Source: a virus. Taken from it: DNA of 50,892 nt. A program made the translations under genes and the position numbers. Under the pieces are notes generated by a model. That model did no database searches. It saw only the letters and a list, made by a program, of their open reading frames with translations, and was not told where the DNA came from. This document shows positions 1 to 50,892 of this stretch, in pieces (position 1 is the stretch's first letter; each line of letters begins with the position of its first letter). The DNA lies in the IMG/VR virus record IMGVR_UViG_3300025949_001129, positions 1 through 50,892 of that record; one strand, given 5' to 3'.

Positions 1-6013: not shown

Positions 6014-6930
6014 CCACCATCGCGCAGGCGGATTCGTCCGCCGATCGCGCGGCTTTCCTCGCCGAACGGCTGACCGGCATCGGTGGTTCCGATGCTGCGG
6101 CCGTTCTGGGGTTCAACCCCTACAAGACGCCCTTCCAGGTCTACCTGGAAAAGCGCGGTGAGGCCGAGCCGGAAGATCTCTCCAACAAAGCCGCCGTCGA
6201 GTGGGGCAACCGCCTCGAAGACGTCGTGGCCGCCGCGTACGCGGAAAAGACCGGGACGGTCGTTCGCCGCGTCAACACGTTGCTCCGGAGCGACCAGCAC
6301 CCGTTCGCCATCGCTCACCTCGACCGCCGCATCGTCGGCGTGAAGAAGGGGCTCGAAGTCAAGACGGCCGGCACGTGGGTCGCGCAGACCGACGCCTGGG
6401 GCGAGCCGGGGACGGACCAAGTACCGGAACCGTACATCGCCCAGGTCCAGCACTACATGGCCGTCACGGACTACGTCGAGTTCGATCTCGCGGTTCTCAT
6501 CGGCGGACAGGACTTCCGGATCTACACCATCCCGCGCGACGAAGAGTTCATCGCGGGCATGATGGCGGCCGAGGCCGAGTTCTGGGCGGCCGTGCAGAGC
6601 GGCAACCCGCCTGCTGCCGTGACGATCGCCGACGCCCGCCGCCGGTTCCCGGTCTCGAAGAACGTCGAGATCGAAGCGACGGCCGAGATCGCGCAAGCCG
6701 AATCGACCCTCCGGGTCGTCGAGGCTGAGCTGAAGGCCACCAAGGCGATGCATGACGACCTCGTCGGACAGATCCAGGGTTTCATGGGGGAGGCCGACAC
6801 GCTGACGCGCGGCGGCATCCGGATTCGCACCTGGAAGTCGCAGCATCGCGACGCCTACTCGGTCGGCGCGTCAGACTTCCGGGTGTTCCGCTCGGTGGCG
6901 CCGCCGAAGCAGAAGGCGGTGGCAGCGTGA
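6010..6930 (+). CDS. YqaJ-family viral recombinase exonuclease
   Basis: A 306-residue alkaline-exonuclease-like protein that would resect dsDNA ends 5'-3' to feed the annealase encoded next. Signature parts: GIGGSDAAAVLGFNPYKTPF (about residue 24), WGNRLEDVVAAAYAEKTG, the catalytic Asp in HLDRRIVG (about 103), the Glu-x-Lys pair in LEVKTAG (about 116), and QVQHYMAVTD (about 145). The C-terminal about 90 residues are helical. Length is normal for the family. Stop and start overlap the RecT-like gene (GTGA), implying coupled synthesis of a two-component recombination system. Confidence 0.95.
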   Translation: MTTIAQADSSADRAAFLAERLTGIGGSDAAAVLGFNPYKTPFQVYLEKRGEAEPEDLSNKAAVEWGNRLEDVVAAAYAEKTGTVVRRVNTLLRSDQHPFAIAHLDRRIVGVKKGLEVKTAGTWVAQTDAWGEPGTDQVPEPYIAQVQHYMAVTDYVEFDLAVLIGGQDFRIYTIPRDEEFIAGMMAAEAEFWAAVQSGNPPAAVTIADARRRFPVSKNVEIEATAEIAQAESTLRVVEAELKATKAMHDDLVGQIQGFMGEADTLTRGGIRIRTWKSQHRDAYSVGASDFRVFRSVAPPKQKAVAA

Positions 6931-7892
6931 GCACCACCGATACGCCTACCGTCCAGGCCGAACCTACGAAGACCATCGGGACCGCGCTTGCCGCGACCGG
7001 CATGACCGGGGCAAACGGAACCGGCTTCGGCATCGCGCCGCAGACGTTCACCGAACTCCAAGCGTACTGCACGCTGATCTCGCAGTCGGACCTGGTGCCA
7101 CCGGACTACCGCGGCAAGCCCGGCAACGTCATGATCGCCGTCCAGATGGGCGCCGAGATCGGCTTGCAACCGATGCAGGCGATCCAGAACATCGCCGTCA
7201 TCAAGGGCCGCCCGAGCGTCTGGGGCGATGCGGCACTGGCGCTCGTCCAGGCGCGCCCCGACTGCGAAGACATCATCGAGTCGCTCGCCGGCACGAACGG
7301 CGACCGCGTCGCGACCTGCGTCGTCAAGCGCCGCGGCCGCACCCCGGTCACGCGCACGTTCAGCGTCAAGGACGCCGGTGCTGCCGGCCTCTGGGGCAAG
7401 GACGGACCGTGGAAGCAGTACCCGGAGCGGATGCTCCAACTGCGCGCCCGCGGCTTCGCCCTCCGCGACGCGTTCCCCGACGCGCTCAAGGGCATCGCGA
7501 TCGCCGAAGAAGCCCGCGATATCGACGTCGTCGATCGTTCGGCACCGGCACCCGACGAGGCGCCGGCGGTACAGGCTCAGACACCGCCGACCTCACGCAC
7601 TGCGCAACTCCGCGAGAAGATCAACGCGAAGGCGGCCAAGGCCGCCGCCGACGACCAACCCGACGCCGTCGACGCGCAGTTCACGGAAACGCCGGCGGTC
7701 GATCCCGACGAGCTTGCGACCGACCTGCGGAAGGCCATCGAAAAGGCGTGGTCGAGCGTGTCGCGGACCGACGCCATGAGCGCCGCGCTTGTCAGTCAGT
7801 TCGCGAAAACCAAGCTGGCCGACCTCAACGTAACCCAGCTTCAGGCGTTCTTGGAAGAGACGCCCAATCTGACGTCGGGGAAAGCGAAGTGA
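6927..7892 (+). CDS. recT: RecT-type single-strand annealing protein
   Basis: A 321-residue protein. The core, about residues 25-190, matches RecT-like annealases found beside YqaJ: SQSDLVPPDYRGKPGNVMIA, MGAEIGLQPMQAIQNIAVIK, GRPSVWGDAALALV, and WKQYPERMLQLRARGFALRD. The remainder is acidic and Ala-rich, probably a flexible tail. With the exonuclease it would catalyse phage recombination or concatemer formation. GTG start overlaps the previous stop. Confidence 0.88.
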   Translation: MSTTDTPTVQAEPTKTIGTALAATGMTGANGTGFGIAPQTFTELQAYCTLISQSDLVPPDYRGKPGNVMIAVQMGAEIGLQPMQAIQNIAVIKGRPSVWGDAALALVQARPDCEDIIESLAGTNGDRVATCVVKRRGRTPVTRTFSVKDAGAAGLWGKDGPWKQYPERMLQLRARGFALRDAFPDALKGIAIAEEARDIDVVDRSAPAPDEAPAVQAQTPPTSRTAQLREKINAKAAKAAADDQPDAVDAQFTETPAVDPDELATDLRKAIEKAWSSVSRTDAMSAALVSQFAKTKLADLNVTQLQAFLEETPNLTSGKAK

Positions 7893-8635
7893 AGATAGCC
7901 GACGCCACCTACGTCGTGGTCGACGTGGAAACTACCGGCCTCGACCCGGCCACCGATGAGGTGGTCGAGGTCGCGGCCGTCGCGACGAACGCTCTCGGCG
8001 ACAACCTCGGGATGTTCGCTTCGCTGGTTCGCCCGACGAAGAGCATCCCGCCCGAGATCTCGGCGGTGCACGGAATCACCGATGCCGACGTGGCAACCGC
8101 TCCGGATTTCTTCGCGGTAACGACTCTTCTGAACGACTTCCTTGCAAGATTCATGGGGCCGAGCAATCTGCCAACCGTCGTCGCGCACAACGCCGCTTTC
8201 GACCGCAGTTTCCTCGGCGGCATGAACCTCGGTTGGCTCTGCACCATGCGTCTGGCCAAACACATCTGGCCCGATGCACCGAACTTCAGGAACCAGACGT
8301 TGCGCTACTGGCTCGACGTGAATCCCGAGACGTTCGGTATCGCTCCTCACCGGGCGCTCGGCGACGTGCTCGTTACTGCGGGGATTCTGGCGGAAGCTCT
8401 ACTTTCACCCTCCGTCGTCGGCCTTGGATCGGTGTCGGTGGAAGAGTTGATAGCGTTCGCCGAATCCCCGGTGCTGCTGAAGAAGATGCCGCTCGGGAAA
8501 CACCGTGGTCCGATAGCGGACGTTCCGACGGACTACATGCAGTGGGCCATCGGACCGCGGGGCATGACCGACATGGACGCGGACCTGCGCTTCACGCTCG
8601 AGACCGAGCTCTTCAAGCGGACCCGGGCGGCATAG
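7889..8635 (+). CDS. DnaQ-like 3'-5' exonuclease with C-terminal DUF3820-like domain
   Basis: A 248-residue DEDDh exonuclease: VVVDVETTG (Exo I), AHNAAFDRSF near 99 (Exo II), HRALGDV near 153 (Exo III with His). Residues about 199-225 (MPLGKHRGPIADVPTDYMQW) match the DUF3820 signature seen behind other phage and bacterial exonucleases. The GTG at 7889 overlaps the RecT stop and puts the first motif eight residues in, so a longer reading upstream is not needed. Likely role: trimming 3' ends in recombination or proofreading in trans. Confidence 0.93.
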   Translation: MKIADATYVVVDVETTGLDPATDEVVEVAAVATNALGDNLGMFASLVRPTKSIPPEISAVHGITDADVATAPDFFAVTTLLNDFLARFMGPSNLPTVVAHNAAFDRSFLGGMNLGWLCTMRLAKHIWPDAPNFRNQTLRYWLDVNPETFGIAPHRALGDVLVTAGILAEALLSPSVVGLGSVSVEELIAFAESPVLLKKMPLGKHRGPIADVPTDYMQWAIGPRGMTDMDADLRFTLETELFKRTRAA

Positions 8636-8636
8636 C

Positions 8637-8993
8637 ATGGCCATCGATATCAACCGCGGCCGCCGCGACCTCGCCCTTCGCCGTCTTCGCGATTCCCTCA
8701 CGGATGCGAAGGCGACGATCGCGGCTTCGTTCGACCGCGTCATCGACGCCGTCGACGAGCTCGCCGAGACAGGCGCGCCCGTTGGCGAGCCCGAGGGCGC
8801 CGGCGGTCCGCTGTTGGCTATCGGGGCCGCCGCAAAGCGTATGGGCGTCAGCGTCGCCATCCTCGACTCTCTCGCGCGCCGCGGCGAGATCGCGACCGTC
8901 GAGATCCCGTCGGCGCGCGGGAGCCGCCCCATGCGCCGTTTCCGGCCCGCCGATATCGACGGCTACCGTGGCGATGAACGGAGGACGGCATGA
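8637..8993 (+). CDS. MerR/excisionase-type HTH protein
   Basis: A 118-residue protein. After a helical N-terminus, residues about 60-113 read as an HTH_17/MerR-like winged helix (LLAIGAAAKRMGVSVAILDS, then RPMRRFRPADIDGY), the fold of Xis and many phage DNA-binding proteins. It could be the excisionase that partners the integrase, though it lies 7.5 kb away; a replication or transcription role is equally possible. Confidence 0.75.
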   Translation: MAIDINRGRRDLALRRLRDSLTDAKATIAASFDRVIDAVDELAETGAPVGEPEGAGGPLLAIGAAAKRMGVSVAILDSLARRGEIATVEIPSARGSRPMRRFRPADIDGYRGDERRTA

Positions 8994-9256
8994 CGCGCCG
9001 CCGTTCGCTCTCGGCCTCAGAAGAGGCCGTGATTCGTCGCGATCTGCTCTCGACCGCACGCCGCCATTCCAGAGACGGTGTGGCGCTGTTGGTCAGCGCC
9101 ACGCCCGTTCAGATAGATCCGCTCACCCCGTACCCGATCTACGCTCGTTCCGCATATCGGCCCGACAATCAGCCGGATCCATACGAGCAGATTATCACGC
9201 GCATCACCACTTGGTTCGAAGTCCACTTCCCGATCTCGCGAGGCCGCCATGCGTAA
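8990..9256 (+). CDS. Hypothetical protein
   Basis: An 88-residue basic protein with an ATGA overlap. Ser/Arg-rich start, then Pro/Tyr-rich region (DPLTPYPIYARSAYRPDNQP). No domain recognised. Confidence 0.6.
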   Translation: MTRRRSLSASEEAVIRRDLLSTARRHSRDGVALLVSATPVQIDPLTPYPIYARSAYRPDNQPDPYEQIITRITTWFEVHFPISRGRHA

Positions 9257-9329
9257 CCGTAACAACCTGCCGGCCGCGATCGCGCTCTTCGTCATCCCGC
9301 TCCTCTACATCGCCTTCCACGCCCACTAG
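9249..9329 (+). CDS. 26-residue membrane micro-protein
   Basis: A short ORF overlapping the previous gene by 8 bases: a basic N-terminus (MRNRNN) followed by one hydrophobic helix (LPAAIALFVIPLLYIAFHA). Typical of tiny phage inner-membrane proteins. Real translation is uncertain because of its size, but codon use and the operon packing support it. Confidence 0.45.
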   Translation: MRNRNNLPAAIALFVIPLLYIAFHAH

Positions 9330-9398
9330 AAGCCTACGAAACGTGAGATGTACGCACTTGAAATCGTGCCCGCTTTGTGTCCTCCGGGAGACCGTCTG

Positions 9399-10235
9399 AT
9401 GGCCCTCCAGTGGGTGAAGCTGCATGTCGGGCTGATCGACAACGACGTCTTCAAGCGCCTCTCGCGCGCCGCGCGCCTGACGTTCTTCTACGCCATCCCG
9501 CTCGCTGGCAAACAAGATACGGACGGCGTGCTCGCCGTTCGCACCGGACCGATGACCGTCGAGGAGATCGCCGCCTACACGTCGCTGCCGAAGAGCCAGC
9601 AGAAGGACGCGCTTGAGGAGCTGCAGCGCGCCGGCTTCATGACCTTCGGGCTGGATGAAGCCTGGCGCGTCGAGCGGTGGGACGAAAAGGCCGGATCGGA
9701 ATCCGCCCGGCTGAGCAACGCCGAGCGTCAGCGCCGACATCGCGAGCGTAAGGCCCAAGAGAGTAACGATGGTAACGCCGTTACGACGTTACGTAGTGTA
9801 ACGAAAAAAGTAACGGATAGAGAGATAGATAGAGATAATTACCTCGTTCGCTTCGCTCACTCGGGAATCGCCCCGAAAAACGTAACGCTCGCTCTGCTAC
9901 GCGAGGACGACCCTTCCTGGGCTCGGGAACTCGCGGCAGCTTTCGCCGACCTTCACCGGGTCCAGCTTCGAAACCTGACCCCCGAGCAGCGCATCGTCGT
10001 CGGGCGGTTCTTTGCCGCGATCTGCTCGAACTGCAACCGGGACGAGAAGGTCAACCGGACCAGGGGCCTGACGGCGGCGCACGCGATCGCCAAGATGGGC
10101 GTCGGGCGCTCGGACGACATGACGGCCCTGCAGTTCGCGAAGTACGCGTGGAAGACGCTGGAGCTTCGCGGCGGGAAGCCGTTCTACAAGCCGTTCGATA
10201 TCGACCTGGCGGTCAAGTACAAGGTGCCGGCGTGA
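9399..10235 (+). CDS. Replisome organizer / replication initiator-like protein
   Basis: A 278-residue protein starting MALQWVKLHVGLIDNDVFKR, typical of phage replisome-organizer N-terminal winged helices; residues to about 100 complete it (TVEEIAAYTSLPKSQQKDAL). A basic linker (about 105-147) follows, then a C-terminal helical part (LREDDPSWARELAAAFADLH). ATG 9399 has GGGAG nine bases upstream; a longer in-frame start at 9348 lacks this. The linker-coding DNA holds a cluster of GTAACG repeats and an A/T-rich tract, as in lambda O where the origin lies within the initiator gene. Confidence 0.8.
   Translation: MALQWVKLHVGLIDNDVFKRLSRAARLTFFYAIPLAGKQDTDGVLAVRTGPMTVEEIAAYTSLPKSQQKDALEELQRAGFMTFGLDEAWRVERWDEKAGSESARLSNAERQRRHRERKAQESNDGNAVTTLRSVTKKVTDREIDRDNYLVRFAHSGIAPKNVTLALLREDDPSWARELAAAFADLHRVQLRNLTPEQRIVVGRFFAAICSNCNRDEKVNRTRGLTAAHAIAKMGVGRSDDMTALQFAKYAWKTLELRGGKPFYKPFDIDLAVKYKVPA
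9763..9887. repeat. GTAACG iteron-like cluster, candidate replication origin
   Basis: GTAACG occurs at 9763, 9772, 9798, 9810 and 9882, and its inverse CGTTAC at 9779 and 9787. Six copies fall in 53 bases and are followed by an A/T-rich stretch at 9816-9841, rare in this GC-rich genome. The position inside the linker of a replication-initiator gene matches known phage origins. The repeat also encodes Val-Thr pairs, so a coding explanation is possible. Confidence 0.5.
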
Positions 10236-10696
10236 TCCCGCGTCGTATCGGCGCGGGCTTCACCCCGGTCGGCGCCCTCCTGCGCGGGCCGTCGGACGGC
10301 ACGTTCTTCGCCGCCCTGCGCGAAGCGTTCGCGAAGGCGCGCGCCGAGCGGCCGTCGCGCGAGTACTTGCTCTACTCCGAGTGGGACGAGCTCTTCAAGA
10401 TCGCCGAGCAAGACGGGATCGTCGACTACCACCGCGAGGGCAGGTTCGCGACGCCCTTCGGCATGGGGCTCCTTCGGCTCTGGCGCGCGATCCGCGACGC
10501 AAAGGCGAACGCGATACCCGCCAACGAGTTCATGGCCAAGTGGGATGCGGACATCGACGCCCGCGCGGTTCACTCTGCGGGTTCGACGCTGGGGTTCCGT
10601 CCGCGCGAAGATCGCGAGCCTCCGAACTCCCGGCGCACGCAGCGCGAGGATCCGGACGACGACGAGCTGCCGTTCAAGGTCCAGGTGGGCGCGTGA
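10232..10696 (+). CDS. Hypothetical protein following the replication gene
   Basis: A 154-residue protein from GTG 10232 (GTGA overlap). The body is helical (FFAALREAFAKARAERPSRE, GMGLLRLWRAIRDAKA), the C-terminal 40 residues charged and disordered. The location right after the initiator suggests a replication accessory such as a helicase loader, but no P-loop is present. Confidence 0.7.
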   Translation: MIPRRIGAGFTPVGALLRGPSDGTFFAALREAFAKARAERPSREYLLYSEWDELFKIAEQDGIVDYHREGRFATPFGMGLLRLWRAIRDAKANAIPANEFMAKWDADIDARAVHSAGSTLGFRPREDREPPNSRRTQREDPDDDELPFKVQVGA

Positions 10697-11112
10697 CGCT
10701 CAGAGGCAGCGCGGCCGGCCTGGCCGAGATCCTGGGCGTCTCGCCGCGCACGCGGGCGGAAGCGCAGCGCGCCCGGTGGGTCGACATGCCGCGCTGCCCC
10801 GTGCACGACGTGCGGCACAGGACCGGCGAGGTCTGCGACCGGCGCACGCGCGAGGAGTACTTGGCGCAGCGCTGGGAGGGCATCCCCGTCTGCCCGGTTC
10901 ACGATCGCCGCCACCGCAGCGGCGCGATCTGCACGCCGCGCCCGATCAACAAGGGCGGCCGACCGAAGAAGATCGTCGATCCGTCGGCGCCGCCGGCGAA
11001 GGCGAAAGTCAAGCGGCCCCGGCGGGCGCCGCTGCCGCGCGAGCTCTGCCAGCCGCGCGGCGGCAACTTCTCTGCCAGCTCGCTGCTCGCGCGCCTTGCG
11101 GAGGCGTGCTGA
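10693..11112 (+). CDS. Basic protein with two CPVHDxRHRxGxxC repeats
   Basis: A 139-residue protein. Two near-identical motifs, CPVHDVRHRTGEVC and CPVHDRRHRSGAIC, each supply two Cys and two or three His, suggesting tandem zinc knuckles. They are followed by an AT-hook-like GGRPKK and a Lys/Pro/Arg-rich tail, so nucleic-acid binding is likely. GTG start overlaps the upstream stop. I do not know a family with this exact repeat. Confidence 0.7.
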   Translation: MTLRGSAAGLAEILGVSPRTRAEAQRARWVDMPRCPVHDVRHRTGEVCDRRTREEYLAQRWEGIPVCPVHDRRHRSGAICTPRPINKGGRPKKIVDPSAPPAKAKVKRPRRAPLPRELCQPRGGNFSASSLLARLAEAC

Positions 11113-11357
11113 TGAAGCGGCCGTCGCAGACCGCGACCCGGGAGCGCGTGGTGATGCTGACCGCCCAGGTCAACTCGCTCTTCGCGCGCGCTGATGCGCT
11201 CGACCGTGTGGCCAACGAGCTCCGGACTGAGGCCGCGGCCGTCGGGAGCGGCCTGCTGGAGCTCTCGCGCGATCTCGATCGCGAGGACAGCCGCGCGTCC
11301 GTGCGCGCCGCGCTGACCGCGATGGCCGGCGCCGCCGGATTGCGAGTGGCGCGATGA
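11112..11357 (+). CDS. Hypothetical helical protein
   Basis: An 81-residue protein, ATG sharing its A with the previous TGA. It reads as one long amphipathic helix or coiled coil (VNSLFARADALDRVANELRT). No motif recognised. Confidence 0.6.
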   Translation: MKRPSQTATRERVVMLTAQVNSLFARADALDRVANELRTEAAAVGSGLLELSRDLDREDSRASVRAALTAMAGAAGLRVAR

Positions 11358-11539
11358 CCGACGGCTGCACCATCCTGGCGCTCCTGGCCGCCGCCGCCTT
11401 CGTCGGCTGGATCCTCTACCGCGACGCGATGCGCGATCGCGACGGCGTGCGCCGATTCCAGATCGCTTTAACCCGCGCCCAGGGCGCATACGACTTCCAA
11501 CTCGAGCACCAGCCCGCAGGGCGAGAGGACCAACCATGA
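11354..11539 (+). CDS. Small membrane protein
   Basis: A 61-residue protein with one N-terminal transmembrane helix (CTILALLAAAAFVGWILY) followed by a charged cytoplasmic tail. ATGA overlaps at both ends. Function unknown. Confidence 0.6.
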   Translation: MTDGCTILALLAAAAFVGWILYRDAMRDRDGVRRFQIALTRAQGAYDFQLEHQPAGREDQP

Positions 11540-12552
11540 CCGCAACCGCGACCAAAGAGAAAGAGATCGTCTACACCGAGCCGTGCTCGGTCTCGTCCCC
11601 CGACCGCAAGCTCTCGTGCGATCTCCAGCAGGGCCACCCCGGCGCGCACACGTCCAAAGAGCTGTCGGCCGTCGCCTGGCAGAGCCGCAAGTGGCTTGAA
11701 AACCACTCGCCGGCCGACGTCGAGCCGGAGCCGGAGAAGAAGAGCATCCTCGATCGCCTGTCGGATGCGTGGGGCATCATCGTCCCCGGGACGATCGCGC
11801 TTATGTCGCGCCCGGTCTCGCTCGACGACGACGTCGCCCGGGTAACGGTCGAGTGCGACACCGTCTCGGTCAAGAACCAGGTCGGCTACCTGGAAGCCGA
11901 GATCATCGAGGCGCTCAACCAGTTCGGCAAGGATGCCTGGTCCATCGAGTTCCGCATCAAGGGCGACGTCGACCCGATCGAGCCCGAGGATCCGGACGCC
12001 GAGCGCGCGGCGGAGTTCGAAGGACGCGAGGGCGAGGTGCCGGCCACGGTCGATGGCCAGCCCGCGCGCCTGGTGCTCGATGGCAAGACCGGTGCGCCGA
12101 TCGAGGACGACCGGCAGCCGCTCCTGGTCGGCCGCGATATCCGCGCAATCGAGCAGCAGCTCGCGCGCGTCAACGCCGAGCTCCTCGAAGCGGCCACCGA
12201 GAAGAAGGACGCGGCCGACCGGTTCAAAGAGACGCAGAACCGCCAGAACGCGGTCGTCGCGGAGCTCGTGCGCGCCATCAACGGCGAGCAGCAGTTGCCG
12301 TTCACCGACGCGCTCCAGGCGACCAACGAGAAGGCGAAGTCCGCCGTCGCGGAAGCCGCGCGCCTCGGCGCTGCCGCGATCGATGCCGCCGGCGACGAAG
12401 ACGAGGACGAGACCGAAACGGTCGACGTGATCGACGGACTCGTCGCTGACGCGGCCGCGGATCACGCGCGCGAGAACCACCGCCCCGTCAAAGTCGTCGT
12501 CGACACGGGCAAAGAGCCCGGCGAGACCGACCTGAGCGGAGCCGACGACTAG
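11536..12552 (+). CDS. Large acidic hypothetical protein
   Basis: A 338-residue protein. The N-terminal 40 residues contain a Cys/His motif (CDLQQGHPGAH) seen in several tiny phage proteins. The middle has a beta-like segment (DDVARVTVECDTVSVK) and a coiled coil about 205-250 (IEQQLARVNAELLEAATEKK). The C-terminus is strongly acidic (DEDEDETETVD). It could be a replication or DNA-mimic protein, but this is not shown by sequence. Confidence 0.7.
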   Translation: MTATATKEKEIVYTEPCSVSSPDRKLSCDLQQGHPGAHTSKELSAVAWQSRKWLENHSPADVEPEPEKKSILDRLSDAWGIIVPGTIALMSRPVSLDDDVARVTVECDTVSVKNQVGYLEAEIIEALNQFGKDAWSIEFRIKGDVDPIEPEDPDAERAAEFEGREGEVPATVDGQPARLVLDGKTGAPIEDDRQPLLVGRDIRAIEQQLARVNAELLEAATEKKDAADRFKETQNRQNAVVAELVRAINGEQQLPFTDALQATNEKAKSAVAEAARLGAAAIDAAGDEDEDETETVDVIDGLVADAAADHARENHRPVKVVVDTGKEPGETDLSGADD

Positions 12553-12702
12553 ATGGACTGCATCTATCGGTCGCCCCTGACCGGCCGCCTCTGCGGCCGG
12601 CCAGCGGGCGACCCGATCCACGGCCGCTACAGCATCACCGTGTTCGGCGCCGAGTTCCCGCCGCACGAGCACGAGCCGGCGGCCAAGGCGGTCGCGTCGT
12701 GA
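12553..12702 (+). CDS. Tiny hypothetical protein
   Basis: A 49-residue ORF starting directly after the previous stop and overlapping the next gene (GTGA). It has two Cys and several His near its end (PPHEHEP). Supported mainly by operon packing and codon use. Confidence 0.5.
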   Translation: MDCIYRSPLTGRLCGRPAGDPIHGRYSITVFGAEFPPHEHEPAAKAVAS

Positions 12703-12908
12703 ACCAGGACGTCGTCGCGCACCCCTGCGAGCGGCCCGGACCGAAAGTCCGCACGCCCGTCGGGCACTGCCTCGCGCGCTGCCACACGGCGGCCATCGGG
12801 ATCTGCCCGCACCACGGCGGCGCGTGTCAGTTGCACAGTCGCCTCGGCGTGCGCGGCGGCCGGATCTGCGACGTCTGCCGCGAGCCGCTGAACCCGGTGG
12901 AATCATGA
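12699..12908 (+). CDS. Small Cys/His-rich zinc-binding protein
   Basis: A 69-residue protein with CLARC, CPHHGGACQLH and CDVC motifs, enough ligands for two zinc sites. GTG start. Related in style to other small zinc proteins in this operon. Function unknown. Confidence 0.6.
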   Translation: MNQDVVAHPCERPGPKVRTPVGHCLARCHTAAIGICPHHGGACQLHSRLGVRGGRICDVCREPLNPVES

Positions 12909-13099
12909 ACGACGTCGACGCCCAGGCGATAGAACAGATGGCGGGCGGGAAGTTCGCCGCGATCGGCGCGACGGTCAAGCGCGCGCGACAGCTCGCCAAC
13001 GGAGCGCCGCCGCTCGTCGACGACGCCTCGCCCGACAAGCCGGCGATGACGGCCATGCGCGAGATCCAATCGGGCTTCGTCCAGGTGGAGAAGCCCTGA
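12905..13099 (+). CDS. RNA polymerase omega-subunit (RpoZ)-like protein
   Basis: A 64-residue protein that follows the bacterial omega pattern: a KF pair, then VKRARQLANG, PPLV, a KP pair and AMREIQSGFV. In cellular omega subunits the corresponding blocks are a K/R-F/Y pair, A(K/R)RARQ, a PLV-like segment and ALREI..G. The length is close to short Firmicute omegas. A phage copy could join host RNA polymerase and alter promoter choice or ppGpp response. ATGA overlaps bracket it. The match is from memory of the family, not an alignment score. Confidence 0.68.
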   Translation: MNDVDAQAIEQMAGGKFAAIGATVKRARQLANGAPPLVDDASPDKPAMTAMREIQSGFVQVEKP

Positions 13100-13215
13100 T
13101 GCGCCGCACGCTCGCCTGGCTTTGCTACGGGCTCGCGGTGCCGTTCATCGTCGTCGGCGCGATTGGCTTCGGCATGCTCGACGCGTTCGGCGACCTGATC
13201 CGGGGGCGCGGATGA
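13099..13215 (+). CDS. Small membrane protein
   Basis: A 38-residue protein: basic start (MRRT), one hydrophobic helix (GLAVPFIVVGAIGFGM), short charged tail. Overlaps both neighbours by one and four bases. Function unknown. Confidence 0.55.
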   Translation: MRRTLAWLCYGLAVPFIVVGAIGFGMLDAFGDLIRGRG

Positions 13216-13403
13216 TCTACCTCATCCCTCGCGAGCGGTCGTACGACGACGGCGCCGAGACGCACGCGCCGCATCACGCGAGCGACTACCACACGGAATG
13301 CGGCCTCGATCGCGGCACGCGCGTCAAAGTCGAAGCCGACGAGCCGCCCGGCAAGTACTGCGGTTACTGCCGCAACCTCCTCGCCCTTGGAAAGGCATCA
13401 TGA
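13212..13403 (+). CDS. Small zinc-binding protein
   Basis: A 63-residue protein with His-rich middle (HAPHHASDYHTEC) and a C-terminal CGYC pair, a likely zinc site. ATGA overlap. This resembles a common actinophage-type small protein in which a single knuckle ends in CxxC. Function unknown. Confidence 0.6.
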   Translation: MIYLIPRERSYDDGAETHAPHHASDYHTECGLDRGTRVKVEADEPPGKYCGYCRNLLALGKAS

Positions 13404-13894
13404 GCACCTACGCAAACCGGACCGAGACTCCGGTCGCGAAATCGAAGATGGAGATCGAGCGGATCCTGACGCGCTACGGCGCTTCTGCTTTCGGCTATGC
13501 GACCGAAGGAACGCGCGCCCAGGTCACGTTCAAGGCGCACGGCCGGTTCATCGCCTTGCTGATCCCGCTGCCGGATCCGGACGAGGATCGCTTCAAGTAC
13601 ACGACGCGCGCCGGCCGCGTAACCTACACCCGGCGCACCGACGCGTCGAAGGTCGCGGCGTACGAGCTCGCGTGCCGGCAGGTCTGGCGCGCGCTCGCGC
13701 TCGTCATCAAGGCGAAGCTCGAGGCGGTCGACGCCGGCATCGCCTCGTTCGAAAACGAGTTCCTCGCCTACACCAAGCTCCCCGACGGCCAGACCGTCGG
13801 CGCCTGGATGGAGCCGCAGATCGAGGAGGCCTACCGCCTCGGCGCCATGCCGTCCGTACTGATCGCGCTGCCGACCGCGAGGGTCGAATCTTGA
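13400..13894 (+). CDS. Conserved phage protein of unknown function
   Basis: A 164-residue protein beginning MSTYANRTETPVAKSKMEIE, a start common to a widespread phage family that also shows the LTRYGASAFGYATEG and FIALLIPLPDPDE segments seen here, followed by helices (AYELACRQVWRALALVIKAK). The family often sits near recombination and resolvase genes. No biochemical role is known to me. Confidence 0.75.
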   Translation: MSTYANRTETPVAKSKMEIERILTRYGASAFGYATEGTRAQVTFKAHGRFIALLIPLPDPDEDRFKYTTRAGRVTYTRRTDASKVAAYELACRQVWRALALVIKAKLEAVDAGIASFENEFLAYTKLPDGQTVGAWMEPQIEEAYRLGAMPSVLIALPTARVES

Positions 13895-14441
13895 TCGTTA
13901 TCGGAATCGACCCGTCCTACACCAACTGCGGCCTCTCGGATGGCGTCGCGCACAGCATCGTGCAGACCAAGCCCGACGACGCCGATACGGTCGGAAACGT
14001 CCGACGCCGCTCGCGCGAGATCGTCGCCGGCGTCGCCAAGTTTATCGGCGGGCGGTCGTGCCATCTGTTCATCGAGGCGCCGATGGTCTCGGCCCGCGGG
14101 GCCATGCACCTCTACGAGCTCGGCTGGCTGATGAACGATCTGCACACGCTCCTCCCGGTGACGCGAGCCGGGCAGGGCATCGTCGCCATCCATCAGGTCC
14201 CGATCGCGACGCTCCGCAAGTGGGTGACCGGCAAGGGCAACGCCCCGAAGGACGTCATGAAGCTACGCGTCTTTCAGCGGTTCGGAATCGAGTTCGAGAA
14301 GGACCCCGGCTGCGATAAGCTCTTCGCCTACGTGCTGGCCCGTTACGGTCAGGCGGTCCTTGCGGGCGAGATCGAGGAGGTCGCGACGAAGCGCCGCGGC
14401 GCAGGCGCGCGCGCCCAGCAGATCGCGCGAGGGAACGCAGC

Positions 14442-14445
<4 letters not shown>
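13891..14445 (+). CDS. RuvC-like Holliday junction resolvase
   Basis: A 184-residue RNase-H-fold nuclease starting at TTG 13891 (TTGA overlap). Acidic catalytic residues are visible in IGIDPSYTNCG (Asp about 6), LFIEAPMVS (Glu about 58) and GCDKLFAYVLARYG (Asp near 140). The middle KWVTGKGNAPKDVMK resembles the RuvC segment with G-x-G-x-A-x-K. Likely resolves recombination or replication branches before packaging, together with YqaJ/RecT. Confidence 0.88.
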
Positions 14446-15355
<910 letters not shown>

Positions 15356-15359
<4 letters not shown>

Positions 15360-17371
15360 CGGTCGCTCCCACGATCCGAGCCATGGATCTGTTCTGCGGT
15401 GCCGGCGGCAGCTCTACCGGGATGCTGCAGGCATGCGACGACGCCGGCGTTCGATTGCGGCTGGCGGCCGTAAACCACTGGGACGTCGCGATCGCGACGC
15501 ACGAAGCGAACCACCCGGGCGCGGACCACTTCTGCGTCGACGTCGACCACGCGCGCATGGACAAGCTCGCCCCCGATGGCGTCGACATCCTGTGGGGCTC
15601 GCCGTCGTGCACCGAGCATTCGTACGCGAAGGGCGGCAAGAGCATCGACGACCAGAAGCGCGCGAGCGCCTGGGTGATGCCGCGCGCCGTCGAGGCGTGG
15701 AACCCGAAGGTCGTCATCGTCGAGAACGTCCGCAATATGCTCAAGTGGGGACCTGTCGAGCCAGTCCTGGACCGCAAGACCGGGAAGCCGAAGATCGGTA
15801 AGGACGGCAAGGTCATCATCCGTCCCATCAAGAGCAAGGCCGGCGAGACGTTTCGCGCCTGGTTCTCGGCGATCGAATCGCTCGGCTACGTCGGGAAGTG
15901 GAACCTGCTCAATGCGGCCGACTACGGCGAGGCGCAGACGCGCCTGCGGCTCTTCGTCGTCTTCACTCGCCTCGGCTACCGGTTCGAATATCCGGCGCCG
16001 TCGCACGGGAAGCCCGGTACGCTCGAAGTGGAGCGCGGCCTGCTGCAGCCCTGGAAGGCCGCCCGTAAGATCATCGACTTCGAGCTGGAGAGCATGTCGA
16101 TCTTCGACCGCAAGACGCCCCTCTCGCCGAACACCATGCGCCGGATCGAGGCCGGCATCAAGCGGTACTGCAGTGGGCCGATCGCCGAAGCGTTCTTGGT
16201 CGTCCTGCGAAACCACGCGGACTCGCAGTCGCTCGACGGCCCGATTCCTACGCTGGCAGCCAACGGTCAGCACATGGGGCTCGCTACGCCGGAACTCCGG
16301 CCGTTCGTATGCGGCAACCGGACGAACAACGTCCCGAAGTCCGTCGAGGACCCGCTCGGCACGGCGACCACAACGACCGGAGGTGGGTTCTTCCTCGCCG
16401 AGCCCGAGGCGACGGCGTTCGTTCTGGGTCAGCAAAGCAACGCAGTGGCGCGCGACGTGGACGATCCGCTCCCCACGGTCGCGACCGGCGGGAAGATCTC
16501 ACTGACCGAGCCGAGCGCAACGCCGTTCGTCCTCGGTCAGCACGGCGGCAACGTGGCGCGCTCCGTCGACGAGCCGCTCTCCACGATTGCGACCGCTGGC
16601 TACGTCAGAATCTTCGATCCGATGATCGTCGACGTGCGGCACGGCGATCGGCCGCACCAGCCGACCGGACTGGACGAACCCGTCAACACCGTCACGAGCA
16701 AGAACGGAATGGGGATCGCAGAGCCGTTCGTCATCGAGCCCGGCCGCGCGGTCGACGGCGACGTCAAGCCGTTCCTGGCGACCTACTACGGCGAGCAAGA
16801 GAACGGTGCGCGGACCAACTCCATCGACGAGCCAGTCCCCACCGTGACGACCTCCAACCGCTTCGGCATGGTCGAACCGTTCATCGTCCCGCAGGACACG
16901 GAGGCGCAGAACCGAGGGATGGACGACCCGGTTCCGACGATTCGAACGACGTCGCGCGGCGTGCGCCTCGTGACGCCGTTCCTGGCCGCGCACTTCGGCG
17001 AGCGTCCGAACCAGGAGCCCCGGACGCACGATATCGAGCAGCCCCTCCCGACCGTCACGCACCGCGGCGCCGGCGACCTGGTCGAAGCGGAGCTGATCCA
17101 ACCGGAGTTGACGGCCGCGCCAGCCGACGCGCCCGCGGGCCGCACGGTCATCATCGACGGCAAACCCTACGTCCTGGACATCAAGTTCCGGATGCTGCAG
17201 CCCAAGGAGCTCGCGCGCGCCCAGGGTTTCCCGGACGACTACGAGTTCACCGGCACCAAGGAAGCGCGGACGGCCCAGATCGGGAACGCGGTCTGCGTCG
17301 GCGTCGCCAAGGCGCTGATGCGCGAGGCTCTGCGCGCGATCTTCGGCGACGAGATTCGAGCGGCCGCATGA
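15356..17371 (+). CDS. DNA cytosine-5 methyltransferase with repeat-expanded recognition region
   Basis: A 671-residue C5 methyltransferase. Motif I is MDLFCGAGGSSTGM (about 10), catalytic Cys is in WGSPSCTEHS (about 81-83), ENV of motif VI near 121; motifs IX-X appear at about 611-655 (MLQPKELARAQGFPDDYEF, IGNAVCVGVAKAL). Between about residues 290 and 570 a unit of roughly 35 residues ending in a D-D/E-P-x-x-T-x-x-T signature is repeated eight times, where the target-recognition domain should be. The start at 15356 overlaps the previous stop; a longer reading is not needed. Probably protects phage DNA from host restriction. Confidence 0.95.
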
Positions 17372-17727
17372 GCGAGACCGCGCACGACACGATCGCGTTC
17401 CTGACCGCCGCGCGCGCCTACATGGTGGAGCAGCCGTGGCCGCCTGACTTCAAAGCCGACCCGCTCGCGCACGTCGGCATCACCGAATCGCTCGGGGCGT
17501 ACAAGCCGGGCTCGACCAACTTCATGAAGCAGTGGGACGCTCTTATCGAGGCGCTTCCGGAATCGTTCAGGTTCAAGACGCGATACGACCTGGAGCAGTT
17601 GAATGCGTTCGAGCACGATCCGGCGACGACGAAGGGCGACGTCCTGGCCCTGTTCGATCGCGCCATCGCGAACCTGGAAGCGACGCTGGTCGGCGAGCAA
17701 GCCTCGCTCTTCGAGGCCGCGCCATGA
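17368..17727 (+). CDS. Hypothetical helical protein between methyltransferases
   Basis: A 119-residue protein with ATGA overlaps on both sides. Predominantly helical, with NFMKQWDALIEALPESFRF and LFDRAIANLEATLVGEQASL. It ends with SLFEAAP, a terminal like SLFE at the end of the helicase-methylase. Could be a partner of the modification enzymes; no family recognised. Confidence 0.65.
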   Translation: MSETAHDTIAFLTAARAYMVEQPWPPDFKADPLAHVGITESLGAYKPGSTNFMKQWDALIEALPESFRFKTRYDLEQLNAFEHDPATTKGDVLALFDRAIANLEATLVGEQASLFEAAP

Positions 17728-17801
17728 TCGTATGCCTCGTGTGCGGGCGCCGGATCGGCACCAACGCCTACGACCCCAAGCCGGGGGAATGCGAATGCTG
17801 A
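17724..17801 (+). CDS. 25-residue zinc-knuckle peptide
   Basis: A very short ORF with CLVC and a terminal CEC, so four Cys that could bind one zinc. ATGA overlap upstream, and the next ATG lies inside its last codons. Similar minimal knuckles recur in actinophage genomes. Translation is plausible but unproven. Confidence 0.45.
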   Translation: MIVCLVCGRRIGTNAYDPKPGECEC

Positions 17802-20317
17802 CCGACTACAACGACTTCCTGGCCTCGAAGTCCGCGGCCGTCCGCGACCACGGCTACGCCGGCGACGTCGAGCTGATCGACGCCCTCAAGCCCCACCAAG
17901 CGGCTATCTGCCGGTGGGCGATCGCCGGCGGGAACCGCGCCATTTTCGCCGACTTCGGACTCGGCAAGACCATCATGCAGCTTCAGATCGCCGTGGCCCT
18001 CATCGCGGCCGAGGGTGGTTCGTCGCTGATCGTCTGCCCTCTCGGTGTTCGCCAGGAGTTTGCGCGCGACGCGCGGTCGCTCTTAGGCATCGAACTCCAC
18101 TACGTCCGGACGAACGAGGAGCATGCGGCGCTCGTCGCCGGCGGCGCGCAGTACTTCATCACCAACTACGAACGCGTGCGCGATGGCCAGCTCGACCCCA
18201 ACCGGTTCACGGTCGCGTCCCTGGACGAGGCGTCGATCCTGCGCTCGTTCGGCTCGAAGACCTACCAGCAGTTCCTGACGCTCTTCGACCAGGTGCGCTT
18301 CAAGTTCGTCGCGACCGCGACGCCGTCGCCCAACCGGTTTAAGGAGCTGATCCACTACGCCGGATTCCTGGGCGTCATGGATACCGGCCAGGCGCTGACG
18401 CGCTTCTTCGGTCGCAACTCCGAGAAGGCGGGCGACCTGACGCTCTACCCTCACAAGGAGAAAGAGTTCTGGCTCTGGCTCTCGACCTGGGCCGTCTTCC
18501 TGACGAAGCCCTCGGACCTCGGCTACTCGGACGAAGGCTACGATCTCCCGCCGTTGCGCGTGCACCAGCATCGCCTCGCAGCCGACCACACCACGGCAGG
18601 CGTCGACAGTTGGGGCCAGGGCAAGCTGCTCCGGGACGCGACCGTCAGCCTGAGCGACGCGTCGCGCGAGAAGCGCGACAGTCTCGAGGCGCGCATCGCC
18701 GAGGCGAAGGCGATCGTCGCGGCGGCGGACCCGGACGAGCACTGGCTGATCTGGCACGACCTCGAGGATGAGCGCCGCGCGATTGAGGCCGCCTTCCCCG
18801 ACGCCGTCACCGTCTACGGATCCCAGGACCTCGAAACGCGCGAGCAGGCCATCATCGACTTCTCGGACGGCAAGATCGGCAAGCTGGCCACGAAACCGAT
18901 CATCGCCGGCAGCGGGTGCAACTTCCAGCGCCACTGCGCGAAAGCGATCTTCCTCGGCGTCGGCTACAAGTTCAACGACTTCCTGCAGGCGATCAAGCGC
19001 ATCCACCGCTTCCTCCAAGAGCGGGCCGTCGATATTCACATCATCCACACCGAATCCGAGGACGCGATCTTCGCCGAACTGATGCGGAAGTGGAAGCAGC
19101 ACGACGAGTTGCAGGCGACCATGTCGGCGCTGATCCGGCAGTACGGCCTCGACGCCGAGCTGCGCCAGAGCGAGATGAAGCGCCAGATGGGCGTCGAGCG
19201 GAAGGTCGTCACGGGCAAGCGTTTCACGGCCGTCAATAACGACTGCGTCGACGAGACGCGCCGGATGGATTCGGACTCGGTCGACCTGGCCGTCACGAGC
19301 TGGCCGTTCTCGAACCAGTACGAGTACACGCCGACCTACAACGACTTCGGCCACAACGAAGGGGACGGTCCGTTCTTCGAGCAGATGGACTACCTCACGC
19401 CTGAGATCGTCCGGATCCTCAAGCCGGGCCGGATGTACTGCGTCCACACCAAGGACCGGATGGTGTTCGGCTCGGTCAGCGGCGACGGCATGTACACCGT
19501 CAGCGAGTTCTCCGATCGGTGCGTCACCCACCTAAAAAAGCACGGTCTGCGGTACATGGGCCGGATCACCGTCGTCACCGACGTCGTCCGGGAAAACAAT
19601 CAGACGTATCGCCTCGGCTGGTCCGAGCAGTGCAAGGACGGCACCAAGATGGGGTGCGGCATGCCGGAGTACATCCTGCTGTTCCGCAAGCTCCCGAGTG
19701 ACCGCGGCAACGCGTACGCCGACGATCCGGTCGTCCATACCAAGGCCGCCTACCCGCGCGCGCGGTGGCAGTTCGACGCGCATGGCTTCTGGCGCTCGAG
19801 CGGCGATCGACTCCTGACCCCGGCGGAAGCCAAGGGCCTCGACTTCGAGACCCTGCGGAAGATCTGGCATCGGTACAGCGGGACGCACATCTACAACTTC
19901 GAGGAGCACGTCAAGCTGGCCGAGGGCCTGGAGCAGGCCGGAGTGCTGCCGTCGAGCTTCATGCTCCTGGACCCGGTCTCGCATAGCGAGTTCGTCTGGG
20001 ACGACGTCGTGCGGATGCGGTCGCTCAACAGCCTGCAGAAGCGTCGCGCGGCCGAGCTCCATACCTGCCCGCTGCAGTTCGACATCGTCGACCGGTTGAT
20101 CGAGCGGTTCTCGAACGAGGGCGATCTCGTGCTCGACCCGTTCGGCGGCCTCGGTACGGTCGCGTACCGCGCGCTGCTCAAGAACCGGCGCGGCTTTACG
20201 ATCGAGCTTTCGCCCGAGTACCACGGCGACGCCGTCAGCTACCTCAAGGGCGCCGAGGCCGACGTGCCGATGCCGAGCCTCTTCGAGACGCTCGATGAAT
20301 CGAACGGTGCCGCGTGA
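17795..20317 (+). CDS. SNF2-like helicase fused to a DNA N4/N6 amino-methyltransferase
   Basis: An 840-residue fusion. Residues about 30-470 are a superfamily-2 helicase: FADFGLGKTIM (Walker A, about 51), LDEAS (motif II, about 144), ATATPSPNRF (motif III, about 174), QAIKRIHRF (motif VI, about 398). Residues about 485-840 are a beta-class amino-methyltransferase with SWPF in place of the usual SPPY (about 503) and LDPFGGLGTVAYRAL (SAM site, about 779). Substrate is DNA; base and site are unknown. Translocation coupled to methylation resembles single-chain restriction-modification enzymes, but no nuclease motif is visible, so modification or remodelling of phage DNA is the simplest reading. 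Starts inside the preceding tiny ORF. Confidence 0.93.
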   Translation: MLTDYNDFLASKSAAVRDHGYAGDVELIDALKPHQAAICRWAIAGGNRAIFADFGLGKTIMQLQIAVALIAAEGGSSLIVCPLGVRQEFARDARSLLGIELHYVRTNEEHAALVAGGAQYFITNYERVRDGQLDPNRFTVASLDEASILRSFGSKTYQQFLTLFDQVRFKFVATATPSPNRFKELIHYAGFLGVMDTGQALTRFFGRNSEKAGDLTLYPHKEKEFWLWLSTWAVFLTKPSDLGYSDEGYDLPPLRVHQHRLAADHTTAGVDSWGQGKLLRDATVSLSDASREKRDSLEARIAEAKAIVAAADPDEHWLIWHDLEDERRAIEAAFPDAVTVYGSQDLETREQAIIDFSDGKIGKLATKPIIAGSGCNFQRHCAKAIFLGVGYKFNDFLQAIKRIHRFLQERAVDIHIIHTESEDAIFAELMRKWKQHDELQATMSALIRQYGLDAELRQSEMKRQMGVERKVVTGKRFTAVNNDCVDETRRMDSDSVDLAVTSWPFSNQYEYTPTYNDFGHNEGDGPFFEQMDYLTPEIVRILKPGRMYCVHTKDRMVFGSVSGDGMYTVSEFSDRCVTHLKKHGLRYMGRITVVTDVVRENNQTYRLGWSEQCKDGTKMGCGMPEYILLFRKLPSDRGNAYADDPVVHTKAAYPRARWQFDAHGFWRSSGDRLLTPAEAKGLDFETLRKIWHRYSGTHIYNFEEHVKLAEGLEQAGVLPSSFMLLDPVSHSEFVWDDVVRMRSLNSLQKRRAAELHTCPLQFDIVDRLIERFSNEGDLVLDPFGGLGTVAYRALLKNRRGFTIELSPEYHGDAVSYLKGAEADVPMPSLFETLDESNGAA

Positions 20318-20321
20318 GGAG

Positions 20322-20459
20322 CTACGCTTCGCGGGACGCGGCTACGCGCTCCTTGGCCGCCTCGTTGCAGGGCTTGCACGTGGCCTTCCCAGCACGCGCC
20401 TTGCGCTTGACGCAGACGACGCAGGTCCCGGGTTTCGCCCTGGCCCGTAGGGCGGCCAT
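20322..20459 (-). CDS. Small zinc-finger protein, minus-strand islet
   Basis: A 45-residue basic protein with CVVC and CKPC separated by 11 residues, matching the common phage motif in which CxxCgkr...CxxC precedes a Lys/Arg helix. It follows the 68-residue gene on the same strand by 10 bases. A TTG 27 bases upstream could give a longer, overlapping start. Nucleic-acid binding is likely; specific role unknown. Confidence 0.6.
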   Translation of the reverse strand: MAALRARAKPGTCVVCVKRKARAGKATCKPCNEAAKERVAASREA

Positions 20460-20469
20460 CTTCTCGGCG

Positions 20470-20676
20470 CTAGTGAGCGGCGGCAAGACGGTAGCTGTAG
20501 GCGACGTGGTCGACGAGGCGATGGCTTCCCCGCACTTCGAGGCCGCGTTGGATCTCCGCGAGGGTGTCGGGGTCCATGTCCTGGGTGATCTCCGCCCAGG
20601 TGGCGTCCTGGTAGCTCCCGGAGTCGCCTTCGCGGATCTGGACGACTGTCTCGGGGGCAAGTGTTACTGTGACCAT
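20470..20676 (-). CDS. 68-residue protein of the minus-strand islet, probable autoregulator
   Basis: Encoded against the surrounding operon with strong G/C third positions, which favours this strand over the opposite one. Sequence: beta-like start (MVTVTLAPETVVQIREGDSG), then a helical centre (TWAEITQDMDPDTLAEIQRG). Its ATG lies in one copy of a 13-bp repeat and a second copy fills its promoter spacer, the arrangement of an autorepressor. No HTH can be named, so it could also be an antitoxin-like protein acting with the zinc-finger product. Confidence 0.6.
   Translation of the reverse strand: MVTVTLAPETVVQIREGDSGSYQDATWAEITQDMDPDTLAEIQRGLEVRGSHRLVDHVAYSYRLAAAH
20662..20674. repeat. 13-bp direct repeat, copy 1 (putative operator)
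   Basis: TGTTACTGTGACC, overlapping the start codon of the 68-residue minus-strand gene; identical to the copy 32 bases away. Its core GTTAC-T-GTGAC is a near-palindrome. Confidence 0.55.
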
Positions 20677-20682
20677 GCCCCC

Positions 20683-20711
20683 AACTTAACACCTGTTACT
20701 GTGACCGTCAA
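20683..20711 (-). promoter_or_regulatory. Promoter of the minus-strand islet
   Basis: On the minus strand TTGACG (20706-20711), 17 bases, TAAGTT (20683-20688), with the ATG six bases further on. A leaderless transcript is expected. The -35 is good, the -10 weak. Confidence 0.5.
20694..20706. repeat. 13-bp direct repeat, copy 2 (putative operator)
   Basis: Second TGTTACTGTGACC, lying in the spacer of the minus-strand promoter, where a bound protein would block RNA polymerase. Confidence 0.55.
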
Positions 20712-20720
20712 GGGGTCGGG

Positions 20721-20945
20721 GTGAAGTCCACGGTTTTCTTCGCCGGCGCCCGCGTGCGCCGGGTCGACGCTCCGCACCTCGCGCTCGCGACCGTCATCGA
20801 GGTCAACTTCCACCCGAAATCGGGACGGTCGACGGTCTGGATCCGCTACGACGACGATCCGCCGCACGACGAGACCGGATACCCGCATAACGACGACGAC
20901 GGCCGGCTGGAAATCATTCCGGCGACCGAGACCAAGGAGAGTTAG
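20721..20945 (+). CDS. Hypothetical protein, SH3-like small domain
   Basis: A 74-residue protein from GTG 20721 with AAGGGG nearby. Beta-rich with acidic His/Asp clusters (TVWIRYDDDPPHDETGYPHN). The pattern of FFAGARVRRVDAPHLALATV then VWIRY suggests a small KOW/SH3-like barrel. Function unknown. Confidence 0.6.
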   Translation: MKSTVFFAGARVRRVDAPHLALATVIEVNFHPKSGRSTVWIRYDDDPPHDETGYPHNDDDGRLEIIPATETKES

Positions 20946-21347
20946 ATGGAAACCGAAGTTGGGGCGCGCGCGGCGCGTCCGTCCCAGATCGAAGAGCCCG
21001 ACTACGCCAAGGCCCCGAAGCCTGCGTACCCTCACTGGTCGCGGGGTGACCTGACGCTCGAACAAGCCGAAGCCATGTTCCCGATCGGCGCGACCGTTCG
21101 ATTCTTCCGGGGCGGCGGGCGACTCATGGGCGGGATGACCGGCCGCGTGGTCCAGCATTCCGTCGGTCCGGGCGAGCCGACGACGCGCTTCGGCGGCCGC
21201 GCCCGAATCCACGTCGCCCTCTCGTCCGAGTCCGACGACGCGGCACGCGGCGCTTTGGGGAGCGCGCTGGGCGTGGGCTTCGGCCGCCTACCGGTGCAGA
21301 AGGTGTCTGAACCGTTCCGGAGCTGCGAGGTGGTGTCGAATGCCTGA
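20946..21347 (+). CDS. Hypothetical protein
   Basis: A 133-residue protein directly abutting the previous gene. Contains a beta-barrel-like part (IGATVRFFRGGGRLMGGMTG followed by RVVQHSV) similar in layout to its neighbour. No family recognised. Confidence 0.6.
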   Translation: METEVGARAARPSQIEEPDYAKAPKPAYPHWSRGDLTLEQAEAMFPIGATVRFFRGGGRLMGGMTGRVVQHSVGPGEPTTRFGGRARIHVALSSESDDAARGALGSALGVGFGRLPVQKVSEPFRSCEVVSNA

Positions 21348-22371
21348 TCTGTCGACGGACGACTACATCCGGATGCTGGAAAAGGTTGCCCTCGACGAGG
21401 GTTGGGAGCGGTGCGAGGGTTGCAAGCGCTGCTTCGATACCGAGACCATGGAGCGAACCGCCGACGACTGCTGGCTTTGCGCCGGGTGCGCTAGCGAGCT
21501 TCGCGCGAACGGTCACGTAGAGTGCCCGCGGCACCCAGGCGAGGATCGTACTTCGTGCTCCTGCGCGAAGCTCCGTGCCGTCGGTCCGGCGGATCCGGAA
21601 CAACACGGACCAACCTTCGTCGGAACCCGCGGCGACGAGACGTGGACGGTCGCGACCCTCGAAGGTCGCCTGCGTGAGGCCGCGCAGTTCTGGGTGGACA
21701 TCGTCGACAAGACCGCGGTCAAGGAGCGGACCGTCGAGTGGGAAGCGGCGAACCGGATCGTGCGAGACGCCCGGGAGATCGAGACGATCCGAGTCTTCGC
21801 TTCGAAGACACACGACGAGCTGATGATGGTCATGCGGGACGCCGGAACGCTGCCCTCGGTCATCCTGCCGACGCCAGCTCGAATCGTCGAAGAGTACGAA
21901 ACGATGTACGGCGCGACCAACGGCGACGATGTACGTTTCGGCTTCGACGCGGGTGCCACGTTCGTGGTCGAGTGGGTCAAGCGACGTCTCGCCGAGCCGT
22001 GCATCTGCGCGGGCGGTTCGGCGGGGCGAGTGGACATCACCGGCTCGTGCCCGGTTCATGCCGCGGCCGATCCGGCGGCGCGGGCGGAGAAGCCGCTCGA
22101 TGAGGAGCCCGCAATCGAGGAGATCGCCGCGATGCTCGAAGCCTACGCTGCCGTCGACGAACGTCCTAACCGGTTTGGCCGGCAAGGTCGCACTGCGATG
22201 ATCGCGGCCGCAAAGCTAATCCGAGCGTTCAACAGCGGCTCCGAAGCCACGGACGCACGCTTCGGCGAGTCGCCCCAGCACCACCGGCACGACTGGGTGC
22301 AGTACACGCTGCCGAGCGGCGCGATCTGCGCCTCGTGCTCGTTCTGCGGTCACGGGATCCAGCTCGTTTGA
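21340..22371 (+). CDS. Multi-zinc-site hypothetical protein
   Basis: A 343-residue protein, starting 8 bases inside the upstream gene. Cys clusters: CEGCKRC and CLCAGC (about 21-47) as one or two ribbons, CPRHPG..CSC (about 62-74), CIC...CPVHA (about 223-240), and CASCSFC near the end. Between them are helical segments. The repeated C-x-x-H-P-G motif also occurs in other small phage proteins. No known enzyme signature. Confidence 0.65.
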   Translation: MPDLSTDDYIRMLEKVALDEGWERCEGCKRCFDTETMERTADDCWLCAGCASELRANGHVECPRHPGEDRTSCSCAKLRAVGPADPEQHGPTFVGTRGDETWTVATLEGRLREAAQFWVDIVDKTAVKERTVEWEAANRIVRDAREIETIRVFASKTHDELMMVMRDAGTLPSVILPTPARIVEEYETMYGATNGDDVRFGFDAGATFVVEWVKRRLAEPCICAGGSAGRVDITGSCPVHAAADPAARAEKPLDEEPAIEEIAAMLEAYAAVDERPNRFGRQGRTAMIAAAKLIRAFNSGSEATDARFGESPQHHRHDWVQYTLPSGAICASCSFCGHGIQLV

Positions 22372-22565
22372 GCGTCAAAATCATGGTCGACGTCGACGTG
22401 GTCGAGACGCTCCTCGATTCGCACCTGCGGACCGAAGAGAACCGCCGCGTCTTCCGCAATCAGCATCCGGAACAACCGCCGTTCGTCGCTGAACTCGCGG
22501 AGGCCGAGACGAACGAGCTCCGCGCCGCGATCGCGCGCGCTCGCGAGCGGGACGCGGGTCGATGA
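22368..22565 (+). CDS. Small hypothetical helical protein
   Basis: A 65-residue protein from TTG 22368 (TTGA overlap) or ATG 22383. Contains VVETLLDSHLRTEENRRVFR and a helical C-terminus. No motif recognised. Confidence 0.5.
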   Translation: MSVKIMVDVDVVETLLDSHLRTEENRRVFRNQHPEQPPFVAELAEAETNELRAAIARARERDAGR

Positions 22566-22711
22566 CCTGGACCTGTGCGCCGTGCGGCGCGTTCAACGGG
22601 ATCCGATATCGGCGGAGGAAGGACGGTAGCCGGCGAACCGTCCATCCTGGCCGACGTTGCAAGAACTGCGGCGCCGAACGCGACGTCAAGGCGATCGGCA
22701 GCGGGCGATGA
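22562..22711 (+). CDS. 49-residue zinc-ribbon protein
   Basis: Two Cys pairs, CAPC near the start and CKNC near the end, 26 residues apart, with a very basic middle (IRYRRRKDGSRRT). A classical short zinc ribbon likely to bind nucleic acid. ATGA overlap. Confidence 0.6.
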   Translation: MTWTCAPCGAFNGIRYRRRKDGSRRTVHPGRRCKNCGAERDVKAIGSGR

Positions 22712-22723
22712 CGCTCATATACT
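22695..22723 (+). promoter_or_regulatory. Possible promoter
   Basis: TCGGCA, 17 bases, TATACT in an unusually A/T-rich patch. It precedes the gene at 22776, which is separated from the operon by 64 bases, unlike its tightly packed neighbours. Confidence 0.4.
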
Positions 22724-22775
22724 TAGGGTATCGGTCTCGGTCGCGTGGCGCGATCAAACGAAGAAAGGCAAGCCA

Positions 22776-23129
22776 GTGTTTCTTTCGATCATCATGCTCA
22801 CGCCGAAGGCCGCGTTCGTCGCGCTCAGTCGGGAGCAGCGTGAAGGCTGGCTACGGAACGTGGCGGCCCGGCTTCAGGAGTTCACCGGCGCCGACGGCGG
22901 CGTGGTCTTCAGCCAGCGCGTCGCAGGGGCGAACGGCACTTGGACGGTCATTCTCGTGGCCCAGATATTGAGCGCGGACCTTCTTAGCGCGTTCGCGCGC
23001 GAGTTCGAATCCGCCGAGGTCAAGGCGTACTTCGAAGTCGGCGCCCTGGGCGGCGCGATGCAGTTCATCACGGAAACGTCGAGCGCCGAGCAGGTGCTGG
23101 CGAATAACATCGCGCCGTTCCTAGATTGA
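22776..23129 (+). CDS. Hypothetical protein with its own 5' gap
   Basis: A 117-residue protein. GTG 22776 follows AAAGG by a suitable distance; upstream in-frame sequence overlaps other genes and is not needed. Alternating beta/helix (FLSIIMLTPKAAFVALSREQ, WTVILVAQILSADLLSAFAR) suggests a compact ferredoxin-like fold, perhaps a small ligand-binding or enzyme-like protein. No family recognised. Confidence 0.65.
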   Translation: MFLSIIMLTPKAAFVALSREQREGWLRNVAARLQEFTGADGGVVFSQRVAGANGTWTVILVAQILSADLLSAFAREFESAEVKAYFEVGALGGAMQFITETSSAEQVLANNIAPFLD

Positions 23130-23338
23130 CCCTGATGGATAGGATCCCGATCGGGGCGCTGGTCGTCGTGGCGATCGTCATCGCCGTCTGGGGCGGGCGC
23201 ATGCGATCGTCGCGCGAGTATCGGGACGCGCGGTCGAGGTTCGACGCGGCGGCCATCGATCTGCGCGACGAAGTCTTGAAGCCGTTCGCGCGCGTCGTCG
23301 ACTGGCTCATGGCCCTGCTCTCGCGTGGCACCATCTAA
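23126..23338 (+). CDS. Small membrane protein
   Basis: A 70-residue protein (TTG 23126 overlapping the prior stop, or ATG 23135). One N-terminal transmembrane helix (IPIGALVVVAIVIAVWG), then a charged helix and a second weak hydrophobic patch. Function unknown; the simple single-helix form resembles phage superinfection or lysis-accessory proteins, without proof. Confidence 0.55.
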   Translation: MTLMDRIPIGALVVVAIVIAVWGGRMRSSREYRDARSRFDAAAIDLRDEVLKPFARVVDWLMALLSRGTI

Positions 23339-23519
23339 GCCCAGCGCCGGCTGCCCCCACGGCCGGTGCCAGCACTCCGAGCTCGTCCACGTGAAGATCG
23401 TCGACGGCTTCGGACCATCCGCGACAGAGCGGTGGGGGAACTGCTCCGTCTGCACCTCCCAAGCCATGCACGACGAATCGGGTGAACACCCGTGCGCCAG
23501 AACCGAAGCAGCCCGATGA
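23325..23519 (+). CDS. Small Cys/His-rich protein
   Basis: A 64-residue ORF from GTG 23325, overlapping the previous gene by 14 bases. CPHGRCQH and CSVC motifs form a likely zinc site. Overlaps the next start (ATGA). Confidence 0.5.
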   Translation: MAPSKPSAGCPHGRCQHSELVHVKIVDGFGPSATERWGNCSVCTSQAMHDESGEHPCARTEAAR

Positions 23520-23710
23520 CCAAGAAGAAGCTGCTGGAGCAGATCGACGCATCGATCGAGACCCTGGCCCAGCTCCGGGCAATCGTGGCCGCCGACCGGC
23601 GAACCCGGTACAGCGACCAGCGGGACACAATTCCTCCGCAGTATGCCCACCTGGTGGGCCTGGCGCTCCCGGACGAGCGCCGGAAGGCTCGGAGGCGGAA
23701 GGCCGGGTAG
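23516..23710 (+). CDS. Small basic helical protein
   Basis: A 64-residue protein with ATGA overlap. Helical N-terminal half (KKLLEQIDASIETLAQLRAI) and a very basic tail (DERRKARRRKAG). It is the last gene before the tRNA region. Function unknown. Confidence 0.55.
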   Translation: MTKKKLLEQIDASIETLAQLRAIVAADRRTRYSDQRDTIPPQYAHLVGLALPDERRKARRRKAG

Positions 23711-23739
23711 TGCGGCCATAAAAAGATTTATAAATACTA

Positions 23740-23769
23740 TTGACTAATAACCCAGGTATGGAGTATAAT
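23740..23769 (+). promoter_or_regulatory. Strong tRNA promoter
   Basis: TTGACT (23740-23745), 18 bases, TATAAT (23764-23769, consensus). The expected transcription start is about six bases before the tRNA. The surrounding A/T-rich stretch (23719-23769) is distinctive. Confidence 0.8.
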
Positions 23770-23782
23770 GGAATCAAGCCTC

Positions 23783-23855
23783 GGGGGGATAGCTCAACAG
23801 GCTAGAGCAGGTGGTTGATACCCATCCGAAGCGGGTTCGAGTCCCGCTCCCTCCA
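23783..23855 (+). tRNA. tRNA-Ile(GAT)
   Basis: A full cloverleaf of 73 bases can be drawn: acceptor GGGGGGA with TCCCTCC (one G-T pair), T8-A9, D-stem GCTC/GAGC with GG in the loop, anticodon stem GGTGG/CCATC around TTGATAC (anticodon GAT at 23817-23819), a four-base variable loop, and T-arm GCGGG-TTCGAGT-CCCGC. Discriminator is A and no CCA is encoded. It has its own promoter and is followed by a long GC hairpin. Its anticodon arm (23812-23825) is perfectly complementary to the 5' end of the downstream short RNA. Confidence 0.88.
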
Positions 23856-23861
23856 GGCCCA

Positions 23862-23894
23862 GGGCGGCCCGGCAAAGATCGAGCCGGGCCGCCC
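23862..23894 (+). terminator. Perfect 12-bp hairpin after the tRNA
   Basis: GGGCGGCCCGGC and GCCGGGCCGCCC pair perfectly around a nine-base loop. No T-run follows, so it may be a processing or pausing structure rather than a true intrinsic terminator. Confidence 0.5.
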
Positions 23895-23898
23895 GGGG

Positions 23899-23927
23899 GT
23901 GACAACGCTAGCGCGTCCAGGTATACT
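23899..23927 (+). promoter_or_regulatory. Promoter of the short anti-anticodon RNA
   Basis: GTGACA (23899-23904), exactly 17 bases, TATACT (23922-23927): five of six matches in each box. The expected start is at about 23932-23935, precisely where complementarity to the tRNA anticodon arm begins. Confidence 0.7.
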
Positions 23928-23931
23928 GGTC

Positions 23932-24000
23932 ATGGGTATCAACCAACTGACCAAGCCTGGACTGAGGCGCTCACCGCAAGGGTGGGCGCCTCGTCTTTTT
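23932..24000 (+). ncRNA. Short terminated RNA whose 5' end is antisense to the tRNA-Ile anticodon arm
   Basis: Between a good promoter and a rho-independent terminator lies an RNA of about 68 bases. Its first 14 bases (ATGGGTATCAACCA, 23932-23945) are the exact reverse complement of 23812-23825 in the tRNA. It could be a trans-acting anti-tRNA, part of a leader that attenuates the gene at 24016, or one arm of a long hairpin in a read-through transcript. The same bases open a 25-codon frame (23932-24009), a possible leader peptide. Function is inference. Confidence 0.55.
23964..24000 (+). terminator. Rho-independent terminator
   Basis: A 12-bp stem (GAGGCGCTCACC with its complement, one G-T pair) with a short GCAAG loop, followed by GTCTTTTT. 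It ends 15 bases before the start codon of the gene at 24016 and just before its Shine-Dalgarno, so it separates that gene from the upstream promoter. Confidence 0.85.
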
Positions 24001-24015
24001 CGGAGGTAAGGTTCG

Positions 24016-24825
24016 ATGGAATCACCAAAACGCGGCCGCGGCCGGCCGGCACTACCGGAGTCCGAGCGGGCTCGGCCCCAGGGCTATTCCGTTCGCCCCG
24101 TGACCGACGAGCGTCTCGAAGCGCTGGCCTCTCGGTATGGCATCGCCAAGAGCGCGATGCTTGAGTCGCTGGTCGAGGACGCCTTCGTATCCCGCCGCTG
24201 GCCGGATGAGCCCCGCGAAGGATATGCGCCGGTCTCGGGAATGCGCGCCGAGGAGCTGATAGGCACTCCGCCCGCGTACACCATATGGAACCCGATCGTG
24301 CGCGAGATCGCGGGATATCGGTTCGCATGCGGCTGCGACATTCGTGGCGACGGATCGTCCTACGCCTGGGTCCCATGCGGCCATCATGTCGAGGCTGCAG
24401 TTTCGCAGACGGTCGACGGAAACGTGCGGCTCAAGCCCATACCGCCCGAGTTCCGAGGCGGATTCCTGCGATCGTTCCCGCTCCCGAACCGCGAGAAGTT
24501 GCAGCACGGGCTCGAGGCCTTCGAGCGGTTCTTCAAGGAGTCGTTTCCGGGCCGCCAGACCGAAGTCGAACACGATCGCGGCGACGGATATTGGTTCCTC
24601 GAGCGCCCGATCGCCGGCGAACCCTGGCATCCCGCGATGCACGTCTGGATCCAGGACGACGTGGTCGCCCTCGTCGGCGTCGACTGGCCGGGCGAGTTCC
24701 GCATACGGTCGTGGCCCGCTTTCGTCGAGCGCCTCGCGGAGCGCGAGCCGCTCACGGCGGTCTACTTGGACGAAGCTGGCACGGTCCGCGTTTCAGGGCA
24801 GAAGCCCGAACCGGTGCGGGCATAG
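24016..24825 (+). CDS. Hypothetical protein behind an attenuator-like leader
   Basis: A 269-residue protein with an excellent ribosome site (GGAGGTAAGG). It begins with an AT-hook-like KRGRGRPALP and a short helical domain (TDERLEALASRYGIAKSAML) similar to ribbon-helix-helix regulators. Then comes a Cys/His segment (FACGCDIRG, VPCGHH) and a C-terminal alpha/beta region. The preceding intrinsic terminator implies regulation by read-through. No family recognised; a DNA-binding regulator is the best guess from the N-terminus. Confidence 0.75.
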   Translation: MESPKRGRGRPALPESERARPQGYSVRPVTDERLEALASRYGIAKSAMLESLVEDAFVSRRWPDEPREGYAPVSGMRAEELIGTPPAYTIWNPIVREIAGYRFACGCDIRGDGSSYAWVPCGHHVEAAVSQTVDGNVRLKPIPPEFRGGFLRSFPLPNREKLQHGLEAFERFFKESFPGRQTEVEHDRGDGYWFLERPIAGEPWHPAMHVWIQDDVVALVGVDWPGEFRIRSWPAFVERLAEREPLTAVYLDEAGTVRVSGQKPEPVRA

Positions 24826-25268
24826 TGGCCGAGCTATGCGCGGGGTGCGGAAAGACGGAGGTTCGCGCGCTCGGGATGCTCTGCGGGCCTTGCGGCAACG
24901 AAGGGCCGAAGAAGCGGGATCGATTGGTCGGGCATGCCGTTCGCGCGCGCAAGAGCGCCAGGTTGCAGGCCGCGAAGCCCGGCGGCCAACCTCGGTCGGC
25001 GTTCTTGCTCTACTGCATCAACACGCACTACTGGAGGTTGGACGTCGATCCCGATGTTCAACCGTCGGAGGCGCAGTTCATATGCCCGGACTGTGGCGGT
25101 GAGTCGATGGTCGTCAAGCGGATTCAGATATCGATAACTGACGCGGCTTGCACGGCTGTCTGTTGGAATGCTGAGGATCCATATCGGTGTTCGTGTTCGT
25201 GCGGCGGAACGAATCACGGGCGTCGCGGCGCGCCTGAAGCGGAGCCGCCCGACCTCGTTGCCGTTTAG
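24825..25268 (+). CDS. Zinc-ribbon protein
   Basis: A 147-residue protein from GTG 24825, sharing a base with the previous stop. Two ribbons: CAGC/CGPC at about 5-23 and CPDC with CSCSC near the end. The middle is basic (AVRARKSARLQAAKPGGQPR). Resembles other phage zinc proteins of the late-early boundary; function unknown. It is the last gene before the palindromic boundary element. Confidence 0.65.
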   Translation: MAELCAGCGKTEVRALGMLCGPCGNEGPKKRDRLVGHAVRARKSARLQAAKPGGQPRSAFLLYCINTHYWRLDVDPDVQPSEAQFICPDCGGESMVVKRIQISITDAACTAVCWNAEDPYRCSCSCGGTNHGRRGAPEAEPPDLVAV

Positions 25269-25286
25269 TCTAAACTAGGTCCGGAC
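25263..25286. promoter_or_regulatory. Boundary element with nested palindromes
   Basis: GTTTAG-T-CTAAAC (25263-25275) is a perfect 13-bp palindrome and GTCCGGAC (25279-25286) a perfect 8-bp one; between them is ACTAGGTCCGG, a relative of the ACTAGGTCGG found upstream of late genes. It opens the 139-base gap before the late genes, so it may control late transcription. No clear gene lies in 25269-25407. Confidence 0.4.
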
Positions 25287-25407
25287 TTCGTGCACGCGGG
25301 CGCGAAACGTGCGATGCTAGACTCGCACGCTTCGCGTTCCACGTTGAACGTTTCCGGACATATGTTCGGCGCAATCAAACGCCTGTTACAAACTAGCAGG
25401 ACCACGT

Positions 25408-26073
25408 TTGCTCTGCGCGCAGGTCGCACTCGTGACCGCGCTGCTCGATGCTTCCGACGCATCATCGCCGACGGTCTGGCAGCTAGGGTTCTGGCCGCCG
25501 GATCGTGACGTACGCGCCGTCGCGCGCAAGCCGCGCGCGCGGATCGTCATCGTCGCACCCGAACATGTCACCGATCACGCCTACGCGTGCACGTATCCCG
25601 GGTGCGCGCGCGGGCCCGAGAACCCGTTCGAAGAGGAGAAGTCGCTCGCGAGCCACCGGTTCGCCGCGCACGGGATCCGCAGTACCAACGCCGAGTCCGT
25701 CGCGCGCCAGCAGCGCCGCGACAAGATCCGCGCGCGCAAGCGCGGCGCCCCGCCGCCCGAGTACATCGACCCCGAGACCATCCGGGTCCAGATCGCGGCG
25801 CTCTTCCCGATCAATCTCGGGCCCAACACCCGCGCCGGCGAGCTCGACCTCGGCGATCGCGAGCACGTCCGGCGGCGCCTCTGCTACCTCATCACCCAGG
25901 AGCTCAAACGCGAGATCCGGCGCTCGCCCGCCGAGATCTGCGTGACGATCGCGCAGCTTGCGGCCGGCGCGCTCGCGCCCCTCGGAATCTCGGCCAAGCA
26001 AATCAACCCCGACGACGCCCTGCTGGCCGGCCCCCGGCCGCAGTTCTCCACACCCAAGAGAGGCAAGCGATGA
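25408..26073 (+). CDS. C2H2-like zinc-finger protein at the start of the late region
   Basis: A 221-residue protein. TTG 25408 has AGGA six bases upstream and is the best-supported start. Residues about 60-90 form a C2H2-type finger (ACTYPGCARG ... SHRFAAHG, C-x4-C-x16-H-x4-H). The C-terminus is helical and basic. It lies just ahead of terminase, so a packaging-site or late-transcription role is possible. Confidence 0.7.
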   Translation: MLCAQVALVTALLDASDASSPTVWQLGFWPPDRDVRAVARKPRARIVIVAPEHVTDHAYACTYPGCARGPENPFEEEKSLASHRFAAHGIRSTNAESVARQQRRDKIRARKRGAPPPEYIDPETIRVQIAALFPINLGPNTRAGELDLGDREHVRRRLCYLITQELKREIRRSPAEICVTIAQLAAGALAPLGISAKQINPDDALLAGPRPQFSTPKRGKR

Positions 26074-26246
26074 GCAACCTAACGGGCACGTCCATCAAAG
26101 TCGAAGCCGTCGAGAAGGACGAGATCGGCAACCTGCTGGTCGAGACGGGCATAAAACTCACCGGCCAGGCGGCGTTCTACACCGCGGAATCGTTCGAAAC
26201 GTTCGTCGATATGTGCCGCGCCAAGCTCGGGCGGCCGATCGGATGA
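26070..26246 (+). CDS. Small hypothetical protein
   Basis: A 58-residue protein with ATGA overlaps. Beta-like N-terminus (TSIKVEAVEKDEIGNLLVET) and a helical end (SFETFVDMCRAKLG). No motif recognised. Confidence 0.6.
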   Translation: MSNLTGTSIKVEAVEKDEIGNLLVETGIKLTGQAAFYTAESFETFVDMCRAKLGRPIG

Positions 26247-26569
26247 CCGGCTGGATCGCCGCGGGCATCCTCGCTATTCTCTGTGCCGTCTGCGTCAGGG
26301 GTCGGCGCGGCGGCGGCGTTGCGGCACCCCCGTTGTCGCCCGAGGTCCGGGCGCGGCTCGATGCGATGCCGAAGACGCCGCCGCAATCCGCCGTACACAC
26401 GAGCGCGGCATGCGCGCCGACGGCGACGTGCTCGGCTTGCGGGAGGGCAGTCCCCGTTGCGTCGTCGGCCGACGCCAGCCTGGTTGGCCGCCAGGTTGCC
26501 GGCGCGCTTGCCGAGGTGCAGCGGCATGGCTACGGGCGGGCACGCGGCTTCGGAGCGCACTTCACGTGA
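26243..26569 (+). CDS. Membrane-anchored hypothetical protein
   Basis: A 108-residue protein. N-terminal transmembrane helix (WIAAGILAILCAVCV), then basic residues, a Pro-rich linker and a CSAC pair. Probably an inner-membrane protein with a cytoplasmic tail. Function unknown. Confidence 0.55.
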   Translation: MTGWIAAGILAILCAVCVRGRRGGGVAAPPLSPEVRARLDAMPKTPPQSAVHTSAACAPTATCSACGRAVPVASSADASLVGRQVAGALAEVQRHGYGRARGFGAHFT

Positions 26570-26793
26570 CGGCCGCGATCGTCGTCGGCCTCGTGGCGCT
26601 CACCCGCGCGAGCGCCTTCTGCCGGGTCTGCCGGCGCCGCGACGGACACGCGATCGTCCCGCCCTACGTTCGCGCGCGCATCGTCGCTGGGCTGCGCGCG
26701 TCTCGCGCGGACCTAACGCGGCTCGCCGCGGAGGTCGTGGAGTACCGCGGGCTCGGGCGCCGCGCGCGCCGCGCGCGCCGGTCGGGGGGATGA
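26566..26793 (+). CDS. Small basic protein with hydrophobic start
   Basis: A 75-residue protein from GTG 26566 (GTGA overlap). Hydrophobic first 15 residues (TAAIVVGLVALTRASA), a CRVC pair, and an Arg-rich C-terminus. Unknown function. Confidence 0.5.
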   Translation: MTAAIVVGLVALTRASAFCRVCRRRDGHAIVPPYVRARIVAGLRASRADLTRLAAEVVEYRGLGRRARRARRSGG

Positions 26794-27038
26794 TCGGTGG
26801 CCCGGTCCAGATCCGCGCCCGCTGGGGCGGCTACACCCCCGAAGAAGGCACGTGGTTCGCAAGCGCCCGCGGACGCTTCGTCTACCGCGTCGCCGCCGTC
26901 CGCCGCATCGACCCGCGCCAAAACCGGCACCGCTACGCCTACGCTCTCACCTGCGAAAGGTGGTCGCCCGAAGACGTCCCAGCCGAAGCCGCCGTCCAGC
27001 CGTGGAAGTGGGACCGCCGCAAAAGGCGCCGGACCTAA
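26790..27038 (+). CDS. Conserved small phage protein upstream of terminase
   Basis: An 82-residue protein. The opening IRARWGGYTPEEGTWF, the RGRFVYRVAAV strand and the ending CERWSPEDV...WKWDRRKRR fit a phage family I have seen near terminase genes. Third positions are almost all G/C, so this is the principal reading frame here. The terminase small subunit frame overlaps nearly all of it. Confidence 0.7.
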   Translation: MIGGPVQIRARWGGYTPEEGTWFASARGRFVYRVAAVRRIDPRQNRHRYAYALTCERWSPEDVPAEAAVQPWKWDRRKRRRT

Positions 27039-27477
27039 GCGTCGCAGCGGACCCGAACCCGGCAAGCCGTACAAGCTCGACGCGACTACCCGGAAGCGCA
27101 TCATCCAGGTTCTCGAAGTCGGTGGAACCTGGGGAATGGCCGCCGCCGCCGGACACGTCTCGGTTGATTCGGTGAAACGCTGGCGGGACGACGTTGCGGA
27201 CTTTGCGGAAGAATGCGCGCGCGCGAGAGATTCTGGCGCCGCAAAGCTGGTCGCGAAGGTCCGGGCCGCGGCGGAGGCCGGCGACTGGCGCGCGGCGTCC
27301 TGGCTGCTCGAGCGGACGAGCCCGAACGAGTACGGCCGACGCGTGCAGATCGCGGGACCTAACGGCGGCCCCGTGCCGATCGAGGGCGAGCTGCGCGTCG
27401 CGGACGGCGTGCGGGCGAACTCCGCCGCTTCTGACGTGATGCACCTGGCGATCGCCAAGGCGGCCGGCACGTCGTGA
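26797..27477 (+). CDS. Terminase small subunit-like protein (5' end uncertain)
   Basis: A 226-residue reading from GTG 26797. The C-terminal 135 residues carry the expected HTH-like part (KRIIQVLEVGGTWGMAAAAG, VSVDSVKRWRDDVADFAEEC) and ASWLLERTSPNEYGRR, typical of small terminase subunits that recognise pac/cos DNA. The first about 80 residues overlap the gene at 26790 in the +1 frame and are Ala/Pro/Lys-rich and disordered. No start codon exists in this frame between 26797 and 27100, so either the overlap is translated or a +1 shift from the upstream gene, for instance at the AAAA run near 27023, supplies the N-terminus. Confidence 0.72.
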   Translation: MARSRSAPAGAATPPKKARGSQAPADASSTASPPSAASTRAKTGTATPTLSPAKGGRPKTSQPKPPSSRGSGTAAKGAGPKRRSGPEPGKPYKLDATTRKRIIQVLEVGGTWGMAAAAGHVSVDSVKRWRDDVADFAEECARARDSGAAKLVAKVRAAAEAGDWRAASWLLERTSPNEYGRRVQIAGPNGGPVPIEGELRVADGVRANSAASDVMHLAIAKAAGTS

Positions 27478-29072
27478 GCGCGGTCGACGAAGCGGCCCCT
27501 GAGGAGCTGCAGCGCGAGCTGAACGAGGACGTCATCATGGCGGCATCTTCGCCGGCGGGCTTCGCGTTCGTGGCCACGCGCGACGATGCGATGCCGTACA
27601 TCCCCGACAAGTTCCACCTGGAGATCGCCAAGGGGCTGGTCGACATCGAGCAGGGCCGCCTCGAGCTGCTGGTGATCCAGTGCCCGGTCCAGCACGGGAA
27701 GTCGACGACCGCGAGCGTCTGGGGCCAGGCGTGGGAGTTCGGCGTCCATCCGAACTGGCGCGTGATCGGCGCGACGTACAACACCGACTTCGCCGAGGAC
27801 AACCTCGGCAAGCCTACGCGCGACATCCTCGAGCGCCACGGCCCGGCGTTCTTCGGCGTGCATGTCGACCCGACGTCGCGCTCGATGAAGCGCTGGGGCA
27901 CGACCGCCGGCGGGCGTATGGTCGCGGTCGGCGTCGACAAGCCCGTCACGGGTCGACCGGCCGACAAGATCCTGATCGACGACCCGTACCCCGGTCTCGC
28001 GGAGGCCATGAGCCGCAACTTCCGCGCCGAGATCGAGGATTGGTTCAAGGCGAACGTCATCTCGCGGCGCGCGGCCAAGCTGCGCCTGGTCGTCATCATG
28101 TCCCGCTGGAACGAGGACGACTTCGTGGCGTTCGTCCTCCGGATGGCTGAGGAGGGCGGCTGGAAGTACAAGGTGCTCGACTTCCCCGCGATCGCCATCT
28201 GCCCGATCGAGGGCTGCAACGCGCCGAAGTTGACCGTCGTCGACGGTGCGGGCCCGGGCGAGCTCGAGCTGGTCATCGAGCCCTGCGATCACGGCGTGCG
28301 CGACTCGTTAGGTCGTCTGCCGGGCGAGGCGCTCTGGCCGCGCGTGCGCCCGATCGAGTTCCTCAAGAAGCAGTACATCGCGATGGGCGGCCCGCTGTTC
28401 GACTCGCTCTACCAGGGCCGCCCGCGCAAGGCCGGCGGCACGATCTTCAAGCAGGAGTGGTATCGGTACTTCACCTTGACCGACGGAATCGTGACGCTCC
28501 GGAACAACGCCGGCGTCGGCATCCAGCAGTACCGCGTGTCCGAGTGCATCTGTTTCCAGATCGTCGACCTCGCGTCGGGCGACACGCAGACGTTACGTTC
28601 GGGTGTCACGCGCGCGAAGAAGGCCGACTACTTCGTGGTCGGGACGTTCCTGCTGTGCCCCCGGAACGAGCTGCTCGTCTGGAACATCTTCCGCGACAAC
28701 CGGATCGACGGAACGGCGCAGCTCCCGCTGCTCGGGCAGTTGAAGTCGAAGTACGGATCCGGCCGCATCGGCATCGAGGCCGTGGCGTACCAATGGACGG
28801 CCGTGCAGCAGGCGGTCGCGGCGGGTCTGCCGGCGGTGCCGATCGTGCGCGGCAACGAGAGCAAAGAGACGCGCGCGTGGGCGATTGCCGCGCGGTACGA
28901 GACCGGCCAGGTCTACCACCTCCAGGGCGCGCCGTGGATCGACGCGCTCGAGAGCGAGCTGCTGGCGTTCCCGCGCGGCGCGAACGACGACCAGGTGGAC
29001 GTGCTCAGCGACGCCGGCGCAGTGGTGGCGGAACGCCTTGGAACGAGCAAGCCCAATGGAGTTCGCGTATGA
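27474..29072 (+). CDS. terL: Terminase large subunit
   Basis: A 532-residue packaging motor and nuclease. ATPase: CPVQHGKST (Walker A, about 70), ILIDDP (Walker B, about 167), followed by a VVIMSRWNEDDF coupling region. Nuclease: QIVDLASGDTQT (first Asp, about 365), GIEAVAYQ (Glu, about 434) and DDQVDVLSDA (about 505). Length is normal. GTG 27474 overlaps the small subunit stop (GTGA). Confidence 0.96.
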   Translation: MSAVDEAAPEELQRELNEDVIMAASSPAGFAFVATRDDAMPYIPDKFHLEIAKGLVDIEQGRLELLVIQCPVQHGKSTTASVWGQAWEFGVHPNWRVIGATYNTDFAEDNLGKPTRDILERHGPAFFGVHVDPTSRSMKRWGTTAGGRMVAVGVDKPVTGRPADKILIDDPYPGLAEAMSRNFRAEIEDWFKANVISRRAAKLRLVVIMSRWNEDDFVAFVLRMAEEGGWKYKVLDFPAIAICPIEGCNAPKLTVVDGAGPGELELVIEPCDHGVRDSLGRLPGEALWPRVRPIEFLKKQYIAMGGPLFDSLYQGRPRKAGGTIFKQEWYRYFTLTDGIVTLRNNAGVGIQQYRVSECICFQIVDLASGDTQTLRSGVTRAKKADYFVVGTFLLCPRNELLVWNIFRDNRIDGTAQLPLLGQLKSKYGSGRIGIEAVAYQWTAVQQAVAAGLPAVPIVRGNESKETRAWAIAARYETGQVYHLQGAPWIDALESELLAFPRGANDDQVDVLSDAGAVVAERLGTSKPNGVRV

Positions 29073-29404
29073 GCCTCTTCGGACACCAGGACGACCGCTC
29101 ACCGGATCGCTACGGGTGTGGCGGACCCTACGGTCAGTTCGTGGACGATCTGCAAGGCAGCCAGATCCCGCCACCGACGCCCGAATCCGTCGCGCGCATT
29201 CTGCATGAGGGAACCCCACCGGACGACTTCGCGGTGCCCGGGGCGGTCGCACGCGATCTGCTGACCGAGGCGTGGCCACCGTTCGGCGGCGACGTCGAGC
29301 AGGCCGAGCGCTGGATGCACACGCTGCGCGCGATCGGCTTCGTGGCGTTCGTCGGGTTCGTCTTCCTCGCCGGCTACCTCGTCGGCGTGAGCGCGCACCA
29401 GTGA
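29069..29404 (+). CDS. Hypothetical protein with C-terminal membrane helix
   Basis: A 111-residue protein. The N-terminal 85 residues are soluble and charged; the end is a transmembrane helix (AIGFVAFVGFVFLAGYLVGV), giving a tail-anchored topology. ATGA and GTGA overlaps. Function unknown. Confidence 0.6.
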   Translation: MSLFGHQDDRSPDRYGCGGPYGQFVDDLQGSQIPPPTPESVARILHEGTPPDDFAVPGAVARDLLTEAWPPFGGDVEQAERWMHTLRAIGFVAFVGFVFLAGYLVGVSAHQ

Positions 29405-29637
29405 ACCGCCACTGCTTCCGCGCCGACGGCGACCCGAAGATGGCGTTCGAGACGTTCGACAAGGCGCAGGAGGCGGCCGAGGACAACTTCCGCCGGCGCC
29501 ACATCCGGTGCCACGCGTATCGGTGCGACGAGCACGGTTGGCACGTGGGGGGCAACGTCCCGCGCGCCGAGCGCGACGTCACCAGACCCGAGCCGGTGCT
29601 ACCGCGGCAGCGCCGCCGAGACCGGATCGCCTGCTGA
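29401..29637 (+). CDS. Small His/Cys-containing protein
   Basis: A 78-residue protein with CHAYRCDEHGWHVG, a His/Cys-rich segment matching the ends of small phage zinc proteins. Preceded by a helical region (FDKAQEAAEDNFRRRHIRC). Unknown function. Confidence 0.55.
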   Translation: MNRHCFRADGDPKMAFETFDKAQEAAEDNFRRRHIRCHAYRCDEHGWHVGGNVPRAERDVTRPEPVLPRQRRRDRIAC

Positions 29638-29963
29638 TGTCCTGGTACACGAGCACGGGCGGGACGACGAGCAGCGTCGGATTCGGGACCACCGTCCATA
29701 TCCGGATGGGGCCGCCGCCGAAGCCGCCGTGCTGCCACATCTGCGCCGGGCCGCCCGAGCGCATCACGCCCGACCATCGCTACTGGTGCTGCCGTTGCCT
29801 CGTCATCGACCAGGCCAACGCGCTGTTCCCGCTGCTCTTCGACGCGGTCGCGCCGGATCAGCGCCCCAAGCTCTACCGCGCGCTCGCGGCCGTCTTCCAT
29901 CCCGACGTCGGCGGCGACGAGCGCGTGATGCAGTTCCTCAACACGTTCAAGGAGAGATTCTGA
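29637..29963 (+). CDS. Zinc-ribbon plus J-domain-like protein
   Basis: A 108-residue protein. Residues about 33-54 carry CCHIC and CCRC, a zinc ribbon. Residues about 78-107 (LYRALAAVFHPDVGGDERVM, then QFLNTFKE) look like J-domain helices II-III with the HPD tripeptide that stimulates DnaK ATPase. It could recruit host chaperone DnaK, useful for capsid assembly or replication. Helix I is replaced by the ribbon, so full J activity is not certain. Confidence 0.65.
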   Translation: MSWYTSTGGTTSSVGFGTTVHIRMGPPPKPPCCHICAGPPERITPDHRYWCCRCLVIDQANALFPLLFDAVAPDQRPKLYRALAAVFHPDVGGDERVMQFLNTFKERF

Positions 29964-30160
29964 TGGACATATTCGACAACCATACGCCGGACGCGGCCCA
30001 GGCCGCTGCTATCGAGCGAATCCGCGCTGGCGCGCGCGAGTTCGCGCAGATCATCGAGGACAACGCGCCCAACTGCGCCGACCGCGCCGTGGCGCGCCGC
30101 AAGGTCCGCGAGGCGATGATGTCCGCGAACGCGGCCGTCGTCCTCCAGGGGCACTGCTGA
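29963..30160 (+). CDS. Acb2/Tad1-like cyclic-nucleotide sponge
   Basis: A 65-residue two-helix protein. The helical hairpin AAAIERIRAGAREFAQIIED and VARRKVREAMMSANAAVVLQ matches the Acb2/Tad1 pattern (IR..A..fA..I....P....r..A...lEeA.m.ANAAia). Those phage proteins bind and sequester cyclic di- and trinucleotides or gcADPR and so defeat CBASS or Thoeris. Good ribosome site (AAGGAG). Its place among small late-region accessory genes is usual for anti-defence genes. Ligand is not predictable from sequence alone. Confidence 0.72.
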   Translation: MDIFDNHTPDAAQAAAIERIRAGAREFAQIIEDNAPNCADRAVARRKVREAMMSANAAVVLQGHC

Positions 30161-30450
30161 TGAACACCCAGACGGGCAAGCTCTACGACACCAGCGATCC
30201 CGCGCAGGCGTTCGACCTGGAGATCGAGCGCGAGCTGACGCGCGCCCAGGGCCTCAATCCGGACGAGATCATCGTTCCGATCGACACGTTCGATCTGAGC
30301 GCCGCGGTGCGAATCAAGCATGGAGCCTGGGGGCACCTTTGCCTGTCGGACTGCCCGCGAACCGGACCGCCGAGCATGCCAGCGCGGGATTCGCACCGTC
30401 GGAAGAAGCGCCAGATGGCGCGCGCGTCGCGGAGGGCGAACCGTGGGTGA
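30160..30450 (+). CDS. Hypothetical protein with Arg-rich tail
   Basis: A 96-residue protein. Soluble N-terminal 60 residues (FDLEIERELTRAQGLNPDEI), then a very basic tail RRKKRQMARASRRANRG that closely resembles the tail of the following gene (RRKKRDMAKRSRRANR). Nucleic-acid or membrane binding is likely for the tail. Confidence 0.55.
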   Translation: MNTQTGKLYDTSDPAQAFDLEIERELTRAQGLNPDEIIVPIDTFDLSAAVRIKHGAWGHLCLSDCPRTGPPSMPARDSHRRKKRQMARASRRANRG

Positions 30451-30574
30451 GAACATGGCCTACGGCCCCTGGCCCGAGCCGCGCATCAAGCTCGCGAACC
30501 GGTCGCGCGTCGATCGCCCGAAGCGCCGGAAGAAGCGGGACATGGCCAAGCGCTCGCGGCGGGCGAACCGATGA
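30443..30574 (+). CDS. Tiny Arg-rich protein
   Basis: A 43-residue reading (GTG 30443 or ATG 30455) ending RRKKRDMAKRSRRANR, almost identical to the end of the preceding protein, so the two tails probably duplicated. Unknown function. Confidence 0.45.
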   Translation: MGENMAYGPWPEPRIKLANRSRVDRPKRRKKRDMAKRSRRANR

Positions 30575-30699
30575 GGCTCCTCGGCTGGGCGCTGGCGCCG
30601 TTCGTCCTTCTCGTCGCCGTCCCGATCGCGCTCGGCGCGCTGATGTTCGAGACGGCGCGCAACGGCCAAACGGTCGAGAACCGGCAGCTCGGCGCGTGA
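30571..30699 (+). CDS. Small membrane protein
   Basis: A 42-residue protein with one strong hydrophobic helix (LGWALAPFVLLVAVPIALGA) and a polar tail. ATGA and GTGA overlaps. Unknown function. Confidence 0.5.
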   Translation: MRLLGWALAPFVLLVAVPIALGALMFETARNGQTVENRQLGA

Positions 30700-31376
30700 G
30701 CAATCTTCGCCTCGTCTTGTGGTCCGGCGGTTGCGACTCCACGCTGATGCTCTACGACGCCCTGACGTCGCAGAAGACCTGGATTATCGCCCCGGACAAG
30801 AACGACCCGAAGCGCGTTGACACGCGGACCGAGGTCCGGCAGATCAGCATCGTCGAGCCGACCGTTCCGTGCAACGCCCCGCAGGCGCGCGCGCGGCGCC
30901 GGCTGCTTACCGAGTTCAAACGCCGCGGTATCCCGTTCCGGCCGACGATCGAAGTCATCACGTCCCGCGAGCACGATCAGCCAAAGCGCCACGAGAACGG
31001 CGGGTCGATCCAGACGCAGATGTGGGTCGGGACCGCGACGCCGTACCTGTGCGACTCCGAGGATCTGCTGGTCGGCTGGCACGACGGCGAGTTCGACAAC
31101 GTCGAGCACGTCACGTCCGCGTTCGACGCCCTCCAGCGCATCAACGGCGGCAAGACAGGCAAGCTGCAGTTCCCGCTCCAGCGGGTGATGTACGCGACCG
31201 TGATCGCGCGACTCCAGGCCCTCGACCTCCTGGACCTGTGCTGGTGGTGCGAAGGCGGCAAGCATCCGGCACCGGCGGCGTCCGAGCCGTGCGGCACGTG
31301 CAACAAGTGCATCGCGCACGCGACCGCGCTCTGGCAGCTCCGAAAGTACGGCGCGAAGCGGATGGCGGAGTTCTGA
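30696..31376 (+). CDS. QueC-like PP-loop enzyme
   Basis: A 226-residue protein. LWSGGCDSTLML at residues 8-19 is a PP-loop ATP-pyrophosphatase motif, and CWWCEGG...CGTCNKC near the end is a four-Cys zinc site as in QueC (7-cyano-7-deazaguanine synthase). Phage QueC relatives make 7-deazaguanine that replaces guanine in DNA and blocks restriction. The rest of such a pathway (FolE, QueD, QueE, DpdA) is absent from this window, so it may use host precursors or do another adenylation chemistry. GTG overlap with the previous stop. Confidence 0.8.
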   Translation: MSNLRLVLWSGGCDSTLMLYDALTSQKTWIIAPDKNDPKRVDTRTEVRQISIVEPTVPCNAPQARARRRLLTEFKRRGIPFRPTIEVITSREHDQPKRHENGGSIQTQMWVGTATPYLCDSEDLLVGWHDGEFDNVEHVTSAFDALQRINGGKTGKLQFPLQRVMYATVIARLQALDLLDLCWWCEGGKHPAPAASEPCGTCNKCIAHATALWQLRKYGAKRMAEF

Positions 31377-31633
31377 TGTCGCGCACGTCGCTCGGCGTCC
31401 TGATGGCGGTCGCGATGATGGCCAACTCGGCTGGTCTGCAGATCCGGCGACCGGATGACGATGTCGCGACGATCGATCTCCACGAGGCCCCGCCGACCAT
31501 CCGGGTCTCGCCGTATGCGGATCCGCCGCCGCCTGTGCGGCAGAACTTCGAACGGCGGCAACGCCAGCAGATCGGCGCGATCGGGCGGAAGGCCGCGAAG
31601 GCGTTCCGGCGCGCGGGGCGGTTCAAGACGTGA
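31376..31633 (+). CDS. Hypothetical protein
   Basis: An 85-residue protein. A weakly hydrophobic Met/Ala start (GVLMAVAMMANSAGL) may be a membrane anchor or signal; a Pro-rich middle and basic end follow. Overlaps both neighbours. Unknown. Confidence 0.5.
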   Translation: MSRTSLGVLMAVAMMANSAGLQIRRPDDDVATIDLHEAPPTIRVSPYADPPPPVRQNFERRQRQQIGAIGRKAAKAFRRAGRFKT

Positions 31634-31827
31634 CCGAGCGGGATCCGCGCCTTGACCGTCGACGCGAGATCACCGGCCGGCTGGTCGAGACCCGTGCGCG
31701 ATGGATCGTTTGGCGCGAGACCCCGCGATCGCGACGCCCGGCCTTCGCGCTGGACGACTACTTCAACGCCCTGGCCGACGCGGGCGACTTCAATCGGCGA
31801 TACCCGGACCTGAAAATCCCGGGGTGA
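31630..31827 (+). CDS. Small basic hypothetical protein
   Basis: A 65-residue protein from GTG 31630, rich in Arg (PRLDRRREITGRLVETRARW) with an aromatic, acidic C-terminal half. Last gene of this transcript block; 236 bases without a supported gene follow (31828-32063), containing only weak GC hairpins. Confidence 0.5.
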   Translation: MTERDPRLDRRREITGRLVETRARWIVWRETPRSRRPAFALDDYFNALADAGDFNRRYPDLKIPG

Positions 31828-32063
31828 AGGCTTGGCCGGGGCAGCCGCCAAAGGGGCCACAGACAAGAACGGCGGCCCCCGCACAGCAACGCAACAGGGA
31901 CCGCCGCTTCGGGATCTACTCGGCGCTCGAATCCGTTCGGGCGCCCCTTTCATTCCCTGGGGCCTCACTGGCCTTACCAGCGATATAGTGGGGAGAATCC
32001 GGAATTCCTTGATGGTTATGCGGGTCTCCGGCGCAAATCTTGTGGATCGGTTGTGGATACCTC

Positions 32064-32354
32064 CTACTGGCCGTTCCTCGTCGCCCGGTCGCCTTCAGCG
32101 ATTGCCTCGCGCTCGCAGACGTAGGCGCCGTTCCGGGTGCGGCCGTACCAGCGCTCGCCGGCGTAGTGATAGACCCCCGTGGGGATGTTGAGCCAGACGA
32201 CGGTATCGCGGGGGCAGTGCCGCTGCGCGGCGGTGTCGGAATCGAACTTCGGCGCCGTGTAGGCGACCGTGACGGCGGGGGCGAGTGGGGACGCCGCGGC
32301 GGCCGTCACTCCGAAGAGCGCGACGCATAGAGCCAAGATCAGTCGAGAAAGCAT
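32064..32354 (-). CDS. Secreted moron protein of a conserved small family
   Basis: A 96-residue protein with a Sec signal peptide (LILALCVALFGVTAAAA, cleavage near 21). The mature part HCPRDTVVWLNIPTGVYHYA, ERWYGRTRNGAYVCE and final RATRNGQ match a widespread family of small secreted bacterial proteins with two conserved Cys; function is not established. AAGGAGG precedes the ATG, and TAGAAT (minus-strand 32373-32378) is a likely -10. Being opposite to the late operon with its own signals, it is probably expressed in the lysogen and changes the host envelope. Confidence 0.82.
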   Translation of the reverse strand: MLSRLILALCVALFGVTAAAASPLAPAVTVAYTAPKFDSDTAAQRHCPRDTVVWLNIPTGVYHYAGERWYGRTRNGAYVCEREAIAEGDRATRNGQ

Positions 32355-32416
32355 AGTAACCTCCTTGGCGTGATTCTAGCTCGGGACCACCGCCCGAGAC
32401 ATCCGGGGAAACCCCT

Positions 32417-32428
32417 AGTCGGACACGC
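32417..32428 (+). promoter_or_regulatory. Late motif, copy 1 (before portal)
   Basis: AGTCGGACACGC, 51 bases before the portal GTG, preceded by CCCT. A second element, TACTAGGTCCGGGTG, runs into the start codon and supplies a possible -10 (TACTAG, 32456-32461) placing transcription start at the initiation codon. No Shine-Dalgarno precedes portal. Confidence 0.6.
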
Positions 32429-32467
32429 GAGGCCGACCGCCGCGTTCCCGGCCCGTACTAGGTCCGG

Positions 32468-34507
32468 GTGTCAGAAGCGCTGGACCCCCGCGAGATCGAT
32501 GGCCTCGGAGCCGACCTGCCGGCATTCGCGCGCCGCATCGCGGGCGAACAGTACGAAGCCGACCCGAAAGCCTACGCGGTCGACACCGATAACGATCCGG
32601 TCAAGGCGTTCTGCGAGAGCGTCGACGCGGGCGCGAGCATCACGCTCAATCTGGCCTGCCGCGACGGCCGACGCGAGATCGTGGAGCTGGACCGCCAGGA
32701 GTCGCACGCCTGGGTTCGCGGGACGCTCAGCGATCGCACGGAGTTCGCCAACCGGAAGATCTGCGAGCGCCGGTTCGACGTCGCGGCGCGCGCGGCCGAG
32801 CGTCTCCAGGAGCGCGGCCTACCGCCCACGTCGGAGAACCTGCGGCCGGACGAAGAAGCGTACCTCAACGAGTTCGGCGCGATCGTCGAGCGCCGCGCGC
32901 CGCTCAAGAAGGGCGGATATCGGCGTCTGAAGCCGACCTTCAGCGAAGCGTTCGTCGGAGCGATGTCGGACACGCGCTTGCGCGAGGACTTCTTCGACGG
33001 CATCGGCGACGGCGGCGCCTCGGCCTACTTCACCGCGCCGACCCAGCGCGAGTACTTGCCCGTCGGCGGCCCGGCCGGCCAGCAGTTGCAGATCAGCGAC
33101 GTCTGGGACGAGCAGGCGAAGGTGTACTATGCCTACACGCATGACACCGTCGCGCGCGACGCCGTCGAGATGCTGGCCGACTTCATCCTGGGCCGCGGCG
33201 TGCAGATCGTCGCCGCCGACGAGAAGGTCCAGAAGGTCATCGACGAGTTCGTCGCTCGCGAGAAGTTCGACCAGCGCGCGCACCAGATGACGTCGACCCT
33301 GATCCAGGCGGGCGAGCTGTTCGTGCGCAAGATGCCGATCGGGGGAGGGCGGCTGAAGGTCCGGACGCTGCCGGCCGAGACGATCTGGGAGATCGTGACG
33401 GACGCCGAGGACGCGCTCGAGGTCTTCTGGTACGTGCAGCGGTTCCAGACGCGAACGGTGCTCTTCGCGGACAACAAGCCGGAGGCCGCGACCCGGTGGG
33501 TCGAGCGGACGATCCTCGCCGGCGACATGCTGCACCCGAAGATCAACGCGCGCGAGAGCGATGTGCGCGGGCGGTCGGACATGTATCCGGCGCTCGGGTG
33601 GATGAAGCGGCTGCGCGACTACTTCGACGCGGTCGTCCAGAAAGAGTACTCGGCGGCGGCCTACCAGTGGCACCTGAAGGTCAAGGGCGGCGCGGGCGAC
33701 GTCTCGGCGATCGCGGCCGCGGCCGTGCCTGGCGGCCAGGTCCCGCCCGGATCGACGCTCGTCACGAACGACCAGGTCGACCAGCAGGCGATGGGGAGCG
33801 GCGTGCGCGCGGTCTCGGGCAACGGCTCGACCTACGAGGCGCTGCTCAACACGATCGCGCTGGCCTTCGGCCTGACCAAAGAGTACTTCGGCGCGTCGTC
33901 GCACACGAACCGCGCGAGCGCGATCGTCGCGACCGAGCCGGCTGCCAAGCGCTTCGAGCACCGCCAGGACGTCCTCGGCGACTTCTTCCGGGAGATCTTC
34001 CAGGCGGTCGTCGACGAAGCGGCCGGCGCGGGTCTGCTCGACGGCGCCGAGAGTCTGGACTTCAAGATCATCTTCCCGACGATCGTCAAGGCGGACGCGA
34101 CGTCGCGCATGTCGCTGCTGAACCGGGCCGAGTCGATGGGCTACATCTCGAAGCAGACGGCAGCCGAGAACGCAGCGTCGGAGCTGGAGCTCGAGGACTA
34201 CGACTTCGAGGACGAGCAGCAGAAGATCAAGGACGAGACCGGAACGGACGGCCGCAACGTCATCAGCCGCGATATGGCCCAGGTCTTCAAGGGCGGCCCG
34301 ACGTCGGGCGAGCCCGCGTGGGATCCGGGCGAGGTGCCGAACCCGGCAGCCGGCGGCGGCGGCACCGATCCGGCCGCGCCGCAGGACAACGCTGGGCCGT
34401 CTTCCGCGACCGGCGCGAAGAAAGGCCGCGACGAGCTCGGCCGCAAGTCGATGGAGCGCGCGATCGCCGAGGCCCGGAAATCGGGCGGGATCGTCATCAT
34501 CCCATGA
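32468..34507 (+). CDS. Portal protein
   Basis: A 679-residue portal, long for the family. The first about 200 residues are an unusual acidic/Arg-rich extension; the portal core from about 210 shows the expected DGVEMLADFILGRG-like start (DAVEMLADFILGRGVQIVAA), LRDYFDAVVQKEYSAAAYQW (stem and clip) and AFGLTKEYFGASSHTNRASA (crown region). C-terminus is Gly/Pro-rich and helical. GTG 32468 lacks a Shine-Dalgarno. It is the entry ring for DNA and nucleates head assembly. Confidence 0.9.
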   Translation: MSEALDPREIDGLGADLPAFARRIAGEQYEADPKAYAVDTDNDPVKAFCESVDAGASITLNLACRDGRREIVELDRQESHAWVRGTLSDRTEFANRKICERRFDVAARAAERLQERGLPPTSENLRPDEEAYLNEFGAIVERRAPLKKGGYRRLKPTFSEAFVGAMSDTRLREDFFDGIGDGGASAYFTAPTQREYLPVGGPAGQQLQISDVWDEQAKVYYAYTHDTVARDAVEMLADFILGRGVQIVAADEKVQKVIDEFVAREKFDQRAHQMTSTLIQAGELFVRKMPIGGGRLKVRTLPAETIWEIVTDAEDALEVFWYVQRFQTRTVLFADNKPEAATRWVERTILAGDMLHPKINARESDVRGRSDMYPALGWMKRLRDYFDAVVQKEYSAAAYQWHLKVKGGAGDVSAIAAAAVPGGQVPPGSTLVTNDQVDQQAMGSGVRAVSGNGSTYEALLNTIALAFGLTKEYFGASSHTNRASAIVATEPAAKRFEHRQDVLGDFFREIFQAVVDEAAGAGLLDGAESLDFKIIFPTIVKADATSRMSLLNRAESMGYISKQTAAENAASELELEDYDFEDEQQKIKDETGTDGRNVISRDMAQVFKGGPTSGEPAWDPGEVPNPAAGGGGTDPAAPQDNAGPSSATGAKKGRDELGRKSMERAIAEARKSGGIVIIP

Positions 34508-34665
34508 GCGCGCGCCGCTGGGTCATGGTCTCGCCCGAATGGCGCTGCAGCACCTGTGGCAAGCCGATGTTCTACTGCCGGAAGAAGCTCGCGATGTTCT
34601 GTGAGCGTCGACACGAGGAGACGCTCCGGCACGCACAGCTCCACGGGTTCGAGGCGCGGCGATGA
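34504..34665 (+). CDS. Small zinc-binding protein
   Basis: A 53-residue protein with CSTC, C (residue 25) and C (33) plus several His, likely one zinc site. ATGA overlaps. Unknown role. Confidence 0.55.
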   Translation: MSARRWVMVSPEWRCSTCGKPMFYCRKKLAMFCERRHEETLRHAQLHGFEARR

Positions 34666-35054
34666 AGCCGCAAGACCAGCGGTTCTTCCCGGTCGAAGGG
34701 GCCATGCAGGGCGATTGCTGGCGAGCTTGCATCGCGTCGATCACCGAGACGCACATCGAGTTCGTGCCGCACTTCGTCCTGTTCGATAGCTCGTGGTGGA
34801 GGGCGACGAACCTGTGGCTCGCACCTCGCGACCTCGCCATCGACCAGCGCGGAACGCCCGAGTCAGGCGAGTACGTCATCCTCTGCGGCGTCAGCCCGCG
34901 CGACCCGAAGATCACGCACTGCGTCGTCGCCCTTGCGACCGATCGGCCCGCGTCCGAATGGGAGATCGTCCACGATCCGCATCCGACGCGCGCCGGTATC
35001 CTCACGCGTGACGAGGTCTGGCGCATCCACGGACCGGCAATTTCGTTCAGATAG
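34662..35054 (+). CDS. Papain-like-fold conserved phage protein
   Basis: A 130-residue protein. The sequence QGDCWRACIASITETHIEFV with following VPHF, then THCVVAL and VHDPHPTRAGI, fits a small conserved phage family with Cys and His placed as in papain-fold or C39-like peptidases (Gln/Cys near 16-19, His near 87, second His in HDPHP). Proteolytic activity is not proven. ATGA overlap. Confidence 0.65.
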   Translation: MKPQDQRFFPVEGAMQGDCWRACIASITETHIEFVPHFVLFDSSWWRATNLWLAPRDLAIDQRGTPESGEYVILCGVSPRDPKITHCVVALATDRPASEWEIVHDPHPTRAGILTRDEVWRIHGPAISFR

Positions 35055-35055
35055 C

Positions 35056-35088
35056 AAGAAGCCCGCTGCACGCGCGAGCGGACTTCTT
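35056..35088. terminator. Hairpin between convergent genes
   Basis: AAGAAG-C-CCGCT pairs with AGCGG-A-CTTCTT around a nine-base loop (one mismatch), two bases after the stop at 35054. A likely bidirectional transcript end, without a strong T-run. The rest of 35089-35234 shows no gene. Confidence 0.5.
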
Positions 35089-35234
35089 GGGTTGGTCCCG
35101 GGTCGGCTAGGCCGCGAGCGGGAGGCTGTCGATTTGGTTGCCGGTTAAAACGGCTCGCATAGCAGCGGTTCCAACGATACGCACTCCGATCGTACACGAC
35201 GCGCGCGCCGTTCCGAACCGAACCGGACACGAGG

Positions 35235-35648
35235 TCATTTGGTCGCGATGTAGACGATGCTCGACCCGTCGGCGCGGCTTTGTACCGACATGATTCGGTA
35301 GTTCGTGATGCCGTAGACGCCCGCCGTCTGCTTAATCGCGTCACCAACTTCGACGAGCTGCCCGTTCGGGCTGGTCAGGGAAGTGACGACGAACTCGTAC
35401 AGGTGCCCTGCCTTCGCTAGGTCCCACGAATCGCTCGCGTCTACGCGGATGGGCGTGGCGCCGACGTCGACCGCCACGGTCCCCTGAACGGCCACGGGCA
35501 CCGAATGCAGCGGGGCCTCGTTGGTCACGAACACCCTCTCGGATGTGGCGTTGTCGGCGGCGCGCGCGCCCTGCACGAGCCAACCCGAGAGCGCGAAGAG
35601 CACGAGGCCGGCGGACACCAGGGCGGTCCGAAGCGAGATCTGTTTCAT
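35235..35648 (-). CDS. Secreted moron protein
   Basis: A 137-residue protein with a Sec signal (KQISLRTALVSAGLVLFALS, cleavage after GARA near 30). Mature part is beta-rich (SVPVAVQGTVAVDVGATPIR) and ends in VYIATK. I use the Met at 35648, which has GGTGGAG upstream and begins the signal peptide; an in-frame Met 45 codons earlier lies in another gene. Opposite to the late genes, so probably a lysogen-expressed envelope protein. Family not recognised. Confidence 0.7.
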   Translation of the reverse strand: MKQISLRTALVSAGLVLFALSGWLVQGARAADNATSERVFVTNEAPLHSVPVAVQGTVAVDVGATPIRVDASDSWDLAKAGHLYEFVVTSLTSPNGQLVEVGDAIKQTAGVYGITNYRIMSVQSRADGSSIVYIATK

Positions 35649-35728
35649 AGCTCCACCTTTCAAAGCAAGAACAAGATAATCGGCTCCCCTGGTGCCTACG
35701 CCGCCCGACCGACCTAGCCTCCCAACTA

Positions 35729-35740
35729 GGTCGGACACGC
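35729..35740 (+). promoter_or_regulatory. Late motif, copy 2
   Basis: GGTCGGACACGC preceded by AACTA, 49 bases before the ATG at 35778. No Shine-Dalgarno precedes that gene. Confidence 0.6.
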
Positions 35741-35777
35741 TCGGCGCAGGTGGCGCGCGGGCGGCCAAGACGGCCCC

Positions 35778-36188
35778 ATGCAACTTCTAGATCCGCGCAC
35801 CGACAAGACCCAGCTCGCGACCAGCCCCACCGGCGTCCAGCACAGCGGCGGATATGCTGACGCGGCGGGCGTCGATCTCGGCAACGGCACCGCCGCGATT
35901 CTCACGATCGCCGCGACGCGCACCAAGACCACGCCCGCCGCCTCGGCGACGTCGGTCCAGCTCCTGGCCGCCGACTCCTCGAGAGTCGCGGCGACGATCG
36001 TCAACACGGACCCTGCGAAGAAGCTCTATCTTGGCTTCAACGGCGCCGCGGCCGTCGTCGGCGTCGGGCCGGCGGTCGCGCCGAATGCGGCCGTCAGCGT
36101 CTCGGCGACGAACATCGCCGGCCAGATCAACGGCATATGGGAAGCTGGTCCCACCGGAACGGCAGCCATCACGGCGACGACCGCGTGA
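35778..36188 (+). CDS. Structural accessory protein, beta-sandwich-like
   Basis: A 136-residue protein. The segment VQLLAADSSRVAATIVNTDP followed by AKKLYLGF and a C-terminal VSATNIAGQINGIWEAG fits small beta-sandwich proteins (ILAAN..R..atI.N.s...lYi) common in phage structural regions. It may be a head fibre or decoration component. ATG has no Shine-Dalgarno but the late motif lies 49 bases upstream. Confidence 0.65.
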   Translation: MQLLDPRTDKTQLATSPTGVQHSGGYADAAGVDLGNGTAAILTIAATRTKTTPAASATSVQLLAADSSRVAATIVNTDPAKKLYLGFNGAAAVVGVGPAVAPNAAVSVSATNIAGQINGIWEAGPTGTAAITATTA

Positions 36189-36358
36189 CGCATCGCGGAC
36201 CCGGCTGGCAAGCCAAGACGACTCCCGCAAGCGAGCCCCGACCCGAGAAGCGCTGGCGGTGCAGCGTCGGCCACGTCACCATCGCCGGCGCGCGCCCGAC
36301 GCGCTGCTCAGACCGCACGTGCGCGGCCAAGGCGTTCGAAGAGGTGCTGCGCGGATGA
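36185..36358 (+). CDS. Small zinc-knuckle-like protein
   Basis: A 57-residue protein from GTG 36185 with Cys at CSVGH and CSDRTC, likely one zinc. Basic. ATGA overlap with the next gene. Confidence 0.5.
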   Translation: MTHRGPGWQAKTTPASEPRPEKRWRCSVGHVTIAGARPTRCSDRTCAAKAFEEVLRG

Positions 36359-36648
36359 ACAGCGTCGTCGACGAAGAGGCCACGGCGTCGGTCGATCCGG
36401 ACGAAGGCGCGGCCTACACGACCCGATCGGACTACGACACCGTCTACGCGGCGCTCGCGCGGCGATCGATGCGCCTGGCGCGCGCGACCGACGAGAACCC
36501 GGCGCTGGCCACCGTCCTGCACAAGGTCGCGATGGGGTTCGTTCGCTACTGCCAGGTGAAGGGGATCTCGGAGCAAGACTACGGATCCGTCGACGTCGAG
36601 GCGGTCCTGACGCCCTCTGGATCGATCGTCATCACCATGCGGCACTAG
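36355..36648 (+). CDS. Hypothetical protein
   Basis: A 97-residue protein, acidic N-terminus then helices (SDYDTVYAALARRSMRLARA) and a beta end (SGSIVITMRH). It may be a structural or connector accessory. Not recognised. Confidence 0.6.
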   Translation: MNSVVDEEATASVDPDEGAAYTTRSDYDTVYAALARRSMRLARATDENPALATVLHKVAMGFVRYCQVKGISEQDYGSVDVEAVLTPSGSIVITMRH

Positions 36649-36668
36649 TTCGGGCAGCGGCGGCAGCG

Positions 36669-36863
36669 GTGGAGTACGCTTCGAAGGTGCGCGACATCCC
36701 GGATCTCCTCGTCGCCGTCGGCGAGTGCGAGGACGGCCTCTACGTCGTCCTGTTCGCCTGGATCGAGATCGAGATCGAGGAGATCGCGTCGGTCACGGGT
36801 CTGATGGCCCTGGCGGTCGGCGCGAACCCCCGGTCGACCGAGACGCGCATCAGCCTCAACTAG
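36669..36863 (+). CDS. Small hypothetical protein
   Basis: A 64-residue reading from GTG 36669. Beta-rich acidic middle (LYVVLFAWIEIEIEEIASVT). Its stop codon is within ACTAGGTCGG of the next late element. Start has no good ribosome site. Confidence 0.45.
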   Translation: MEYASKVRDIPDLLVAVGECEDGLYVVLFAWIEIEIEEIASVTGLMALAVGANPRSTETRISLN

Positions 36864-36875
36864 GTCGGCCGCGGC

Positions 36876-36887
36876 GGTCGGACACGC
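36876..36887 (+). promoter_or_regulatory. Late motif, copy 3 (before protease-scaffold)
   Basis: GGTCGGACACGC, 51 bases before the ATG at 36927; a partial copy, ACTAGGTCGG, ends 18 bases earlier relative to its start. TATCAA (36915-36920) is six bases before the ATG, so a leaderless start is possible. No Shine-Dalgarno. Confidence 0.6.
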
Positions 36888-36926
36888 GCCCGGTGCCGCG
36901 CCGCGCGCGCGCCGTATCAACCGCCC

Positions 36927-38687
36927 ATGGCCGCCATCAACGCGACGTTCCGGCGTAAGTACGGGATTCCGCCGAAGGGTAACAGCTCTGCTCCTGACTC
37001 GGAGTGGGGCTTTCCGCTGCCCCCGGCCGGCCATCCCGATGCCCTGAAGTTCGCGCGCGCGGTACTCGATCGCGCACATCAGGCGACCAACTTCGCGCCG
37101 GCCGACGTCGCGCGCCAGGTCGCCAAGGCCCGCCGGATCATCAAGGGCGAGCACAAGTGGAACACCGCGACCGAGCGCGCGACGCCGTGGCGCCAGGTCC
37201 GGTGGGTCAACGCCGGCGCGGCCCGCAAGGAAGGCTTCGCCGCGGTCGTCCCGCGCAAGACCGAATCCCTCCGCGAGTTCTTCGCGCGCGTGCCCGGTGC
37301 GGTGCCCGCGCAGAGCGTGCGGCAGCTCTCCGAGACCGCGCGCCGGTCGCTGGCGCTGCGCGCGCCGCACCGCCGGCTGACCGAAGCGGCCATCGCCGCC
37401 GGCGAGCGGCTGCGCGAGCACGCGTTCTCGGACGTGGCGCTGCGCGAGGCCAAGGTCGCGGCCGACGGCTCGATCTCGGACGTGCTGCTGATCCGGTCGG
37501 GCCCGGGGAACCTCGGCGATCGGCACTACTACCCGGACGGCATCCTCGAGCAGGCGACCAAGGCGGGCGTCTTCGAGGGCGCGCGCATGTACCTCGATCA
37601 CCCGACGCCGACCGGTGAGAAAGAGCAACCGGGGCGCTCGGTGCGCGACCTAGCGGGTTGGTACAGCGACGCCAAGACGCGGTCGTACTTCGACCCGGAA
37701 CTAGGTCGCAACACCGTCGGCGTCTTCGCCACGTTCCACCCGAACGTCGACGACGCGAAGGTCGGCTCGCTGATTCGGACATGCGTCGAGTACGCCAAGC
37801 GGTATCCGACCAAAGCCTATGCTGGCCTGAGCATCATGGCGTTCGGTGAAGGCGCCCCCGGAACGATCGACGGCGAGGAATGGAACATCGTTTCCGTGAT
37901 CTCGCAAATCGATTCGGTGGACATGGTCACCCGAGCTGGCGCCGGTGGGGCAATCGTACCGCTCATCAAGGAGAGCTACAGAATGTCGAAAACGAAAAAT
38001 CAGGATCCGACCGACGTCGAGCTTTCGGTGGACGGCGATAAAGTCCGCACCGCCCTGCTCGGCATCATCGAGGGCGCGAAGAGCGCCGCTCCGGACTTCA
38101 AGGCGCTGCTCAAAGAGGCGGGCGTCGCGGAGCCGACCGACGAGCAGATCGCCAAGGTCAAAGCGTCCTTCGAGAAGCCGCTGGCCGGCCTCACCGAAGA
38201 GGCGGTCGACAAGGCCGTCGACGACGCGACCGTCGTGGCCGAGCCCACCCTCAACGAGGGCGGCACGGCGAAGAACGACGGCACCGAGACCGACGACGAG
38301 ATGAACGAGGACGACATCGACAAGATGAACCCCGCTCAGCTCAAAGCCGCGCTCAAGAAGGCCCGCGCGCAGACCGAATCGGCGAAGAAGCAGTTGGGCG
38401 AAGCCAACCGCAAGGCCGAGAAGTTCGGCGAGCAGGCCAACCGCGCGACCCGCGAGCGTATGGCCGACGAGGTCCTGGCCGAGCTCGCGATCCCCGACTC
38501 GTTCGTCGGCCGCGTCCGGCACGAGCTGATCCGCGAGGGCTACGCGGACAAGGCTTCGATGAAGAAGCACGTCCGCGAGTTCGACCTCGCGTTCATCCGC
38601 ACGGCCGACACCGCCGGGTCGGTCGCCATCAGCGAACGCGCGAAGACCGGCACCAAGATCGACCTGCAGTTCGGCGAGGAGGGCTAA
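36927..38687 (+). CDS. Head maturation protease fused to scaffold
   Basis: A 586-residue protein. An N-terminal about 120 residues (KFARAVLDRAHQATNFAPAD, ARRIIKGEHKW) resemble a small DUF-type domain often fused to phage proteases; the protease-like part covers about 160-340 (HYYPDGILEQATKAGVFEGA, MYLDHPTPTGE with probable catalytic His, AYAGLSIMAFGEG with the Ser). The last about 230 residues are helical, Glu/Lys-rich scaffold (PAQLKAALKKARAQTESAKK). An internal ribosome site and ATG at 37983 probably yields free scaffold in excess. Confidence 0.85.
   Translation: MAAINATFRRKYGIPPKGNSSAPDSEWGFPLPPAGHPDALKFARAVLDRAHQATNFAPADVARQVAKARRIIKGEHKWNTATERATPWRQVRWVNAGAARKEGFAAVVPRKTESLREFFARVPGAVPAQSVRQLSETARRSLALRAPHRRLTEAAIAAGERLREHAFSDVALREAKVAADGSISDVLLIRSGPGNLGDRHYYPDGILEQATKAGVFEGARMYLDHPTPTGEKEQPGRSVRDLAGWYSDAKTRSYFDPELGRNTVGVFATFHPNVDDAKVGSLIRTCVEYAKRYPTKAYAGLSIMAFGEGAPGTIDGEEWNIVSVISQIDSVDMVTRAGAGGAIVPLIKESYRMSKTKNQDPTDVELSVDGDKVRTALLGIIEGAKSAAPDFKALLKEAGVAEPTDEQIAKVKASFEKPLAGLTEEAVDKAVDDATVVAEPTLNEGGTAKNDGTETDDEMNEDDIDKMNPAQLKAALKKARAQTESAKKQLGEANRKAEKFGEQANRATRERMADEVLAELAIPDSFVGRVRHELIREGYADKASMKKHVREFDLAFIRTADTAGSVAISERAKTGTKIDLQFGEEG
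37983..38687 (+). CDS. Scaffold protein from a nested in-frame start
   Basis: ATG 37983 is in frame with the protease gene and is preceded by AAGGAG with a nine-base spacing. It would make the C-terminal 234 residues alone, starting just where the protease fold ends. This parallels lambda C/Nu3, where scaffold is made from an internal start. Expression is inferred. Confidence 0.65.
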   Translation: MSKTKNQDPTDVELSVDGDKVRTALLGIIEGAKSAAPDFKALLKEAGVAEPTDEQIAKVKASFEKPLAGLTEEAVDKAVDDATVVAEPTLNEGGTAKNDGTETDDEMNEDDIDKMNPAQLKAALKKARAQTESAKKQLGEANRKAEKFGEQANRATRERMADEVLAELAIPDSFVGRVRHELIREGYADKASMKKHVREFDLAFIRTADTAGSVAISERAKTGTKIDLQFGEEG

Positions 38688-38690
38688 CTC

Positions 38691-39215
38691 GTGTCCAACG
38701 TCGTTATCGCTAACGCGAGCAAACCGCGGCGCGCGCATCGCGCCTCCATCGCGGCCGTCATCGACCTCACGGTCGCGTCCGGCCTCATCAACTCGGGCGA
38801 CCTGCTCTACAAGACGACGAACAAGGTCGCGTCGCTCAACACGCCGGGCGCCTCGAACGCCAACGCGGCCAACTGCGTCGGCGTCGCCAAGGGCATGTAC
38901 CCGTGGTCCGGTGGCGACGGCATCACGGTCGGCGTCCCGTCGAACGACCCGAACGCGCCGATGATCGAGATCTACGAGGACGGCGATCATCTGTTCAAGA
39001 CGACCGCCGCCGAGACGTACAACGCCTATGCGTTGGTGTACCTCGGCGCCGACGGCCGCACGATCTCGACCGTCGCGACCGGTTCCTCGGTCGGGTACGT
39101 CTCGCCGGACCAGCGTCAGTCCGACGGCACGGCCGTGCAGCCGCTCTCGCTCCCGATCACGGGCGCGGCCGGCGTCTCGATCTACATCCACATCACGCCG
39201 GCGCTGGCGAAGTAA
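38691..39215 (+). CDS. Head decoration-like protein
   Basis: A 174-residue protein between scaffold and capsid genes, the usual decoration (gpD-like) position. Beta-rich, starting with LTVASGLINSGDLLYKTTNK and containing GVAKGMYPWSGGDGITVGVP, typical of a small beta-tulip decoration protein that controls a single physicochemical site per hexamer. GTG 38691 has GGAGG upstream. Confidence 0.75.
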   Translation: MSNVVIANASKPRRAHRASIAAVIDLTVASGLINSGDLLYKTTNKVASLNTPGASNANAANCVGVAKGMYPWSGGDGITVGVPSNDPNAPMIEIYEDGDHLFKTTAAETYNAYALVYLGADGRTISTVATGSSVGYVSPDQRQSDGTAVQPLSLPITGAAGVSIYIHITPALAK

Positions 39216-39225
39216 GGAGGCCATC

Positions 39226-40386
39226 GTGGAACACGAAACGGATCTGACGCCGGCGCGTCGCAAGGCGGCTCTCAACGAGGCCGCCTTCCTCGGATCGACC
39301 CAGTCCTGGGACAAGACCTGGGTCAAGCAGTTCAAAGAGAAGTACGGCTACGATCCCGTCGAGGCGATCAACCAGGCCGGCTTCACGCTCGCGCGCGCGG
39401 CGCGGCAGCTCAGCGAGAAGTACAAGCTGGCCGAAGCGGTGACGCAGGACCAGATGTATGCGCTCGCGATCGGCCTCGTGCGCACCGACATCTCGTCCGC
39501 GTACCGGACGGTGCCGACGGTCTATCGCCAACTGGCGATGATCCTGCCGTCGACGAAGGCCGAGGAGTCGTACTTCCCGCTCTTCGAAGGCGACGTGCCG
39601 ACGCCGGTGCAGGACACCGAGGCGCTGCCGGAAGACCGCGCGGGCGGCATCCAGTCGCGGATCCGCAACTACAAGTTCGGTAAGATCAAGGCGTTCAGCA
39701 ACATGGCCGCCGACGACGATCAGACCGGCGCGCTCCGTCGCTGGGGCCAGGGCGGCGGCGAAAAGATGGCCTACGCGGAAGAGCAGTGGTGGGCGGCGCG
39801 CTTCCTGTACGCCTACGTCGCGGGCTCGATCCGCTCGGCCGGCGGCATCATCCCGTCGATGTGCGTCGCCGGGCAGGCCTCGGCCACGTACGGGGGACCG
39901 GCGTGCACCGCGGGTGCGGTCACGCGCGACAACCTGCTCAACCTGTTCACCGCGGCGGACTACGTGACCGACGCGAGCGACAATCTGGCGCTCGTCGAAG
40001 TCAACGCGGGTCTGTTCGCCAACGCCGACAAGCCGACGGTGAACATGCTCCTCAACTCCAAGAAGAACCCGAACACCACGTCGGCCTCGGCCAACGTGAC
40101 GCCGGGCACGTACGCCGCGAACCCGCTCTACGGGCTGTTCGCGCCGTTCTTCTCGCGGTTCCTCACCCGCCTGGGCGGCACGAACGCCCTCTCGGGCTCG
40201 GGCAACCCGTGGGCCCTGGGCGAGGCCGGCAAGATGGGTGCCTTCCAGGAGCGTTCGCCGCTCCAGGTCAGCGTCGAATCGCCGGTCAGCGGTCCCTCGT
40301 GGGAAGCGGACATCACGCGCGTCAAGTACCTGCGCCGCTTCGGCGCCGGCGTCGTCGCGCCGGAGTTCGCTCTCCGCGGCAACTAA
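39226..40386 (+). CDS. Major capsid protein (HK97-like fold)
   Basis: A 386-residue coat protein starting at GTG with AAGGAGG. Position after decoration and before head-tail genes, abundance-style codons and a dedicated terminator support the call. Segments such as YRQLAMILPSTKAEESYFPL, KIKAFSNMAADDDQTGALRR and FAPFFSRFLTRLGG fit E-loop, spine helix and P domain of HK97-fold capsid proteins, but the exact family is not named. Confidence 0.85.
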   Translation: MEHETDLTPARRKAALNEAAFLGSTQSWDKTWVKQFKEKYGYDPVEAINQAGFTLARAARQLSEKYKLAEAVTQDQMYALAIGLVRTDISSAYRTVPTVYRQLAMILPSTKAEESYFPLFEGDVPTPVQDTEALPEDRAGGIQSRIRNYKFGKIKAFSNMAADDDQTGALRRWGQGGGEKMAYAEEQWWAARFLYAYVAGSIRSAGGIIPSMCVAGQASATYGGPACTAGAVTRDNLLNLFTAADYVTDASDNLALVEVNAGLFANADKPTVNMLLNSKKNPNTTSASANVTPGTYAANPLYGLFAPFFSRFLTRLGGTNALSGSGNPWALGEAGKMGAFQERSPLQVSVESPVSGPSWEADITRVKYLRRFGAGVVAPEFALRGN

Positions 40387-40409
40387 CCGTCCAGCGGGGT
40401 TGGGCGATC

Positions 40410-40440
40410 GGGACTCGCGCTTCGGCGCGGGTCCCTTTTT
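40410..40440 (+). terminator. Rho-independent terminator after the capsid gene
   Basis: An 11-bp stem (GGGAC-T-CGCGC with GCGCG-G-GTCCC, one T-G) closed by a TTCG tetraloop and followed by five T. It would stop most capsid mRNA and leaves the next genes to a new promoter; the late motif starts six bases further on. Confidence 0.88.
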
Positions 40441-40445
40441 CGTTA

Positions 40446-40457
40446 GGTCGGACACGC
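40446..40457 (+). promoter_or_regulatory. Late motif, copy 4 (after terminator)
   Basis: GGTCGGACACGC preceded by GTTA, 50 bases before ATG 40496 and six bases after the capsid terminator. Its position right after a terminator is the strongest reason to read this motif as a promoter element. Confidence 0.65.
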
Positions 40458-40495
40458 TAGCCGCGCGCGCTCGACGGAGCGTCCAAGCCGCAGGC

Positions 40496-41248
40496 ATGAG
40501 CGAATCTGCAAACCCGACCAAGCGGCCTGCGAAGAAGAGCGCCGCGAAGAAGGCCGCGTCGACCAAGGCCGCGCCGTCCGCGAAGAAGGCCCGTGCGCAG
40601 CGCGCGCAGGTGGCGCCGCCGGCAGCGACCGAGCCGTTTCTGCCGCCGGTCGCCGAGGCCGCCGAGGCCGCCGCCGTCTCGGCCGACGCGCCGGCCGTGC
40701 CGAGCATCGAGCAGCCGTCCGCGGCCGCTCCCGAGCCGCAGGAAGCCGCCGCGTCGGCCGTCGTGCCGAACGCGGTGCAGCGCATCCAGGACGCCCTGAT
40801 GACGCCGCCCGACGAGCGCGGGAAGAAGCCGATCGTCCAGGAGGGCGTGGCGATCATCGCCGAGCGCAAGATCCTCTCGAGCGATGAGCCGCGCACGCTG
40901 CTCGATCGCCTCGCGCCAGTCTCGAAGCGCCTCGAGGCGAGCATCTGGTACGACCGCCCGGTTTTCGAATGGTGCCTCGATCCGACGGCGTTCCGGCACC
41001 GGTTCACGCGCTGGTATCCCGAGAAGCACGTCCTCGTCGACGTCTTCGAGAGCATCACGCCGCGCGTCCGGTCCGAGGTCGAGGACAAGATCGCGAAGAT
41101 CATCGCCGAGAACGAGCGGCGCGAGGCGCGCGGGCACGAGCCGATCGGCTACCTGCCGATGGTGCGCGGCGTGACGACGCCGGACGAGGACTTCGACCGC
41201 GCCATCCGCGGCGAGCAGGTCGGCGTGGCTGAGGCCGCCGCGGTATGA
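40496..41248 (+). CDS. Structural protein, Lys/Ala-rich N-terminus
   Basis: A 250-residue protein. N-terminal 80 residues are low-complexity Lys/Ala/Pro (KKSAAKKAASTKAAPSAKKA), probably disordered; the remainder is folded (FEWCLDPTAFRHRFTRWYPE, SEVEDKIAKIIAENERRE). It may be a head completion or DNA-condensing internal protein. No family recognised. Confidence 0.65.
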   Translation: MSESANPTKRPAKKSAAKKAASTKAAPSAKKARAQRAQVAPPAATEPFLPPVAEAAEAAAVSADAPAVPSIEQPSAAAPEPQEAAASAVVPNAVQRIQDALMTPPDERGKKPIVQEGVAIIAERKILSSDEPRTLLDRLAPVSKRLEASIWYDRPVFEWCLDPTAFRHRFTRWYPEKHVLVDVFESITPRVRSEVEDKIAKIIAENERREARGHEPIGYLPMVRGVTTPDEDFDRAIRGEQVGVAEAAAV

Positions 41249-41400
41249 GCGAGGCCACGAAGGAACTGGTCTGCGATCAGTGCGGGTACGACCGCGCGAC
41301 GTCGGCGCGCGGCCTGACGATGCACAAGATCCGCTCGCACGAGCCCGGCGGCAAGTGGACGACGCGGCCGCGCAAGGCCGAACCCGTCGAGGCGACCTAA
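41245..41400 (+). CDS. C2H2 zinc-finger micro-protein
   Basis: A 51-residue protein: CDQCGYDRATSARGLTMHKI followed by RSH is a textbook C2H2 finger with C-x2-C-x12-H-x4-H. Eukaryotic-like single fingers are known in phages; DNA binding is likely. ATGA overlap. Confidence 0.7.
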   Translation: MSEATKELVCDQCGYDRATSARGLTMHKIRSHEPGGKWTTRPRKAEPVEAT

Positions 41401-41401
41401 C

Positions 41402-42046
41402 GTGGCCGTCACGCTCGCGCAGTTGCGCACGCAGATCGCCGACCGCCCGCAGATGTGGCCGCCGATGGTGCAGCCGCCCGATCTCATCGGGCAGGCCGAC
41501 GGCGTCGCGACGATCTTCAGCCTGCGCTTCGAGAACTTCATCCCGGGCACGCTGACGATCTACACGACCCCGAAGCCCACGAGCGACACGCCGGCGGCCT
41601 GGACGGCCGTCAATCCCAACTCCTACGCGGTCGGCGTTCCGAATCCGGGTCCCGATTCGACCGGCGCGACGAACGCGCTCATCACCTTCAACGCGGCGCC
41701 GACGTCGGGGCTTCTCGTCGGATCACGGAGTCAGGTCGTCGCGTTCTCGGACACCGAGCTCACGGATCTGCGCACCGCCGCGGTCGCGCGCTACGGCGCC
41801 GACGACGAGCTGGTCCGCAAGGCCGTCCAGTTCAACGCGATCGACATGATCCTGATGGATCAGGAGCGCCTGACGGTGCTGACCGAAAGCACGTACAAGC
41901 GCGATCCGCAAGCGTTCCTGAACGGCCTCATCAAGCTCAAAGCGGCGTTGCGCACCGACCTCGAGGGCATGCCGGTGCCGGGTACGACGACGCCGGCGGC
42001 CGCGATTGCGATCTCGTCGCCGCGGCGCTACGGGCCGATGCGATGA
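41402..42046 (+). CDS. Head-tail connector-like protein
   Basis: A 214-residue protein between capsid and minor head genes. N-terminal beta-rich domain (VATIFSLRFENFIPGTLTIY) then a helical bundle (DTELTDLRTAAVARYGADDE) of the sort found in gp6-like connectors. Starts at GTG two bases after the previous stop. The assignment is by position and secondary structure only. Confidence 0.55.
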   Translation: MAVTLAQLRTQIADRPQMWPPMVQPPDLIGQADGVATIFSLRFENFIPGTLTIYTTPKPTSDTPAAWTAVNPNSYAVGVPNPGPDSTGATNALITFNAAPTSGLLVGSRSQVVAFSDTELTDLRTAAVARYGADDELVRKAVQFNAIDMILMDQERLTVLTESTYKRDPQAFLNGLIKLKAALRTDLEGMPVPGTTTPAAAIAISSPRRYGPMR

Positions 42047-42372
42047 TCCGCCTAACCGATCTGGGGCGCCTCGTCGCGCGAACCGAGAAGGGCTGGCGGC
42101 TCGTTGAGACCGTGGCCGAGGCCGACGGGCTCGAGCTGCTCTGTCCGAAGTGCTGGACGGCGAACGCGGGCCCGGTCGGGACGCATCACGTCCTGTGCTG
42201 GTCGCCGTCAGTCCCGCTCGATGTCGCGCCTGGCCCCGGCCGCTGGAACCTCGTCGGAACGACGATCGACGATCTGAGTCTCGTCGCCGGGTCGTCGTCC
42301 GTCGCGCTGCAAGGCGATTGCAACGCTCACTTCTTCGTGAAGGCGGGCGAGATCGAGCTGCTGCCGTCGTGA
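42043..42372 (+). CDS. Conserved hypothetical protein (DUF6527-like)
   Basis: A 109-residue protein with CPKCWTANAGPVGTHHVLCW, GPGRWNLVGTTIDDLSL and a final SSVALQGDCNAHFFVKAGEI. These blocks resemble a small phage family with two Cys pairs and His, probably zinc-stabilised. ATGA overlap. Confidence 0.6.
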   Translation: MIRLTDLGRLVARTEKGWRLVETVAEADGLELLCPKCWTANAGPVGTHHVLCWSPSVPLDVAPGPGRWNLVGTTIDDLSLVAGSSSVALQGDCNAHFFVKAGEIELLPS

Positions 42373-42388
42373 TCTGGGGCAGCGGGGC

Positions 42389-43327
42389 ATGCACGACGTG
42401 ATTGTCTCTCTCGGCGGTTCGACCCTGAGCGAGGCGCGCACGTGCGCGCACCGGTTCCTCGAGCGCAGCGGCAGCGCGAGGTCATTCGACGACCCCGGTC
42501 GGAAGCGCAACGTGCCGGCCGCCGCGCTGGCGCTGGGCCGCGCGCGCACGCGCCACAAGGTCCGGGGAACAAGCGAACTCCGCGCCCGCGTGCAGGCTGT
42601 CCTCGACGCGTGGCGCTTGGAAGTACTCTCGGCCGTCGGAATCCGCGAAGACGACGCCGGCGACGCTGCCGCGACGGCGGCGACCGCCCAGGCGCTCCTG
42701 TCGCGTATCGATCGCGCGCTCGGGCTCCTGGATCCGAACAAGCTGGCCATCGAGATCACGGCCATCCAGAAGCAGCTCTACGAACTCGGCCTGAAGTCGG
42801 CCGCCGCCGAGGTGGGTCTATCGTTCGACCTGCCGCCCGAGGGCGCGATTGTCGCGATGCAGCACGCCAATCTCGTCTTCGCTCGCCAGGTCGTCCAGCG
42901 GCAGATGATCGCGATCCGAGCGGCCCTCGTCGCCGGTCTCGAAGCCGGCGATGGCGTGAGCGAGATCGGCGACCGGATCCGCGACGTCTTCGACGACGGG
43001 ATGCACATCATCGGCGCCGACGGCGCGGTCGCGCGCGTGATCCCCGCCGACGCCTGGATCGAGCAGGTCGCGCGCACCGAGGTCTCGCGCGCGATGAACG
43101 CGGCCATCTTCGATGTCTACCGCGCGGTCGGCGTCGAGCAAGTGATGTGGGTGGCGGCCGAGGACGAGCGCACGTGTCCGCTCTGCGACGAGGCCGACGG
43201 GTGCGTCGTGGCGATCGGCCAGCCGTTCCCGGGCGTCGAGGTCGAGAACTCTCCCGGCCACGTTTCATGCCGGTGCACCACCGTCTCCGTCGGCTACGCT
43301 GGAGGTTCCGATGCCGCTGCCGCCTAG
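42389..43327 (+). CDS. Minor head protein, SPP1 gp7 / Mu F-like
   Basis: A 312-residue head morphogenesis protein. The C-terminal 100 residues are diagnostic: VARTEVSRAMNAAIFDVYRA, MWVAAEDERTCPLCDEADG and SPGHVSCRCTTVSV. In other phages this gene follows portal; here it is placed after the capsid gene. The N-terminal 200 residues are helical. It aids DNA ejection and head completion. Confidence 0.9.
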   Translation: MHDVIVSLGGSTLSEARTCAHRFLERSGSARSFDDPGRKRNVPAAALALGRARTRHKVRGTSELRARVQAVLDAWRLEVLSAVGIREDDAGDAAATAATAQALLSRIDRALGLLDPNKLAIEITAIQKQLYELGLKSAAAEVGLSFDLPPEGAIVAMQHANLVFARQVVQRQMIAIRAALVAGLEAGDGVSEIGDRIRDVFDDGMHIIGADGAVARVIPADAWIEQVARTEVSRAMNAAIFDVYRAVGVEQVMWVAAEDERTCPLCDEADGCVVAIGQPFPGVEVENSPGHVSCRCTTVSVGYAGGSDAAAA

Positions 43328-43655
43328 GACCGGCCGCTGGCCGATGAGCGAAGGGGCCGCGCAGACCGGCTACTTCACCGTGGGCGCGGGCGACGCGATC
43401 ACGGGCAATCTCGTCACGACGGGGCCGTATCTCGGGCGCGTCGTCACAGGCGCCGGCCAGATCCAGGTCCAGAACTCGCCCGCCGCGCCGGCCATCATCG
43501 CCGACGCCGTCCTCCGGCTGCCGGTCGACTGCGGCGCGCGACCGCGCGGCATCGTGACGAACATCCGGACGGGCGAAGCCTTCCAGATAATCGACACGCA
43601 GACGTTCGATGATGCGATCGAGGTCGCGGTCAAAGTCATCTCGAGCAGTTCGTGA
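43311..43655 (+). CDS. Small beta-rich head-tail protein
   Basis: A 114-residue protein whose ATG (GGAGG upstream) lies inside the end of the minor head gene. Predominantly beta (GRVVTGAGQIQVQNSPAAPA, ARPRGIVTNIRTGEAFQIID). Position suggests a stopper or adaptor; no family match. Confidence 0.6.
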   Translation: MPLPPRTGRWPMSEGAAQTGYFTVGAGDAITGNLVTTGPYLGRVVTGAGQIQVQNSPAAPAIIADAVLRLPVDCGARPRGIVTNIRTGEAFQIIDTQTFDDAIEVAVKVISSSS

Positions 43656-44167
43656 TCTCCGCCCGGCTGAAGAACGCCCAGGCCCTGCTGGAACGTCTCA
43701 AGTCGCAGGTCTCCCGCCTGAGGGACATGTCCGAGCCGCTGCAAGCGGCTGGGCTCGTTGTCCGCGACGCGGCCGTCATGCGCTTCAAGAACCAGGGCGG
43801 CGATCAGCGGTGGGCGCCAAACAAGCGCGGCGGCCACACCGGCATCGACTCCGGCCGGCTGATGTCATCGATCCAAGTCTCGCCGCTCGCCGCCAACTCC
43901 GTCGTCGTCGGGACGAACGTCTTCTACGCGCGCTGGTTCCAGGAAGGCACGGGCGTCTATGCCGGCCATTCCGCCTGGACCGTGACGCCCAACGGCAAGA
44001 AGGCCCTGGCGTTCATGGCCGGCGGCGTCTCGCTCGTCCGCCGCTCGGTGACGATTCCCGGCCAGCCCGCGCGCCCGTTCCTAGTCATCACGGACACGGA
44101 GCGTTCGAAGATCAAGGCGATCTTCCAACACTGGTTCATGCTCAATCCGAATACGGGCGCGACCTAA
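43652..44167 (+). CDS. Phage virion morphogenesis protein (gpG/HK97 gp10-like)
   Basis: A 171-residue protein: MRFKNQGGDQRWAPNKRGGH, VVVGTNVFYARWFQEGTGVY and IPGQPARPFLVITDTERSKI are typical of the Phage_tail_S/virion morphogenesis family (tail completion). Starts at GTG overlapping the preceding stop. Confidence 0.88.
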   Translation: MISARLKNAQALLERLKSQVSRLRDMSEPLQAAGLVVRDAAVMRFKNQGGDQRWAPNKRGGHTGIDSGRLMSSIQVSPLAANSVVVGTNVFYARWFQEGTGVYAGHSAWTVTPNGKKALAFMAGGVSLVRRSVTIPGQPARPFLVITDTERSKIKAIFQHWFMLNPNTGAT

Positions 44168-44640
44168 TGCCGGTGCCGACCGGCGTCGACCCGTGGCCTT
44201 CGCAAGAGGCGTACATCTACGACAAGATCTTCGCGCTGACGCAGAACGGCGGCCCGCTCGCCGCCTTCAAGAACGTCGAGAAGATCGCGCCGCCCGAGAA
44301 GGGCCGGTTTCCGTGCGCGGGCGTGATGTTCACGCACTTCGAGGAGCCGCCCGAGGCCACGCGCCAGCACCAGGTCATCTGCTACTACGACATCGTGGTC
44401 CAACTGCAGTCCGCTTCGGACGGCCAGGCGGACACGGGCGCACGAGCGCTTGAGGCCCTCGCCGCATACATCAGCGTGATCTCTCCGCTCTTCCGGACGG
44501 ACCCGACCCTGGGCGGCCTCGCCCAGACGTCGCGATTCAGCCGGTTCGAGCGAGTCCCGCTGCGGACGGAGACCGGAACGGCCGTGACGGCCGTGATGGC
44601 CTACTGGCAGCTCCGGACCGAGACACCGGTCAGATTCTAG
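44167..44640 (+). CDS. Tail terminator-like protein
   Basis: A 157-residue protein just before the tail genes. Alternating structure (YDIVVQLQSASDGQADTGAR, RALEALAAYISVISPLFRTD) and its location fit the tail terminator (lambda U-like). Identification is positional. Confidence 0.65.
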   Translation: MPVPTGVDPWPSQEAYIYDKIFALTQNGGPLAAFKNVEKIAPPEKGRFPCAGVMFTHFEEPPEATRQHQVICYYDIVVQLQSASDGQADTGARALEALAAYISVISPLFRTDPTLGGLAQTSRFSRFERVPLRTETGTAVTAVMAYWQLRTETPVRF

Positions 44641-44655
44641 CGAGCGAGGTAGACC

Positions 44656-45114
44656 ATGCGAATCCGATTTCAACCGCGCTTCGGCACCCAGGACATCGAG
44701 ATCCGCGACGTTCCCGCGGAGCTGGTGCGCTGGCACGCGGGGGACGAACACGACGTTCCCGACGACGTAGCCAAGACGATCTTCTCGTGTGGCGGCGACT
44801 TCGTCGACGCGACCACGGGCAAGAACCCGCTCTACTCGTGCGCCGCCTGCGGCGAGACGTGCGATCAGACGCAGGTGGTCGACCCCTCGTCGCTCACGTC
44901 CTACGACCTGGTCGACGCCAACGGCCGCGCGCTCTGCCCGACCGACTACCTCGTCGTCCACCCGGAGCTCGAGGGCGTCTTCCGCCACGTCGGCTTCGAC
45001 AAGGCCATCTTCCCGGTCGCGCAAGCGCGCCGCGATGCCGCCGCGCGCAAGGCCACCCCGGCCGCGCCGCCGCCGGCCAACGATTCCACCAGCACCGCGA
45101 ACCGGGAGGGCTAA
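44656..45114 (+). CDS. Hypothetical tail-region protein with zinc site
   Basis: A 152-residue protein. Cys residues in SCAACGETC with one further Cys form a zinc ribbon in the middle; the end is Ala/Pro disordered. Immediately before the tail tube gene. Unknown function. Confidence 0.6.
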   Translation: MRIRFQPRFGTQDIEIRDVPAELVRWHAGDEHDVPDDVAKTIFSCGGDFVDATTGKNPLYSCAACGETCDQTQVVDPSSLTSYDLVDANGRALCPTDYLVVHPELEGVFRHVGFDKAIFPVAQARRDAAARKATPAAPPPANDSTSTANREG

Positions 45115-45117
45115 GTC

Positions 45118-46353
45118 ATGGCCGCAGCACCGAGTGGCGAACTCGTATCCGTAGGCATCGGCAAGGAAACGACGCCGGGCGTCGCCGCCACGTCCACCGT
45201 CTTCCTGATCCCCTCGTCCTCGCAGTTCGCGGGCACGAACGAAACGATGCCGCGGCCGGGCGCCCGCGCGCGCGTCGGCCAGACCGAGGAGATGATCGGT
45301 CTCTTCACCGGTACCGGGACGATGAACGTCGAGTTCGACCCCGACACCGCCGGTGCGATCCTGCTGCTCACGTGCGGGGCGGAGTCGATCGCCGCGAACG
45401 CCGCGAATCCCTCGGCCCTGGCGGTCACCACGACCAACGCCGGCGGCGCGACGCCGATCGGCTGGGGCCCGATGACGCCGACGGCCATGACGAACATCGT
45501 CAAGGGTCAGTCGCTCACGGTCGACACGGCCGGCCAGGTCGAGACCGTCGTGGTGAAGGCCATCTCGTCGACGCAGTTCTGGGCGTACTTCACCAAGACG
45601 CACGCCAACGGCGTCTCGATCTCGAACGCGGCGGTCGTCCTGGCACAGGACCACACCTTCACGCTGGCCTCGCCGCGCAAGACCTTCACGACCCAGATCA
45701 ACGAGATCGTGGCGGCCCGCAACTGCCTCGGAACGCAGATGTCGAAGCTGAGCCTCAAGCTCACGCCGCAGGCGATTCTCGAAGCCGCGATGTCCTGCGA
45801 GTACAACAGCGAAGCGCACGTCGGCTCGGTGACGTCGCCGTCGTATTCGGTGCTCAATGCGCTCTCGTTCATCACCGCTGGATCCGGCGTGACGATGAAC
45901 GGCGTCGCGATCGATTCGTCGGTGCAGGGCTTCGGGTTCGACATCGACCTGGGCCTCATCAAGACGTATCCGAAGTACGGCAACGGCCGTCTGCGCCAGT
46001 GCCCGCTGCCGGAAACGCAGACGATCGCCGCGGCCACGATGGACCTGGCCTTCGAAACCGAGACCATGCGCCAGCAGTTCTGGGGCATCCCGGGCGCGAC
46101 CGGTCCGCAGTCCAACGTCCTCTCGGCGCCGTTCGTCTTCACCCTCAACTCGGACGACATGGTTAATACGGCCGTGCCGTACTCGCTGAAGGTCATCATC
46201 CCGCGCGGCCGGATCACGGCCGGGCCGGTCAAGCACACGGCGAAGGACTACCTCAAGCAGTCCGTCTCGATCAAGTGCGCCGAGTCGGTCAACGGTGCGG
46301 GCGACGACATCAAGTTCATCCTCACCAACGCCAGCTCGGCGGCGTCGTTCTAA
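45118..46353 (+). CDS. Major tail tube protein
   Basis: A 411-residue protein. GIGKETTPGVAATSTVFLIP and VGQTEEMIGLFTGTGTMNVE are typical of tail tube proteins built on an N-terminal beta-sandwich with an Ig-like insertion; length suggests an added domain. Followed, as usual, by the G/GT chaperone pair and the tape measure. Confidence 0.9.
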   Translation: MAAAPSGELVSVGIGKETTPGVAATSTVFLIPSSSQFAGTNETMPRPGARARVGQTEEMIGLFTGTGTMNVEFDPDTAGAILLLTCGAESIAANAANPSALAVTTTNAGGATPIGWGPMTPTAMTNIVKGQSLTVDTAGQVETVVVKAISSTQFWAYFTKTHANGVSISNAAVVLAQDHTFTLASPRKTFTTQINEIVAARNCLGTQMSKLSLKLTPQAILEAAMSCEYNSEAHVGSVTSPSYSVLNALSFITAGSGVTMNGVAIDSSVQGFGFDIDLGLIKTYPKYGNGRLRQCPLPETQTIAAATMDLAFETETMRQQFWGIPGATGPQSNVLSAPFVFTLNSDDMVNTAVPYSLKVIIPRGRITAGPVKHTAKDYLKQSVSIKCAESVNGAGDDIKFILTNASSAASF

Positions 46354-46922
46354 TGGCGAGTGCAGCGCGCCGCAGGGCGGCAGGCTCCAAAGGAACGACG
46401 GCCGCTCCCGAGCCGGAGACGCCGGTCGGCAAACGCGTCGCGGCCAAGAACACGGCCGGCGACCAGGCCAAGGTCCTGATGCCCGAACGCGTCACCTTCG
46501 AGGTGGCGCGCGGCGAGGAGAAGATCCGCATCACGGTGCCGACGCAGTTCACGATCGGCCAGATCGTCAGCCAGCGCGTCTACGACGATCTCAACGCCTT
46601 CGCGCACCTGGTGCTGGTCGAGGCGAACAACGTCGCGCCGCCCGAGGTGGTGGAGCGGCCGGCGCTGATGTTCGAAGAGCACAACGCTGGCTATCTCGAG
46701 GTCGCGCTGCTCAAGGGCGGCGTCGCCGCCATGACGCGCCAGCTCGCGCAGGCGGTGGGGACGATCGTCGATCCGGAGACCGGCGAGACGGCCCGTCCGC
46801 TGATGTCCGACCTGCAGCAGTTGTCCAGCAAGGACACGCTGATGCTCGGATGCTGGTTCTTCCGCCGGTGGCTGCAAGTGAAGGGCCGCGAAAAAAACGC
46901 ACTGAGGGCGGTGCCGGGCTAG
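46353..46922 (+). CDS. Tail assembly chaperone (G-like)
   Basis: A 189-residue protein, ATG sharing its A with the previous stop. N-terminal Lys/Ala disordered part, then FTIGQIVSQRVYDDLNAFAH and helical C-terminus. It overlaps the T-type extension, which is fused by frameshift at 46892-46898. Confidence 0.85.
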   Translation: MASAARRRAAGSKGTTAAPEPETPVGKRVAAKNTAGDQAKVLMPERVTFEVARGEEKIRITVPTQFTIGQIVSQRVYDDLNAFAHLVLVEANNVAPPEVVERPALMFEEHNAGYLEVALLKGGVAAMTRQLAQAVGTIVDPETGETARPLMSDLQQLSSKDTLMLGCWFFRRWLQVKGREKNALRAVPG

Positions 46923-47113
46923 CTTCAGTCTACGCCGCCCTATCCTACGCGTTCGGGTGGACCCCGGACACCATCGAGCGATTGACGATCGAGCAGGCGG
47001 AACTGTTCATCGAGTTGGCTCGTGATGAGCGCGAGGCCGACGCCAAAGTGAAGGCGCACGAGATGGAAGAGCTCTTCGTCGGCATCCTCAAAGCGGCCGG
47101 GATGGTCCGCTAG
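46353..47113 (+). CDS. Tail assembly chaperone GT fusion by -1 frameshift
   Basis: The slippery heptamer A AAA AAC (46892-46898) is in the correct phase in the G-like gene. Ribosomes slipping back one base continue to the stop at 47113, adding about 70 residues (SVYAALSYAFGWTPDTIERL, FIELARDEREADAKVKAHEM). This is the conserved G/GT arrangement that times tail tube polymerisation on the tape measure. The coordinates span both frames. Confidence 0.88.
46892..46898 (+). other. -1 ribosomal frameshift site
   Basis: AAAAAAC, read A AAA AAC in the zero frame, 21 bases before the zero-frame stop; a classical X XXY YYZ heptamer. Confidence 0.88.
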
Positions 47114-47115
47114 CG

Positions 47116-50100
47116 ATGTCGACCGACGGCGTGCAGATCGAGATCTCGGCCCAGGACGAAGGAGCCTCGGCCGAGTTTTCTGACGTCCTGGCGCGCATCC
47201 AAGATATCGAAAAGGAGCTCAACAAGATGAGCGCCGCCGGCAAGGATGCCGGCGACAAGATCAAGGGCGCGGCGCACGGCGCTGGCCAGGGCCTCAGCGA
47301 GGCGCACGGGCACACGCTCGACTTCAGCAAGGGGCTCCAGGAACTCGCGGATCACGGGCTGATGGCCGCGCGCGGGTTGGACGTGCTGGGGCTCGATGCG
47401 AACGTCGCGGCCGTCAAGGTCGCGGGCCTGGCGGACGTCATCGGCAAGGCGGGCGACGCCGTTCCGGCGCTGGTCGCAGCCGGCATCGCGATCGCAGGCA
47501 TCGGCGTCGCGTACTCGTTCCTCCACGACGCCGTCGAGTCGGCCGGCGACCTCGATCAGCACATGGCCATCCTCGGCCAGACCGTGAAGAACCAGGGCGG
47601 CGACTGGGGCGTGCTCGGCGAGGAGGTCCGGAAGTTCGCCGAAGATCAGGCGAGCAAGACCATCTTCGGCGTCGACGAGATCGTACAGGCGCTGACGCGG
47701 CTGACCGCGTCGGGCATGAGCGTCGCCGACTCGATGACCACCGTCCGCGTCGCAGAAGACGCGGCTGCCGCGACGGGCCGCAGCCTCAGCGAAGTCACGC
47801 AAGACCTGCTGATGGCCTCCGAAGGCAATGCGCGCGCGCTGACGACGCTGGGCCTGGCTACCAAAGAACAGATCAAAGACGGGATGACGTACAACGAAGT
47901 ACTGCAGCTCGTCGAGCGGAACATGGGCGGCGCGGCACAGGTCGCGGCGACGACGCTGCCCGGCGCGCTCGCCGGTCTGTCGACCGCGTTCAAGACCCTG
48001 GAAGAGGACGCCGGCGAATCGCTGCAGAGCGTCGTCGTCGAAGGCGTGGACGACCTGACGGGCTTCGTGCACTACATCCAGGGCGACGTCGTCGGGGCGG
48101 TGGGCGACTTCGCTTCGTTCGTGCGGCAGCACATGCCCGAGATCGTCGAGTTCTTCCATCAGCTCTGGAACACGGCCGAGACCGGCGGCGAAGTTTTCCG
48201 CGACGACTTTCTCCCGATTCTCCAAGAGGTCTGGCAGGCGATCACCGACCTCGTCGGAGACGGTGAGGATCTCGCCCAGACGCTCGACAAGGTCAACGGT
48301 CAGGTCGATGACGGCGAGTCCGGCTGGGAGAAGCTCCGCGACGTCCTGCACGAGGTCGGCCAGGACGCGCAGCAACTGAAAGCGTTCTTCGACGGTATCG
48401 CCGACTCGCTCAATCGCGTCACGTCCGAACAGAACCAGTTCGCCGACACGATGAGCCACTTCTGGAACGACAGCCCAGTGGGGAAGGTCCTGACTGCTGT
48501 CATCCCGGGTCTCGGCGGTTTGACCCAGCCCCTGCCCGGTGAGGCTGCGAACCAATCCAACGCGGGCGCGGCGGCCGAAGATGGCCGACGCGTGTACGCG
48601 CACCCCGGATCGTCTTCGGCGCCGTCGTCTACGTCGGAGAAGCACCCTCCCGGCTTCACGCCGCACACCGGCGTCAACACCGAGATCGGCGGCTCGCACG
48701 GATCGAAGGCGCCGAGCTGGATTCCGCCCGAGATCCCGGGCGGTAGCGGCGGCTCGTCCGGATCCAGGGGTCCCGACTCGATCGTCAGCGGTCAGAAGGA
48801 GCTTAACGAGGCGATCAAGGCGATCACCGAGAGCGAGACGTCGTACAAGAACGCGGTCGAGCTCGCGACGACGGCGGACGCGAAGTACGCCGCGCAGACG
48901 GCGCTCAACGCGAAGGAAGAGTCCGATCGCAAGAAGATCATCAACGACCTCACGTACGCCATCAACGAGGAGAAGAAGCAGGGCACAGAGCTGGCCGAGC
49001 AGCTCCGTGCTGACCAAAGCGAGCATCTCGCCGCAGTCAAGGCATTGAAGGAGTACGAGGCAGAACTCGGCACGGCCGGTCCGAAGACCGCTGAGCAGAA
49101 GGATCGTCTTCGGGAGTACCAGGATGCAGTGAAGGCCGCCAACACGGCCCTCACCGACGTCAACAAGAAGATCGTCGAGAACACCGCCAACCTCACCACC
49201 AACACGGCCGCGCTCCAGAAGAACACCGACGCCATCAACCCAAACGCCAAGGCGCACGCCCAGGCGGCGCTGGCTTTCAATGATGCGATCGCGTCGCAGC
49301 AGCAATCGCTGAAGGACATGCTCGGCACCTACGGCCAATCCGAGGCCGCCCAACGCGCCTACTGGCAGGAGCAGTACGCCATCGCGGTTGCCGGCGGCGA
49401 CCAGATGGAGAAACGTGCCGCGGAGGTCGCGGCGAAGCTCGAGCAGCTCGACGAGAACGACTACAAGGCGCGCGTCGACCTCCACACGCAGTTCATGAAC
49501 ACGATCCAGTCGCAGGAACAGACGTGGATCGACAACTTCGTGAAGGGCGGCATGTCGCTTCGCGACCAGTTGAAGCAGATCTGGTCCGACATCCTCGGCG
49601 ACTTCCTGAAGATGCTCGAGCAGATGATCGTCAAGAGCCAGACCCTGGGCTCCAGCGGTAGCGGCGGTCTCTTCAGCAGCATCCTCTCGGCCATCTTTGG
49701 ATCCTCGACGTCGGGCGGCGGCCTGGCGCCCGGAGCCGCCTGGGCGGCGCTGGACTCCGTTCCGGGCGCGACGCCCGGTTCTGCGGCGGCCGACATCATC
49801 TCGACCGCGGATGGCAAGGCGACGCTGACACACATCACCGGCTTCTCGCCTGGCGCGTTCTTCGGGACGCCGGCAGCGCCGGGCGCGGGCGCGTTCATCG
49901 CCGCGGCCGCCGGCGGCGCATTCATCGGCGGCGCGATCGGGAACCTCGAAGGCGCGGGAACCGGTGCGCAGCAGACGCACGCGGAGAACGGTGCGATCGG
50001 CGGCGCGATCGGCGCGTCCGCGGCGCTGCTCCTGGCCGGGCCGGCCGGCTGGGCGGCGATCGCGGCGATGGCGCTCGGCGGCGCCGTCTTGGGTGGCATC

Positions 50101-50892
50101 CTCGGCGGGGCGATCGGGCCGCACTGGGGCCCGGCGACCAACTATCCCGACCGGAGCGACACGCAGCACTACGGCCAGTTCGTCAGCGACATCAACGGCT
50201 GGAGCGGCACGTTCAACGGCACCACGATCAACCCGGACAAGCAGTACGACACGAGCGCCGGCGGTCAGTCCCTGGCCTCGCAACTCGTGGCGTGGGAGAA
50301 CAACACGTCCGCGACCGCCAACCTGACCGACGCCCAGAAGGCGACCGTCGAGCAGTTGAAGGCGCTCGGCAATAACATCTCGATCGCGAACGAGAAGGAC
50401 GGGATGTTCACGCTCGGCGACGGTACGAAGATCAGCGTCACCGACTACGAGAACCTCGTCAGCCAGGTCCAGAACATCCGCAACGGCCAAGCCGGGACCG
50501 TCGGCGCGAGCCCCACGTTCTACGCGTCGCGCACGTATCCGGACTTCAATCTCGCGACCGTCACGGACGCGAACGGGAACGTCGTCATCAACCCGTGGGG
50601 CAACGGCGCGAATCCGAAGGGGCCGCCGATGGCGCCGGTCGGCGGTGGTCCTGGCGATCCTGGTGCGCCGGGCGCGCCCGGAAGCCCGACCGGTCCGGGC
50701 AATCTGCCGAATCCGCCGACGCCGCGTCAGGATCCGCGCATCGAGATCACCATCGGCACGCTCGTCGGCTCCGATGGGATGAACGAGCTGAAGCAGATCC
50801 TCGCGGCGGGCCTGGTCGAACTCAACAGCGGCCAGATTCCGGGCGGATATGCTATGACGCTGCCGGGACGCATCAAGACGAAGTTCTCCTGA
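47116..50892 (+). CDS. Tape measure protein
   Basis: A 1258-residue protein whose length sets the tail length, roughly 190 nm at 0.15 nm per residue of helix. N-terminal coiled coil (EFSDVLARIQDIEKELNKMS), several hydrophobic stretches around 110-140 and 915-1000, and a long central coiled coil (about 560-830). A Gly/Ser linker occurs near 540, and near 1175 there is a short collagen-like Gly-Pro run (GDPGAPGAPGSPTGPG). The gene ends at the last base of the window with TGA, so it is complete. Its start is two bases after the GT stop. Confidence 0.93.
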   Translation: MSTDGVQIEISAQDEGASAEFSDVLARIQDIEKELNKMSAAGKDAGDKIKGAAHGAGQGLSEAHGHTLDFSKGLQELADHGLMAARGLDVLGLDANVAAVKVAGLADVIGKAGDAVPALVAAGIAIAGIGVAYSFLHDAVESAGDLDQHMAILGQTVKNQGGDWGVLGEEVRKFAEDQASKTIFGVDEIVQALTRLTASGMSVADSMTTVRVAEDAAAATGRSLSEVTQDLLMASEGNARALTTLGLATKEQIKDGMTYNEVLQLVERNMGGAAQVAATTLPGALAGLSTAFKTLEEDAGESLQSVVVEGVDDLTGFVHYIQGDVVGAVGDFASFVRQHMPEIVEFFHQLWNTAETGGEVFRDDFLPILQEVWQAITDLVGDGEDLAQTLDKVNGQVDDGESGWEKLRDVLHEVGQDAQQLKAFFDGIADSLNRVTSEQNQFADTMSHFWNDSPVGKVLTAVIPGLGGLTQPLPGEAANQSNAGAAAEDGRRVYAHPGSSSAPSSTSEKHPPGFTPHTGVNTEIGGSHGSKAPSWIPPEIPGGSGGSSGSRGPDSIVSGQKELNEAIKAITESETSYKNAVELATTADAKYAAQTALNAKEESDRKKIINDLTYAINEEKKQGTELAEQLRADQSEHLAAVKALKEYEAELGTAGPKTAEQKDRLREYQDAVKAANTALTDVNKKIVENTANLTTNTAALQKNTDAINPNAKAHAQAALAFNDAIASQQQSLKDMLGTYGQSEAAQRAYWQEQYAIAVAGGDQMEKRAAEVAAKLEQLDENDYKARVDLHTQFMNTIQSQEQTWIDNFVKGGMSLRDQLKQIWSDILGDFLKMLEQMIVKSQTLGSSGSGGLFSSILSAIFGSSTSGGGLAPGAAWAALDSVPGATPGSAAADIISTADGKATLTHITGFSPGAFFGTPAAPGAGAFIAAAAGGAFIGGAIGNLEGAGTGAQQTHAENGAIGGAIGASAALLLAGPAGWAAIAAMALGGAVLGGILGGAIGPHWGPATNYPDRSDTQHYGQFVSDINGWSGTFNGTTINPDKQYDTSAGGQSLASQLVAWENNTSATANLTDAQKATVEQLKALGNNISIANEKDGMFTLGDGTKISVTDYENLVSQVQNIRNGQAGTVGASPTFYASRTYPDFNLATVTDANGNVVINPWGNGANPKGPPMAPVGGGPGDPGAPGAPGSPTGPGNLPNPPTPRQDPRIEITIGTLVGSDGMNELKQILAAGLVELNSGQIPGGYAMTLPGRIKTKFS

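Follow-up and report, generated by a model that had tools for sequence, protein, structure and literature searches.

We propose that a dedicated antisense small RNA controls a tRNA encoded by the same phage, a reading to which we assign a probability of about 0.5 on the basis of sequence features and predicted pairing. The window, that is, the whole stretch of 50,892 nucleotides that was analysed, is a temperate phage region with a GC content of 67%, and it carries a tRNA gene with the anticodon GAU followed by a second putative unit, whose predicted 5′ end is complementary to the anticodon and D arms of the tRNA. The complementarity and its statistical strength, the promoter and terminator signals and the identity elements of the acceptor are all present in the DNA itself. 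The features are located as follows:

1-1230, minus strand: tyrosine integrase
23740-23769, plus strand: promoter of the tRNA, sigma-70-type, TTGACT-N18-TATAAT, with 11 of 12 consensus matches
23783-23855, plus strand: tRNA gene, anticodon GAU (Ile), CCA not encoded, called by ARAGORN and Rfam
23798-23825, plus strand: stretch of the tRNA complementary to the small RNA, from the D arm to the 3′ side of the anticodon stem, perfect in 23812-23825
23857-23899, plus strand: GC hairpin just 3′ of the tRNA, without a U-tract (−37.8 kcal/mol, z −4.6)
23899-23927, plus strand: promoter of the small RNA, GTGACA-N17-TATACT, with 10 of 12 consensus matches
23915-23962, plus strand: nested dyad over the −10 box and the 14-mer (GTCCAGG..TGGTCA..loop GTATCAA..TGACCA..CCTGGAC; −24.1 kcal/mol, z −4.3)
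23932-23959, plus strand: antisense segment, predicted 5′ end of the small RNA, placed by its complementarity to the tRNA
23932-23998, plus strand: predicted antisense small RNA of about 65 nt, placed by the positions of promoter and terminator
23963-24000, plus strand: intrinsic terminator, TGAGGCGCTCACCGCAAGGGTGGGCGCCTCG TCTTTTT, with the hairpin at 23963-23993 and then TCTTTTT
24016-24825, plus strand: downstream gene, 269 aa, N-terminus weakly RHH/RelB-like (NCBIfam E 0.073)
27474-29072: TerL
32468-34507: portal

The two termini of the window, positions 1 and 50892, are the stop codons of complete genes, those of the integrase and the tape measure, respectively. With gene boundaries at both of its ends, the window is probably a provirus that was cut out of a longer contig. 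The att sites and the host flank are absent from the window. Isoleucine is mostly encoded by ATC in this phage (373 of 402 Ile codons in 19 genes, 93%). Particularly, in TerL, ATC aligns with Ile at 16 of 29 sites of the protein of a relative and with Ala only once, an alignment that rules out the recoding of ATC as alanine. Elsewhere in the window, the product of a gene at 30570-31373 shows a weak match to QueC (E 4e-4), under the curated cut-off, and could possibly take part in a phage 7-deazaguanine modification of DNA or tRNA, while a single ORF at 17603-20317 fuses a SNF2/DEAD-type helicase to an N6/N4 DNA methylase.

The sequence TGGTTGATACCCAT in the anticodon arm of the tRNA (23812-23825) has its exact reverse complement at 23932-23945, as an earlier, sequence-only reading of this DNA had reported. 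Within 2 mismatches, neither the 14-mer nor its complement recurs elsewhere in the window. That reading stopped at 14 nt and missed the extension through the D arm: stretches 23798-23825 and 23932-23959 are complementary over 28 nt at 86%, covering both the D and the anticodon arms, and three of the four mismatches of the duplex lie in its D-arm part. This is the top inverted repeat of the whole window among those with arms within 300 nt of each other. In a gapped local alignment, the match spans nucleotides ~11-44 of the tRNA, with CTCA/TGAG as an additional block, and reaches a score of 41, compared with a maximum of 37 in 3,000 dinucleotide shuffles. Since tRNAs are structured and often clustered, we used the flanks of real tRNAs as a control, taking 200 nt on each side of 1,662 tRNAs from 138 phage, plasmid and viral loci (3,296 flanks). 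The window tRNA tops them all, the next score being 36 (mean 19.5, sd 3.8). An exact match of greater length, 16 nt, occurs once, in another locus of this set (L127), where it lies in the spacer separating a tRNA gene for Ala(TGC) from one for Val(TAC). An exact 14-mer by itself would therefore count for less than the full match of 28 nt. No copy of the T arm or the acceptor was seen by eye upstream of 23932, which speaks against an inverted copy of the full tRNA.

The antisense segment is flanked by signals for transcription and termination. The promoter described in the sequence-only reading is indeed present, as a consensus match only, and it ends 4 nt upstream of the segment. Three promoter-like sites occur in 8 kb, against 0.7 expected, and two of them are the promoters of the tRNA and of the small RNA; the former sits in an AT-rich island amid GC-rich DNA. 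From the usual distance between a −10 box and the start of transcription, the small RNA would begin at ~23932-23935, with the match starting within about 2 nt of that point. The 14-mer had been placed at the 5′ end of the RNA, which fits this predicted start, although the start itself is derived from the −10 spacing. Taken alone, the segment 23932-23962 is weakly structured (−3.6 kcal/mol, z +0.8). Next to it lies the strongest terminator of the region (fold z −5.9), equally as anticipated, whose self-contained hairpin has 12 bp and a predicted energy of −26.4 kcal/mol. The apical loop of the dyad at 23915-23962, GTATCAA, is the complement of the whole anticodon loop; the dyad is possibly an operator or, in a read-through RNA, a hairpin presenting the anti-anticodon sequence in its loop. 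Two other candidates were discarded for this segment. A leaderless ORF of 25 aa from the ATG at 23932 is unlikely, as the ATG lies only 4 nt past the −10 box and the ORF crosses the terminator, and an archaeal-type C/D guide RNA, for which the CUGA after the 14-mer was considered, was rejected because box C was not seen by eye.

Predicted pairing points to the tRNA as the partner of the small RNA. Cofolding of the two yields a gain of −17.8 kcal/mol, while the best of 998 control stretches reaches −10.1. When the first 31 nt of the small RNA were paired with 1,643 distinct tRNAs, the window tRNA was the best partner at −39.5, followed by another at −32.4 (mean −19.7, sd 3.8). It is also the best sense-strand site of the window, where all other sites are more than 9 kcal/mol weaker, save the opposite strand of the small RNA gene itself. 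A 17-nt arm of the pair has 10 matches in 84,980 species genomes, a set that may not include the host, and none of them is in a tRNA. Given that this arm matches no tRNA in the species genomes and that the phage's own tRNA is the best partner, the latter is most likely the target. Of the roles proposed earlier, the first agrees best with these values, namely that of an anti-tRNA silencing or tuning the tRNA of the phage.

The tRNA gene itself was called by both ARAGORN and Rfam (62.4 bits, gathering threshold 29), in agreement with the earlier assignment of 23783-23855 to a tRNA-Ile(GAT). It folds into a canonical cloverleaf with the conserved tertiary bases T8, R15, G18G19, A21, U33 and TTCRANY, and the 12-bp, GC-rich and very stable hairpin at 23857-23899 is the probable 3′ end or processing structure of its transcript. 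The isoleucine label is correct for the anticodon GAU; what it overlooked is an alanine-type acceptor stem, GGGGGGA/UCCCUCC, with G3 (23785) opposite U70 (23852) and with A73 (23855). The pair G3:U70 is the major alanine determinant (PMC9976931), and it has been described as sufficient for AlaRS recognition and as able to misdirect non-alanine tRNAs to alanine (PMC11415595). PMC9976931 lists five bacterial alanine determinants, and the tRNA has all but one of them: G2-C71, G3:U70, G4-C69 and A73 are present. The missing one is G20, a minor determinant, in whose place we find C20 (D loop A14 A15 C16 A17 G18 G19 C20 T20a A21). The strong isoleucine determinants of that list, anticodon GAU, A37 and A73, are all present, and the minor ones of E. 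coli, C4-G69, C29-G41 and G16, are absent, the tRNA having G4-C69, U29-A41 and C16 (PMC9976931).

In our survey, G3:U70 was found in 58 of 64 tRNA-Ala but in only 23 of 1,598 non-Ala tRNAs. The full end G1G2G3/U70C71C72/A73 occurs among these 1,598 in just two cases, the window tRNA and one tRNA of a Klebsiella plasmid. All 34 of the Chloroflexota tRNA-Ile matches examined have G3:C70. Searches with acceptor patterns, in which the positive controls worked, revealed no further GGGG...U70 tRNA-Ile(GAU) in 597 sampled genomes of two phyla, nor in viral contigs. A second viral tRNA-Ile(GAT) with G3:U70 (L173) has the acceptor ATGGTGA/TCACTAT and, as cut here, the discriminator T. The Klebsiella plasmid (L068, NZ_CP031797.1; 4,269-bp) carries two odd tRNA-like genes (540-625 and 797-872). 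One was called as tRNA-Ile(aat) and has a long variable arm of the Ser/Leu type, and the other combines the Arg anticodon TCT with an alanine-type end (GGGG..CTCC-A73-CCA, G3:U70); bodies charged irrespective of the anticodon, joined to foreign anticodons, would make both of them mistranslating tRNAs.

By its identity elements the window tRNA looks chimeric, with an isoleucine anticodon on an alanine-type acceptor. It may be charged with alanine and would then cause Ile-to-Ala mistranslation unless restrained; alternatively, charging with isoleucine may win, with GAU, A37 and A73 dominating. Because ATC is the main isoleucine codon of the phage and aligns with Ile, charging with alanine would be harmful, and an alanine-type acceptor on a tRNA with an isoleucine anticodon would therefore provide a reason for an antisense brake.

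In the mechanism that we favour, two adjacent units would be transcribed, the tRNA(GAU) and, from its own promoter and the predicted start site, an RNA of ~65 nt made up of a 5′ pairing tail of ~28 nt and a 3′ terminator hairpin. The first contact would be made by GUAUCAA of the small RNA docking onto the anticodon loop UUGAUAC. The anticodon loop is a U-turn loop, a kind that is favoured in fast antisense contacts. From there the pairing would zip through the anticodon and D arms, and the resulting duplex in the cell would unfold the tRNA or mask its anticodon, leaving the tRNA uncharged, unused or removed as a duplex. The purpose of the system would most likely be to restrain a risky tRNA. 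The balance would shift if one of the promoters were switched off or if the small RNA decayed, and such a switch could use the dyad over the small RNA promoter as its operator. A narrower form of this proposal, which we advance tentatively and consider rather unlikely as it stands, is an RNA-only toxin-antitoxin pair, in which the chimeric tRNA would act as the toxin by bringing alanine to AUC and the antisense RNA would act as the antitoxin by covering the anticodon and D arms; alanine charging, toxicity and a benefit to the phage are all presumed in it from the sequence. In favour of antisense control, the match sets in where transcription of a unit with its own promoter and terminator is predicted to start, as it does in antisense RNAs that use a 5′ seed. 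Against it, tRNAs are modified and abundant, and an antisense RNA would need to act before the tRNA has finished folding.

The main dull alternative is a non-functional accident, namely that the segment is a decaying partial inverted copy of the tRNA, limited to the D and anticodon arms and produced by template switching or an old insertion. We regard this as unlikely. It would agree with the fact that only nucleotides ~11-44 of the tRNA are represented, part of them decayed, and the pair is known from a single locus. No relative carrying both the tRNA and the antisense segment was found in the viral contigs or genomes searched: the paired pattern (14+14 and 10+10 core) matched 0 viral contigs, the 16-mer alone matched 40 of them and 0 in a tRNA, a search with a TerL profile gave no match in GTDB genomes and, among viral sequences, none closer than those already known, and the TerL relative at 62% identity (L002) has no tRNA. 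What speaks against an accident is that the boundary of the copy coincides with the predicted transcription start, which has a promoter before it and the strongest terminator of the region after it, that the best-preserved part is precisely the anticodon arm at the 5′ end of the RNA, and that none of the 1,661 other tRNAs scored so high. Next in rank, and less probable again, the small RNA could set the dose, in lysogeny versus lytic growth, of an ordinary isoleucine tRNA that supplements or replaces the tRNA-Ile of the host, be it for tRNA-dependent lysogeny or for evasion of anticodon nucleases. Both phenomena have been published (PMC10865867 and PMC10264068, the latter describing nuclease-evading changes in the anticodon loop), the phage possesses the tyrosine integrase at 1-1230, and the anticodon, A37 and A73 suit IleRS. 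Such tuning leaves the alanine-type acceptor stem unexplained, however, and the att sites and the host are outside the window.

The remaining explanations are far less probable. Gene 24016 is reached only by read-through of the small RNA terminator, and the sequence-only reading had suggested a tRNA-sensing attenuator for it, that is, a T-box-like leader whose 5′ part, from 23932, would bind the tRNA and govern termination ahead of the gene. The terminator and a good ribosome-binding site (GGAGG) do lie between the antisense segment and the gene, but this idea was not borne out: the 12-bp hairpin forms by itself and no alternative antiterminator freed by tRNA binding is predicted, the Rfam scan matched no family besides tRNA, and a pairing of 14-28 nt far exceeds a codon-anticodon contact, so we consider a leader of this kind very improbable. 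The protein encoded by 24016 has no homologues in the searched sets and no Pfam or PADLOC match, its PHROG and NCBIfam matches are weak and to other families, and its predicted structure (mean pLDDT 45.6) is too poor for use. Equally doubtful is the role of a decoy for a host anticodon nuclease, also raised in the sequence-only reading, or of a shield that would protect the anticodon arm from it. The small RNA spans the whole anticodon loop and phage tRNAs that evade nucleases are documented (PMC10264068), yet the antisense hairpin bears the complement of the loop rather than the loop, so it is no mimic, and no other tRNA-Ile tested pairs as well with the small RNA as the phage tRNA does. Finally, the element could act at the level of DNA, either as a recombinase-invertible promoter segment of 106 bp between 14-bp inverted repeats or as an operator at 23915-23962, the match to the tRNA being secondary. 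Such a role would suit the position of the inverted repeats on either side of the promoter, the overlap of the dyad with the −10 box and the weakly suggested RHH-like N-terminus of 24016. Nevertheless, inversion would destroy the tRNA, the complementarity runs 14 nt further outward into the D arm and the sole integrase identified is 23 kb away, all of which leaves little room for this interpretation.

Antisense control of the tRNA by the small RNA would be a new arrangement as far as the open-access literature that we searched goes, which gave no example of a bacterial or phage RNA dedicated to controlling or silencing a tRNA by pairing with it. If true, it would mean that the activity of a tRNA can be set by antisense pairing and that phages gain a safe way to carry a mistranslating tRNA. 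It would also provide a simple way of testing why phages have tRNAs whose codons are already read well by their hosts.

Antisense RNAs paired with structured targets are familiar from plasmids and phages, as in RNA I/RNA II of ColE1, CopA/CopT of R1 and the CI RNA of P4. The pair described here shares with them a short RNA with its own promoter and terminator and a loop-to-loop complementarity to a folded target encoded nearby. It differs in that the target is a canonical tRNA and in that the RNA lies downstream on the same strand, which implies pairing in trans, imperfect beyond 14 nt. A T-box riboswitch would be expected to look different, as Rfam gave no match except tRNA and no antiterminator appeared in the predicted folds, and type III toxin-antitoxin systems differ in that no ToxN-like protein was found downstream, where the product of 24016 is encoded. 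The case of tRNA-dependent lysogeny (PMC10865867) likewise involves a temperate phage with a tyrosine integrase and a tRNA gene with its own promoter, but an antisense RNA is not mentioned there. Closer in the nature of the tRNA is the mistranslating tRNA-ProX of Streptomyces and Kitasatospora (PMC11415595), which also joins the body and acceptor of one isotype to the anticodon of another; here the combination is an alanine-type acceptor with an isoleucine anticodon, it is phage-borne, no dedicated synthetase was seen and an antisense RNA adjoins it. In CreTA (PMC8501985), where a rare tRNA is sequestered by CreT and CreA directs CRISPR-Cas to a promoter, an RNA toxin acting on translation is restrained by an adjoining, partly complementary small RNA. 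The pair proposed here follows the same scheme, except that the putative toxin would be the tRNA itself, to which the brake would bind directly by base pairing. By analogy, then, the pair resembles the plasmid antisense and target pairs in its working, tRNA-ProX in its tRNA and CreTA in its logic.
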